DNA from: a virus
DNA: 43,386 nt
IMG/VR virus record: IMGVR_UViG_3300025314_000039
Location: 1-43,386 of that record
Strand: one strand, 5' to 3'
The position numbers were made by a program, and so were the translations under genes. Shown here in pieces: positions 1 through 43,386 of the stretch. How positions within the stretch are numbered: the first letter of the stretch is position 1; every line of letters begins with the position of its first letter. A model generated the notes under the pieces. It was given only the letters and a program-made list of their open reading frames with translations, had not been told where the DNA came from and did not search any database.

Positions 1-484
1 CGCGCATATTCAACGAGCGGTGAATATGCGCGTAGCGCGTCCATACCTTCGAGCCATCCTCAAGCGCGTGCTCGATCACAACCACGTCGCCCTGCCACTC
101 TGGAACCTTGCCGACAAACACAATCACGCCGTCAGCCGCAGCGTACACATTCGCGCCGCTATCTTTGTAGCCGGGCCTGTTCAAATCCGCGCCGGTGTGG
201 TAATGCTTCTTGTCACCATACTGCTTGCCGTAAGGCGAGGCGTCCCACCAGTCGAGGCCGAACACGTTAGCGCCAGTCTCGATCTTGCCTGTGACTGGGC
301 TGCAAAACAGTACGCGCTCAGGAATGCCGCCGCCAGCCTGCGCCAACACGAGCGGCTTGATCTCGTTCTCGAACTGCATGATTACTGCATCGAGCGCGTT
401 TTCGATGACGTAGTGCTTCTGAGAGATTGCCTCAATGGCAGCCTCGAATTTAGCAATTGGTGATGCTGGGTCAGGGTTGGTCAC
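1..484 (-). CDS. M23 metallopeptidase, 5' part (gene continues across the contig ends)
   Basis: N-terminal part of a 228-residue zinc peptidase that would cut peptidoglycan cross-links during lysis. It starts at a GTG (484) that overlaps the TGA of the upstream gene as GTGA and is preceded by a GAGG site. The first zinc motif HTGAD (H96, D100) lies in this part; the remaining motifs are encoded at 43260-43048 once the 126-bp terminal repeat is collapsed. Residues 1-50 form a non-catalytic, probably helical N-terminus without a signal peptide, so export would depend on the holin-like genes upstream. Bases 1-10 are not genuine continuation of the gene. The family call is firm from the motifs; a virion-associated role is the alternative to a free endolysin. 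Confidence 0.85.
   Translation of the reverse strand, partial: MTNPDPASPIAKFEAAIEAISQKHYVIENALDAVIMQFENEIKPLVLAQAGGGIPERVLFCSPVTGKIETGANVFGLDWWDASPYGKQYGDKKHYHTGADLNRPGYKDSGANVYAAADGVIVFVGKVPEWQGDVVVIEHALEDGSKVWTRYAHIHRSLNMR
11..136 (+). repeat. Terminal direct repeat, copy 1
   Basis: Identical to 43261-43386. It lies inside a protein-coding gene and marks circular closure of the assembly. It need not be a physical terminal redundancy of the virion DNA. Confidence 0.95.
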
Positions 485-1470
485 GGCGCCACCTCGATCG
501 TGCCGTCGCGCTCTGTCACGTACTGCCGCAGCCCCGCGTACTGCGCCGTGGCGATGCGGCCAACGAATTTGACATCAGGGTCAACGGGCGGGGGCGGATC
601 AATCGGCGGCACAGTGGCGATGTACTCTGCCAACGCCGGTAGCGCGCGCTCATAGTTGCTATCTCCCCAACCACCGCCGCCCAGCGTCCACGTAGCACAC
701 CCGATGACACGCGGATCGGCCATGTAGATCGGATCGTACAGTTTAAGCGCGCGCATAAATTCTGCGTCGCCTGGATGCTTCTCGAACAGAAACTCGCTGA
801 CCGCGATAGGCAACAACGCCCCCCGCTGCTCAAGGTAATCAGCCAGCACTTTGTACCGCCCAATCGTGCCGCCGCCAGCAGTGTGGTATTCGTGCAGGCA
901 CAGCACCGCGTCAATACCGTTGTCGAGCATGTAGCGGAACGCGCGCGCAATGGCCTCGTATGGCGTTTCGCTTGTCTGCCGCTGCAAGCGCGCCGTCATG
1001 CGCTGATTCTTCAACGCAAGCACTGTCTCATGTGCGGCATCAATCACGCGCCGACCTAATGACACCGACTCGCCCGGTATCGGAGGCGTACCGGACGCAC
1101 ACGAGAACAGCGCCAGGCCCAGGCCGCGCCGCTTGAACTCGGGCGCGATGCTGATGTAGTAATCGGCCTGCTCTGAGTAGATGCCGTTGATCTCGTTGAG
1201 GATTTCCCAGTAGCGCACGCGTGGATTCTTGGCAGCACGCTCGAAGAACTTACCCAGGTTTACCGGCAATCCGTCAAACTCAGTGAACGCGCCGATGGTG
1301 GGCGTGCCAGGCCACAACGCAAGCGCCTCGTCAATCGCGCCGAAGTCGTCGCGGCATTTGACGAGTGAGAGGCTGCGGCCAGCGTCATTGATGCGGCGTA
1401 GAAACGCACCGTAGCCTGTGCGGCGCGGGCCGACTGAATGGATCGCTGTCTTGCTGACGACTTGATTCAT
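481..1470 (-). CDS. Clan GH-A-like glycoside hydrolase in the lysis module
   Basis: A 329-residue protein that looks like a TIM-barrel glycosidase. Visible signatures are WEILNE (residues 88-93, E93 as candidate acid/base), HEYH (193-196) and VSEF (224-227, E226 as candidate nucleophile). The two glutamates are about 133 residues apart, as expected for strands 4 and 7 of a clan-A barrel. A proline-rich linker at about 289-298 leads to a short C-terminal segment. The start is the ATG at 1470, which overlaps the upstream TGA as ATGA. Its stop overlaps the GTG of the M23 peptidase, so the two enzymes are translationally coupled. It may attack cell-wall or capsule glycan. There is no close match to a classical lysozyme, and the exact GH family is uncertain. 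Confidence 0.6.
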   Translation of the reverse strand: MNQVVSKTAIHSVGPRRTGYGAFLRRINDAGRSLSLVKCRDDFGAIDEALALWPGTPTIGAFTEFDGLPVNLGKFFERAAKNPRVRYWEILNEINGIYSEQADYYISIAPEFKRRGLGLALFSCASGTPPIPGESVSLGRRVIDAAHETVLALKNQRMTARLQRQTSETPYEAIARAFRYMLDNGIDAVLCLHEYHTAGGGTIGRYKVLADYLEQRGALLPIAVSEFLFEKHPGDAEFMRALKLYDPIYMADPRVIGCATWTLGGGGWGDSNYERALPALAEYIATVPPIDPPPPVDPDVKFVGRIATAQYAGLRQYVTERDGTIEVAP

Positions 1471-2006
1471 GTCTGCAACTTTCCGAGGGGTTGTGTTTCG
1501 GGAGGACGCCACGCCGGTTCCTCACCGTGTTTCACGACTTGATCGATCAACACCTTGATGCCGTTGCGCCACGCTTTGCGCTCATTCTCAAGCGTGCTGA
1601 TGCGCTCTGACATTGACTGGTTCGACAGTTCCAGCGACGCGATCTTTTCATGCGCGAGTGTCAGCGCCTTTTCAACGTTGGCCCGCAACAGGCTATCGCG
1701 GTCGAATTGCGTTTTCAAATCAGACATCGCGGCCTCCCGTTTAATGTCGCGGTCCTGCAATTCCGCTATTGTAACACGGGCCGCATTGAGCTGTTCTTCG
1801 ACTACGCCGCGCGCGTCCCTTTCCTTTTCGAGTTCAGCGCGAATTTCCTTCAAGTCCTCTTTGTACTGGCGCTTTAACTCCATCGCGTCTTTGATGTTGC
1901 CGCTGTCCGTCTCTGATTCCAGCTTGCGCCGGTTGGCCTTGAGCATGAACCATGTCGGTACATTGATGAGCAAAGATAGAATGATTGCAACGATCTGAGG
2001 GTCCAC
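1467..2006 (-). CDS. Membrane-anchored coiled-coil protein (lysis module)
   Basis: A 179-residue protein with an N-terminal transmembrane segment (about residues 4-22) followed by a long charged coiled coil (about 25-150) rich in E, K, R and L heptads. The GTG start at 2006 overlaps the previous TAG by one base (TAGTG). Its stop overlaps the next ATG. Between holin-like and hydrolase genes, a single-anchor coiled-coil protein could act as a spanin-like or accessory lysis protein, but no lipoprotein cysteine or known spanin motif is seen. The topology is clear; the function is inferred only from position. Confidence 0.6.
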   Translation of the reverse strand: MDPQIVAIILSLLINVPTWFMLKANRRKLESETDSGNIKDAMELKRQYKEDLKEIRAELEKERDARGVVEEQLNAARVTIAELQDRDIKREAAMSDLKTQFDRDSLLRANVEKALTLAHEKIASLELSNQSMSERISTLENERKAWRNGIKVLIDQVVKHGEEPAWRPPETQPLGKLQT

Positions 2007-2263
2007 TATCCACCCCGCTTCGGCGGCATGTACCAGGCGTACAGAAGCAACGACACCTGAACTGTCATGCGTAGAGTAACGCTCCAGTCAAACAGGCCCG
2101 CGAATACTGAAACGTAGTAAGCCAAAGTCATCACCGTGATCACAATGAACGGGAACCACGCTTTAAGCGATCCGCGATGGGATTTGACCTTGTATAAAAT
2201 CAGCAGCAGCGTGATCACGCCAACGCTGAATGAGAACAACTCTTGGATGTCGCGCGCGTTCAT
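2006..2263 (-). CDS. Putative holin, three membrane segments
   Basis: An 85-residue protein with three hydrophobic segments (about residues 11-25, 36-54 and 63-78), short charged loops and a basic C-terminus ending PPKRGG. Size and topology fit class I holins, which open the inner membrane at lysis. The start at 2263 overlaps the TGA of the upstream gene (ATGA); an in-frame upstream ATG at 2302 is less likely because of that coupling. It precedes the coiled-coil membrane protein and the two hydrolases. Function is inferred from topology and neighbourhood. Confidence 0.55.
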   Translation of the reverse strand: MNARDIQELFSFSVGVITLLLILYKVKSHRGSLKAWFPFIVITVMTLAYYVSVFAGLFDWSVTLRMTVQVSLLLYAWYMPPKRGG

Positions 2264-2490
2264 GGCGTCGGCCTTACCGTTGGTGTCGGCAATGGCGACC
2301 AATCACGCAACGTCAACGGGATGTACAACTCAGGCACAAACGTGACTTCACTTGTCGGCGTCGGCCTGTCCACCGCCAGCGGCGACACGGAAGCGCCGGG
2401 CTGCGGCGTTGACGTGGAGAGCGCGGCCAGGAGCAGCATGGCGAGAAGCGACGCGATCAAGAGCAGGTAGAGATTGTTACTGTGTCGCAT
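2260..2490 (-). CDS. Small secreted or membrane-anchored protein, proline/threonine-rich tail
   Basis: A 76-residue protein with a strong N-terminal hydrophobic stretch (about residues 8-25, rich in L and A) and a tail rich in P, T and S that ends TPTVRPTP. It has no cysteine lipobox. The ATG at 2490 is preferred over an in-frame TTG two codons earlier. It overlaps the preceding gene by 14 nt and the following holin candidate by 4 nt, placing it in the lysis operon. It may be an antiholin or a periplasmic accessory; I do not recognise a family. Confidence 0.5.
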   Translation of the reverse strand: MRHSNNLYLLLIASLLAMLLLAALSTSTPQPGASVSPLAVDRPTPTSEVTFVPELYIPLTLRDWSPLPTPTVRPTP

Positions 2491-2707
2491 TTGCAAACAA
2501 CCTACCGATCGTCTTGCTGTTTTTATTCATCGAGCGCCTGACGTGTATCGCGCCGTTTCCGTATGGCGTCCCACCATACCCGGGCGCTCTAAGCGTTGCG
2601 CAGTTTGCGTCATCGATTGTGACATCGAAATCAACGCCAGAAGGCAACCCCACGTGCTGGAAGAAATCTTGACCGTACCTAATTCTGTTTCGCTTGCTGA
2701 ACTTCAT
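2477..2707 (-). CDS. Small conserved-looking protein of unknown function
   Basis: A 76-residue soluble protein with a basic N-terminus (KFSKRNRIRYGQ), an acidic middle (VDFDVTIDDANCA) and a glycine/tyrosine-rich segment (APGYGGTPYG). The ATG at 2707 is preceded by a purine-rich ribosome site. The reading frame is open further upstream to 2875, but that extension is low-complexity and overlaps the hairpin at 2797-2829, so the short form is preferred. No family recognised. It is the first gene after the candidate terminator, at the head of the downstream lysis genes. Confidence 0.45.
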   Translation of the reverse strand: MKFSKRNRIRYGQDFFQHVGLPSGVDFDVTIDDANCATLRAPGYGGTPYGNGAIHVRRSMNKNSKTIGRLFANATQ

Positions 2708-2796
2708 GTGTTTCTCTTTCGCCCGCGCCGCTTTTGCGCCTCTCCCCAGAGACACAGCCGTATCGGTTACGGTTGCGGCGCGGGCTGCAAAAGGAG

Positions 2797-2829
2797 GACG
2801 GCGTAAGAGCCGTGCCGCCCTACGCCGTC
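2797..2829 (-). terminator. Terminator-like hairpin after the first late-leader gene
   Basis: The arms 2797-2805 and 2821-2829 are perfect 9-bp complements (GACGGCGTA/TACGCCGTC) around a 15-nt loop. Read on the minus strand, the stem is followed by CTCCTTTTGC, a weak U-tract. The stop codon of the upstream membrane-protein gene (2831-2829) touches the stem. It lies about 265 nt after the predicted start of the promoter at 3130-3101. It could be a leaky intrinsic terminator or an attenuator. Confidence 0.5.
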
Positions 2830-3044
2830 TACTTGCCGCCGATTTTGTTTGCGACCGCGCGGGCCACCGACTCACCTGGCACCGTCGGGAAGAACACCGT
2901 CAACGCGGCGTTGACAACGATCAACACGATGACGGTCACCGTCTTGACGTCCTGCGAAACGGAATCGAGCGCGACAAGTGCCGCTCCGACGGTGCTCACG
3001 AATGTACCGAAACGAAACCAACTGACTACGGGCTGCGGGTCCAT
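2829..3044 (-). CDS. Small membrane protein, first gene of the lysis/late transcript
   Basis: A 71-residue protein with two hydrophobic segments (about residues 13-27 and 36-51) and a short basic C-terminus (VANKIGGK). The ATG at 3044 follows an excellent AAAGGAGAT ribosome site 5-6 nt upstream. It is the first gene downstream of promoter 3130-3101 and ends directly at a terminator-like hairpin. Two-segment topology fits a class II holin or an antiholin, so the module may hold two or three membrane lysis proteins. The function is inferred. Confidence 0.55.
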   Translation of the reverse strand: MDPQPVVSWFRFGTFVSTVGAALVALDSVSQDVKTVTVIVLIVVNAALTVFFPTVPGESVARAVANKIGGK

Positions 3045-3100
3045 GTGATCTCCTTTGCTGATTTACCGCCATGCTCAGACATCGCGTGCAACTGTCAACC

Positions 3101-3130
3101 AGTATACGCCATTTGTGCGCCGCATGTCAA
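3101..3130 (-). promoter_or_regulatory. Late promoter 1 (lysis module)
   Basis: On the minus strand: TTGACA at 3130-3125, an 18-bp spacer, TATACT at 3106-3101, with GGTAG directly upstream. The same module occurs at 36148-36119 and 26737-26709, with matching GGTAGTTGAC, the spacer end (AATRGCG or AATAGGCG) and TATACT. Transcription would start near 3094, giving a leader of about 50 nt before the ATG at 3044. Confidence 0.75.
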
Positions 3131-3285
3131 CTACCTGCTACAGCGCCGCACGCACCGTGCGAAACCACGAAAACGCGCAAAATGTCTAGCGTTGCGCACT
3201 TTCTCATCATGCGCTAATCTTGCTTTCATGTGCCATTAATGTTGCTGTTTTATACTGTTGTCAATCAAACGCACGGAGGAATGAA
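3131..3285. promoter_or_regulatory. Divergent control region between the late and early blocks
   Basis: This gene-free stretch separates the minus-strand lysis genes from the first plus-strand gene at 3286. On the plus strand a TATACT at 3251-3256 is a plausible -10 box for the early operon, but I see no good -35 at 16-18 bp, so the early promoter may be activated or use another element. A GGAGGA ribosome site at 3275-3280 serves the 3286 gene. A TTGACA on the minus strand at 3262-3257 has no partner at proper spacing. The rest is AT-richer than its surroundings. Confidence 0.35.
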
Positions 3286-3468
3286 ATGAAAAGCAAATTG
3301 AACATCGAACTCGTGAAGCACGCGAATGGTATGGTCACATTGTACAGCGTAGCGCGCCAGGCAGTCGTGTTCCAGACAAGCGACGCAAGCAGGGGAGACA
3401 AAGAAAAGCGAGCGCGAGATGTTGCGGCTTCTTACGGATGGAAGATTGTAAAAGTTGTCAACGCCTAG
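3286..3468 (+). CDS. Small early protein, unknown function
   Basis: A 60-residue basic protein and the first gene of the plus-strand block. The start at 3286 sits 5 nt after GGAGGA; a competing out-of-frame ATG lies at 3281. The sequence alternates short strands (IELVKHANGMVTLYSVARQAVVF by eye) and a charged helix (SRGDKEKRARDVAASYGW), a pattern that fits a compact beta-beta-alpha fold. First-expressed small phage proteins often redirect host functions, but nothing in the sequence identifies a target. Confidence 0.6.
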   Translation: MKSKLNIELVKHANGMVTLYSVARQAVVFQTSDASRGDKEKRARDVAASYGWKIVKVVNA

Positions 3469-3552
3469 CGCCCCACCCACGCCCCGCGCCGCGCAGACTC
3501 AAGGCCACCAGGCAACGGCGGCGCGGGGTAGACTACGAAGCAGGAGATGCAC

Positions 3553-3747
3553 ATGAACGAAGATCGAACCTACCGACTTTACCGCCGCATCGCAGAACTT
3601 GAACTGCAACTAACCGCAGTCAAGATCGAGCGCGACGAACTCAACGCGGCCTTCACGTCTCTCTCGCAGTTGGTGTACGAAAATCAGCCACACCTTATAG
3701 CCGCCGAAGTGGCGCGGCGCAAGCAGGAGCAGGAGGAGCAATCATGA
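3553..3747 (+). CDS. Small coiled-coil protein
   Basis: A 64-residue protein dominated by a heptad-patterned coiled coil (YRRIAELELQLTAVKIERDE) and a glutamine/glutamate-rich end (RRKQEQEEQS). The ATG at 3553 follows AGGAG by 6 nt; the in-frame ATG at 3547 lies too close to that site. Its stop overlaps the next start as ATGA. It would oligomerise; no function recognised. Confidence 0.55.
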   Translation: MNEDRTYRLYRRIAELELQLTAVKIERDELNAAFTSLSQLVYENQPHLIAAEVARRKQEQEEQS

Positions 3748-3989
3748 CCGCAGTCGGCGTCATCGGCCTCGTCCTCAGCATCGTCGGCCTTGCGCTCAAC
3801 GCGCATCACCGCAAGTTGGCGCAGAAGATTTTCGTGGTAGGTAACATCATGTGGCTGGCCTACGGCATCGACAAGCAGTTGGCCGAGGTCATGGCGGCGC
3901 AGTCGATCTATCTTGTGCTCAATGTTCGCACGGTGCGTGCGTGGGGCAGAGAAGCGAACGCCAAGGTTATCATAGCGGAGGCGCAATAA
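3744..3989 (+). CDS. Three-helix membrane protein, SemiSWEET/LAB_N-like topology
   Basis: An 81-residue protein with three predicted membrane helices (about residues 3-20, 28-46 and 49-66). Length and three-helix layout resemble SemiSWEET sugar transporters and the LAB_N/YgjV type of small membrane proteins. The second helix (FVVGNIMWLAYGI) has the N-xx-W-xx-Y/G pattern common in these half-transporters. It overlaps its neighbours at both ends (ATGA, TAATG), so it is part of the early operon. The transporter assignment is an inference from topology and a few residues. Confidence 0.5.
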   Translation: MTAVGVIGLVLSIVGLALNAHHRKLAQKIFVVGNIMWLAYGIDKQLAEVMAAQSIYLVLNVRTVRAWGREANAKVIIAEAQ

Positions 3990-4210
3990 TGACCACCTGC
4001 ACACACGACCCATTGTTCACGCATGACGGGCGCTGCTCGAAGTGCCACCCGCGCAAACGTGTAGTCATGGTGCAGCACGCTGACGGCACACGCGAGATTG
4101 ACCCGGAGCACATGGCTGAGTTGAGAGATGATGACATCGCAACGCTGGAGGCGATGTGCAGCAACGACGTGAAGTGGACGCACTACAACAGCGCCACCGA
4201 AGGCGCATAA
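3989..4210 (+). CDS. Small cysteine/histidine-rich protein (zinc-binding candidate)
   Basis: A 73-residue protein. The N-terminus carries C4, H6, H12, C16, C19 and H20 (CTHDPLFTHDGRCSKCH), a plausible zinc knuckle, followed by a basic patch PRKRVV and an acidic helix. The start codon overlaps the upstream TAA by one base. It sits immediately upstream of the RecT-type gene. Function unknown; DNA, RNA or protein contact is typical of such knuckles. Confidence 0.6.
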   Translation: MTTCTHDPLFTHDGRCSKCHPRKRVVMVQHADGTREIDPEHMAELRDDDIATLEAMCSNDVKWTHYNSATEGA

Positions 4211-4219
4211 AGGAGCCGA

Positions 4220-5035
4220 ATGGGAAACGCATTAGCATTACTCCCCGACAAGCAGCAGTTGAAGCAGGTTGACGATCGTATCAAGGCGATGCTTCCGGGA
4301 GGATCGAAGTTGCAACCCGGCGAGCGTTTCGCGCTGGCGCAGATCGCGGTAGCGCACGGACTAGACCCGTTCAACGGTGAGGTGTGGTACATCCCGAATC
4401 GCGGGCCGATGATCGGGATCAAGGGCTTGCGCAAGAAGGCGCGCGAGCAGGTGCAGGGAAATTTCTGGATCGACTTCCGCGAGATCGTTGACGCGGATGA
4501 GCGCAAGCGGTACGGGATTGAGGTTGGCGCGCTGGCATTCGAGGCCCGCCTGTTCGACACGGAAAACGTCATGACCTATTGCGGTATGATCGAGCGGATG
4601 ACTAAGGCGGGCATTCCGTGGGATGCGGTCAAGGTCATGCTAGGCGACAAGCCGTACACCAGCGGGATCGGAGTGCTGCGCCAGAGTGAGCAGACCAAGA
4701 TGGAGCGCGTACAATGCGCGATGAAACGCGCAGAGGCCGACGCTCTCAAGCGCCGCTTCGATGTTCCGTTTGGCCTGACGATCGAGGCCGACGTTGATCC
4801 AGCAGACGCGCCAGAGTGGAAGATCGACGGTTCTACGGTTGTAGATCACGACGATGATCCCAAGGCTGAGTTTGAGCGAATCAGCGCAGGCGCAACGCAA
4901 GAGGAAATCGCTCTCGCGCTCGATGAGGCTGGCGGAGATTACGAAACCGCAACGCAATACTTGAGCAAGCGCATCAATGAGCGCAAGTTAAAAAACGGCA
5001 AGAAGCAATTGGGACGCGACGACGAAGGACTGTAG
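4220..5035 (+). CDS. recT: RecT-family single-strand annealing protein
   Basis: A 271-residue protein with the RecT/Redbeta-type signature near residue 49 (DPFNGEVWYIP), followed by a conserved core (PMIGIKGLRKKAREQ, about 63-77) and an alanine/arginine-rich helix AMKRAEADALKRRF. It anneals complementary single strands during phage recombination and replication. The C-terminus (about 205-271) is acidic and contains a UBA-like segment (TQEEIALALDEAGGDYETA). The ATG at 4220 follows AAAGGAG. No partner exonuclease (RecE or lambda-Exo type) is evident next to it; the VRR-NUC nuclease at 12370 is the only nearby candidate. Confidence 0.85.
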   Translation: MGNALALLPDKQQLKQVDDRIKAMLPGGSKLQPGERFALAQIAVAHGLDPFNGEVWYIPNRGPMIGIKGLRKKAREQVQGNFWIDFREIVDADERKRYGIEVGALAFEARLFDTENVMTYCGMIERMTKAGIPWDAVKVMLGDKPYTSGIGVLRQSEQTKMERVQCAMKRAEADALKRRFDVPFGLTIEADVDPADAPEWKIDGSTVVDHDDDPKAEFERISAGATQEEIALALDEAGGDYETATQYLSKRINERKLKNGKKQLGRDDEGL

Positions 5036-5050
5036 CGCAACCGTAACCGC

Positions 5051-5097
5051 GCCGCTGCCTGTGGACACCGTGACGCTTGCGGACCACAGGCGGCGGC
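5051..5097 (+). promoter_or_regulatory. Long hairpin between recT and the next gene
   Basis: Arms 5051-5064 and 5084-5097 pair over 14 bp with one G-U wobble (GCCGCTGCCTGTGG against CCACAGGCGGCGGC) around a 19-nt loop. No U-tract follows, so it is not a standard intrinsic terminator. It may protect the recT mRNA 3' end, be cut by RNase III, or insulate the next ribosome site at 5103-5112. Confidence 0.5.
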
Positions 5098-5115
5098 AAA
5101 CTGAGAGGAGAAATC

Positions 5116-5310
5116 ATGAACAGCGCACTACCAGACGAAGCCACCACGCGCAACGCCAAACTGTACCTTGATGATGCCTTCTCGTCTGACCCAACGCTCA
5201 GCCGCATGACGGCGATCATGCTGCTACAAGACGCCTTCGCGCTCATGTTCGTGGAAGCGGAGGCCGTGTGGAACTTGTGGAAGAAAGAGCGATTCGAGGT
5301 GACGGCATGA
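5116..5310 (+). CDS. Small early protein, unknown
   Basis: A 64-residue helical protein (segments NAKLYLDDAFSSD and MTAIMLLQDAFALMFVEAEA). The ATG at 5116 follows GAGAGGAG and its stop overlaps the next start (ATGA at 5307). It lies after the hairpin downstream of recT. No family recognised. Confidence 0.55.
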   Translation: MNSALPDEATTRNAKLYLDDAFSSDPTLSRMTAIMLLQDAFALMFVEAEAVWNLWKKERFEVTA

Positions 5311-5534
5311 CTCCCGACTACGACACCACCAACTGCCGCCGCCTGATCTCCGCTACGCTCCTGGCCGCCGTGAAGGACGCGGCCAGCGGCACCCTGAGCG
5401 TGCGAGCCGCTGCTGTCGAATGGATGAGCACGGACGAGGCCAGCGAGATGGCGCAGGCGATCGGCCTAAACGTATGGCCGCCGACGCGCGTCATGGTAGC
5501 GGAGTACCGCGCGAAGTTGCAGCATGGAGGATAA
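5307..5534 (+). CDS. Small early protein, unknown
   Basis: A 75-residue alanine-rich protein, predicted helical (CRRLISATLLAAVKDAA) with a C-terminal segment EMAQAIGLNVWPPTRVMVAE. The start is the ATG at 5307 in an ATGA overlap. Its 3' end encodes, in another frame, the GGAGGAT ribosome site of the next gene. No recognised domain. Confidence 0.55.
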   Translation: MTPDYDTTNCRRLISATLLAAVKDAASGTLSVRAAAVEWMSTDEASEMAQAIGLNVWPPTRVMVAEYRAKLQHGG

Positions 5535-5538
5535 CGCC

Positions 5539-5781
5539 ATGAGTAAAATTCATAGATACATCGGTGGTCTTAAGGCAGGTGACAAAATTACCTGTACGGA
5601 TAAAGATGGAATAGTTATCTCTGTAACCATTCTTGAGATTTCGATTGACCCGACATGGCGAGAAGATGGATACACCATGCTAAAAGTTCACCACGAGCCG
5701 TCAGGGAAAGATGGCATGTTGTCGCTGCACGAACTCGCGTCATGGTTTAAGCAAGCGGAGTGGAGCGTAGTAACGCCATGA
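5539..5781 (+). CDS. Small beta-rich protein, unknown
   Basis: An 80-residue protein whose pattern suggests a small beta-barrel: GGLKAGDKITCTDKDG, then IVISVTILEISIDP, then a strand and a C-terminal helix. The ATG at 5539 lies 7 nt after GGAGGAT; an earlier in-frame ATG at 5524 overlaps that site and is less likely. The gene is visibly AT-richer than its neighbours, hinting at a different origin. The stop overlaps the next start (ATGA). Confidence 0.55.
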   Translation: MSKIHRYIGGLKAGDKITCTDKDGIVISVTILEISIDPTWREDGYTMLKVHHEPSGKDGMLSLHELASWFKQAEWSVVTP

Positions 5782-5861
5782 CGATATGCCTGCTACTGCT
5801 CGCCGTGTGCGCCGTGTTGACCGTGATCGCGCTGGCAATGGCGCGGGCCGCGGAGGACTGA
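5778..5861 (+). CDS. 27-residue single-span membrane microprotein
   Basis: ATG at 5778 overlaps the upstream TGA (ATGA). The peptide is one hydrophobic helix (ICLLLLAVCAVLTVIALAMA) with a short charged tail ARAAED. Translational coupling and the clean transmembrane composition support it as a real gene. Short phage membrane peptides often act on host membrane proteins or superinfection, but no function can be assigned. Confidence 0.45.
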   Translation: MTICLLLLAVCAVLTVIALAMARAAED

Positions 5862-5887
5862 GAGGATGAGTAACCACCGGAGATCAC

Positions 5888-6322
5888 ATGACTTATCTTG
5901 ATGGTGCAAAAGACGGAAAGCATTACTGGCTAACGCCAGAAGATCTAATGGCCGAACTAGACGCGGAGTTTGAATTTGATTTCGACCCATGCCCGTATCC
6001 GCGCCAGGAAGAATTTGACGGCCTGTCTGTGGAATGGGGAAAGAGCAACTACGTCAATCCTCCGTTTGGTGGGCACATACACAACGGCAAGAAGATTGGA
6101 CCTACTGCGTGGGCGCGCAAGGCAATCGAGGAATCAAAGAAGGGGAAGCGCGTTGTGTTTGTCTACCCTATCGATCGCTGGGTGCTCATGATGATTGCTG
6201 CAGGAGCAAAGATAACAAGCCTTGGTGACGTTAAGTGGTGCGCAACCGAAGATGGAAAGCCTGGACCTGGAACCGGGCGATGGATTGCGCGCTTTGTGCT
6301 AGACGGATCCAATGACGAATAG
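5888..6322 (+). CDS. Phage Dam-type DNA N6-adenine methyltransferase
   Basis: A 144-residue protein of the phage Dam-like family, which methylates adenine in short DNA sites. Visible signatures are WLTPEDL near residue 14, FDFDPCP near 30, and the catalytic NPPF (57-60) with GG directly after. Length is in the usual range of this compact family. The ATG at 5888 follows GGAG at a good distance. It probably protects phage DNA from restriction or marks it for regulation. The target is inferred; GATC-type sites are frequent in this genome but that proves nothing about specificity. Confidence 0.8.
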   Translation: MTYLDGAKDGKHYWLTPEDLMAELDAEFEFDFDPCPYPRQEEFDGLSVEWGKSNYVNPPFGGHIHNGKKIGPTAWARKAIEESKKGKRVVFVYPIDRWVLMMIAAGAKITSLGDVKWCATEDGKPGPGTGRWIARFVLDGSNDE

Positions 6323-6325
6323 CGC

Positions 6326-6508
6326 ATGTCCAGCAAGCGCCACTTTCGCCGCCGCTCGTGCACCGGCAAGGTGCGCTATGAAACGTCAGCCGAATCCAAG
6401 CGCGCGCTGTACTGCGCTACGAAGAAGTACGGCTACACGGGCCACATGCACGTGTATAAATGCCAATTCTGCGGCGGCTACCACCTGGGCCACGCCGCGA
6501 AACGATAA
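6326..6508 (+). CDS. Small basic zinc-ribbon protein
   Basis: A 60-residue basic protein starting 3 nt after the methyltransferase stop. Its C-terminal half has YKCQFCGGYHLGH, a C-x2-C with two downstream histidines, typical of small nucleic-acid-binding zinc knuckles common in phages. The N-terminus is strongly basic (KRHFRRRSCTGKVR). No clear ribosome site is present, so coupling to the upstream gene is likely. Confidence 0.65.
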   Translation: MSSKRHFRRRSCTGKVRYETSAESKRALYCATKKYGYTGHMHVYKCQFCGGYHLGHAAKR

Positions 6509-6519
6509 AGGAGAATGAG

Positions 6520-6933
6520 ATGGGATACTACACGGCGTATACACTAACGTGGAAACCGGTAAACAACGGTAAATCATTTGAGTTTCCAGCGTGCCCGCAC
6601 GACGTGCCTGCAACGGACAAGTTCTGCCCGGAGTGCGGTGTTAAGAATGTGCCAGTTCTTCTCGGAGAGAAAGTCGCCTTGTACATCAAGGCGAACGAAG
6701 AAATGTCATACTGCCTCAGTGACGAAGGGGATTCCGATCAGGCCGGCAAGTGGTACGACCACGAAAAAGACATGCGTGACATGAGCAAGAAATTCTACGG
6801 CGTACTTTTTACGCTTCACGGAGAAGGAGAGGAGTCGGGTGACATCTGGAATAAGTATTTTTTGAACGGGAAGTGCCAAGTAGCAAATGCGCGCATTGTA
6901 ATTGACAAGTTCGATCTAGCGATGATGTCATGA
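6520..6933 (+). CDS. Unknown protein with central zinc ribbon
   Basis: A 137-residue protein. After an N-terminal strand-rich region (GYYTAYTLTW) it has CPHDVPATDKFCPECG, a four-ligand zinc ribbon (about residues 26-41). The rest alternates strands and acidic loops, ending in a helix. The ATG at 6520 follows AAAGGAG. Early-region position suggests a role in takeover or DNA metabolism; the family is not recognised. Confidence 0.65.
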   Translation: MGYYTAYTLTWKPVNNGKSFEFPACPHDVPATDKFCPECGVKNVPVLLGEKVALYIKANEEMSYCLSDEGDSDQAGKWYDHEKDMRDMSKKFYGVLFTLHGEGEESGDIWNKYFLNGKCQVANARIVIDKFDLAMMS

Positions 6934-7169
6934 CCCTCACCGACACCATGACCGACCTCCGCGCCGAAACCGCGCGGCAACTTTACGATGACTGGCATGG
7001 GCACTACGTGCCGCGCCTACGTCAGCCGCAACTGACGCCGCGTGCGCGTGCCCGGACTGCACGGCGCGCGAGATCGAGCGCTGCCGCGAGCGTGCAGGCG
7101 CGGGCGCGGTGGGTTGACAGGGTGTGGTATAATGAATGTGCAGAACTTAATCGGCACAGGTGGCGCTGA
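6930..7169 (+). CDS. Small arginine-rich protein
   Basis: A 79-residue protein coupled to the upstream gene by an ATGA overlap. The N-terminal half is helical (LRAETARQLYDDWHGHYV); the second half is very basic (RARARTARRARSS), suggesting nucleic-acid binding. Its 3' end contains the promoter and first hairpin of the downstream leader RNA, so its last 20 codons may be constrained by non-coding signals. Modest confidence as a gene. Confidence 0.45.
   Translation: MTLTDTMTDLRAETARQLYDDWHGHYVPRLRQPQLTPRARARTARRARSSAAASVQARARWVDRVWYNECAELNRHRWR
7124..7133 (+). promoter_or_regulatory. Extended -10 promoter of the leader RNA / replication operon
   Basis: TGTGGTATAAT contains a perfect TATAAT (7128-7133) preceded by TGG, an extended -10. 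A TTGACA at 7114-7119 is only 8 bp upstream, too near to be its -35. Transcription would start near 7140, giving a leader of about 185 nt before the gene at 7325. Confidence 0.6.
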
Positions 7170-7310
7170 CCGATATTAACATGACTAGGGATCAAAGCAT
7201 ACGCCCCTCGTGGGTTGAGTGTTGCGGATGGTTTGCCCTTCCCTAGCCAGGGCATGGCCCGCCAGCCGCCAGCCGCAGCACTCAGAACACGCAGGGGCGT
7301 TTCTATTTTT
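7140..7310 (+). ncRNA. Structured leader RNA with terminator-like end (candidate riboregulator)
   Basis: Hairpin 1 pairs 7147-7154 with 7170-7179. A long helix pairs 7201-7212 with 7288-7300 (one bulged C at 7292), then two G-A mismatches, then 7215-7227 with 7273-7285, nearly continuous. An apical hairpin pairs 7234-7239 with 7249-7254. Its loop holds TCCCTAG (7240-7246), exactly complementary to CTAGGGA at 7185-7191, giving a possible pseudoknot or alternative fold. The helix closes on AGGGGCGT followed by TTCTATTTTT, as in an intrinsic terminator. The RBS of the replisome organizer follows at 7315. It could be an attenuator, a riboswitch-like leader or a free-standing small RNA. Confidence 0.65.
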
Positions 7311-7324
7311 GATTGGAGCATGTA

Positions 7325-8074
7325 ATGTCATCAATGCCTTGGGTTAAACTCTACACAGAGATGCTTGACGATGCAAAGATCGGGCGATTGCAGGACGCCG
7401 TAAAGTGGCGTTTTGTGTCGCTCGTTTTGCTTGCTGGTGAATGCGACCAGGACGGCGCACTTATAATCAGCGATAAGCCCATGAGCATTGATGACATTGC
7501 GTGGCGAATGAGAATCACGCGTGAGCAATGCGAGACAGAGATCGAAACGCTGCTCATGTGTGGAGTAATTTCTCTCGATGACGACCTGTACTACTTGCCG
7601 AAGTTTAGCGACAGACAAGGCAGGCCGCAGAGCGAAAGGCGCGCAATGTGGCGCGAACGTCAAGCACGGCTGCGTGAACGAAAAGAGACAGACGAAAGTG
7701 TCACGCGTGAATCACCAGTGACTAACGCGTCTAGAGTAGAGAAGAGTAGAGAAGAGAAGAGTAGATCAAGGGCGTCAAAGACGCCTACCCCACCGCAAGT
7801 CGAGTCATACCGCAAAGCGGCACACCGTTACCCGAACAAGAGTCTCTACAGTATCATTTGCGAACACGTCAAAGACGATGAGCAAAGCTTGTTGCTTTTT
7901 GAGAAGATCGTTACAGGATGGATAGCAATGGGCTGGAACCCCTCAAACATCAACGGCATTTTAGAGTTTGTAGACAAGGGTGAGATTCCACATCGAAACG
8001 GCCAGAACGGCAACGGCAACGGTCACAAGCCTGATACGCAAGAGCCGCCCGCACCAAGAAAGGTTTACCGATGA
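7325..8074 (+). CDS. Replisome organizer / DnaD-like replication initiator
   Basis: A 249-residue protein. The N-terminal winged-helix region has MPWVKLYTEMLDDAKIGRL and a WRMRITREQCETEIETL helix-turn-helix, as in phage replisome organizers. A basic linker (about 105-150) follows, then a DnaD-like C-terminal helical domain, with a glycine/asparagine-rich tail. It would bind the origin and recruit the helicase encoded next, to which it is joined by an ATGA overlap. The start at 7325 follows GGAG by 6 nt; a later in-frame ATG is at 7334. The linker DNA contains purine-rich direct repeats (7734-7768) that may be the origin. Confidence 0.75.
   Translation: MSSMPWVKLYTEMLDDAKIGRLQDAVKWRFVSLVLLAGECDQDGALIISDKPMSIDDIAWRMRITREQCETEIETLLMCGVISLDDDLYYLPKFSDRQGRPQSERRAMWRERQARLRERKETDESVTRESPVTNASRVEKSREEKSRSRASKTPTPPQVESYRKAAHRYPNKSLYSIICEHVKDDEQSLLLFEKIVTGWIAMGWNPSNINGILEFVDKGEIPHRNGQNGNGNGHKPDTQEPPAPRKVYR
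7734..7768 (+). repeat. Purine-rich direct repeats inside the initiator gene (origin candidate)
   Basis: Three copies of the core GAGTAGA occur at 7734, 7744 and 7759; the first two extend to GAGTAGAGAA and the third reads GAGTAGATCA. The strand is almost purely A and G over this stretch. Origins of phages with this class of initiator are often within the initiator gene, so these may be binding iterons or the melting region. They also encode the charged linker VEKSREEKSR, so protein-level constraint is the alternative explanation. Confidence 0.4.
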
Positions 8075-9393
8075 GCGACAGAATGCCTCCGGCAAACATC
8101 GAAGCAGAAGAGAGTGTACTTGGTTCGATCTTGATTGACCCGTCGTGCATGGCGCGTGTGTCAAAGATCATTACTCCATGCGACTTCCTCATCGTTAAAA
8201 ACCAGTGGGTAATGTCGGCCATGATCAGACTGCGCACGTTCGGCAAGCCGATCGACTTCGTTACCGTTTGCGGAGCGCTGGGCGATGACGGCAAGCTAGA
8301 CGAGTTGGGCGGCCCTGCTTACATCTCGCACCTGGTCAACTCCGTGCCGACATCTATTCACGCGGCAGGCTATGCTGAGATGGTGCGCGACGCAGCCATT
8401 AGCCGATCGCTGATCGAAGCCGCGTCCAACATAGCAAAGATCGCCTACGACGGCGAAATGAACGCTGAACAAAAGACAGCTCAGGCGTTGTCAGAAGTGA
8501 AACGCTCTAACCATCGGGACCACGGCAAGATCAAGTCAATCGGCCAGGCCGCAGCCGAAATGGTGACGCAGTTGGAGCAGTTCGCAGAGTACCCGCTTGG
8601 CGTTGACGAAGTGCGCGGCCTGTCTACTGGATTCCCGTCTATTGACAAACTCACCGGTGGATTCATGCCTGACGAGCAAACAGTATTAGCCGGGCGCACC
8701 GGCACAGGCAAAAGCGCGCTGGCATTTCAGATTGCGGCCAACATTGCGCAGCACGGGCGCAAGGTCGCCGTGTTTTCGCTCGAAATGGCAGAGCGCATGA
8801 TCTGCTATAGGTTGGCATCGTCCGAGATCGGTGTGCCGTACCAGGACATGCTTAGAGGCTGGATGGACGCTGACGGCTGGGAGCGCATCTACAAAGCGTT
8901 GAGCAAGTTTGACGCCATGCCGATCTTCATCAACGACTCAGCAAGCCAAACCGTCGCATCAATTGAGGCCGATGTAGCCGCGCTTGATGACTGCGATTTG
9001 TTCATCGTTGACCACTTGCGGCTGATCAAGGATTCGCGCAAGAATGAAAACGAGGTGTCGCGCCTGGGCCGCTTATCGATGGAACTGCGCCAGATCGCGC
9101 GCGACTACCATACGCATTGCCTCCTGATTACTCAACTCAATCGGGGGCTTGAGAACAGAGACGACAAGCGCCCGACGTTGGCAGACATCCGTCAGAGTGG
9201 TGAGATCGAGGAGAACGCCGACAACGTTTGGGGGATGTACCGGGCGCACGATGACAAGTCGGTGCTGTGCATATCGCCTCTAAAGAACCGCAATGGCGAG
9301 GCCGGGATTGACGTTGTGGCCGAACTGAATTTCGACGCGCAATACATGCGCTTCGGAAGGGCTGAGAGGCTACCACTTGGCAGCGTGGCATAG
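8071..9393 (+). CDS. dnaB: Replicative DNA helicase, DnaB family
   Basis: A 440-residue hexameric helicase that unwinds the fork. The N-terminal DnaB domain (about 5-110) begins PPANIEAEESVLGSILID. The RecA-like motor has Walker A GRTGTGKS (208-215), motif FSLEMAE, Walker B DLFIVDHL (about residues 309-316) and motif ITQLNRGLE. Length matches the family. The ATG overlaps the initiator stop (ATGA), consistent with a loader/helicase pair. No intein or frameshift is seen. Confidence 0.95.
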   Translation: MSDRMPPANIEAEESVLGSILIDPSCMARVSKIITPCDFLIVKNQWVMSAMIRLRTFGKPIDFVTVCGALGDDGKLDELGGPAYISHLVNSVPTSIHAAGYAEMVRDAAISRSLIEAASNIAKIAYDGEMNAEQKTAQALSEVKRSNHRDHGKIKSIGQAAAEMVTQLEQFAEYPLGVDEVRGLSTGFPSIDKLTGGFMPDEQTVLAGRTGTGKSALAFQIAANIAQHGRKVAVFSLEMAERMICYRLASSEIGVPYQDMLRGWMDADGWERIYKALSKFDAMPIFINDSASQTVASIEADVAALDDCDLFIVDHLRLIKDSRKNENEVSRLGRLSMELRQIARDYHTHCLLITQLNRGLENRDDKRPTLADIRQSGEIEENADNVWGMYRAHDDKSVLCISPLKNRNGEAGIDVVAELNFDAQYMRFGRAERLPLGSVA

Positions 9394-9709
9394 TGTCGAG
9401 TATAAAGACTACATGCGATCTTACGCATGGGTGCAGCGCAAGCGTAGGCTGTACGCAAAGCGCGGGCGCGTGTGCGAGATGTGCGGCGCAGCGTCTTACC
9501 TTGAAGTACATCACAAGAACTACGATCGCCTTGGTCATGAATTAGACGACGATTTGCTAATCGTTTGTGTAGACTGTCACCCTAAAGCGGATAGACAGCG
9601 CGTGGAATGGGAAGCGCGGCGCAAGCATCAACGTGATAACCCGGTGCGCTGGCGAACGCTTGAAGAGATCGAAACGTTGACGATGAGGTTAATCAAAAAT
9701 GGACAGTAA
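9377..9709 (+). CDS. HNH endonuclease
   Basis: A 110-residue HNH nuclease with C33-x2-C36, the HH-x-N core (H45, H46, N48), and C64-x2-C67-H68. The proposed TTG start (9377) follows GAGAGG and overlaps dnaB by 17 nt; an internal ATG at 9413 is possible. It could be a small DNA-processing enzyme or a free-standing homing nuclease. It lies far from the terminase, unlike the HNH partners of cos phages. Confidence 0.75.
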   Translation: MAAWHSVEYKDYMRSYAWVQRKRRLYAKRGRVCEMCGAASYLEVHHKNYDRLGHELDDDLLIVCVDCHPKADRQRVEWEARRKHQRDNPVRWRTLEEIETLTMRLIKNGQ

Positions 9710-9893
9710 CCAAACGCCTCCCACACCGCCCACCCTGGCCGCCGCCCTGCCGCTGGTGGCCGATCGTTTGCGCGGCTTGACGGTGGACCTGAGCACTGCT
9801 GTAGTTGAGCGGTACGGCTACCAGTTGCCCGGCGGCGGCTGGGCGTGGTGCTGGGGCGTGACGGTGACGATGTTCGACAAGGAGATCGAATGA
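9699..9893 (+). CDS. Small protein, unknown
   Basis: A 64-residue protein overlapping the HNH gene by 11 nt and the next gene by ATGA. It has a proline-rich start (TPPTPPT), a helix (AAALPLVADRLRGL) and a glycine/tryptophan segment GGGWAWCWG followed by a strand. No family recognised; coupling on both sides supports expression. Confidence 0.5.
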   Translation: MDSNQTPPTPPTLAAALPLVADRLRGLTVDLSTAVVERYGYQLPGGGWAWCWGVTVTMFDKEIE

Positions 9894-10354
9894 TGAGCAA
9901 GTACAGACTTTACTTAGGCGATTGCTTGGAGTTCATGCGCACGCTTGACGCGGGGAGCGTGGACGCCGTCGTGACCGATCCGCCGTATGATGAGCGAACG
10001 CATAAAGGTGCAGTCGTTGGCCGTGAAAAGATACCGCAGGGCGGCATCGGTAATGTTATTCTTGGAGTTGATTTTGCACACCTTGAAACGCAATCTCAAT
10101 TAGCGCGCGAGTTCATTAGAATTTCAGCGACGTGGTCGATTGTGTTTTGCACATTCGAGGACATGGGGAAGTGGAGAGACGAGGCGGATAAATTCAACGC
10201 CTGGGTGCGCGCTGGAGTTTGGGATAGGGTAAATCCCGCACCCTGGATGCGTCGCGGAAACGTGATCGGAGAGGTGAGTTTCGACGTGGCGAAGCGCTGG
10301 GGCACGGTCGGGCGCGGGATGAAGAACGCGTGGGTGTGCAGGGTTGTGGAGTAG
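9890..10354 (+). CDS. Truncated DPPY-type DNA methyltransferase
   Basis: A 154-residue protein whose N-terminal half matches phage amino-methyltransferases: YLGDCLEFM then VDAVVTDPPYD, with catalytic DPPY at 30-33. Usual members are about 220-260 residues and end with a target-recognition region and the SAM-binding FxGxG motif. Here the sequence runs to NPAPWMRRGN and stops about 40 residues later, with no FxGxG. It is probably a deletion derivative and inactive alone, unless it has become a DNA-binding or partner protein. The start is in an ATGA overlap after AGGAG. Confidence 0.65.
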   Translation: MMSKYRLYLGDCLEFMRTLDAGSVDAVVTDPPYDERTHKGAVVGREKIPQGGIGNVILGVDFAHLETQSQLAREFIRISATWSIVFCTFEDMGKWRDEADKFNAWVRAGVWDRVNPAPWMRRGNVIGEVSFDVAKRWGTVGRGMKNAWVCRVVE

Positions 10355-10368
10355 AACAAAATTGCTAC

Positions 10369-10397
10369 TTGACACGTTATATAACAGCGGGTATAAT
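10369..10397 (+). promoter_or_regulatory. Consensus sigma70 promoter with an operator-like palindrome
   Basis: TTGACA (10369-10374), a 17-bp spacer and TATAAT (10392-10397), the best canonical promoter in the window. The spacer holds a perfect 10-bp palindrome GTTATATAAC (10376-10385), a likely regulator site. It begins 15 nt after the truncated methyltransferase gene and reads into the gene at 10427. Confidence 0.8.
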
Positions 10398-10426
10398 GTA
10401 GTAAATCGGGAGCATGGAGGCAAGCC

Positions 10427-10699
10427 ATGAAGCGCGATATTATCATCAATAATCAACGAAGCGCTCCGTTATTTCTTGTGCTTGAATCCGTAGTGAATGG
10501 CGATCATAGCGAAGATGCAATGGCCGCGCTGTATTTCGCGGCGAAAGAATATCGTCAAAGTGCACCAGGGTATGCTCAAAGGCGGATTGACGGTATCCCG
10601 TCTCGTGAGACGACAAGCGATACAAGCGACATTACAACCGCATTACGAGACGAGGACTTCGTGTCCCTTAATAGAATATATGACAGGTGGCTAGCGTAA
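10427..10699 (+). CDS. Small protein under a strong early promoter, unknown
   Basis: A 90-residue protein directly downstream of the consensus promoter. GGAGG (10416-10420) precedes the ATG at 10427 by 6 nt. The composition is mixed: strands (MKRDIIINN), a helix (EDAMAALYFAAKEYRQ) and an acidic C-terminus. High expected expression makes it a candidate takeover protein; no family recognised. Confidence 0.65.
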   Translation: MKRDIIINNQRSAPLFLVLESVVNGDHSEDAMAALYFAAKEYRQSAPGYAQRRIDGIPSRETTSDTSDITTALRDEDFVSLNRIYDRWLA

Positions 10700-10900
10700 A
10701 TGACACAGAATCAAAACGACCCCACCCGCAACGCCCGCCAAGCCCGCCGTGTGGCCGAACTGCAAGCCGCCGCCGAGCGCGACGGCTTCGCGTCGTGGTC
10801 CACGGCGCTTACCGCGTGGAAGCGCGGAGAATACCGACTCGTGAAGTCTGACGGGTACACGATACATGATAAAGCACCATTGCGTCAGCGCACTAACTAG
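10700..10900 (+). CDS. Small basic protein, unknown
   Basis: A 66-residue protein whose ATG directly abuts the previous TAA. It has a helical arginine/alanine-rich N-terminus (NARQARRVAELQAAAERDGF) and a short C-terminal strand region. No recognised domain. Confidence 0.5.
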   Translation: MTQNQNDPTRNARQARRVAELQAAAERDGFASWSTALTAWKRGEYRLVKSDGYTIHDKAPLRQRTN

Positions 10901-10927
10901 CGAGGTCGGTCGGCGCGAGATGGATGA

Positions 10928-11125
10928 ATGCGAGTTTGGTTGCTCAAAATGAAATGTTCTAACTGCGGTCATGACGAGAAAGAGCATTGGCGTTTTCCGC
11001 TAACTGGAAAATTCAGGAAACTAGCTGGTCCGTGCAACCACGGCGGATATAGGCACTGTGGTTGCGAAAAGTTCGCTGGCATGGTGCCTGCACAGAAGCG
11101 CAAGCGCACCGCCGCGAACGCGTGA
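10928..11125 (+). CDS. Small zinc-knuckle protein, CGH type
   Basis: A 65-residue protein with the ligand pattern CSNCGHDEKEH, then PCNHGG and HCGCEKF, consistent with a two-site zinc knuckle. The same order (C-x1-2-C-G-H, H, P-C, C-x-C) appears in the 57-residue protein at 14623, so the two are likely paralogues. The start may be 10928 or the later in-frame ATG at 10949 just before the first cysteine; neither has a strong ribosome site. The C-terminus is basic (KRKRTAAN). Confidence 0.6.
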   Translation: MRVWLLKMKCSNCGHDEKEHWRFPLTGKFRKLAGPCNHGGYRHCGCEKFAGMVPAQKRKRTAANA

Positions 11126-11293
11126 TTGTCAATAGTACTAAATCACCATTGCCACCACAGCGCGATCAAGCGCATACTGTAGACGCCGATTAGCCGCCAC
11201 TGTAACCCGCGCGATAGAGTATCCCGGCCAATGGCCTTATGGGTGAAAGCGCGGCGCGGTCGGTCGGCTCAGTATGAACGCGGAGGACGGGCA
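11126..11293 (+). other. Gene-free gap, no clear signal
   Basis: A 168-nt gap between two small genes. I see no convincing promoter, tRNA or stable hairpin. GCGCGAT appears twice, and GGAGGAC at 11281-11287 is the ribosome site for the next gene. A longer frame through this stretch into the next gene exists but lacks a good start. Confidence 0.3.
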
Positions 11294-11533
11294 ATGAAAG
11301 TAGTAATCGACGGAATTGAGTATGTGCCAGTGGCAGAAGCATCACCGAATGCAGAGCAGATCGCTCGCGGGATCATGGACTCGTTTTGGGGAAGTAGCAT
11401 ACCTGACTACACAACGTGGCAGGAAGAGGCTAAGTCTCTGTACGTTGAGTGTACAGATTTACCTAGCGCCGGGTGCGACACGCAAGTTATTGATGTGGTG
11501 TCCGCAATTTTGAAGCGGATCAGCGCTGCTTGA
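11294..11533 (+). CDS. Small acidic protein, unknown
   Basis: A 79-residue acidic protein starting MKVVIDGIEYVPV, a strand-turn-strand start seen in many small phage proteins, followed by helices (EQIARGIMDSFWG) and a C-terminal helix IDVVSAILKRI. The ATG at 11294 follows GGAGGAC. A 17-codon open frame follows by TGATG overlap (11533-11586) but is too short to call. Confidence 0.55.
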   Translation: MKVVIDGIEYVPVAEASPNAEQIARGIMDSFWGSSIPDYTTWQEEAKSLYVECTDLPSAGCDTQVIDVVSAILKRISAA

Positions 11534-11606
11534 TGTCGGCGCAGCAGTCCGCGCCAGATTCGGCGGTCACGCAGGCGGCGCGGTGAACTTACGGAACGGT
11601 GAACAC

Positions 11607-11819
11607 ATGACACGACTATGCTCTAACTGCCACATTCACCAACGCTTGCCGCGCAGCAACTATTGCTCTGCCGTGTGCCGTGAGCAGTACCGCGCAGAAC
11701 ACAAGCGCGACAGACACGGCAGCAACGGCACACGCGGCAGGCCAGCACAGCCGCCGAGCTGCCCGGTGTGCGGGGAGATGATCTCAGTGGTGAAGGATTG
11801 CAGGTGCCCGCAGAACTGA
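11607..11819 (+). CDS. Small double zinc-ribbon protein
   Basis: A 70-residue protein with two cysteine clusters: CSNCHIHQRLPRSNYCSAVC at the N-terminus and CPVCGEMISVVKDCRC at the C-terminus, linked by a basic, glycine-rich segment. It resembles small zinc-ribbon proteins that contact nucleic acid. ATG 11607 is preferred over 11583 because the ORF becomes cysteine-patterned immediately after it. Function unknown. Confidence 0.6.
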   Translation: MTRLCSNCHIHQRLPRSNYCSAVCREQYRAEHKRDRHGSNGTRGRPAQPPSCPVCGEMISVVKDCRCPQN

Positions 11820-11824
11820 TAACC

Positions 11825-11840
11825 CTCATTAGCTAATGAG
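11825..11840. promoter_or_regulatory. Perfect 16-bp palindrome (operator candidate)
   Basis: CTCATTAG directly followed by CTAATGAG, a perfect dyad without a loop, 25 nt before the ATG at 11865. It is too compact for a stable terminator and has no following U-tract, so a dimeric DNA-binding protein site is the better guess. Confidence 0.45.
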
Positions 11841-11864
11841 ATTTATCTCCGAAAGGAAAGCGAA

Positions 11865-12356
11865 ATGGGAAACGATGTTTTAAGTAGCATTGAAGTTCAC
11901 TGGTCGCTAGAGCGTATTAACGATGATCGCTGGTGCGTCTACGATACCGATTCTGGTGAGACACTTAGCGATGCCAATACTCCAGAGGATGCCATAGCAA
12001 ATGCGCACATTTCGCCTCTTACCCCGGCGCAACAAAAGTATTCTCCACGCTACGCATGGATCCTGCTTAGAACCGATGATAAAACGGTTCACGATCTGAT
12101 TCACGAGCGGCGGGTCAGGCATCTAAAACACGGATACGACGCGGTGCATGACGACAGCCATATTGATGGCGAGTTGATCAAGGCTGCGCAGTGTTACATT
12201 GCCAATTATAACGGGTGGAAAGAATCAGAGCCGCCTATGCTCTGGCCGTTTGAGAATGGCTCATTCAAAGTGTCAGAAAGCGCAGTCGATAATCTTGTCG
12301 AGGCAGCCGCGTTTATCGTCGCAGAGATCGAACGCTTGCAACGCAAGAGCAGCTAA
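11865..12356 (+). CDS. Conserved phage protein with HDD/GEL motif (MazG-like?)
   Basis: A 163-residue protein. The C-terminal half has HERRVRHLKHGYDAVHDDSH then DGELIKAAQCYI, matching a widespread phage family with the pattern E-R..Q/K..G..HDD.H..GEL..AA..Y, sometimes considered related to all-alpha NTP pyrophosphatases. The N-terminal 60 residues form a separate strand-rich region with an acidic patch. The start at 11865 follows GAAAGGAAAG. A role in nucleotide pool clean-up is inferred and not proven by visible catalytic residues. Confidence 0.65.
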   Translation: MGNDVLSSIEVHWSLERINDDRWCVYDTDSGETLSDANTPEDAIANAHISPLTPAQQKYSPRYAWILLRTDDKTVHDLIHERRVRHLKHGYDAVHDDSHIDGELIKAAQCYIANYNGWKESEPPMLWPFENGSFKVSESAVDNLVEAAAFIVAEIERLQRKSS

Positions 12357-12369
12357 AAGAGATTATCAC

Positions 12370-12687
12370 ATGACACACAAACACGGGCGCACCGACGCAA
12401 ACCACACAGAGATCGTCAATGCGCTCCAGGCCATCGGCGCGAGCGTGACCAGCCTCGCCGACGTTGGCGGTGGGTGCCCGGACTTGCTTGTCGGGTATCG
12501 AGGCCAGAACATGCTGCTCGAAGTAAAAGACGGTCGCAAGCCGCCCAGTGCGCGCGGCCTGACCGCCGCTGAGCAGAAGTGGCATGACACATGGCGCGGG
12601 ACGGTGTACATCGTCTACAGCGCGATGGACGCCGTGACGCTGGTCAACACGATGACGCTAGAGCCGGACGAGTTGCCGTTCACGTAG
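12370..12687 (+). CDS. VRR-NUC domain nuclease
   Basis: A 105-residue protein of the VRR-NUC type in the PD-(D/E)XK nuclease superfamily. Visible core: GGGCPDLLVGY (catalytic D near residue 38) and MLLEVKDG (E and K near 51-53), followed by a helix with the conserved glutamine region AEQKWHDTW. Such phage enzymes resolve branched DNA. It starts 13 nt after the upstream gene. It could partner with the RecT protein in recombination. Confidence 0.85.
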   Translation: MTHKHGRTDANHTEIVNALQAIGASVTSLADVGGGCPDLLVGYRGQNMLLEVKDGRKPPSARGLTAAEQKWHDTWRGTVYIVYSAMDAVTLVNTMTLEPDELPFT

Positions 12688-12705
12688 CACACAGAAAGGA
12701 CTGTC

Positions 12706-12789
12706 ATGATTAACCTACTCGCAGCAATCGCCAAGGCCCGCCGCAAGATGGCGAAGGCGTCGCGGAAGATCAACCGCAGGATGCTGTAG
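12706..12789 (+). CDS. 27-residue basic microprotein
   Basis: ATG at 12706 follows AGAAAGGA at proper distance. The peptide has a short hydrophobic start (MINLLAAIAKA) and a highly basic amphipathic rest (RRKMAKASRKINRRML), net charge about +10. The good ribosome site supports translation. It could be a membrane-active or nucleic-acid-binding peptide; no family can be given. Confidence 0.4.
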   Translation: MINLLAAIAKARRKMAKASRKINRRML

Positions 12790-12816
12790 GTGTTCTCCGC
12801 TTAGTTAGAGACGGTG

Positions 12817-12846
12817 TTGACAGCGCGCAGGTAGTTGTGATACACT
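12817..12846 (+). promoter_or_regulatory. Promoter upstream of the HTH-like gene
   Basis: TTGACA at 12817-12822 with an 18-bp spacer to TACACT (12841-12846); a GATACA at 12839 gives an alternative 16-bp spacing. It reads into the gene at 12879 with an expected leader of about 25 nt. The 18-bp spacing mirrors the three late promoters but the flanks differ. Confidence 0.6.
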
Positions 12847-12878
12847 GTATTTATCCTTGCTAACGGTGCTAAGATTAA

Positions 12879-13235
12879 ATGCAAAAATCAGCGAAGTCAA
12901 ATCAGCGCGGTAAATCAAGTGCTAATGACGCTAAGAGTAAAGCCGTATCTAAGTCCACTCGCGCAAAGATGGCGCGGAAGATCGAGCAACTTAACGCAGA
13001 CCCGCACCGATTTACATACGAGCAAATTAGCGCAGCGATGGGTCATGAATCAGGGTATGCTCACCTAGTTCAAAAGGGCGGGCGCGTATCTCCAACCAAG
13101 ATCGAGGCGCAGGCGTTAGAGGCGATGTACCAAACCGCTATGCGTTCATCTAATATGCTGCGTAGCGACGTTGACAAGCGAAACAGGATTTTCGGTATGT
13201 GCGCTCAGATCATGCGTCTTGTCGAGGAACTATGA
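12879..13235 (+). CDS. Basic protein with helix-turn-helix-like core (regulator candidate)
   Basis: A 118-residue protein with a lysine/serine-rich disordered N-terminus (about 1-30), then a core FTYEQISAAMGHES followed by YAHLVQKGGRVSPTK that reads like a helix-turn-helix with a DNA-contacting second helix, and a C-terminal helical segment. It has its own promoter (12817) but no strong ribosome site (TAAGA only). It is a candidate for the early regulator or an antitermination factor. The DNA-binding assignment is an inference from pattern. Confidence 0.55.
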   Translation: MQKSAKSNQRGKSSANDAKSKAVSKSTRAKMARKIEQLNADPHRFTYEQISAAMGHESGYAHLVQKGGRVSPTKIEAQALEAMYQTAMRSSNMLRSDVDKRNRIFGMCAQIMRLVEEL

Positions 13236-13723
13236 CTGGCAAGTGGACGTGCGTTTACTGTAAAAAGAAGTTTGACAGTGGCGCTTCTATTTGCCTTTGC
13301 TCTATTGAGTGCGCAGACTTACGCGCAATAGGTCTAAAGGACAATTACCACAATGAGTATACAGAGTGCTTATCGTGTGGTAAAAGGTTGTCAACAATAA
13401 GACCTCGAAAGTTTTGCGACAAGCGGTGTAGCGATGACTACAAAGCCAATAGCAACCCGGTCAAAGTTAATATCGTAAAATCTACAAAGCGCGTTGGGTT
13501 TGATAAAGAGACGGTGTCGGCAGTGATGAAGGAATACGGGTATACATGCGTTTATTGTGGCGGAACCGCTGAGGCTATAGATCATGTGTACCCGGTATGC
13601 AAGGGTGGCACTAATGACAGGCGTAATCTTGTTGCGTCGTGTGATCGGTGTAACTCAATTGCAAGTGGAAAAGACTTTAGAAGCGTCACTGAAAAACAGC
13701 AATACATTTTATCGCGCAGATGA
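13232..13723 (+). CDS. HNH endonuclease with N-terminal zinc ribbons
   Basis: A 163-residue protein with two N-terminal cysteine clusters (C7-C10 with C21/C27; C46-C49 with C62/C66) and a C-terminal HNH domain: C116-x2-C119, IDH (D127, H128), N142 and C147-x2-C150-N. Zinc-ribbon plus HNH is typical of mobile free-standing homing endonucleases. The gene is AT-richer than its neighbours. It starts by ATGA overlap with the HTH-like gene. A coding-looking fragment in another frame runs out of its 3' end (13614-13787). Confidence 0.85.
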   Translation: MTGKWTCVYCKKKFDSGASICLCSIECADLRAIGLKDNYHNEYTECLSCGKRLSTIRPRKFCDKRCSDDYKANSNPVKVNIVKSTKRVGFDKETVSAVMKEYGYTCVYCGGTAEAIDHVYPVCKGGTNDRRNLVASCDRCNSIASGKDFRSVTEKQQYILSRR

Positions 13724-13787
13724 CAAGTTGGGCATCAACCCGCGAACGGCGCAGAAGTTGGTCAAGAAAGACGAGGTGCAGGAATGA
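13614..13787 (+). pseudogene. Possible gene remnant overlapping the HNH 3' end
   Basis: An open frame overlapping the HNH gene in another frame continues past its stop with DDKLGINPRTAQKLVKKDEV, a plausible helix-turn-helix fragment, and ends in an ATGA overlap with the next gene. Only the part after about 13700 looks like protein; the part inside the HNH gene is a poor frame. This fits a gene whose 5' part was replaced by HNH insertion, or a very short coupled ORF. Low confidence. Confidence 0.3.
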
Positions 13788-14053
13788 GCGCATTGGATGC
13801 ACTTGTTAAGCATCATTTAGAAAACACGTGTAAGGAGACTGATGAACAGAATTGTGTATTCGTTCAGGACTTGATCTCCCTCCGCGCCGACAACGCGCGC
13901 TTGACTAAAGAGCGGGACGCGCTGCGCGAGCAGGTGCGCACGGCGCGCGAGTTGCTAACGACGCTGGAATGGAACGACTGGAGCGCACAAGTTGATGCCT
14001 GGATCGCCGCGAACGCGACTAAGCAGACGCCGGAATCGGATCGCACATCATGA
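13784..14053 (+). CDS. Small coiled-coil protein
   Basis: An 89-residue protein with a central coiled coil (LRADNARLTKERDALREQ) of a type common in phage early regions, flanked by a cysteine/histidine-containing N-terminus (HHLENTCKETDEQNC) and a tryptophan-containing C-terminus. Coupled by ATGA at both ends. Function unknown. Confidence 0.55.
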   Translation: MSALDALVKHHLENTCKETDEQNCVFVQDLISLRADNARLTKERDALREQVRTARELLTTLEWNDWSAQVDAWIAANATKQTPESDRTS

Positions 14054-14244
14054 GTAAGATAACTAATATTGAATTGTCTAAAATCATTATGCACGTATAC
14101 TGGTCTGCATTTGACGATGGGCGAATGCTTGGGAAAGACAAGTCTCCATCCATGAAAGAATTTCGTAGAGCAAAGTGTGTTGGTGAAGTGGCAATGAAAG
14201 ACATTAGAAAACTAATCAAGAAATCGAGGTCGGTTAAGCCATGA
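14050..14244 (+). CDS. Small basic helical protein, unknown
   Basis: A 64-residue lysine-rich protein, predicted helical throughout (NIELSKIIMHVYWSAFDDGR, KDIRKLIKKSRSV). It is joined by ATGA overlaps to both neighbours. AT-richer than neighbouring genes. No recognised family. Confidence 0.5.
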   Translation: MSKITNIELSKIIMHVYWSAFDDGRMLGKDKSPSMKEFRRAKCVGEVAMKDIRKLIKKSRSVKP

Positions 14245-14477
14245 CGCCGCTCATCTCGCCCGCACACATGCGCCCGCAGCCCGTAGCCGACCCGCTCACC
14301 GTCAAGCCGCAGTACACCGGCCAGGCGTCGGCGCTGTGTCCGAACACGCAGCGCGTCGTGTTTGTGCCGCGAGACACGCACGACAACGAGTGGAAATACT
14401 GCGAGGCGTGTCAATCGTGTCACCGAGTTGTGTTTCTTGGTGGTGACATGCACAAGCCAGCGCTAAGGAGTTTATGA
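14241..14477 (+). CDS. Small cysteine-rich protein, unknown
   Basis: A 78-residue protein with a proline-rich start and a C-terminal CEACQSCH cluster plus one upstream cysteine (LCPNT), a plausible zinc site. It is ATGA-coupled upstream and downstream. Its 3' end carries the AAGGAG ribosome site for the next gene. Confidence 0.5.
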   Translation: MTPLISPAHMRPQPVADPLTVKPQYTGQASALCPNTQRVVFVPRDTHDNEWKYCEACQSCHRVVFLGGDMHKPALRSL

Positions 14478-14626
14478 ACGACAGCACCAAGAAGCGCCCG
14501 TACTACATCGCGCCTGAGAAGAAGTCAACCGCATCATCGCTGCTAGCAGACTTGAAGCGCGCGCTAGGCTTCGGCAAGGCCGTGGTCAAGCGGCCAAGTG
14601 ACGAGACGATGAAGAGGATTGGATGA
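14474..14626 (+). CDS. 50-residue basic protein
   Basis: The ATG at 14474 overlaps the upstream TGA and follows AAGGAG. The protein is basic (KKRPYYIAPEKKS) with an amphipathic middle (SSLLADLKRALGFGKAVV). Coupling and the ribosome site support translation despite its size. No function assigned. Confidence 0.5.
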   Translation: MNDSTKKRPYYIAPEKKSTASSLLADLKRALGFGKAVVKRPSDETMKRIG

Positions 14627-14796
14627 CGAAATCAATCACGAAGCGACTAGATGACGTTTGCAGTTGCGGACATGCTCTCAGGCGTCATGATTGGTCTGCG
14701 GCGTATCTTAAGCCGTGCATGACGCGCGGGTGTATGTGCTGGAAGTATCACAAGCGCCGCACAAAAAACGCAACCGCGAAAAGGGCGACATCGTAA
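14623..14796 (+). CDS. 57-residue zinc-knuckle protein, CGH type
   Basis: ATG at 14623 in an ATGA overlap. Ligand pattern: CSCGHALRRHDW, then PCMTRGCMCWKYH, ending in a basic tail. The order of cysteines and histidines parallels the protein at 10928, suggesting duplication within the genome or independent acquisition of one family. Likely binds zinc; target unknown. Confidence 0.6.
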   Translation: MTKSITKRLDDVCSCGHALRRHDWSAAYLKPCMTRGCMCWKYHKRRTKNATAKRATS

Positions 14797-14798
14797 CC

Positions 14799-15815
14799 AT
14801 GAAAAACTTATTCGGCCTCGTCATCGGCCTAGTCATCCTAGCATTCATCGCGGAAAACGGCGGCGTGAAGTTCGGCTCGCCCGCATCGCCGCTCGCCTTG
14901 CCACCTGTGCAGCGGACAGCGATCTACGCGCCAGCCGAAGCCACGCGTCAGGCCGGTGGCGCGCTGTCGGCGATCAGCGCTGGCGACGCAGCCGCGCAAG
15001 AGCTGGAGGCGGCGCGGGTGTACGCGCAGGCCGCGCAAGAGCAAGCGCTAAAGGCGCGCGAGGTTGCGACGTTGCAAGCCGTTGCCGCCACGCAGACGGC
15101 TAATGACATCACCGTGAGCAAGGAGTACGCGACGTTGACGGCGGTGTCGTTACATGCCACGGCGCAGGCGATCAGCATGACGGTTGCGGTTGACCGCGAA
15201 CAGTACGCGGCTAGCATCGCGGCTGTCAAGGCCACCGCGCAAGCGTCAACTGACGAGATGATGAGCAGGGCGCATGACGTGGACGCGGCTAAGGCGCGCA
15301 GTGAAGGGATGGACGGGCTGTTAAAATTCGTGTGCTTGCCGACGATCGTCATCATGCTCGCCATTGCGTTGTACGCGCTGTACCTCACGGTGAAGCGGAT
15401 CGAGCCGACGGCCAGCCAGAAAGAGATCGCGGCGTTGCGCGATGAACTTGACGACTTGCGCCGCGCCAGCGAAGCACACGACGATGAGGAGGAAGTTGAG
15501 CACGCGCCGCAAGACGCATCCGCGATTGAGAAGTTTGCGAAGTTGCGCTCAGGCCGGGCTGCCGCGATCCGGTACGTGACAGACTCAATCAGGGCCACGA
15601 GCGGGACAGCCGCGAAGTTGTTGTCGGCTACGGAGTGGGAGGCGCTGCCGAATGGAGCGCCGCGCGCTACGCATACCGCTGCGGTGGGGTATCTGCGCGA
15701 TGTCATGAGCGCCGTCTACGTGCAGCAGGGGCGCGACCAGGGCACGTACATCAACGCCGACGTTGGCGACCTGGCGTCGTTGGCGGCTAAGATAGCGGCC
15801 ACTCCCCCACCCTGA
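14799..15815 (+). CDS. Large two-span membrane protein with alanine-rich coiled coil
   Basis: A 338-residue protein. N-terminal membrane helix (about residues 4-19, LFGLVIGLVILAFIA), a long alanine/glutamine/threonine-rich helical region (about 50-185), a second membrane helix (about 190-215), an acidic coiled-coil segment (KEIAALRDELDDLRRASEAH) and a C-terminal globular part of about 90 residues. It is by far the longest membrane protein of the early block and lies at its downstream end. It could organise the replication or host membrane, but no family is recognised. Confidence 0.65.
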   Translation: MKNLFGLVIGLVILAFIAENGGVKFGSPASPLALPPVQRTAIYAPAEATRQAGGALSAISAGDAAAQELEAARVYAQAAQEQALKAREVATLQAVAATQTANDITVSKEYATLTAVSLHATAQAISMTVAVDREQYAASIAAVKATAQASTDEMMSRAHDVDAAKARSEGMDGLLKFVCLPTIVIMLAIALYALYLTVKRIEPTASQKEIAALRDELDDLRRASEAHDDEEEVEHAPQDASAIEKFAKLRSGRAAAIRYVTDSIRATSGTAAKLLSATEWEALPNGAPRATHTAAVGYLRDVMSAVYVQQGRDQGTYINADVGDLASLAAKIAATPPP

Positions 15816-15827
15816 TCTATGTGTCTG

Positions 15828-15854
15828 ACCGCGTACTTTCGAACAGTACGCGGT
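15828..15854 (+). promoter_or_regulatory. Perfect 10-bp stem hairpin after the membrane-protein gene
   Basis: ACCGCGTACT (15828-15837) and AGTACGCGGT (15845-15854) pair fully around a 7-nt loop. It lies 12 nt after the stop at 15815. No U-tract follows. Its arms contain two copies of the ACCGCRTA octamer of the adjacent repeat cluster, so it may be a protein site and not a terminator. Confidence 0.55.
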
Positions 15855-15900
15855 ATGCGGTATAACGCCATATACGGGACGATATGCGGTAATACGCGGT
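15828..15900. repeat. ACCGCRTA iteron cluster
   Basis: The octamer ACCGC(A/G)TA occurs five times in 73 bp: plus strand at 15828-15835, and minus strand at 15847-15854, 15854-15861, 15883-15890 and 15893-15900. Copies form an inverted pair and two close tandem pairs. The region holds no gene. It may be an operator array or a replication origin. The next gene begins at 15928. Confidence 0.6.
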
Positions 15901-15927
15901 CGAGAGGGGAAATATGGGGGTTTGGAT

Positions 15928-16155
15928 ATGATGATTGTTTGCTGGACAACTATAACGGAAGATACGGATTGGCACGAGAGATTCCGCGAATCTCTTTGGC
16001 ATTACCCGTATCACGGGTCAGAAAGCGATGAAGATATGTACTGCGGAGTTAAAAATCCAGAGCGTCCACGGCGATTAGATAATAAGGAAATAGACTTTGC
16101 TTATACCGACGGAGTGGCAACATGCAAGCGGTGCCGTAGGTGCGCTTGGGAATGA
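15928..16155 (+). CDS. Small acidic protein, unknown
   Basis: A 75-residue protein rich in W, Y, D and E (WHERFRESLWHYPYHGSESD), with C-terminal CKRCRRC, a likely metal-binding end. The ATG at 15928 is preceded by GGGGG. It is the first gene after the iteron cluster and is AT-richer than the surroundings. No family recognised. Confidence 0.5.
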   Translation: MMIVCWTTITEDTDWHERFRESLWHYPYHGSESDEDMYCGVKNPERPRRLDNKEIDFAYTDGVATCKRCRRCAWE

Positions 16156-16225
16156 CCGGCACACCCTACGCCCGACACGGCTCCTACTGCTCATTCTCGC
16201 TCACGCTCACGCAAAGGAGATAGTT

Positions 16226-16471
16226 ATGCCTGTTTGCTGTTTAGATTGTGGTGCAGAATACGAGAATCTTGGGCTAGATATGGTTTTGCCAGATCAGCAG
16301 TGGAAGGCGATATGTCCAGAGGATAAGATTTTATGCGCTAACTGCATTTGCAAGAGAGCGGAAAAGTTTGGCGGTAATGCTGTTCTAGCGTGGGTAAACA
16401 GTATTGATTGGTCTCTGGTTCCTGGTCACTGGCAAAGCGAATGCGCGGATCATACTACTCATTCAGCCTAG
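16226..16471 (+). CDS. Small cysteine-rich protein, two zinc clusters
   Basis: An 81-residue protein with CCLDCG at the N-terminus and CPEDKILCANCICKR in the middle, suggesting treble-clef-like zinc binding. The ATG at 16226 follows AAAGGAG. Its 3' end overlaps the LuxR-type gene by up to 31 nt. Function unknown. Confidence 0.6.
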   Translation: MPVCCLDCGAEYENLGLDMVLPDQQWKAICPEDKILCANCICKRAEKFGGNAVLAWVNSIDWSLVPGHWQSECADHTTHSA

Positions 16472-16665
16472 TGCTCACGCCGCACCAGTCGGCCATCCTG
16501 CAATGCGTCGCCGAGGGCCTGGACTACGGACAGATCGCACGCGAGTTCGGCATCCAGCGCCACACCGTTGTGCACCACCTACAGAGCATCCGCGAGCGGC
16601 TGGGCGCGCGCACGACTGCGCAGGCGGTGTACATCGCTGTGCGCGTGGGCGCGATCAGGGGGTAG
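16441..16665 (+). CDS. LuxR-type helix-turn-helix protein
   Basis: A protein of about 74 residues that is little more than a LuxR/GerE DNA-binding domain: LTPHQSAILQCVAEGLDYGQ, IAREFGIQRHTVVHHLQSIR, ERLGARTTAQAV. There is no sensor domain. The ATG at 16441 lacks a good ribosome site and overlaps the upstream gene, so coupling is assumed. It is the last gene of the early block and ends one base from the stop of the opposing SGNH gene. It is a candidate regulator of late transcription; the family call is firm, the role inferred. Confidence 0.75.
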   Translation: MRGSYYSFSLVLTPHQSAILQCVAEGLDYGQIAREFGIQRHTVVHHLQSIRERLGARTTAQAVYIAVRVGAIRG

Positions 16666-16666
16666 G

Positions 16667-17854
16667 CTATAGGTACCGCTTAATGATCGTTGCAAACGCT
16701 GTCACTCCCGCTGGCGACAGATGAACTCTGTCGCCTTTGTCGTATGCCGTTACAAGATCGTCCAATTCCCCCGTGCTGATGCGCGTCTGACCCATTTCAT
16801 CGTGACACCTGATCAGAGTAGCACCGTTTGAGGCGCACCACGTTGCTAGATTGTCATTCCATGTTCTGATAGTCGCACTCTGTCCATCGGTGAAATTTGT
16901 GTCCGGCAGAATCTCATCGATCAACAACGTTTGACCAACTCCGAGTAACCCAGCGATCGTGTTTAAGTCTGCTTCAACATCTGCCCATGTCCGCGACTGC
17001 TGGATATCGTTGATCCCGGCGTGAATGACGATCTTTTTCGCCTGTGACGCCACTGCTGACACCATGCCAGTTGACGCGACCCATGCAAACGTCTGCCCCG
17101 CTTTCGCGTGATTCTGATATTCAAGATTTGCTCCCGCTAACGTTCTAATCGCGTTTGCGGGCTCACTGCTGTACGCTGTACGCGGGTTGGGGACCGTGGC
17201 CGTATCATAGCGGGGGCTATACACCACCTGACCAGCCATGATGCTATCGCCCGTCACAGCGAGGTAGGGGGCACGCCCGATAAATTCAAGATCGAGAATG
17301 AAGTTTAGCCCGTTGGGAAAATTACTTGATCCAGTAACGTCGCTGGTAGCATACTGTATATCTGGACTTGCGCTTGTCTTGATGCTGATCGCTGGTCGAT
17401 TTGCAGGAGCCGCACCGGGCCCTAGCCAAACACTAGGCACACATCCTGGCTCAATTGCGATAGGCGTAGCTAAAGTAATTTGCTGTAGCCCTGTTCCAGG
17501 AAACGTGAATGCGGCTGTTTCAGCGATCATGTCATATTGATTCGTGGCTATGTTAGGGTAAAACGTTTTTAGTTTAACGTCATTCGGATCACCAATCACT
17601 TTGACGTATGCCCACACGCTCTCAACGTAACCATACTGCCACGTTTGCCACGTCTGCACGGCAAGCCCGCGATCGATGATTGTCATTCCGCCTGCATTAG
17701 CACCTGCGTTGAGGTTGTTGTTGTCTGCGAAATCAGCGTGAGCCAATCCGCACAGCGTCACGGCGGGCGCATCCGTAAAGCGCCACGCGATCAATTTGTC
17801 AGCCAATGTTTCAAGCGCGCTTGCTCTCACCGCATTCAACCACACATGGTTCAT
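16667..17854 (-). CDS. SGNH/GDSL-type hydrolase, tail-end receptor-modifying protein
   Basis: A 395-residue protein. The first 190 residues look like a structural or carbohydrate-contacting beta region. The C-terminal domain carries SGNH blocks: TGDSI (S204), KAGQT (about 251), GIND (280-283, N282) and DRVHLS (D375, H378). S204, D375 and H378 form the expected triad. Such esterases at the tail tip remove acetyl groups from host surface glycans. The start overlaps the upstream stop (ATGA). It is the last gene of the late operon. Confidence 0.8.
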   Translation of the reverse strand: MNHVWLNAVRASALETLADKLIAWRFTDAPAVTLCGLAHADFADNNNLNAGANAGGMTIIDRGLAVQTWQTWQYGYVESVWAYVKVIGDPNDVKLKTFYPNIATNQYDMIAETAAFTFPGTGLQQITLATPIAIEPGCVPSVWLGPGAAPANRPAISIKTSASPDIQYATSDVTGSSNFPNGLNFILDLEFIGRAPYLAVTGDSIMAGQVVYSPRYDTATVPNPRTAYSSEPANAIRTLAGANLEYQNHAKAGQTFAWVASTGMVSAVASQAKKIVIHAGINDIQQSRTWADVEADLNTIAGLLGVGQTLLIDEILPDTNFTDGQSATIRTWNDNLATWCASNGATLIRCHDEMGQTRISTGELDDLVTAYDKGDRVHLSPAGVTAFATIIKRYL

Positions 17855-18279
17855 GCCAGCGCCCCTATAAGCGCCCACGTATCTGTGGCCGTCTTCTCAA
17901 GCGCGGCGTTGGCGTACTGCCCGGACATAGCCAGCGACGAATCGAGAGAGTTGATCGTCACGCCGCCAGCCGCCGCAACGGTGAGTAGTCCAGCGCCGCC
18001 CTGCCGCAAGCCGATCACTGTACCTACCGCAAACGCGACCGTTGCGTTGAGCGGGACCGTCAGCGCGATCGGATTGACGTTGGTGCATTGCACGACTTTA
18101 CCAGCATCGGCTAAGACGAGTTGATAGGTCGTTCCTGTCTGCGCGTTGACCTGTATCGCGTGCGCCGTGGCGTCGGCGTTGTGCGCTGTGACGGCGAGAT
18201 CGGAGTATGTCCGAGCGCCGCCGTCACTGACATACACCTCGTACACGGTCGGCGAGTAGTTGACTGTGTAATCAGCCAT
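17851..18279 (-). CDS. Tail-associated beta-rich structural protein
   Basis: A 142-residue protein rich in A, T, V and G with repeating short strands (YQLVLADAGKVVQCTN, ALTVPLNATVAFAVGTVIGL), a composition typical of virion fibre or appendage domains. It overlaps its neighbours by 4-8 nt between tail genes. Probably a tail-tip component; no exact family. Confidence 0.6.
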   Translation of the reverse strand: MADYTVNYSPTVYEVYVSDGGARTYSDLAVTAHNADATAHAIQVNAQTGTTYQLVLADAGKVVQCTNVNPIALTVPLNATVAFAVGTVIGLRQGGAGLLTVAAAGGVTINSLDSSLAMSGQYANAALEKTATDTWALIGALA

Positions 18280-18583
18280 TCCACACCGCCGTGCTTAACA
18301 CGAGACTTCCGACCGCGAAACGCTCTTTCGTTGTGCCGCTGATCATCCACGCCTCATACCCGATCCGATCGAATCGGTACGCGCTGGTTGTGCCGGTCGT
18401 TGCGCTGTAGGTAATGCGCCCGATCGCAGCGCTGACAAGCCCGGTGAACAGAAGGCCTGACGCAGACAGGTACGCGGTTTGTCCGGTCAGGTTGCGCGCG
18501 GTCGCGCCCTGCTTGAGATCGAAGTTTGCCTCCCAGGTGTAACCTTGCTCGATGATTACCGGATCAATGAATGCTGCTGCCAT
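18272..18583 (-). CDS. Small tail-region structural protein
   Basis: A 103-residue beta-rich protein (AYLSASGLLFTGLVSAAIGR). The start GFIDPVIIEQG-type segment (AAFIDPVIIEQGYTWEANFD) resembles small phage baseplate/fibre adaptor proteins where a polarised ligand-free Ig-like fold is common. It lies between tail hub and SGNH genes. Function inferred from position. Confidence 0.55.
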   Translation of the reverse strand: MAAAFIDPVIIEQGYTWEANFDLKQGATARNLTGQTAYLSASGLLFTGLVSAAIGRITYSATTGTTSAYRFDRIGYEAWMISGTTKERFAVGSLVLSTAVWNG

Positions 18584-18586
18584 ACC

Positions 18587-18799
18587 TCACCATCCTGTAG
18601 CGCTGACGCGCCGCCAAAAGTTATCGCCAAATGCCACGTACAGATAATTCGCGCTGTAGCGCAGTTCGCCACTGTATCCACTCGCGGCTGTTGCGGTGGG
18701 GGCGTTGTTCGCCATGCGGTAGTTGGCATCCATCGCCTCAAGCCGCTCAACGCGCCGGCGCAGCGCCGCTATCTCCCTGATCAGATCGTACTCACTCAT
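18587..18799 (-). CDS. Small trimerisation-type tail protein
   Basis: A 70-residue protein: an N-terminal coiled coil (YDLIREIAALRRRVERLEAM) followed by a short glycine/tyrosine/tryptophan-rich beta segment ending WRRVSATGW. This layout is usual for small fibre or collar proteins that trimerise. The ATG at 18799 is preferred; it overlaps the hub gene by 8 nt. Confidence 0.6.
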   Translation of the reverse strand: MSEYDLIREIAALRRRVERLEAMDANYRMANNAPTATAASGYSGELRYSANYLYVAFGDNFWRRVSATGW

Positions 18800-19904
18800 A
18801 CGACTCCAACTTCGCTTCGATCTTTTCGTTGCCGCCATCGTCAACCGATCCGCTCACGGCCCTGATCAAGCAGTTGAACTGCCTTCCGCGATGAGAGGCC
18901 GTCACGCGATCACCAAAAAACCAGTCGCGGCCATAGCGCGCGCGATCCGAATCTACGATCGAGGCCGTGAATGACTTGGCGGGTCGTGACTCAATCAACG
19001 CTGAATTTGCCGCGCTTGTCACGCCTGCTTCTGTAGCGTCTCCACGCGCGTCTACGAATTGCTCCGATCGCCCGAAGACGCTTGCTCCCGACCGTGTTGC
19101 ATCGGTTGCGGTCTTGATAATCCGGTTGGCCTGTACACCTTGCCCGCCAGCGTAGATGTAGTTGGATTCCTCGTCCCAGTCGATTGTGTAGACTGGCCCG
19201 CGCAAGTTCCCAAACTCTTTCGAGAACACAACCGGACTGATTGCGCTGCTTGAAGTACGGTCAAGGCCGGGCTGTCCTTTGTAGGTGCGGAAGGTGAACG
19301 CGGTTTCGCTGGTGTGCTCAAAGTCGAAGTATATTTCAGTTCCGTTCTGGCGCGCAATGTCGCTGATCTCGCGCAACACCTGCAACACCTTGCGGTATGA
19401 AAACGCCTTCGTAATCGACGGCCCCAATGATAGATCGGCTTCCACGCTCAGATAGGTAGTGCTGATTGCGCGCGCCGTGTCTGTGGCAGTTGCGCCTAAG
19501 TTCTGCCTGACCACGTCCTTGATCATGTCGTCTGCCTGATTAGACTGCGCCGCCTGCGCCGACTCCGCAGCGTAGGCCACCACGCGGCGATTGAGTAGGT
19601 CTTTTAACGACGGGCCGCTGACGGTCGTCAATTCGTTGTTGTTGTCGTCTGTGGCGTAGCGGAAGGTCCGCATCAGACCGTAGAACTCGCGGTACATTGA
19701 TCCGCCGACCGGCTTACGCCAGATCGAGACGCGGCGATCGGTGTCGAGCATGGAATCGTAGCGCGCATCCAGCGCCAGCGAGAATCTGCCGCGATCATTG
19801 ATGACATGCGCCCACGACAGCGCTATAAAGCCGTCAATCAACTGTATGCGCGTGCCATTGTCTTGATGTATCCAGACTTCGTAACCTGTCCCGCCCAGTG
19901 CCAT
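18792..19904 (-). CDS. Tail hub / baseplate protein (siphovirus Gp37-like)
   Basis: A 370-residue protein with an N-terminal tail-hub-like domain (GTGYEVWIHQDNGTRIQLID, WAHVINDRGRFSLAL) and a central helical part (KDLLNRRVVAYAAESAQA), resembling the siphovirus ReqiPepy6 Gp37-like family that forms the central hub below the Dit ring. Its position directly after the Dit-like gene fits. It abuts the upstream stop (TAAATG). Confidence is moderate on the family and high on the structural role. Confidence 0.7.
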   Translation of the reverse strand: MALGGTGYEVWIHQDNGTRIQLIDGFIALSWAHVINDRGRFSLALDARYDSMLDTDRRVSIWRKPVGGSMYREFYGLMRTFRYATDDNNNELTTVSGPSLKDLLNRRVVAYAAESAQAAQSNQADDMIKDVVRQNLGATATDTARAISTTYLSVEADLSLGPSITKAFSYRKVLQVLREISDIARQNGTEIYFDFEHTSETAFTFRTYKGQPGLDRTSSSAISPVVFSKEFGNLRGPVYTIDWDEESNYIYAGGQGVQANRIIKTATDATRSGASVFGRSEQFVDARGDATEAGVTSAANSALIESRPAKSFTASIVDSDRARYGRDWFFGDRVTASHRGRQFNCLIRAVSGSVDDGGNEKIEAKLESYE

Positions 19905-22379
19905 TTAACTTGTTCCGTCGATTGACCAGTGCGTAGGTATCCAACTCGCCATCATAACGATCCCGGTCGTTGTTCCGCTGATAAACGCTGCGATGGTATT
20001 TGAGCCGGGTGCGATACTCCATGTAGAGAAATCGCTCCCAGGCAATACTGCATCGTAAATCTGCCCACGCGCTCCGCTCGTAAAGTAGATAGTGCCACGA
20101 TTGGATGAAACCGAAGCGCCGCGCCAACTGGAATTAACCGACTTCTTTCTGAACCTAAGATCGATCGTGACGATCTCGCCTGGAAGAATAACCAGGTTGC
20201 AGTACAGCAGATCGCCGGTTGTCTGATTTTCGATCCACTGCAACGTTGCCGATCCGGTTGTTGGTCCTGTAATGGTGATGATCGGGTACACGCTGGCCGT
20301 GCTTACATTTGTAAACGTTGACAATCCGCTTGAGGTTGCTGTGCCAGAACCGCTGTGCCCGATGAATATATTACCAGACAGATAAGCGCAATCATAGAGC
20401 AGAGCCGCGCCGTCTGCGCTGAAATCGATATGGTGCCAGGATGTCCCGTTCCATACCGCTACTCTGTCCGTTGTCGTTAGCCCGCCAGCCGTCGTAAAAA
20501 TCCCTATTGCGATAACTTCATTCCCATTGATGACGGCTAGTTTAGTGACTGTTGCATTAACACCTGACCCCAGCGCCCTCCACGATGACCCGTTCCATGA
20601 TGCGACAAATGATGTCGTGGGGGTGGTCGAGAAAACACCTCCGGCGTACACCAACCCGCTATTGTCTACGACGATTGACAGCACCGAGTTAGATGCCCCG
20701 CTACCCATCGCCGCAAAGGCCGACCCGTTCCATGACATGACCCGCGTTTGCGGAGTCGTGAAGTCGCCGCCGACGTATATAGTTGTTCCGTCTTGTCCAA
20801 CGGCTAAGGCATACACCACGCCATTAGTGCCAGTGCTCAGCGCAGAGAAAGCGCCGCCGCTGTATTTTGCGATGTAATCTTCGTTGGCGTTCCCGTTCCA
20901 GTTTAGGAAGTTCCCGCCAAGGTAAACTACCCCGTTTTTATCTATAGCGATCGCGTTGAACGTATCTCCCGGCGTTCCGTTAGTGAACTTAGTGTAGGTT
21001 GACGCCGCATAACTCCAAAGCGCCAATCCGTCAGCCGTCGCGCCGTCGCACGCTGTAAACGCCCCGCCGATCCACACGTCACCGTTTGATGCGACGGCGA
21101 GCGCGTTGACTGCGCCGCCACTCACACCGGTCCCTCCCGCGCCCGTCATAGCGACAAACGTTGTCCCGTTCCAGTAGCACACGCCATTGACGGTGACGCC
21201 ATTCGCCGTCGTAAATGTACCGCCAAAGTATACTCTGCCAGTGTTTCGATCGACCGCTATGCAATTTACCTGAGCATTAAAACCAGTGCCCAAATTCTGC
21301 CAAGCGCCGCTAATGCGCGCCGCCGCATAGTTGTTAGACGCAAGCGAATCCGTGAAGTCAAGCGCCTGTTGTTGCTGATCGTCCTCATACCAGAACGGGT
21401 CAACCGCTAGAAGTCCGATCGTCGGCTTCTCAACGAAGTTGTCGCCAGCAGTGTAGGCGTTGATCTGCATGCCGTCATCATAACGGAACGATGCGTATAG
21501 ATTGCGCGTTCCTCCGGTGTAGCACAACACGAACGGTTGCGCGCCGCGCACGGCGTCAGGCTTGATCACGTCAATGATGTCCTGACGCTTAGTGTTAAGC
21601 GCGGTCAATGTGCCCGCGTGATACTCGCTCTGCAAGATCAACTGGCGCGGTGTCACGGTCGTGCTGACGAATTGCGCGCCAGGCTGTAGCGCGAGCGCCT
21701 GCACGTTGTTGACGAGCGGAGGCATACCGCCTCCCGCAAATTCCAGCACGCGCCAGCCGTAGGTGTCCTCAATGTCAACTAACCTCCCGCCGCTGCGCTC
21801 TTGCGCATCGCGGGATGAGGTCGAGGCGTGGTACAGGCCGTTCCACTTACAGCCTGGCTGATTGCCGTCAATGTATGTAGTGGCATACGCCCCGGCCTCG
21901 AACTGAAAGCAGTCGCAATGGAATCTACTAGACTGTTGAGCCGATGTGATGACACGGATTTGAGCATAGTCTGACGTGGCTGGCGCTGTAGCGGTAACGC
22001 TGTACCTAGTCCATCCACTGTCCGCTAGTGTCAACACGCCCGATGCTGATGTGCTGACAAAGACAGATCCGCTTGTGGTGTACCAATATATGCCCAGGTA
22101 CACCGTGCCATATCCTCGCATGTAAACAGATGCGGTGTACGAAGTCCCGACAGTAACCGGCATTGCGCTAGTGCCGCCACCGCCATTGTATACCGTGCCC
22201 TCTGACGCGCCAGCATCATCCGTGACTACCTTCAACGAAAAAGCACCTGCGCGCGCATAGTCTGAATCTTTTGAGATTGTAGAGCCGGTGGCCGCGTGCC
22301 CCGTCGTGTTAGTTTCAATACTAGGATTTTTGACTAGATTAGTTCGTGCTTCCGGCACGATGATTGACCATTTACCCAT
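19905..22379 (-). CDS. Composite distal-tail protein: sugar-binding domain, Dit core, beta-propeller
   Basis: An 824-residue protein. Residues about 10-170 look like a CBM4/9-type sugar-binding module (NLVKNPSIETNTTG to YATTYIDG). Residues about 195-340 resemble a distal tail (Dit) N-terminal domain (YGWRVLEFAGGGM, DPFWYEDDQQQ). Residues about 355-690 are six or seven repeats with the strand motif VY(V/L)GG(D/N/T)F and WNG, a beta-propeller. The end (YPIITITGPTTGSATLQW onward) resembles the Dit C-terminal domain. It thus reads as a Dit with inserted host-binding modules. The start overlaps the tape-measure stop (TGATG). Confidence 0.7.
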   Translation of the reverse strand: MGKWSIIVPEARTNLVKNPSIETNTTGHAATGSTISKDSDYARAGAFSLKVVTDDAGASEGTVYNGGGGTSAMPVTVGTSYTASVYMRGYGTVYLGIYWYTTSGSVFVSTSASGVLTLADSGWTRYSVTATAPATSDYAQIRVITSAQQSSRFHCDCFQFEAGAYATTYIDGNQPGCKWNGLYHASTSSRDAQERSGGRLVDIEDTYGWRVLEFAGGGMPPLVNNVQALALQPGAQFVSTTVTPRQLILQSEYHAGTLTALNTKRQDIIDVIKPDAVRGAQPFVLCYTGGTRNLYASFRYDDGMQINAYTAGDNFVEKPTIGLLAVDPFWYEDDQQQQALDFTDSLASNNYAAARISGAWQNLGTGFNAQVNCIAVDRNTGRVYFGGTFTTANGVTVNGVCYWNGTTFVAMTGAGGTGVSGGAVNALAVASNGDVWIGGAFTACDGATADGLALWSYAASTYTKFTNGTPGDTFNAIAIDKNGVVYLGGNFLNWNGNANEDYIAKYSGGAFSALSTGTNGVVYALAVGQDGTTIYVGGDFTTPQTRVMSWNGSAFAAMGSGASNSVLSIVVDNSGLVYAGGVFSTTPTTSFVASWNGSSWRALGSGVNATVTKLAVINGNEVIAIGIFTTAGGLTTTDRVAVWNGTSWHHIDFSADGAALLYDCAYLSGNIFIGHSGSGTATSSGLSTFTNVSTASVYPIITITGPTTGSATLQWIENQTTGDLLYCNLVILPGEIVTIDLRFRKKSVNSSWRGASVSSNRGTIYFTSGARGQIYDAVLPGSDFSTWSIAPGSNTIAAFISGTTTGIVMMASWIPTHWSIDGTS

Positions 22380-24532
22380 CAGGCACCCGCCCAGGCTTGC
22401 ATCATTTTGAAATCTCCAGAAGCCCGCCGCCCGTTTCCGTCGTTGACCGTCATCGAAAACGAGTTGTAGTTGTTCGTGATCTTGCTTGGCCCGACATTGC
22501 TCAGAACTTCCGGCCCACGCTCGCCTACGACGATCGATCGATTGCCCATCGTGTAGCCACCGATAGCATATCCGCTACCACCGCCCACGCCCTGCGGCAC
22601 TTGACCGTTCTGTTTGATGTTGATCACCACGTCGATCTTGGTGGGTATCTCCTTCAAGCGCGCGCGCAAATAATCCGCACGCGCTGCGGCTACATCAAGC
22701 GCTTCGCTGGCGTTGTCGGTTGATGTGCGCATCAAATCTAATTTGCTAATAGCCCCGCCTGCGGATTCCTCAATTTTAGGGATGTGCGTCTCGCCCATTT
22801 CTTTCAAATGTGGGTTAGCCGTCTGCGCGGCTGTTCCAGATGTTTGTACTTCAAGTCCAAACTCGTTAAGCGTTACCTTCCCATCTGCGGCTACCTCATT
22901 CACCATACTGAGCGCTTTAGAGTAGCGCTCTTCGTCAATGACACCTGTCGCTAGCGCGTTGCCTAATATGCCAAGCGCTTCCACCGATGCATAACTTGCC
23001 TCGTCGGCCAGTCCATAAGCGATCTGCACTTCACGCACTGCCGCCGCGTACTGTTCAGGTGAAATCTTCTTGTCGTCTAGCATCTGGCTCAGATTCGATA
23101 TGCCCGCCTGAACGATCTGAGCATCGCCCGCGCCCTTCAATGATTCAGCCAGTCCGTAGTATGCTTTTGTGGCATTGCCGATTGAGGTTAGCGCAGCGTC
23201 GTATTTCTTTTGACTTTCCTCGATTGATTCTTTGAGCCGCTTCTGGTTTTCGTCGGCCTCTTTTTGTGCGGCGGCCATCTCCTTGAACGTCGCCTTGGTG
23301 TAGTCAACAACCGTACCCAGGTTCATCATCGGCTGTATGACTGCCGCGCTGGCTGCGGTTTGCCGCTCGTAAGCGGAAATGACATTACCAATTTCGATAC
23401 CAAGGTTTGCGAGTTCATCCTTGTGTGCCACGGCGGCCTGATACTGCAACCATTCCGCTTCGGTTAAAAGCACCATTCCTTCACGGTACTTCGTGACCAT
23501 TCCCTCGCCAGTGACGAACTGCTCGTATGCCACGCCGGCTGCTTTAGCGGTTGCTAGTGTGGCATCTCTATACTCATCGTAAGTGTTAGACGATGATCTT
23601 ATTTTCTTTTCCGTCCCGACAAACGCGTCAGTAAGTTTTGATTGCCACTTGATCAGAGTATCGCCAGTTCTGATGCCCTCTTTAAGCACTCCGAAAAACT
23701 CATTTAATACACCGATCGCACCCTTTATAGCAGGTAGCAATATCTCGCCGATCGTTGACCCCATCTCTTCCAGCGAGTCCACAAGGTTTGACATCTGTCC
23801 CGCTGCGGTTTGCGCCTGCGCGGCCATACCTCCGCCGAAGTCCTCACGCATCCCTTTGAGCAGATAGTCAACAGCATCGCCGGCTGGTATCAATCCCTTT
23901 TGAGACAACTTCATGACCTCGGCGGTTGTCTTGTTCATACCCTGCGCTAGGTACTTCCAACCGCTGATACCCACTTCCGTTAGTTGGTTCATCTCTTCTG
24001 CGCTGACCTTACCCTTAGCGCTCATCTGGCCCAGCGCGCGCACTACGCTATCGATGCCTTCACTACCAGCGCCAAGCGCCGACACCGCGTCGCCGATGTC
24101 TGTCATCATGGGGATGACATCTTCTGTCGCAAAACCAAACGCCATCATCTTTTTTGAGGCTTCGGTAAGTTCGGTGAATTGAAACGGGGTTGACTTTGCG
24201 AAATCGCGCAAATCTTGCAGGTGTTCATTGGCGAGATCGGCTGAGCCGGTAAGCGTCGTGAACGCTACCCGCGTCTGCTCCATGTCCATGCCCAACTTGA
24301 TCGCAGCCGCGCCAGCGCCCAGGATGACGGCGGGCAGAGCGGCAAACGCCATCGTGACGCCGCCTTTGATGCCCTGGGTCAATTGCTTGTTTGCATCACC
24401 GAGCACGCCCATCTTCTTCGATGTGCTATGCACGGCCTTCTCACTCTGGTCGAGCGCCGTAGCGAAGGCGCGCAACTGCCCGGAGAAGTTATCGGCTACG
24501 GTAAGTTTTACGGTTGTCTCGCGTGTCGGCAT
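22379..24532 (-). CDS. Tail tape measure protein
   Basis: A 717-residue protein with the conserved N-terminal tape-measure region (FTTLTGSADLANEHLQDLRD, FATEDVIPMMTDIGDAVSAL, GQMSAKGKVSAEEMNQLTEV), a hydrophobic patch near 45-65, a long helical region and a glycine-rich C-terminal segment. It sets tail length; at about 0.15 nm per residue it predicts a tail near 105-110 nm. Preceded by tail chaperones and followed by the Dit-like gene, as in siphoviruses. Confidence 0.9.
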   Translation of the reverse strand: MPTRETTVKLTVADNFSGQLRAFATALDQSEKAVHSTSKKMGVLGDANKQLTQGIKGGVTMAFAALPAVILGAGAAAIKLGMDMEQTRVAFTTLTGSADLANEHLQDLRDFAKSTPFQFTELTEASKKMMAFGFATEDVIPMMTDIGDAVSALGAGSEGIDSVVRALGQMSAKGKVSAEEMNQLTEVGISGWKYLAQGMNKTTAEVMKLSQKGLIPAGDAVDYLLKGMREDFGGGMAAQAQTAAGQMSNLVDSLEEMGSTIGEILLPAIKGAIGVLNEFFGVLKEGIRTGDTLIKWQSKLTDAFVGTEKKIRSSSNTYDEYRDATLATAKAAGVAYEQFVTGEGMVTKYREGMVLLTEAEWLQYQAAVAHKDELANLGIEIGNVISAYERQTAASAAVIQPMMNLGTVVDYTKATFKEMAAAQKEADENQKRLKESIEESQKKYDAALTSIGNATKAYYGLAESLKGAGDAQIVQAGISNLSQMLDDKKISPEQYAAAVREVQIAYGLADEASYASVEALGILGNALATGVIDEERYSKALSMVNEVAADGKVTLNEFGLEVQTSGTAAQTANPHLKEMGETHIPKIEESAGGAISKLDLMRTSTDNASEALDVAAARADYLRARLKEIPTKIDVVINIKQNGQVPQGVGGGSGYAIGGYTMGNRSIVVGERGPEVLSNVGPSKITNNYNSFSMTVNDGNGRRASGDFKMMQAWAGA

Positions 24533-24533
24533 G

Positions 24534-24740
24534 TTATTCCATCGCGTTGATGATCACTTGCGCCAGAGCTGAAAACTCGAACGGCAACTTAGCGATCACG
24601 TCATTTCTCAGGCTATCCCGTCTTTCGTTTAGCGCCTGCTGGTAGGCCATCATTTCAAGGCGGTCAACCCTCGACAAGTTGTTCCATGCGTCCGGGGTCA
24701 GCGACCGGCTGACCATTGCCTGATGCTCTAGCATGTCCAT
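24534..24740 (-). CDS. Second tail-assembly chaperone-like protein
   Basis: A 68-residue helical protein just upstream of the tape measure, overlapping the preceding gene by 77 nt in another frame. Position and size match the T part of the G/GT tail chaperones. Initiation may occur at ATG 24740 or 24734 after GCGAG, or the frame may be reached by ribosomal slippage (a +1 or -2 shift would be required). Confidence 0.6.
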   Translation of the reverse strand: MDMLEHQAMVSRSLTPDAWNNLSRVDRLEMMAYQQALNERRDSLRNDVIAKLPFEFSALAQVIINAME

Positions 24741-25188
24741 CTCGCCGAAAGGAGCGCAGCATATTGACTACGTCCTCCTTGGTCGGGTTGTTGATCTTGT
24801 TCGAGGCGTTGACGAGCATCGTAAAGACGTACTCCCCCAGCGTGTCACGCAATGCGCGCGCCCTATCCTCTGGTGTATCACCGGGGATGTCCATGATCAA
24901 CGAATCGACCAACGTCCGCGAGGCCAACTCAAGGTTGGCATCCTCTTCGGCGTGGATGTAATTCTTATCTTGCAGATCGTACACCGGATTGACCGCTCCG
25001 CCGTCTTTCTTAAAATCCTTGAGCGGAGGCGTAGGCCACGTGATTGAGCGTCTGATCTCGCGCACGCGCTTAGCCGACAGCGGGCGCATTTTTACGACGC
25101 CCAGCGCTCCATCCGGCAACGGCAACTCAACCGACACGATGATGTCATTCAGTTGATCGAGGGTGTTGATGTTGATTGGCTCTGACAT
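24664..25188 (-). CDS. Tail-assembly chaperone (G-like)
   Basis: A 174-residue protein starting MSEPININ after GGAG; an open extension upstream to 25224 is rejected. It has an N-terminal strand region (DIIVSVELPLPDGALGVVKM), the conserved-looking RPLSAKRVREIRRSI and an acidic helical C-terminus. Located between the tail-tube candidates and the tape measure, it likely coats the tape measure during assembly. Confidence 0.65.
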   Translation of the reverse strand: MSEPININTLDQLNDIIVSVELPLPDGALGVVKMRPLSAKRVREIRRSITWPTPPLKDFKKDGGAVNPVYDLQDKNYIHAEEDANLELASRTLVDSLIMDIPGDTPEDRARALRDTLGEYVFTMLVNASNKINNPTKEDVVNMLRSFRRDGHARASGNGQPVADPGRMEQLVEG

Positions 25189-25202
25189 GGCTCTCCATTT
25201 CT

Positions 25203-25631
25203 TTATCCGCCGATCGCTGTCCACGCACGCGCGTACATGGAGAACGATCCGCGATTGATTGCACCGTCTGATTCCGAGATCGAGGCGTTGTCAATCACGC
25301 CGCTGTACAGCGAGAACCAGGCCGACTGCGAACGCCCGCCCGTCACCAGCGACTCAAAGCGCGCATTGACTGCCCCGGTAAGATTCGCCAGCCTAAACAG
25401 GTATTGATCGCCGTGTAGCGCATTGGCTTGCAGCGTGATCATTCTGCCGGTGATGACATTCTCATAGCGCCCATCACACGTGATGGTTTCATCCCAGCCG
25501 TAGACGCACGTGATCGTGGTGCCTTGGAGGAAGCCGACACCCGATCCGCTGGTTGTGCCCGATGCCGAGGCGTACAGATACAACTTGCCCTCGGCAAACG
25601 AGAACGTCTCACCCGTTGCTATACCGGGCAT
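25203..25631 (-). CDS. Tail tube or tail structural protein
   Basis: A 142-residue beta-rich protein (GKLYLYASASGTTSGSG, YENVITGRMITLQANALHG) after a good AGGAG site. Its location before the tail chaperones and its composition fit a tail-tube protein. The next upstream gene is similar in style; either could be the major tube subunit. Confidence 0.6.
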   Translation of the reverse strand: MPGIATGETFSFAEGKLYLYASASGTTSGSGVGFLQGTTITCVYGWDETITCDGRYENVITGRMITLQANALHGDQYLFRLANLTGAVNARFESLVTGGRSQSAWFSLYSGVIDNASISESDGAINRGSFSMYARAWTAIGG

Positions 25632-25640
25632 GATTGGCTC

Positions 25641-26114
25641 CTACGTCAAATAGCCGGATGCCGTTGGGCCGACCATCGCCAGAGCGCGCCATGTCTCTTG
25701 AAGTTGGTTTCCCTCTTCGACCTCGGTCCATCCGCGCGATACCAGTACGCAGTTGTGCAACTGCCAGTATTGACCGCTGGCCGCCGCTACTTCGTTGTCC
25801 TGGCTGCGCAACTCGAAATGGACCTGTTGCGTTGACACTCCGCTTGATGTGGCCGGGTTCGCCATGTTCGCCGTGACCGCTTGCAGGTACGTGAACTGCA
25901 CCTCGATCGTCTCTGATGCAATGCGCTTATGATGGTGGGGGATGCCGCGTTCGGGAACCGTTATGATGTTGGCTGCGCTGTTGAGCGTGGTCCCGGCCTG
26001 CACGAATCCGACCAACGCGGTTGCCGCTGCGCTGGCCGTGTTCCACGCGCCGGTGCCTGATGCCTGAACCCATCGCAAACTACCCTCTGCAAATACTCTC
26101 GCTTCACGTGACAT
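25641..26114 (-). CDS. Tail structural protein (major tail candidate)
   Basis: A 157-residue protein beginning MSREARVFAEGSLRWV, after a strong AAGGAGATT site; an upstream in-frame extension is rejected. It is beta-rich with a conserved-looking VQFTYLQAVTANMANPAT segment. It is the first gene after the terminator at 26136-26162, so its expression depends on readthrough or on that hairpin acting as an mRNA stabiliser. Confidence 0.6.
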   Translation of the reverse strand: MSREARVFAEGSLRWVQASGTGAWNTASAAATALVGFVQAGTTLNSAANIITVPERGIPHHHKRIASETIEVQFTYLQAVTANMANPATSSGVSTQQVHFELRSQDNEVAAASGQYWQLHNCVLVSRGWTEVEEGNQLQETWRALAMVGPTASGYLT

Positions 26115-26129
26115 TGCTAATCTCCTTAT

Positions 26130-26162
26130 AACAAAAAGAGCCACTATCTGCTAGTGGCTCTT
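26130..26162 (-). terminator. Intrinsic terminator within the tail operon
   Basis: Arms AAGAGCCACTA (26136-26146) and TAGTGGCTCTT (26152-26162) are perfect 11-bp complements around a 5-nt loop. On the minus strand the stem is followed by TTTTTGTTAT: a textbook intrinsic terminator. It lies between the first gene after promoter 26737-26709 and the tail genes. Confidence 0.85.
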
Positions 26163-26176
26163 GGCTCACGATTTGA

Positions 26177-26701
26177 TTACGTTGCACTGACGCGCTCTTC
26201 CCAACTATAGCGCACCAGTAAAGTAACGCGCATCACGTCTGGATTAGGATCGGGCGGACTGTGGCTATACTCAGCAGGCTCTGCCCTGACCAGCGTACCA
26301 TTTGACACCGGGTAGGCTGTGCCCGCATTGACGTTCAACATCGGGATGGCCGCTCCTGTGGCAAAGCACCGTGCCGCCATGTCCCGCATCTGCAATAGTT
26401 GGTAGTGCGCTTGTCCGCTGCTCTTGTTCCACGATGCCCAGCAATCGATCTGCGCCTGCCCGACTTGATGGGCGGCACGCGTTCCGTCGCCCAAATCTCG
26501 ATGATAGACTGTTGGCACAGCGCCAAGATGCGAAACACTGAACGATGGAAAAGTTAGTGGCTGATATGGGTACTGCACATTCACCACCGCAGACTGACCA
26601 CCCAGGAATGACGGTACTCCCGCGCCTGTAAGTTGCCGCGTGAAATAATCGTTTAAACTGCCTTCGGCGTTGAGTGCGCCGCCCATTTGTGCGCTGTACA
26701 T
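26177..26701 (-). CDS. Tail completion / terminator protein
   Basis: A 174-residue protein at the tail-completion position, after an HK97 gp10-like gene. It starts at ATG 26701, which coincides with the predicted transcription start of promoter 26737-26709, so the message would be leaderless; ATG 26686 is the alternative. The middle (QAQIDCWASWNKSSGQAHYQ) resembles tail-terminator folds. Confidence 0.6.
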   Translation of the reverse strand: MYSAQMGGALNAEGSLNDYFTRQLTGAGVPSFLGGQSAVVNVQYPYQPLTFPSFSVSHLGAVPTVYHRDLGDGTRAAHQVGQAQIDCWASWNKSSGQAHYQLLQMRDMAARCFATGAAIPMLNVNAGTAYPVSNGTLVRAEPAEYSHSPPDPNPDVMRVTLLVRYSWEERVSAT

Positions 26702-26708
26702 AGTCCCA

Positions 26709-26737
26709 GTATACGCCTATTCTAACCTTAAAGTCAA
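26709..26737 (-). promoter_or_regulatory. Late promoter 3 (tail module)
   Basis: TTGACT at 26737-26732, an 18-bp spacer and TATACT at 26714-26709, minus strand, inside the conserved module beginning GGGTAGTTGAC. The TAG in the module (26740-26738) is the stop codon of the upstream gene. A start near 26702 is expected. Confidence 0.75.
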
Positions 26738-27151
26738 CTACCCGCCGAATAACGGCAACTGCACGCCTATGCTATCCGTGCTAAGAGGGTCGAACATACC
26801 AAGCGTAGTCAACATCTCGAATTCAGCCACGACGAAGGCTCGATCGATGAATCCGGCTGGCGCTTGCTGACTGTGGCCGCGATTAAGGTACACGATATAC
26901 TCAACGTTTGACCCTTGCTCTATCGCCAGCCCGCCGTCAGACTCACGCCATATCGATTCGCCGCCATGGCCCCACGACGCGCGCGCGCGTCCGGTGTCAA
27001 CCGGCATATCTCGCTTGATGCGTTTCTCCAGCGCGAACGACGCAGACTTAACGACCTTGCGCGCCCAAATAACCGCGCCGCGTTCCGCGATGCTGGTGTC
27101 CTTGATTAGTTTTATGAGTTGGCTGTCGTCAATGCCGGTTTTTCCTATCAT
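26738..27151 (-). CDS. HK97 gp10-like neck/tail protein
   Basis: A 137-residue protein with the gp10-type core: a helix of basic residues (WARKVVKSASFALEKRIKRD) then MPVDTGRARASW, a signature of this head-tail joining family. The ATG overlaps the upstream methyltransferase stop (ATGA). It returns the operon to morphogenesis after the glycan cassette. Confidence 0.8.
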   Translation of the reverse strand: MIGKTGIDDSQLIKLIKDTSIAERGAVIWARKVVKSASFALEKRIKRDMPVDTGRARASWGHGGESIWRESDGGLAIEQGSNVEYIVYLNRGHSQQAPAGFIDRAFVVAEFEMLTTLGMFDPLSTDSIGVQLPLFGG

Positions 27152-27840
27152 TCCTTCACGGCCCTCAGAGTAATGTCGAAACCAGTCAAGCGCCCGTCTC
27201 CCGTCCTGATCATGTTCTCAAGTCCGGCGACGCTGTAGTGCTTCATCTGCTCGGCGAGTTCCCGCGTCATACGCCAGGTGATCATGCCTTCCATCTCAAA
27301 GCGCGCGGGGATGTTGTAATCAAACGGCTGGGTTTCGTTGGTGTCTGTCAGGTAACTGAACGATCCGGGCACGACGCGCCGCGTGTGCGTCGGGTCGCAC
27401 AGCGCGTCATAGCACACGCCGAACGGGCAGCGAATGTAGATCAGGCCGTTAGGTTTCAGCACGCGCCATGCCTCATAGAAGAACACGAAGAAGCCGTCGT
27501 AACTGTCCACAAAGTCTCGGTACTTGCGCCACTCGCCGCCCAGCGGGATTTTGTTGGATGTCTTGACCTCGTGTGGTACATGCTCCAAGAAATGAGACGC
27601 CCAAATGCAGTCTACGCTGTTGTCGTTGAACGGGTTGCCGTTTGACGATCTGATCCACGGGAAGTTGAACAGGTTGATTTGCTCCTGAATGCCTTCACGC
27701 GCGAATTTGTCAATGTTGATCCATCCGTCTTCGTAGCAGACATCAGGCAGCGGCAGCGTGTGCTCTGCGTTCGGCTCGTTGTCTCTCACGAACGGCAGCG
27801 GGAACGTGCCCGCGCCTAAGTTTAGTTTTACCTGGCTCAT
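27148..27840 (-). CDS. SAM-dependent methyltransferase (glycan cassette)
   Basis: A 230-residue class I methyltransferase. Motif I LNLGAG is at residues 6-11; VDCIWASHFLEHVPHEVK is the motif II region with its EHV element, and the AWRVLKPNGLIYIRC block follows. Such enzymes often methylate sugars beside glycosyltransferases. It starts by ATGA overlap with the CgeB-like gene. The substrate is inferred to be a glycan or a precursor. Confidence 0.75.
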   Translation of the reverse strand: MSQVKLNLGAGTFPLPFVRDNEPNAEHTLPLPDVCYEDGWINIDKFAREGIQEQINLFNFPWIRSSNGNPFNDNSVDCIWASHFLEHVPHEVKTSNKIPLGGEWRKYRDFVDSYDGFFVFFYEAWRVLKPNGLIYIRCPFGVCYDALCDPTHTRRVVPGSFSYLTDTNETQPFDYNIPARFEMEGMITWRMTRELAEQMKHYSVAGLENMIRTGDGRLTGFDITLRAVKE

Positions 27841-28712
27841 TGGCTCATCTCCATGACTCGTAGCAATTCTTTGGCTCGATTGTCCCACGTGTGTCCCTGC
27901 ACTTTGGCTTTCCCATTCTCGGCGATGTTCTTCCACTCACCGGACTCGATCAGCCACTTTGCCGCTTGCGCCGCATCCTCCGGGCCGCTGTACAGCCAGA
28001 AGTCCTTGTATGGCTCAAAGCCCAACTTGAGCGCATCGGGCAGGTAGTCGCTGAGCACGCAACAACCCTGCGCCATATTCTCGAAGAAACGGATTGGGAG
28101 ATCGCCGTTAAACGACTTGACTAGAGCGATCTTTGATCTGTTATAAATCAAATTGTATTCGTTGTAAACCACCCCTGTTCCATGCCATGCGTCTAATCCA
28201 GTTTCGTATATTTTCTTGAGAATGTCAGCCCTTTCTTGATACAGCACTCCTAGCATAGCCACATCCCTAGTGCGCTCTAGTCCGTCATCGTGGAACCACG
28301 CTGGATCGTACGCGCACGGCAGCCAGTGGGCGTTAGGCTCGGACATACGCGCGCCCAAACTGTGAGCCATGAAGAGCGCGTCATATTTTGATTCAGGGAA
28401 GTAATCGCGCACGTGATTATCTACGCCCCACACGATAGACTTACAATTGCAATCTCCCCTGCCGTCTATGGCGTAGGCTGAATCTGCGGTTATAATCATC
28501 TGCGGTCGCCATGTCCCCCACGCGATCAACTCTGCGTCTTTCAATTCGTATGTCGGCTTCCAGATGTACCGCTCATCAACCTTCATTCCCCAAATCTCAG
28601 CGCCCGTGCATGGCCCAACTGTTCGCACGTCATGCCCCAAGCGGCGGAAGGCATCTGCGATGTAGCGCCCTGACGCTACGGGGTAGTGGATAGCGGCGAT
28701 TATGATTTTCAT
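27837..28712 (-). CDS. GT-B glycosyltransferase, CgeB-like
   Basis: A 291-residue protein. The N-terminus MKIIIAAIHYPVASGRYIAD is a Rossmann start, the middle has IVWGVDNHVRDYFP, and RFFENMAQGCCVLSDYL is the donor-sugar site typical of CgeB/GT4-like transferases. It would transfer a nucleotide sugar. It follows the HNH gene directly and is coupled to the methyltransferase. Confidence 0.75.
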   Translation of the reverse strand: MKIIIAAIHYPVASGRYIADAFRRLGHDVRTVGPCTGAEIWGMKVDERYIWKPTYELKDAELIAWGTWRPQMIITADSAYAIDGRGDCNCKSIVWGVDNHVRDYFPESKYDALFMAHSLGARMSEPNAHWLPCAYDPAWFHDDGLERTRDVAMLGVLYQERADILKKIYETGLDAWHGTGVVYNEYNLIYNRSKIALVKSFNGDLPIRFFENMAQGCCVLSDYLPDALKLGFEPYKDFWLYSGPEDAAQAAKWLIESGEWKNIAENGKAKVQGHTWDNRAKELLRVMEMSQ

Positions 28713-28715
28713 GGC

Positions 28716-29324
28716 TCAATGGCTCCATTCTTCTGGCAGTTTATCGTTCTTGCTCATGTTGCAATGCGGGCACGTGATCACGATGTTACTGGGCCAATTG
28801 CTTCCACCGCGAGAAAGCGGCACAACGTGATCGACGTGGTATCGTCCATTTATTTCTTTTTTGCACCAATAGCATTTACCGCACTGTTGTTCAAACTTTT
28901 CTAACACATCTTTGCGGCTGTATCGTCCATCGGCAGACGCTATCCTTGCGCGGCGTTTACTAGACATTTGAGATACTGCCTCTGGATGTGCTGCCTTCCA
29001 TTTCTTGTTGCGCTGTGCCACCCATTCTGGATTCTTCTTCTGTTTATCGCAGACCTTTTGTATTTCTTCTTCTCTATGAGCGTCGTAATATTTTCTCTTA
29101 GCCGCCTTGTCTTTTTCGGGATTCGCGTTTTTCCATCTTTCTCTACAGGCGCGCGCTTTTTCCTTATCCCTTCCGACACGCCTAGTCTTTGGATGGTTGA
29201 TGCACTTAATACATTTAGAACGCACTCCAAACTTTCCAAGTAGTTCTTTGTAAAAATACTCAGTCGTTGCTGGTAGAACATTACCGCATTTCGTGCATTG
29301 CTTAGTGGGTGTATAATGTGGCAT
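28716..29324 (-). CDS. HNH endonuclease inserted in the glycan cassette
   Basis: A 202-residue protein: N-terminal zinc ribbon (CTKCGNV, CIKC), a very basic helical middle rich in lysine, and a C-terminal HNH core (C151-x2-C154, D165, H166, N180, C185-x2-C188-N). The layout is typical of free-standing homing endonucleases. The coding sequence is clearly AT-richer than the flanking transferases, indicating recent transfer. An upstream hairpin (29352-29380) may limit its translation. Confidence 0.85.
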   Translation of the reverse strand: MPHYTPTKQCTKCGNVLPATTEYFYKELLGKFGVRSKCIKCINHPKTRRVGRDKEKARACRERWKNANPEKDKAAKRKYYDAHREEEIQKVCDKQKKNPEWVAQRNKKWKAAHPEAVSQMSSKRRARIASADGRYSRKDVLEKFEQQCGKCYWCKKEINGRYHVDHVVPLSRGGSNWPSNIVITCPHCNMSKNDKLPEEWSH

Positions 29325-29351
29325 GTCGAGCCTCCAATCAGGTTTGACCAC

Positions 29352-29380
29352 GCCCTAGAGTGTTTCAGCACTGCTAGGGC
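29352..29380 (-). promoter_or_regulatory. Hairpin before the HNH gene
   Basis: GCCCTAG (29352-29358) pairs with CTAGGGC (29374-29380), continued by AGTG/CACT with one bulged G. It lies 28 nt upstream of the HNH start at 29324. Hairpins at such positions often restrain translation of homing endonuclease genes; a TATAAT-like box on the minus strand at 29404-29399 precedes it. Confidence 0.5.
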
Positions 29381-29415
29381 AACTTCGTGGATGTCCTTAT
29401 TATACACCCGATTTA

Positions 29416-30282
29416 TCAGTATGGAACATGAATAACCTGTGTGTCAGGTGTTATTTTTGAATCCCATTTAGCGTGAAACCGTGTGGCGTTCTTCTTAAAG
29501 ATGTGCGGCGGAACTCCTCCACTTGTTCCAGGCGAATGCTCAAAGCAAGACTCTGGACAGTACCAAATTTCAAATCCCGCTTCTTTTACTTTCTCATTTA
29601 GGTCTACATCTTCCCAATAACCTTTTTCGTATTCAACGTCAAAGCCGCCCACCCTAAAGAACATATCGCGCCGGATTGCCAGAGCTGCGCCGGTAATCCA
29701 CGACACGCGCTCGCGCACGTTGACACGCCAATCGTCGGCAGACCAGCCCAGCCAGCGGTGAAACGGGCCACGGTTGCCGCCGTACAGGCCGCCACAAGAC
29801 TGGATCGCGTCAAGGTAATGAACCGTACCATTCTCGTCTGTTTTTCGATTTGCCTGATCCGTAAACACCAACTTCGGCCCCGCAATACCGACGATCGGAT
29901 CGTTGAACATGCTCATCAACGGCTCAAACCATCCATCATGCGCCACTGTGTCTTGATTCAGGAACAGCAGCACATCGCCGCTAGACCGCGCCGCCCCTGC
30001 ATTGCAGTTACCCGCAAAGCCAAGGTTGTGCTCGTTGCGCTGCGCTGACGCAGGCTCCATGCCGATCACGTCGTAGATGCTGAAATCAGGCGAGCAATCA
30101 TCCTGAACTAGAATCTCCAATAGGCTCTGCCGGCCGTACTGCCAACTCGTTTTGTACAGGCTCTTGAGGCACTTCACGAGTACCGGCAGGTTGTTGTAAC
30201 TTGGAATGATCACGCTCATCGAAGGCAGGCGCGCGGGTGTCGCTGTAGGCGCTGGCTGTGTCTGCGGTTCTGCTTGGCTCAT
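29416..30282 (-). CDS. GT2-family glycosyltransferase
   Basis: A 288-residue GT-A transferase. N-terminal SVIIPSYNNLPVLVKCLKSL, then EILVQDDCS and VLLFLNQDTV are typical GT2 elements; GYWEDVDLNEKVKEAG is the ED catalytic-base region. The ATG at 30282 follows GGAG. Its first 185 nt overlap the C-terminal coding part of the preceding GT4-like gene in another frame. Confidence 0.85.
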   Translation of the reverse strand: MSQAEPQTQPAPTATPARLPSMSVIIPSYNNLPVLVKCLKSLYKTSWQYGRQSLLEILVQDDCSPDFSIYDVIGMEPASAQRNEHNLGFAGNCNAGAARSSGDVLLFLNQDTVAHDGWFEPLMSMFNDPIVGIAGPKLVFTDQANRKTDENGTVHYLDAIQSCGGLYGGNRGPFHRWLGWSADDWRVNVRERVSWITGAALAIRRDMFFRVGGFDVEYEKGYWEDVDLNEKVKEAGFEIWYCPESCFEHSPGTSGGVPPHIFKKNATRFHAKWDSKITPDTQVIHVPY

Positions 30283-31477
30283 GGCTCTGGCTCCTTTGTT
30301 GTACAAATGCCCGGTGTATCTCGGCTTCAACGGCATCGGTTGCGACGTCCCACGTTTGACGCCGCGCCCACTCGTAACCCGTAGCGGCAACTCCCGCCGC
30401 TACGTCAGGGTAACAGTAGATCAACTCTAGCGCGTTCTGTAGCGCTTTCAAATCAGGGAATGCGTCACGCGCTCCGCCCCAGGTTCCGTTTTCCATGTAA
30501 TCGATCCGAGGAACGAGATAGCCGCGTCCATCTCCTACAATCTCCGTGCCGCTGCACCAGTCCATCGCGATCGTTGGAATCTTACAGGCCATTGATTCAA
30601 GCAATGGAAGGCCGAAGCCTTCGCGGTGCGAGATTACCATGTGCGCATCGAGCAACACGTAGCGATTACGCAGTGGCAGCATGTCGGGCGACGCCGTAAA
30701 CAAATCGTCCTTGAATCGCACGCGGGAGTGCTGCTCTTTAGGCACGCCCAGTTGCAACAACAACTCTGGAATGTCCCATCCGGCAGGGCTGACCTTATCC
30801 ATGTCAAGGTAAAGTTTTGCGTTGGGCTTGTCTTTGGCGAACTCGAAAAACGCTTGGACCATTGGCGGTATTGCCTTGCGCCCCTGGTTCATAGCGACAA
30901 CTCCGACGATGAAATCATCGGGCGCGTATCCGACTTTTGCGCGCAGTGCATCCCGCTCCGCTTTATCAGCCGGGTAGAACTCATTCACGTCTACGCCGGG
31001 ATGGCACAGGCTCACGCGCTGGCCCGCTTGCTTGAACGCCTCGACTCCGAACTTACTGATCGTCATATTGCCGTCGGCCCACTTGCACAAGTCCACCCAC
31101 TGCGACATGATCGGTGTTCCGTCGATGGGCGTGATCCAAATCCATTTCACTTTGCTAAAGTCAATGCGGCAGGCGTCCCAAATTGTCTTGTGATACGGGA
31201 AGTCCTGACAACTAATCAATAGGTCAGGCTGCGTCTGATTGACGATGTTCGTCAATCCGCTCCATAAATCTTGACCGGCCAGCGGCCAAATCCAGAACGG
31301 GTATTCATGCGGCCATCCGCTGTAACTGATGCCGATGCCCTGCACGTCATAGCCGCGCTGCTTCAAGCGCTTGCTGATCTCATTACCGATGCGCCCGAAT
31401 CCGCTCAATACTACCATATCTCCAAACCAAACGATCTTAATGGGCCTGCCTGTGATGGGGTTGATGTTCTGATTCAT
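30098..31477 (-). CDS. GT4-like glycosyltransferase with overlapping C-terminal tail
   Basis: A 459-residue GT-B transferase: N-terminal IKIVWFGDMVVLSGFGRIG, the middle DDFIVGVVAMNQGRKAIP, and the donor site HREGFGLPLLESMACKIP. The last 61 residues lie over the start of the GT2 gene in another frame and are low-complexity and charged (PSRTADTASAYSDTRAP), as expected from loss of an earlier stop codon. The functional enzyme probably ends near residue 395. First gene of the glycan cassette. Confidence 0.85.
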   Translation of the reverse strand: MNQNINPITGRPIKIVWFGDMVVLSGFGRIGNEISKRLKQRGYDVQGIGISYSGWPHEYPFWIWPLAGQDLWSGLTNIVNQTQPDLLISCQDFPYHKTIWDACRIDFSKVKWIWITPIDGTPIMSQWVDLCKWADGNMTISKFGVEAFKQAGQRVSLCHPGVDVNEFYPADKAERDALRAKVGYAPDDFIVGVVAMNQGRKAIPPMVQAFFEFAKDKPNAKLYLDMDKVSPAGWDIPELLLQLGVPKEQHSRVRFKDDLFTASPDMLPLRNRYVLLDAHMVISHREGFGLPLLESMACKIPTIAMDWCSGTEIVGDGRGYLVPRIDYMENGTWGGARDAFPDLKALQNALELIYCYPDVAAGVAATGYEWARRQTWDVATDAVEAEIHRAFVQQRSQSHEPSRTADTASAYSDTRAPAFDERDHSKLQQPAGTREVPQEPVQNELAVRPAEPIGDSSSG

Positions 31478-31500
31478 GGCTCTTAGGCTCTCCTTGTGGT

Positions 31501-31881
31501 TTAGCCAGTCACACTGGCGAGTTTCAGGGGGTGATGATACAACACGCGGCCCGCGCCGAATGTCTCTCGATCGGGGTTGCCGTCCACGCGATAAGCGCTG
31601 GAAGCATAGATGATTTGATCGCGTGGGGTCAGTTCAAACGGGAGCGTTACGAATAGTTGATTCGTCTGCGTCCAGCCTCCTTGTGTGTTCTGAATCATCG
31701 GGCGCATATTCTTAAACAGCGCTGTCACAGTGAGGTCGGTGTAGTTGTTCTGGTTCTGCACGCCAAAGCGCTGATTACCTGTGGCGTCACCGATCCACTT
31801 CTTGACCGTGGCCGCCTCGCCCGCGCCTTCGTAAATGGTATTAGCCTCGCGGCGCATGCGTTGGTAGTCAGGGCGCGTCAT
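31501..31881 (-). CDS. Head-tail joining protein candidate
   Basis: A 126-residue protein immediately after the connector candidate (ATGA overlap), with a beta-rich core (LFVTLPFELTPRDQIIYASS) as in head-closure proteins. It is the last gene before the glycan cassette. Family call by position. Confidence 0.55.
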   Translation of the reverse strand: MTRPDYQRMRREANTIYEGAGEAATVKKWIGDATGNQRFGVQNQNNYTDLTVTALFKNMRPMIQNTQGGWTQTNQLFVTLPFELTPRDQIIYASSAYRVDGNPDRETFGAGRVLYHHPLKLASVTG

Positions 31882-32423
31882 GATGGATACTCACTCTGAT
31901 AATACTGCTGCTGCTCAGACCACGAGGCGATGCCGCCCTCCGGTGATTCGCGCTCCTCTTCATGGAAGGCGCTGTACAACGTCTTGAGGTGCCCTAGCGC
32001 CGCCGTGTCATCGTAAGTTGATCCGTCAGGCGCAGCCCAGCGCGCGCGCTTAAGGCCGTCAAACATCAATGTCCGCACCGCTTCGAGAGATGCGCCGGCA
32101 ACGCTGCCGCCACCTTGCGAGATGAAGTTAGTCACCTCGTCGTCACTAAACACCGACCACTGATAAACAGCACGGCACGCGCTGTTAGCCGATACTGTAC
32201 CACTGAACGACATCAAACCCAGCGCAGTATCAAACGTAGCCCCCGTGGCGCTCCACGCTGTCGCTAGGCGTATCTGCGCAGACGGCACGGTCACAACGCT
32301 GTACGGCGCGCCCTGTGCGAGTTTGAACGTCGCGTTGTAGCCATCGCCTAGAAACTCCTCGGCGGCGTAACGCGAGCGGTCCTGTATGCGCAGTCTGACT
32401 TGTGCCGTGATGTCTAATGTCAT
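31878..32423 (-). CDS. Head-tail connector protein candidate
   Basis: A 181-residue protein. The start TAQVRLRIQDRSRYAAEEFL and the C-terminal helices (VTNFISQGGGSVAGASLEAVRTL) recall head-tail adaptors that dock under the portal. ATGA overlaps with both neighbours. Function from position and pattern. Confidence 0.6.
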   Translation of the reverse strand: MTLDITAQVRLRIQDRSRYAAEEFLGDGYNATFKLAQGAPYSVVTVPSAQIRLATAWSATGATFDTALGLMSFSGTVSANSACRAVYQWSVFSDDEVTNFISQGGGSVAGASLEAVRTLMFDGLKRARWAAPDGSTYDDTAALGHLKTLYSAFHEEERESPEGGIASWSEQQQYYQSEYPS

Positions 32424-32764
32424 CGCCCGTAACCAGGCCGATAATAAGCGTTCACAGATGCCGACCCGCCAGCGGCGCTGTACACCAGCCGCGCCGCGAA
32501 CTTAACAAACGGGTAATACGCGCTCACCTGATAAAATCCCGTGGTTCCCACCGTGGCCGTCACCGTCAATGCCGTGCCAAAGATTGAGTTGTTCGGACTC
32601 ACCAGCAAATCCCAAATCGCGCTATTGCCCGAACACTGCACCGTCATCACGGCGTAGTTTCCGGCAGCACGCGCGTCAAGCGTTCCGCCGCTGGCGTTGT
32701 TGGCCGCGCCCGACACGAGTAGCGCTGTGCCTAAATCATCGTGGATGCCGAAATCAGCGGGCAT
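32420..32764 (-). CDS. Small beta-rich virion protein
   Basis: A 114-residue protein rich in A, G, S, T and Y with alternating strands (ALTVTATVGTTGFYQVSAYY). Likely a virion decoration or fibre-like protein. It overlaps the connector gene by ATGA. No exact family. Confidence 0.55.
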   Translation of the reverse strand: MPADFGIHDDLGTALLVSGAANNASGGTLDARAAGNYAVMTVQCSGNSAIWDLLVSPNNSIFGTALTVTATVGTTGFYQVSAYYPFVKFAARLVYSAAGGSASVNAYYRPGYGR

Positions 32765-32765
32765 A

Positions 32766-33179
32766 TCACGCCCGCCCTTCTGCGGGCTGCTTCACCGCAA
32801 ATTCCTTACCGCAACCTGGACACTTTACCATCATGCCGGCCTCGGCTACCGTTTCCGTTCCCTGCGCAGGCTGCGCGACCTCAGCCACAACCGCCACAGA
32901 TCGAAACAAATCAATCGCCTGCAATGTAATAGCATCCTTGCCCATGACCTCGGCCAACTGCTCGCATTGCTCAGCGACGCGCTTCACCTCCGCAAACTCT
33001 TTCGGGTACAACTTCACGGCCTCGGTCAAAAATGATTCATCCGTCATTGACCCGATAATAGAGACATTGACGCCGTGGTATTGCAGCGCGGCATTTCGGC
33101 GCAGGCCCAACAGAAACGCGGCGTGACCGGGATCGGACTCTACCGCGCGGATGAACTTGATCAGTTTGTCTTTTTCCAT
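32766..33179 (-). CDS. Unknown head-region protein with C-terminal zinc motif
   Basis: A 137-residue helical protein (DKLIKFIRAVESDPGH, AEVKRVAEQCEQLAEV) ending in MVKCPGCGKEFAVK, a CPxCG zinc motif. It is the first gene after the capsid gene and a hairpin. It may be an assembly factor. Function unknown. Confidence 0.55.
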   Translation of the reverse strand: MEKDKLIKFIRAVESDPGHAAFLLGLRRNAALQYHGVNVSIIGSMTDESFLTEAVKLYPKEFAEVKRVAEQCEQLAEVMGKDAITLQAIDLFRSVAVVAEVAQPAQGTETVAEAGMMVKCPGCGKEFAVKQPAEGRA

Positions 33180-33193
33180 GTCTTGCCTCAGAA

Positions 33194-33220
33194 GCGGGGA
33201 GGGTGTTACCCCTCCCCTTC
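33194..33220 (-). terminator. Hairpin after the major capsid gene
   Basis: GGGGAGGG (33196-33203) pairs with CCCTCCCC (33210-33217) around a 6-nt loop, extended by GAAG/CTTC across a bulged C. It has high GC but only CGCTTCTG after it on the minus strand, so it is a weak terminator or a 3'-end stabiliser that raises capsid mRNA levels. Confidence 0.55.
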
Positions 33221-33234
33221 ACGGTGTTCTGTCT

Positions 33235-34314
33235 TTACGCCACAGTCGGCGCGGTCGCGCTGCTCGAAAGGTAAGCGTAGCGGTCGTTTAGCATACCGAC
33301 GCCGTACCAGTCACGCACGCGGTAACGGATGTTGTCGTATTTGAAATAGCCTTCTTGCTGCACGACGCCGACCGACTCTTGCAAAATCTGCAAGCCTTCT
33401 ACCTCTTGCAGTACCACGGCTTGCTTTGCCTGCAATAGCACCCAGCCCCAGGCCGTCGCCACGCGCGGGCTAACGATGATCTGCTTGATCAACCCCTTGA
33501 AGGCGTTCATGGTGCCCATACCATAGGGTGCATCAACTGCGGGCTTTTGAACGTAGTTCATGAGGCTCGGCGACAGCAGCAGTTGCTTGGCGAAGAACTC
33601 AAGGTTGCTGTGGACTACGAGCGTATCAGGCTCGATGCCCAGGTACACGCCCGACTTCCGATCCTTCATCGTGCGGATCGTAGCAAACGCGGTCGCCAGC
33701 GTGGACGGCCCGAAGATTGCAGCCGCAGTATTCGCGCCGATGTCGTTGTCTCCGGTCGTGCTGTTGCGGGTGTAGTTGCCCGTGGTCGTCAGCACGCTGT
33801 AGCACGCTTGATCGCGTGTGTTCGCTGCGGCGCGGCCTAACTTGTCAGCCTGGCGCTTCAGGATGTTCAGCCGATTGAAGCGGATCATTTCCTCGGTCAC
33901 GGCGATGATGCCGCCGCGCTTGTAGTTCTTGATCTGCAACGTGCGGTCCAAGTCCTGCTTGAACTCAGTGTAAGGCGTATCCTCCGGCACCACCGGCAAC
34001 TCGCCGATCTGGCTTTCCTCGACCCAGTCTTCGGCTGGCTTGTCGCTGGGCATCTGCATCGCCCACTCTTGCCACGTGGTAGGCTGTCCCGCGTAGGAAT
34101 CAAACACGATCGAGCGGATGCCGTCACGCAGAATCACCGGGAACTCGCCGGTCGTGCTGGCTTCCTCAAGCGTGATGCGCCGGCCATTGCGCTTGACTTC
34201 GAACAACTGCTTGGTGTCGTAGGTCGGCGCGGTGTTTTGGTCGATGACGGTTTCCTGGATGGTCCCCGCCTGTGGATCAATGATCTTGATGATCTTCTCG
34301 ACGTTGTTAGTCAT
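33235..34314 (-). CDS. Major capsid protein
   Basis: A 359-residue protein at the capsid position after the decoration-type gene. A central segment (YKRGGIIAVTEEMIRFNRLN) and C-terminal IQKQ-like strand region (GYFKYDNIRYRVRDWYGVG) fit an HK97-fold capsid subunit of the type found with Mu-F-like head genes. A hairpin follows the gene, consistent with abundant expression. Confidence 0.8.
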   Translation of the reverse strand: MTNNVEKIIKIIDPQAGTIQETVIDQNTAPTYDTKQLFEVKRNGRRITLEEASTTGEFPVILRDGIRSIVFDSYAGQPTTWQEWAMQMPSDKPAEDWVEESQIGELPVVPEDTPYTEFKQDLDRTLQIKNYKRGGIIAVTEEMIRFNRLNILKRQADKLGRAAANTRDQACYSVLTTTGNYTRNSTTGDNDIGANTAAAIFGPSTLATAFATIRTMKDRKSGVYLGIEPDTLVVHSNLEFFAKQLLLSPSLMNYVQKPAVDAPYGMGTMNAFKGLIKQIIVSPRVATAWGWVLLQAKQAVVLQEVEGLQILQESVGVVQQEGYFKYDNIRYRVRDWYGVGMLNDRYAYLSSSATAPTVA

Positions 34315-34325
34315 GTCATCACCGC

Positions 34326-34877
34326 CTAAAGGTATCCAACGCCCAGCATGCGGGCATCATACATGATGTCCCACTGCGTAGCCGTAATGTCGCCCACTTT
34401 GGCGATGTTGATCAGTTTACCGACGCCCGAAGCCTGCGTCCATGCAGCCGCGCCCGATCCGGTCGTGCTGACCTGCGCTGCGGTAAACCACAGACCGCCG
34501 ATCCCGGTTGCCCCGGTCTGTCCGACGATGCCGCTCGCGGTTGCTGCCGGGAAGATGTTGGAGCCGAGCGTAGGCGCGCCGGTGAGGCTGGCCGCACTGC
34601 CTCCACTCACGCGCAAAACGCCGTGCGTCAACACCGGCATGGCGGTGTTTTCCATGCTGCGCCCCAGCGGATCGTAAACCGGGTGATTGTCGAGCGCCAC
34701 GCCTGCGGCTGACGCGCGTAAGCCCGTCAAACCCACAGCCGCCACGAGATTGATCAGGAAGCCGCCGCTGAATTGCAGCCAATCCCCTTTTGTGATGACG
34801 GTCGTGCCCGTGCATTTTCCGACGATGATCTGATCATCTTGGAAAAGTTGCGGGTTGCCCTGAACTGCGGTACTCAT
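34326..34877 (-). CDS. Head decoration protein candidate
   Basis: A 183-residue protein rich in G, A, T and V, between the protease/scaffold and capsid genes. Strand-rich N-terminus (DDQIIVGKCTGTTVITKGDW) and alanine/glycine repeats resemble DUF2190-type capsid decoration proteins. Strong AAAGGAG site. Role inferred from position and composition. Confidence 0.65.
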   Translation of the reverse strand: MSTAVQGNPQLFQDDQIIVGKCTGTTVITKGDWLQFSGGFLINLVAAVGLTGLRASAAGVALDNHPVYDPLGRSMENTAMPVLTHGVLRVSGGSAASLTGAPTLGSNIFPAATASGIVGQTGATGIGGLWFTAAQVSTTGSGAAAWTQASGVGKLINIAKVGDITATQWDIMYDARMLGVGYL

Positions 34878-34934
34878 CTTGCAACTCCTTTGCGTTCGCT
34901 AGTTGCTGCTGGCTCTACTGGCTCGCGCAACGGC

Positions 34935-36032
34935 CTATGCCAATTTTGAAATACGCGCCTTGTACTCTTCTCCGGTTTCGTCAGGCAACGGCAAGCGGCT
35001 CTCTTGCAGCCCAAACAACACAACCTCCGGCTTGATCGTCTTGATCGTAGCAGTCGTCTCCTTGACGGGCACGCCAGTACCACGATCGATGATGATCTTG
35101 TCCTTGGGTGAGGCTGTGTACTTGCGCTTCTCGCGCTGTACCGCTTCCGTCATCGCCTCTTCACCGTCTAGTTTCAACAAGTCCTCGCGTACTTCTTTTC
35201 TCAATCCGACAGGCAGCCCCGACGCTTCGAGAATCCGATCGGCCATCACGGCGCGGCGCAGTTGCACCAGTTCGCCAGTATCGGCCTGGTATTTCTCTTG
35301 CAAGGACGCATAGTCGGCCTGTAACTTTGTCTGTACTTCCTTCGCTTCTTTCAGCGCGTCACTATCGCGTACCGTCTTCCACTCAGCCTTCAACTTCTCA
35401 ACATACTCAGGCTTGACACCGCGCCATTGCTCAAACGGCATCGCCTCAAGCAGATCGGTCGTCCATTGATCGGTGTCGCTGGCAAGCAATGCTCCCTTGA
35501 ACGTGCCGCCCGCTGCGCCGCTCGTCACTACGTCAACGCTGTTTCCTTTGACGATTGATGAAATGATGATAGCGTCTCGATCTTCAACCTTGCCGATGAC
35601 GGTTTCCCCCAGCGCATTGATGGACAGTTCCACGAGATCGGATTTGCGCGCCGTCTCGGTAACGAGCGGCCACAGCCATTGACGCGCGGCGCCCACCACG
35701 CGGAAGTCACCGCGTACTGTGCCGTCATCAGCCGCCTTCACATTCTCGTAATAGCCGACGATGTCTTTGATGTCGCGTTCTGGCAGTTCTTTCTCGTCAC
35801 TGCGGCGGGGGTGGTTGGCGTATGCGCGTACACCGTCGAACTTAGCGGCGCTTTGCTGGAGCAGTTCCTTTGAGTAGTGGCGTGGTCGCCCGGCCCGATC
35901 AACGTTCTTCGAGAAACCTGGCTTGATGAGCGTGACGCCCCGCGCCACATACTGCGCGTCATCAAACGTCGCCTCTTGCAGGTCGGCCAGCGTTGAAAAA
36001 TACCCGGCGCGGATTGCTGAATCTTCTGGCAT
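34935..36032 (-). CDS. Prohead protease fused to scaffold
   Basis: A 365-residue protein starting at the ATG at 36032, 6 nt after AGGAG; the ATG at 36038 overlaps that site. Residues about 1-190 form a protease-like region, with FDGVRAYANHP (H as candidate base) and DLVELSINALG (serine as candidate nucleophile). Residues about 215-300 are a coiled coil (EAKEVQTKLQADYASLQEKY), as in scaffold proteins. A single polypeptide would both direct shell assembly and mature it. Confidence 0.7.
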   Translation of the reverse strand: MPEDSAIRAGYFSTLADLQEATFDDAQYVARGVTLIKPGFSKNVDRAGRPRHYSKELLQQSAAKFDGVRAYANHPRRSDEKELPERDIKDIVGYYENVKAADDGTVRGDFRVVGAARQWLWPLVTETARKSDLVELSINALGETVIGKVEDRDAIIISSIVKGNSVDVVTSGAAGGTFKGALLASDTDQWTTDLLEAMPFEQWRGVKPEYVEKLKAEWKTVRDSDALKEAKEVQTKLQADYASLQEKYQADTGELVQLRRAVMADRILEASGLPVGLRKEVREDLLKLDGEEAMTEAVQREKRKYTASPKDKIIIDRGTGVPVKETTATIKTIKPEVVLFGLQESRLPLPDETGEEYKARISKLA

Positions 36033-36056
36033 GTCCATCTCCTGTGATGTGCAAAC

Positions 36057-36080
36057 AAAAAAGCCGATCGGTTGATCGGC
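36057..36080 (-). terminator. Intrinsic terminator just after late promoter 2
   Basis: GCCGATC (36063-36069) pairs with GATCGGC (36074-36080) over a 4-nt loop, followed on the minus strand by TTTTTTG. It lies about 30 nt after the predicted start of promoter 36148-36119 and upstream of the protease/scaffold gene. Confidence 0.8.
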
Positions 36081-36118
36081 CTTGTGGCTGGCTCTGCTAG
36101 GTTGCTAACTATACGCTT

Positions 36119-36148
36119 AGTATACGCCTATTTTGCCTCAAATGTCAA
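36119..36148 (-). promoter_or_regulatory. Late promoter 2 (head module)
   Basis: TTGACA at 36148-36143, an 18-bp spacer and TATACT at 36124-36119, minus strand, in the conserved module GGGTAGTTGAC to GGCGTATACT. The TGA in the -35 box is the stop codon of the upstream YkgJ-like gene. A second TATA-like box (CGTATAG) lies just downstream. Confidence 0.75.
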
Positions 36149-36513
36149 CTACCCATTGGCGCGCGGCTTATCTCCGTGAAGGTATACGAGCAGCGCGGGA
36201 ATAGCGCCAACTGCGCTGGGTTCATGGGCCACACCTTACACATTCTAACCTTTGTATCATGGATACCGCAGCGGTTTTCCTCAGTGTAGAACGGACACCG
36301 CTCCGCGCCAGTCTCTCCAACGCGCGCGACCTGTTGATAGAAGTCCTCGCGCCCCTGCTCAGTAACACAGCCCCATACGCCTCTGCCCTGATGCCCGATG
36401 CCGTAGAACTCAATCCGCGTTGTGCAACAATCGCCGCAATGGTTGCAATCACCGTTGCGCTGGTACTCCACGATCTCGTGTGTGCTGTAGTCGTAGTCGA
36501 AGAAGCGTTCCAT
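36145..36513 (-). CDS. YkgJ-type cysteine-cluster protein
   Basis: A 122-residue protein with CNHCGDCC near residue 23, GAERCPFY near 70, CGIHDTKVRMCKVWP near 82-96 and a later cysteine. This cysteine arrangement defines the YkgJ/UPF0153 family, thought to hold zinc or an iron-sulphur cluster. Finding it among head genes is unusual. It overlaps the previous gene by TAATG. Confidence 0.75.
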   Translation of the reverse strand: MERFFDYDYSTHEIVEYQRNGDCNHCGDCCTTRIEFYGIGHQGRGVWGCVTEQGREDFYQQVARVGETGAERCPFYTEENRCGIHDTKVRMCKVWPMNPAQLALFPRCSYTFTEISRAPMGS

Positions 36514-36731
36514 TAAACACCTTTAGCGAACGGGTACAGCGGCAACTCCCGTACATCGATCGGTATCTCGCATCCCGCTTTCTTGTCCCATAGCCACAGC
36601 GTAAACGGCGGCTCAAGCCTACACAACAGCGCGCCGCTGCGCGAGGTGATGAACACGCCCGACGCGCGCCGCTCCTGAAACTCCCAGAAGCGCGACATGG
36701 GAAGGTTGGTTTCTAGTCTCTGGTCAAGCAT
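36513..36731 (-). CDS. Small head-region protein, unknown
   Basis: A 72-residue protein starting MLDQRLETNLPMSRFWEF, overlapping the Mu-F-like gene by 8 nt. The middle (ASGVFITSRSGALLCRLEPP) is strand-rich and the end is proline-containing. No recognised family; probably a morphogenesis accessory. Confidence 0.5.
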   Translation of the reverse strand: MLDQRLETNLPMSRFWEFQERRASGVFITSRSGALLCRLEPPFTLWLWDKKAGCEIPIDVRELPLYPFAKGV

Positions 36732-37686
36732 TTTGCAGCGCTCCTGTGTCGAACAAGAATTTACTAGCCTTCCACTCTGACCATGTCTGATGCTTGCCGA
36801 CGATGCGATCTTCCAGCGATGAATCAATCAATACCGGCGCAACACCACAGCGGCAGTTAGGATGTGCTGGCGGTTGCTCGTAGCCGCTATCGAAGGAGTG
36901 TTTCTTGCCATCACGCGGCCCACAAATATCGCACGTGCGCTCATCCTTTGTGGCTATCCACTCCCAACCCTCAAGTACGTCGCGGTTTGCTTCGTAGATT
37001 GCCATTGCTCCAAGATTTGATGAGCGCAAAATCTCAGTGCGCGCTATCATCTCAAGCCGCGCCCGTAGCCCGCGCTCTACGCCACCGCGCCCAACATCGA
37101 TGCCCAACTCGTCAGCCAGCCGCTTGACAGCGGTCGGTATGCTGTCTCCGTTGATCTGGCTCTGCACAATGGCGCGCCTGATGCGCTTCACGAAGTCATC
37201 GCGCGCATCGGTGAACCGGTCGAGAAACGTCATGCCGCCGTAAGGAGACAACAGCGCGGATCGGATCGCGGCGCTTGGCAGCATCGGCAGGTTGACCGCG
37301 CCCGCCCCGCGCAAGGCGTCATCCATCACCCACGCCTTGCCGTAGTAGCCGCCCTTGTACCCGTCCTCCATCGCGCCCAGCGTGGTATCCTGCACGGAAC
37401 GCAGCAGATCGTCAAGTTCCTGCGTGATGCCGCGCATGGCGGCCGCTGTGCGATTGGCGTAGTTGCTGTCATACGCCCACACGCCGCCGTTCTGCATGAT
37501 CGCGTTTAACAGGCTCACCGACATGCGGTCGCGCGATTGTTCTAGCAGCGCTTTCAGTTGACGCGCTTGCGCATCTTCGAGCGCATAGATATGCCGCCGC
37601 ACGTATTCATCGTTGTGCGCGATGATTGCGCGGCGCTTCTCTGCGTTACGCGGATAGGTTGCGCTAGGCGGCTGGGCAGTTCCCAT
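36724..37686 (-). CDS. Minor head protein, Mu gpF-like
   Basis: A 320-residue protein with the phage Mu F-like signature in its C-terminal half: ARLEMIARTEILRSSNLGAM, then WIATKDERTCDICGPRDGKK and HPNCRCGVAPVL. Such proteins are injected or sit near the portal during head assembly. It overlaps the zinc-ribbon gene upstream by TGATG and follows the portal gene. Confidence 0.9.
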   Translation of the reverse strand: MGTAQPPSATYPRNAEKRRAIIAHNDEYVRRHIYALEDAQARQLKALLEQSRDRMSVSLLNAIMQNGGVWAYDSNYANRTAAAMRGITQELDDLLRSVQDTTLGAMEDGYKGGYYGKAWVMDDALRGAGAVNLPMLPSAAIRSALLSPYGGMTFLDRFTDARDDFVKRIRRAIVQSQINGDSIPTAVKRLADELGIDVGRGGVERGLRARLEMIARTEILRSSNLGAMAIYEANRDVLEGWEWIATKDERTCDICGPRDGKKHSFDSGYEQPPAHPNCRCGVAPVLIDSSLEDRIVGKHQTWSEWKASKFLFDTGALQNA

Positions 37687-37904
37687 CAGATAACAACAAC
37701 CTCGCGATCAACCATATGATCGATCGTCATCACAGCATTGCAATTCATACAGCGGTAGTCATCGTGCCGCGCTTCCATTTTTCCGTTGACGATCTCGCCC
37801 GTCGGAAACGGCCCCTGAAACAGCGTGGCCCCGCACTTCGGGCACTGCTTGATTACCTTCTGCTTATTCTGGTTCGGCTGGTTCGACTGGCTCTTGTCCG
37901 CCAT
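37686..37904 (-). CDS. Small zinc-ribbon protein
   Basis: A 72-residue protein starting MADKSQSNQPNQ after AGGAGATGATC. It has CPKCGATLF and YRCMNCNAV, a classical four-cysteine zinc ribbon. Its start lies inside the 3' end of the portal gene. A head-assembly accessory is likely from position. Confidence 0.6.
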   Translation of the reverse strand: MADKSQSNQPNQNKQKVIKQCPKCGATLFQGPFPTGEIVNGKMEARHDDYRCMNCNAVMTIDHMVDREVVVI

Positions 37905-39657
37905 TTTGATCATCTCCTGTTTGATTTGGTAGCGGCTTGCCCTCAACCGGTGCGCCGCCCTGGTACATATTCGTCTGCGCCTGCTTCTCCTCTCGCGCGA
38001 TCTTCTTCTGCTCCGAGGTGTAGTCGTAACCGGCCATGCCCGCCGCCGTCTCGTTGCTAAGCCAGCCGTTCGTTACCGCAAGCGCCAACGCTTCGTTGAG
38101 CGTCTTTGGATCGCTGCTCTCAAGTTCTGGCGCTGACACGTCGAAGGCGTCATACACGCTGATCATTTTAGGCTTACCGCCACGCTGTTCTGATTCTCTG
38201 TACTCCTCTGGCTCCTCATATACCGGATCGCCGTCACTGTCAAACTCTTGAACTTCCTCTTGTAGTAAGCCAGCGTCAACCGCGTTCTGAACGACGCGCT
38301 TATACACCGGCTTCCAAATCTGATTAACAGCGATGTCCTGGTATTCGCTGAACGTGCGCAGCGCCGGCAACTGTTGCGCCGTCGCGCTGGCTAGATTGGC
38401 GTTCTGGCCGTCAGATAGCATGTACTCAGGCAGGCCAAAGTTGACGGCACTCATGAGTTTGATCTGCCGCCCGTCCTCGGCCACATCGTTAGCGTTCGAT
38501 TTGTTCTCGATCGCCTCCCATTCCTCTTTCTCGTTCGTAACGACGATTGACCCAGGAGGGGGCGGCTGTCGATACTGGCTTCGCTTGGTGGACACCTGAC
38601 CGGATGTCCCGCCGACCAACTTCACCCACCACAACAGCGCACCGCGCCAGAAGTTCTGCCGCGCCCTGTTCTCCAGCCAATCTTTGTATCCCTTCAGCCA
38701 CGGCAGGGCGGCGAACAACTCAGGCCGCCCGCGCTGCTCATAGGCTAAGTTGTTGATCGAGATGTGCAGCACTTCGTCAGCGGGAATATCTTCGATGATG
38801 ATTTGCAGGTCACCGGGCTTGTAGTTCGTGCCGAGGCTGTACCAGTGGTATGACACCGGGCGCTTTGGGAATCCGCGCTCTGTCTCGATCCACCAAATCT
38901 CCCACGGCTTGAGCGGGTTGATCAATGTCTGACCGTCGCTGTCTTTGTAGAACCTGATGAACAACTCACCGTCAACTTGTAGCGTATCGAGCAACGCTTT
39001 CTCTTGTCGGTCTACGGCGTTCTCTGGATTCGTGCGGAACTCTTCGAGGATGCGCTCGACATCCGGGTTATAGTACTTGATGTCCAGGCCGTCGCCCATG
39101 CTGAACAGCGTCGTAATGTGCACCGCGCGCTTTGCAACCGGGTTGCGCTCGTAAGCCATGTGCGTTCGCGTCAATATCTCGCGGCGCGTGCTCGTGGTGC
39201 CCAGCGGCCCGGCGCTGTCCCACTCTCGCAGCGGGTCTTGTGTCGGCCACGCCGGTATGTTACGCTCCCACACATTCGGGCTTGAGAATTGATCCATGAA
39301 CGGCGCCGATGCTTCTTCGAGTTTCTTGCGTCGCTCCGCATCAGGCTCACGCGCAATTGCCTCGCGCGTGTTTCGGATCGCCTCATCAAGCGCGGCGCGG
39401 CGCTTCTGAATGAGTTCATCGATCTGCTTGTCGGTGAATCCATACTCACGCATGGACGACAGCACCGCTTCGCGCTTCCGCTCATCCGGCCACCAATCGG
39501 GCACGACGATCGGCAGCATGTAGTCCAGGCCGTCGTCAATGAATGTCTGCCCGTTAGCGCTGAAACCACCCGCAGCGTCAGAACTACCCACGAAGCGCAT
39601 CAGCAAGCGAGCCAACTTTCTCCGCTGTCGCATGATGAAGCCGATTTGCTCAGCCAT
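37864..39657 (-). CDS. Portal protein
   Basis: A 597-residue protein in the standard place after the large terminase. It has portal-like blocks: RNPVAKRAVHITTLFSMGDG, then DGELFIRFYKD and IQDRLEPWEI-like NPLKPWEIWW, and a C-terminal proline/glutamate-rich tail. It forms the dodecameric DNA gate at one vertex. Confidence 0.85.
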   Translation of the reverse strand: MAEQIGFIMRQRRKLARLLMRFVGSSDAAGGFSANGQTFIDDGLDYMLPIVVPDWWPDERKREAVLSSMREYGFTDKQIDELIQKRRAALDEAIRNTREAIAREPDAERRKKLEEASAPFMDQFSSPNVWERNIPAWPTQDPLREWDSAGPLGTTSTRREILTRTHMAYERNPVAKRAVHITTLFSMGDGLDIKYYNPDVERILEEFRTNPENAVDRQEKALLDTLQVDGELFIRFYKDSDGQTLINPLKPWEIWWIETERGFPKRPVSYHWYSLGTNYKPGDLQIIIEDIPADEVLHISINNLAYEQRGRPELFAALPWLKGYKDWLENRARQNFWRGALLWWVKLVGGTSGQVSTKRSQYRQPPPPGSIVVTNEKEEWEAIENKSNANDVAEDGRQIKLMSAVNFGLPEYMLSDGQNANLASATAQQLPALRTFSEYQDIAVNQIWKPVYKRVVQNAVDAGLLQEEVQEFDSDGDPVYEEPEEYRESEQRGGKPKMISVYDAFDVSAPELESSDPKTLNEALALAVTNGWLSNETAAGMAGYDYTSEQKKIAREEKQAQTNMYQGGAPVEGKPLPNQTGDDQNGGQEPVEPAEPE

Positions 39658-39660
39658 GTG

Positions 39661-39840
39661 TTAAGCCCCTGTGAAGTTTTCGTCATCGGCCCGCACAAAA
39701 TCGGGCTTATGCGGGACATCGTAACCATACGCGCCGTTGTCATCAATCGCGCTCTGCCGCGCCGGGATGACTACGGACGGGAACTGATCATCTGTTTTAG
39801 TATTCGCTGGTTGAGAATCGCCAGGTTGATTCGTTGGCAT
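39661..39840 (-). CDS. Small acidic protein between terminase and portal
   Basis: A 59-residue acidic, proline-rich protein (PTNQPGDSQPANTKTDDQF, YDVPHKPDFVRADDEN). ATG 39840 follows AGGAGAAG at proper distance and it ends 3 nt before the portal start. It overlaps the terminase 3' end by 44 nt. Disordered composition suggests an assembly adaptor or inhibitor. Easily missed because of its size. Confidence 0.5.
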   Translation of the reverse strand: MPTNQPGDSQPANTKTDDQFPSVVIPARQSAIDDNGAYGYDVPHKPDFVRADDENFTGA

Positions 39841-41071
39841 AGTTTGCTTCTCCTATGGCGTCACCGCCCGTTAGCATCAACTCGGTAAACAAATGCACCA
39901 TCGCGTCAAGCCGGTTGGGCGACTTAGCGCCCGCCACGTAACTGCACATCTCGTCTTCTAGTTTCGGGAAGTACCCCACATGATGCACTAGTCCTTGTTC
40001 ATACTTCGCCGCTACTGGTTCAGCGCGTGCAACTTTTCCGAGTGACGCATGGATCAACTTCACAGGCGGCGCGTGCTCGATCGTGCCGATCGTTAGGCTC
40101 ACCATCTCGCCACCCTGGTTCGACTCCGCAAGCATCACGCTTGCAAAGTACCGATGGTAGGCCGAAACCGCAGCTGTTGCCCATTCATGAGGCGTACCAC
40201 GCAATGATGGATCATCCAGCAAGTACCCGTGTCCGTTATCATCAATGCCGCCTACAATGATTCCCGCTTCGTCGCTGGTGTCCTTGCTTGTGGCCGACGG
40301 GTCAAGCGCAACGCCGATCCTAACTAACTGCGGGAACGATGTAACGCGCAACTTTTCAATTAAATCAGCGTTCCACAATGCGCCGGGCACGCTGTCCTTA
40401 TCCTGCGCCTCAATCTCTTGCTCGTAGGCGAGGTGCGTCATGTCTTTGGTGATCTCGGCAAGCGCCTCCATGCTGATGTGTGGATTCTCGCGGCTCGAAA
40501 AATGAAACGTTGCCCAGCGGCCTGATGTGTCAGCCGCCGCCTTTTTGAATAACTTCGCAGCGTGTCGCTTGTCCTGCGCCTTGCTCACGGACGCAGATTT
40601 GAGACTGGGTGGCGTGTAGATGAAAACCACATCGCCGTTGTTGTCCAACAGCATCGGCGCGCCAACAATCTCCCACGCATCCTCATTCATCAATTGCCAC
40701 TCGTCAAGTATGAGCAGGTCGGCGTAATCACCGCGCAGTGTGTCTGCGTTCCACGCAGTTTTTGCCCTGATGCGCGTCTCCGTGCCTGGCATCTCGATCA
40801 TGTGCTCAGTCTCATTCTTGTACAGCACGCCCGCGTCAATCGGCTCCTGTAGCGCCCGCTTGACCTCAAACCAGAAGCGCGTAATCTGATCAGCCGTCGG
40901 AGTGGCGTACAACACGCGCCGTCGATTCAGGAAGTATTCTACGGCCAACGTAGCAGCCCCTACAGTTTTACCGCCGCGCCGTCCAGCGCGGATCACTTTG
41001 CGCTTAGCCGTAGAACTGATAAAGCGGCTTTGCTCAGGATGTGGTGTTCTTAGTCTGATCTTGTATTCCAT
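39797..41071 (-). CDS. terL: Terminase large subunit
   Basis: A 424-residue packaging motor. Walker A variant RAGRRGGKT (28-36), Walker B LLILDEW (about 119-125, catalytic E124), coupling motif VFIYTPPS, and a nuclease domain beginning VALDPSATSKDTSDEAGIIV. Length is normal for the family. It pumps DNA into the prohead and cuts it to length. Confidence 0.95.
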   Translation of the reverse strand: MEYKIRLRTPHPEQSRFISSTAKRKVIRAGRRGGKTVGAATLAVEYFLNRRRVLYATPTADQITRFWFEVKRALQEPIDAGVLYKNETEHMIEMPGTETRIRAKTAWNADTLRGDYADLLILDEWQLMNEDAWEIVGAPMLLDNNGDVVFIYTPPSLKSASVSKAQDKRHAAKLFKKAAADTSGRWATFHFSSRENPHISMEALAEITKDMTHLAYEQEIEAQDKDSVPGALWNADLIEKLRVTSFPQLVRIGVALDPSATSKDTSDEAGIIVGGIDDNGHGYLLDDPSLRGTPHEWATAAVSAYHRYFASVMLAESNQGGEMVSLTIGTIEHAPPVKLIHASLGKVARAEPVAAKYEQGLVHHVGYFPKLEDEMCSYVAGAKSPNRLDAMVHLFTELMLTGGDAIGEANYANESTWRFSTSEY

Positions 41072-41414
41072 CGTCGCGCACCACGCGGAACGTTATCTCG
41101 CCGCTATGCTTGACATCGGCCTTGACTTCTTCCGGCACCTTGCCGAACGCCGCCGCTATTAGGTCCGGCTGCCGCTTCTTGTCGCTCAGCCACGAACGCG
41201 CGATCATCTCGGCATTGGTGGCGATGTGTCCGTCGATGATGATGGGCTGGCCGTTCTTGTCGCGAGCTTCCTCGCGCAGCACCTCGATCGTGAGATTGCG
41301 CCACTGGTCGAACTTGCGCGGCCTACCCTTGCGCCAGATACGCGGGTCGCCCTTTACGAAACGCCCGTTGCTCTGCCTATTTTCGCCTGCTACGCTGGAC
41401 TCTTCGTCGCTCAT
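41034..41414 (-). CDS. terS: Terminase small subunit
   Basis: A 126-residue protein with a basic N-terminal GRFVKGDPRIWRKGRPRKFD, a helical core and a C-terminal strand (GEITFRVVRDDGIQ). It lies just before terL, overlapping it by 38 nt, and starts by ATGA overlap with the methyltransferase gene. It would recognise packaging sites. Confidence 0.75.
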   Translation of the reverse strand: MSDEESSVAGENRQSNGRFVKGDPRIWRKGRPRKFDQWRNLTIEVLREEARDKNGQPIIIDGHIATNAEMIARSWLSDKKRQPDLIAAAFGKVPEEVKADVKHSGEITFRVVRDDGIQDQTKNTTS

Positions 41415-42622
41415 TCTATCTGCTCGATCTCGATGCCGGGAAACGCCGTCGCCATGCGCTCAAGGATAACGGCGCAGTAGTTAGGCGATATTTCTATGGC
41501 GCGGCATTTGCGCTGTAAATTCTGGCAGGCGACAATGGTGCTGCCGCTCCCCGCAAACCAATCGGAAACAATGTTATCAACTTCGCTGTTGTTTTTTATA
41601 GCCCGCTCTGCCAATTGAATCGGTTTCTGCGTCGGGTGAAACTCATTTACCGACGATCGATCAATATCCCAAACCGTTATTTCAGTTGTAGGCCCAAACC
41701 ATCGCGCTGTTTTTCCATGCTTGTAACAGTAATAGCACGGCTCGTGTTTTTGTTTGTACTGTGCCGACAATGCGCCATACTGCGCTTGATTCTTATTCCA
41801 GACAATCTCACATCGTATCTCATAACCTGCGGCTGCGGCTGCGGCTGCGGCTGCTATGCCCTTAATTCCAGCGTGCCACAAATAAAGCGCAGCGCGATCG
41901 TCGCTATAGTCTGCGGACATTTGACAACACGGCATATATAGATCGGTCGTGCTATCACCTGCCAACTTCTCACGCACTGTTGTGCCGCCATCGTAGTCTA
42001 CCCCGTATGGAGGATCAGTGAATATCATTTGCGCCTTCTCCCCCATCATCACGCGCTCCACATCCTCCCGCTTCGTGCTATCCCCGCACAGTAGCCGATG
42101 CTCACCGATGCGCCACAAGTCGCCTGTCTTAACCTGCCACTTCTCGTTGAGTTCAGCGGCTCGATCGATCTGCGGATCGGCGTCCGCTCTGCCCTGCTGT
42201 TCATCCACCTGTAGCATAGTAGCCAGCGCCGCTGCGTCAGCGTTCCACGTCTTGAGCGTGTCAGCATCCATGCCCCAGTCTTTGATCTCGGATAAGTCCC
42301 ATTGCGCCAATTTGTCCCAGTCCCACGCGCCCGCCGGGATGTTTGCCGCCAGCGTCAGCGCGGCGCGTTCGTCATCGTTCAATGCGCGCTCGCTCTGCCG
42401 CGCCTCGACTTCGTAGGCCGCGCCGTAGGCCGCTAGCAATGCGTTGAGCCGCTGGTGCCCGTCGTAGACTTCACCCGCAGGCCCAATAGCGATCGTCTGA
42501 AACTGGCCCAGCGTTTGCCACGACTTAATCAACCGCTGCGCCTGCCGATTCGTCATCACGCGGGGATTGTGCTCCCACGGCTGCAAGTCGCCAAGTTTGA
42601 CAGTTACGTTAGTCCAGAGCAT
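41411..42622 (-). CDS. ParB-domain/DNA methyltransferase fusion
   Basis: A 403-residue protein. The N-terminal ParB/Srx-like domain has VYDGHQRLNAL (about 52-62). The C-terminal methyltransferase carries FTDPPYGVDYDGG (DPPY at 203-206) and DWFAGSGST near residue 365. This fusion is common in phages close to the terminase and methylates DNA at specific sites. A run of about nine alanines encoded by a repeated hexamer (41827-41850) sits in the methyltransferase part. Confidence 0.9.
   Translation of the reverse strand: MLWTNVTVKLGDLQPWEHNPRVMTNRQAQRLIKSWQTLGQFQTIAIGPAGEVYDGHQRLNALLAAYGAAYEVEARQSERALNDDERAALTLAANIPAGAWDWDKLAQWDLSEIKDWGMDADTLKTWNADAAALATMLQVDEQQGRADADPQIDRAAELNEKWQVKTGDLWRIGEHRLLCGDSTKREDVERVMMGEKAQMIFTDPPYGVDYDGGTTVREKLAGDSTTDLYMPCCQMSADYSDDRAALYLWHAGIKGIAAAAAAAAAGYEIRCEIVWNKNQAQYGALSAQYKQKHEPCYYCYKHGKTARWFGPTTEITVWDIDRSSVNEFHPTQKPIQLAERAIKNNSEVDNIVSDWFAGSGSTIVACQNLQRKCRAIEISPNYCAVILERMATAFPGIEIEQIE
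41827..41850 (+). repeat. Hexanucleotide repeat in the methyltransferase gene
   Basis: CTGCGG repeated four times, then CTGCT, encodes the alanine run of the ParB/methyltransferase protein. Hexamer slippage would change the run by two residues per unit without changing frame. Confidence 0.7.
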
Positions 42623-42845
42623 TACCCGCCTGCTCCACGTCGCGCGTCATCGCCTCGATGTCCTTGCTCACGCGCTTGATCGTTGCGTCGATTTCCGCTT
42701 GCGTGATGGGCGGCAAATCAGATGTGCCGCCGCTGCCCATCTGGCACAGGTGCGTGTCGTTGCATACAGCGCCGCACGCCGCGCAGTGCTTCACGGCGTC
42801 TTCGAGCCGATCGGTTTCCTTATCTTCGCGGATGTAGTCGGTCAT
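42609..42845 (-). CDS. Small cysteine-rich protein
   Basis: A 78-residue protein with CAACGAVCNDTHLC (about residues 21-34), a zinc-knuckle pattern, and a helical C-terminus (IDATIKRVSKDIEAMTRDVE). It starts by ATGA overlap and its end overlaps the methyltransferase gene by 14 nt. Function unknown. Confidence 0.6.
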   Translation of the reverse strand: MTDYIREDKETDRLEDAVKHCAACGAVCNDTHLCQMGSGGTSDLPPITQAEIDATIKRVSKDIEAMTRDVEQAGNALD

Positions 42846-43051
42846 TCCGTAGCGCTCCTGTCATCACGCGCGCTATTAGTTTTCATCCACGCCGCGTAGT
42901 TTGATGTAGCGCTATCTCCAATCGAAAAAAGTTCCTCAACCTGACCGCATTTTAGGCACTCTCTACGAGACACATCACGCGCCGAAGTTGTTGCTTGCGC
43001 GAACAGAAACGAGTCCCAATCATGCTCGCATCCGAACGTTGTATCGCTCAC
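42842..43051 (-). CDS. Small zinc-binding protein
   Basis: A 69-residue protein with CEHDWDSF near the start and RRECLKCGQVEELF in the middle: one cysteine-histidine pair plus C-x2-C, a ribbon seen in many small phage proteins. The GTG at 43051 overlaps the M23 stop as GTGA and follows AAGGAG. It links the lysis module to the packaging module. Confidence 0.6.
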   Translation of the reverse strand: MSDTTFGCEHDWDSFLFAQATTSARDVSRRECLKCGQVEELFSIGDSATSNYAAWMKTNSARDDRSATE

Positions 43052-43386
43052 TTGATCATCTCCTTGTGCCACGTCACCGGGTCAATGTAATCAGCCCGCA
43101 CGCGCTCAAGCGACAAGCCCGGCCAGTCGCAGGGCTTGTCGCCGAGATCGATGCGCGCTACATCATAGTGCAGGTGGTCGCCTTGTGGACCCGCTGGCGT
43201 GTAATCAGCGATTACGCCAATCACATCGCCGCGCTTGATCGGAGTGTCCTTTACGACTGACAACGAGCGGTGAATATGCGCGTAGCGCGTCCATACCTTC
43301 GAGCCATCCTCAAGCGCGTGCTCGATCACAACCACGTCGCCCTGCCACTCTGGAACCTTGCCGACAAACACAATCACGCCGTCAGC
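43048..43386 (-). CDS. M23 metallopeptidase, 3' part (gene continues across the contig ends)
   Basis: C-terminal part of the 228-residue peptidase whose 5' part is at 484-11. Residues here include YAHIH (H153) and the HLH zinc/catalytic motif within GDHLHYD (H187, H189). The reading frame joins the 5' part exactly when the duplicated 126 bp are merged, giving an uninterrupted protein. The stop overlaps the GTG of the next gene. Confidence 0.85.
   Translation of the reverse strand, partial: ADGVIVFVGKVPEWQGDVVVIEHALEDGSKVWTRYAHIHRSLSVVKDTPIKRGDVIGVIADYTPAGPQGDHLHYDVARIDLGDKPCDWPGLSLERVRADYIDPVTWHKEMIK
43261..43386 (+). repeat. Terminal direct repeat, copy 2
   Basis: Exact copy of 11-136. Its presence at the contig end indicates a circular or circularly permuted genome of about 43,250 bp. 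Confidence 0.95.

Follow-up and report, generated by a model that had tools for sequence, protein, structure and literature searches.

A structured promoter-RNA-U-tract unit conserved ahead of the replication genes of two distant phages

The replication genes of a phage of probable Chloroflexota hosts are preceded by a real, structured and conserved RNA unit that has no Rfam match. As a distant relative carries the same promoter-RNA-U-tract unit in the same place, the two leaders constitute a small RNA family absent from Rfam, of which two members have been found so far. The window, i.e. the whole stretch of DNA analysed here, is the 43,386-nt record IMGVR_UViG_3300025314_000039, and the features upon which the argument is built are the following (window coordinates, except for the last line).

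6930-7169, plus strand: upstream ORF of 79 aa; its 3' end includes the promoter and runs into the first part of the leader
7125-7133, plus strand: extended -10 promoter TGGTATAAT, read directly from the sequence
7150-7174, plus strand: 5' hairpin AUCGG/CCGAU with inner CAG/CUG and loop GUGGCG (7160-7165); -8.4 kcal/mol on its own
7185-7191, plus strand: linker CTAGGGA, complementary in sequence to the apical loop TCCCTAG (7240-7246)
7201-7300, plus strand: main hairpin, predicted by folding, with a 24-bp helix and the base ACGCCCC/GGGGCGU
7230-7259, plus strand: core, made up of GGUUUGCCCU (7230-7239), AGCCA (7245-7249) and AGGGCAUGGCC (7249-7259); identical or near-identical in L283:5504-5539
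7300-7310, plus strand: U-rich tract TTTCTATTTTT after the helix, an intrinsic-terminator-like 3' end by its sequence
7315-7327, plus strand: Shine-Dalgarno (SD) sequence GGAG (7315-7318) and ATG (7325) of the replisome organizer gene, read from the sequence
7325-8074, plus strand: replisome organizer gene (rep; PF09681, Pfam E 1.7e-7, above cut-off; PHROGs)
8071-9393, plus strand: gene of a DnaB-like replicative helicase of 440 aa (phrog_19, E 2.5e-94)
L283:5408-5590: homologous leader of the distant phage, with promoter, UGGC-loop hairpin, helix, core and U-tract in the same order as in the window

The original prediction had described a leader started by an extended -10 promoter, with an early hairpin, a helix of ~25 bp containing tandem G-A mismatches (7201-7227 with 7273-7300) and a helix base resembling an intrinsic terminator, situated ahead of the replisome organizer and dnaB genes, and all of these elements were recovered. 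The promoter would place the transcription start near 7140. No -35 element was found at normal spacing before it; TTGACA occurs at 7114-7119, only 8 nt upstream of the extended -10, and because of this spacing it is not regarded as a -35. The 79-aa ORF, for which no family match was obtained, shares an ATGA overlap with ORF 6460-6933. The leader unit itself (7140-7312, ~170 nt) is composed of the 5' hairpin, a linker, the long hairpin and the U-rich tract, which lies directly before the rep SD. The 24 pairs of the helix are distributed over three segments (7201-7208/7293-7300, 7209-7212/7288-7291 and 7216-7227/7273-7284) with one bulged C, while a 3x3 internal loop, GGU/GAA (7213-7215/7285-7287), can hold two G-A mismatches; the core region above includes the apical loop TCCCTAGCC. 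Several other readings of this interval were discarded: an antisense ORF (7022-7321) was considered spurious as it lies on the wrong strand, a 21-aa ORF (7181-7246) likewise for want of an SD sequence, leader-peptide attenuation was rejected as there is no start signal, and an antisense-RNA pair was rejected as there is no opposite promoter.

Folding of 7140-7330 yielded a minimum free energy of -85.3 kcal/mol, compared to -62.9 (sd 4.7) for dinucleotide shuffles (z -4.8; 0/200), while 7140-7312, lacking the 3' flank, gave a z of -3.3 (25 shuffles). When the plus strand was scanned in 333 windows (mean z 0.0, sd 1.2), that starting at 7151 ranked second with a z of -5.1. Some coding stretches of this GC-rich phage fold comparably, as exemplified by 9701-9880 (-99.9 kcal/mol, z -4.4), and therefore the z-score alone is no proof of an RNA gene; that proof is carried by the homologue. 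No stretch of the window folds more stably than 9701-9875 (plus strand; -98 to -100 kcal/mol), which is part of an ORF of 64 aa situated beyond dnaB and an HNH gene; the possibility that 9701-9880 represents another copy of the leader was rejected, as this stretch lies inside ORF 9699-9893 and scored only 5.9 bits with the covariance model of the window leader. The top z of the plus-strand scan (-6.6, 25 shuffles) belongs to 13521-13693, inside an HNH endonuclease ORF, and a longer stretch there (13480-13720) gave -2.9.

The homologue was detected with R1, a covariance model built from the window leader alone, while R2 was built from the homologue alone, each model thus resting on one sequence. 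R1 matched L174:3981-3828 (minus strand) at 24.2 bits with an E-value of 0.0078 in 237 kb; in the reciprocal search with R2 the window leader was the only non-self match in 0.82 Mb, a weak one (17.3 bits, E 0.74). The homologue is located beside dnaB in IMGVR_UViG_3300033418_000003; between this phage and the window phage, TerL is 39% and DnaB 25% identical. Its own fold has a z of -5.6. Its 5' hairpin, GUGAGG-AUGGCAA-CCUCAC, presents UGGC in the loop as does that of the window; its long helix (L283:5476-5573) starts with ACGCCC and ends with GGGCGU; its core reads GGUUUGCCCU...CCAGCCA...AGGUCAUUGCC; and its U-tract, GGGCGTTTTTGTTTTC, is placed as in the window and followed by AGGAGG. The core common to both leaders is thus GGUUUGCCCU...AGCCA...AGGKCAUKGCC, and at the promoter TGGTATAATG is identical and equally placed (L283:5392-5401). 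Alignment of the two leaders from promoter to SD scored 113, compared to 57.8 (sd 9.1) for shuffled sequences, and without the promoter the score was 90, compared to 51.6 (sd 8.6); in neither case did any of 2000 shuffles reach the observed score. Judged by these sequence comparisons, the window leader and L283:5408-5590 belong to one RNA family.

Counted from the base, the helix comprises 24 pairs in the window and 26 in the homologue, so that a near-continuous helix of ~25 pairs is present in both phages, while the letters above its conserved base are largely different. In the ungapped register (n=24 pairs) 11 pairs are identical, two have changed on one side and 11 on both, and in the gapped register that maximises identity (n=22) 15 are identical and five have changed on both sides; as the register inside the helix is uncertain, the exact number of two-sided changes is soft. 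A pair count based on MAFFT was set aside owing to poor alignment of the apex. Compensatory change in homologous regions had been named beforehand as the test of the proposed helices, and in the one homologue the helix is indeed kept, with between 5/22 and 11/24 pairs changed on both sides. The accompanying proposal of a pseudoknot between CTAGGGA and TCCCTAG fared less well: the two are exact complements in the window (-12.1 kcal/mol as a duplex), but the pairing is not conserved, as the homologue has AGGGA in its linker and no apical UCCCU. Instead, both leaders carry UGGC in the loop of the 5' hairpin and a complementary GCCA within the apical loop or next to it (-5.8 and -7.2 kcal/mol), so that a short loop-loop contact is possible on these calculated energies; since the letters are identical in both members, it is without covariation support.

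Searches for known families and for further members gave few results. At the gathering cut-off, Rfam 15 yielded no match in the whole window or in the homologue region (L280), and sub-threshold matches were at chance level (e.g. SAM-SAH, 13.7 bits against a cut-off of 40); permissive thresholds also gave nothing, in agreement with the earlier remark that the leader resembles no known riboswitch or phage RNA. With regard to a metabolite riboswitch, no Rfam aptamer was found, and the conserved core has been seen in two members; none of the results lends support to the suggestion that the leader senses a ligand or other signal. Blastn of the window leader against phage records returned no match and that of the homologue leader only chance matches, and relatives of rep and DnaB sought in IMG/VR were not found. 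The pattern CCTCGTGGGTTGAG retrieved 91 stretches, which resembled the leader in short pieces only and were taken as chance, while patterns combining promoter and core had the homologue as sole true match, the others being coding or unrelated hairpins.

The window has a 126-nt repeat at both ends (11-136 = 43261-43386) and so probably represents a complete siphophage genome that is circularly permuted. Protein-family matches include terminase, portal, head and tape-measure proteins; early genes occupy the plus strand at ~3.3-15.8 kb and late genes the minus strand, and no close relative is present among phage records. The host is likely a member of the Chloroflexota, judging from protein similarity, since TerL is 62% identical to a TerL in a Chloroflexi MAG and relatives of the replisome organizer (best 47%) occur in 16 of the 396 genomes of that MAG's class. 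As a separate observation, TerL (39797-41071, minus strand) shows ~60% identity both to the TerL of 'Methanosarcina virus MetMV' and to those in Chloroflexi, Pirellulales and Syntrophaceae MAGs, a terminase lineage which thus crosses very different assigned hosts.

Both phages present the same succession of a same-strand upstream early gene, TGGTATAATG, the RNA, the U-tract, an SD sequence within ~10 nt and replication genes. The gene order is 79-aa ORF, RNA, PF09681 replisome organizer and DnaB in the window, and DNA methyltransferase, RNA, HNH endonuclease, O-like initiator and DnaB in the homologue; the initiators do not belong to the same family. L328, the nearest homologue of rep (from a Chloroflexota genome, 47% identical), is without the RNA and has a 10-bp GC hairpin without U-tract before its SD; relatives of the homologue's O-like initiator also lack the leader RNA. 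The distribution of the unit is accordingly patchy, in that it stands beside two different initiators and is missing beside closer relatives of either, and, as the initiator families differ and L328 is without it, the RNA does not accompany one particular regulated gene.

The explanation that we tentatively place first is that of a self-contained promoter-RNA-terminator unit within the early operon, which would release an RNA of ~170 nt and leave the replication genes to be reached only by read-through. Transcription from the extended -10 promoter would produce the 5' hairpin and the long hairpin with its conserved apical core, and the majority of transcripts would stop at the U-rich tract (~7310), thereby generating a discrete RNA. 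As no promoter-like site was found in the interval from the U-tract to the rep ATG (7312 to 7325), rep and DnaB would be expressed only from read-through transcripts originating at 7125-7133 or upstream. Such an mRNA may in addition act as a translational gate by burying the rep start codon: in the predicted read-through fold of 7140-7400, linker positions 7172-7185 pair with the rep ATG, which has a probability of only ~0.01 of being unpaired, and in the homologue's read-through mRNA the SD is predicted to pair with the U-tract. The unit would then represent a conditional terminator that is relieved by antitermination or by some factor; the released RNA could have an additional role in trans. 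Against termination, the hairpin is ~100 nt long and C and A residues break up the U-tract; a simple terminator scan does not cover hairpins of such length. Overall, the unit probably controls the amount of DNA-copying machinery that is made.

Other leaders of this phage are worth recording. On the minus strand, 36148-36032 contains TTGACA-18-TATACT, ~35 nt, a strong hairpin plus T-run (36083-36057) and, immediately afterwards, an SD and start codon; it feeds a gene (ORF 34935-36038) of a late operon and is a second promoter-terminator-SD leader, suggesting that termination in leaders is habitual in this phage. Its promoter is one of three repeated minus-strand promoters (3130, 26737 and 36148; TTGAC..18 nt..TATACT) with shared flanks GTAGTTGAC...GGCGTATACT, which likely form a phage regulon. 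A TATAAT leader at 29416-29311 (minus strand) has the hairpin GCCCTAGCAGTG...CACTCTAGGGC and an SD before an HNH/endonuclease VII gene (28716-29351), located among the late genes near glycosyltransferase-like ORFs, and complementarity between GGGTGTATAAT and ATTATACACCC spans the start codon.

The closest rival to the conditional terminator is a free-standing RNA gene, in effect an RNA-only moron, that has a promoter and a terminator of its own and acts in trans on RNA or protein of host or phage; its place would be incidental, and the operon would be read through it by antitermination. This reading is nearly as likely, because the downstream gene changes and the distribution is patchy: the unit is absent beside rep relatives, and neither R1 nor the promoter-core pattern revealed a member in the 396 genomes of the Chloroflexi MAG's class. 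It would also fit the conservation of promoter, core and terminator while linker and helix body are not conserved. Yet in both cases the RNA lies directly before the replication operon with the U-tract ~10 nt from the SD, which a mobile gene would not need, and TCCCTAG occurs elsewhere in the window only at 28264-28270, so that there is no obvious phage target. It is unlikely that the hairpin is passive and only insulates the replication operon, whether as a plain terminator, as a site processed by RNase III or as a 5' structure that stabilises the mRNA, with no regulatory role. A near-continuous RNA helix of ~24 bp is a plausible RNase III substrate and L328 has a simple GC hairpin in the same place, but the conservation between distant phages of the 5' hairpin loop, of the GGUUUGCCCU/AGCCA/CAUKGCC core and of the promoter would be left unexplained. 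We consider a replication-origin element, either a transcript that primes replication or a DNA hairpin for initiator or primase, very improbable, although the element immediately precedes the initiator gene in the window and the replication module in the homologue, as there is no iteron array nearby (one 15-nt repeat pair only, inside rep at 7732-7756), the two initiators are of different families, and the terminator and SD context better suits mRNA control. Least credible is a neutral or selfish palindrome without function: members are few and some coding parts of the genome fold strongly too, but the palindrome is unrepeated in the window, and a distant phage shares the promoter, the core and the position.

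The unit can be set against several known phage systems. In the lambda late leader, the PR' transcript is stopped by a terminator until Q acts. The window unit shares with it a constitutive-looking promoter and a leader (~200 nt in lambda's case) followed by a terminator and then the operon, but it belongs to an early replication operon, is far more structured, and no Q-like protein was identified (for the Q mechanism see PMC6606751, PMC4825925). IsrK of prophage Gifsy-1 provides a working precedent for the conditional terminator: part of the transcription that starts at the sRNA promoter continues past the sRNA terminator, resulting in a translationally inactive phage mRNA (PMC4825925). The likeness, which concerns organisation, consists of an own promoter, a short RNA ending at an intrinsic terminator and read-through to downstream phage genes (PMC4825925), and 7125-7325 appears to be such a unit by its sequence features, with an own promoter, a terminator-like end and no further promoter. 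Unlike in the window, the gene downstream of IsrK encodes an antirepressor, and trans-activation by the short RNA has been shown for IsrK (PMC4825925). The put RNA of HK022 (~70 nt) acts on RNA polymerase and suppresses pausing and termination, and is similarly a structured nascent phage RNA with two stem-loops near an early promoter (PMC9378689); the window unit does not fit the description of a put RNA, being ~170 nt and itself ending in a GC-rich stem and U-tract. Lambda OOP is another short phage RNA with its own promoter near replication genes, but it is antisense to cII (PMC12197685), whereas the window RNA runs in the sense direction of its operon.

In a bolder version, which we regard as unlikely, the leaders would represent a new, mobile class of phage RNA genes inserting before unrelated replication operons, in which the conserved apical core binds a specific factor of host or phage, or a signal, and thereby turns replication of the phage DNA on or off, the UGGC/GCCA contact forming the switch. 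Phages whose hosts are uncultured, in this case probably Chloroflexota, have hardly been studied, and examples of structured RNAs that gate phage replication genes are few. That a conserved RNA precedes two unrelated initiators suggests control of the operon as a whole rather than self-regulation by an initiator, and the core motif together with the two members provides a basis for finding and testing more members of the family.
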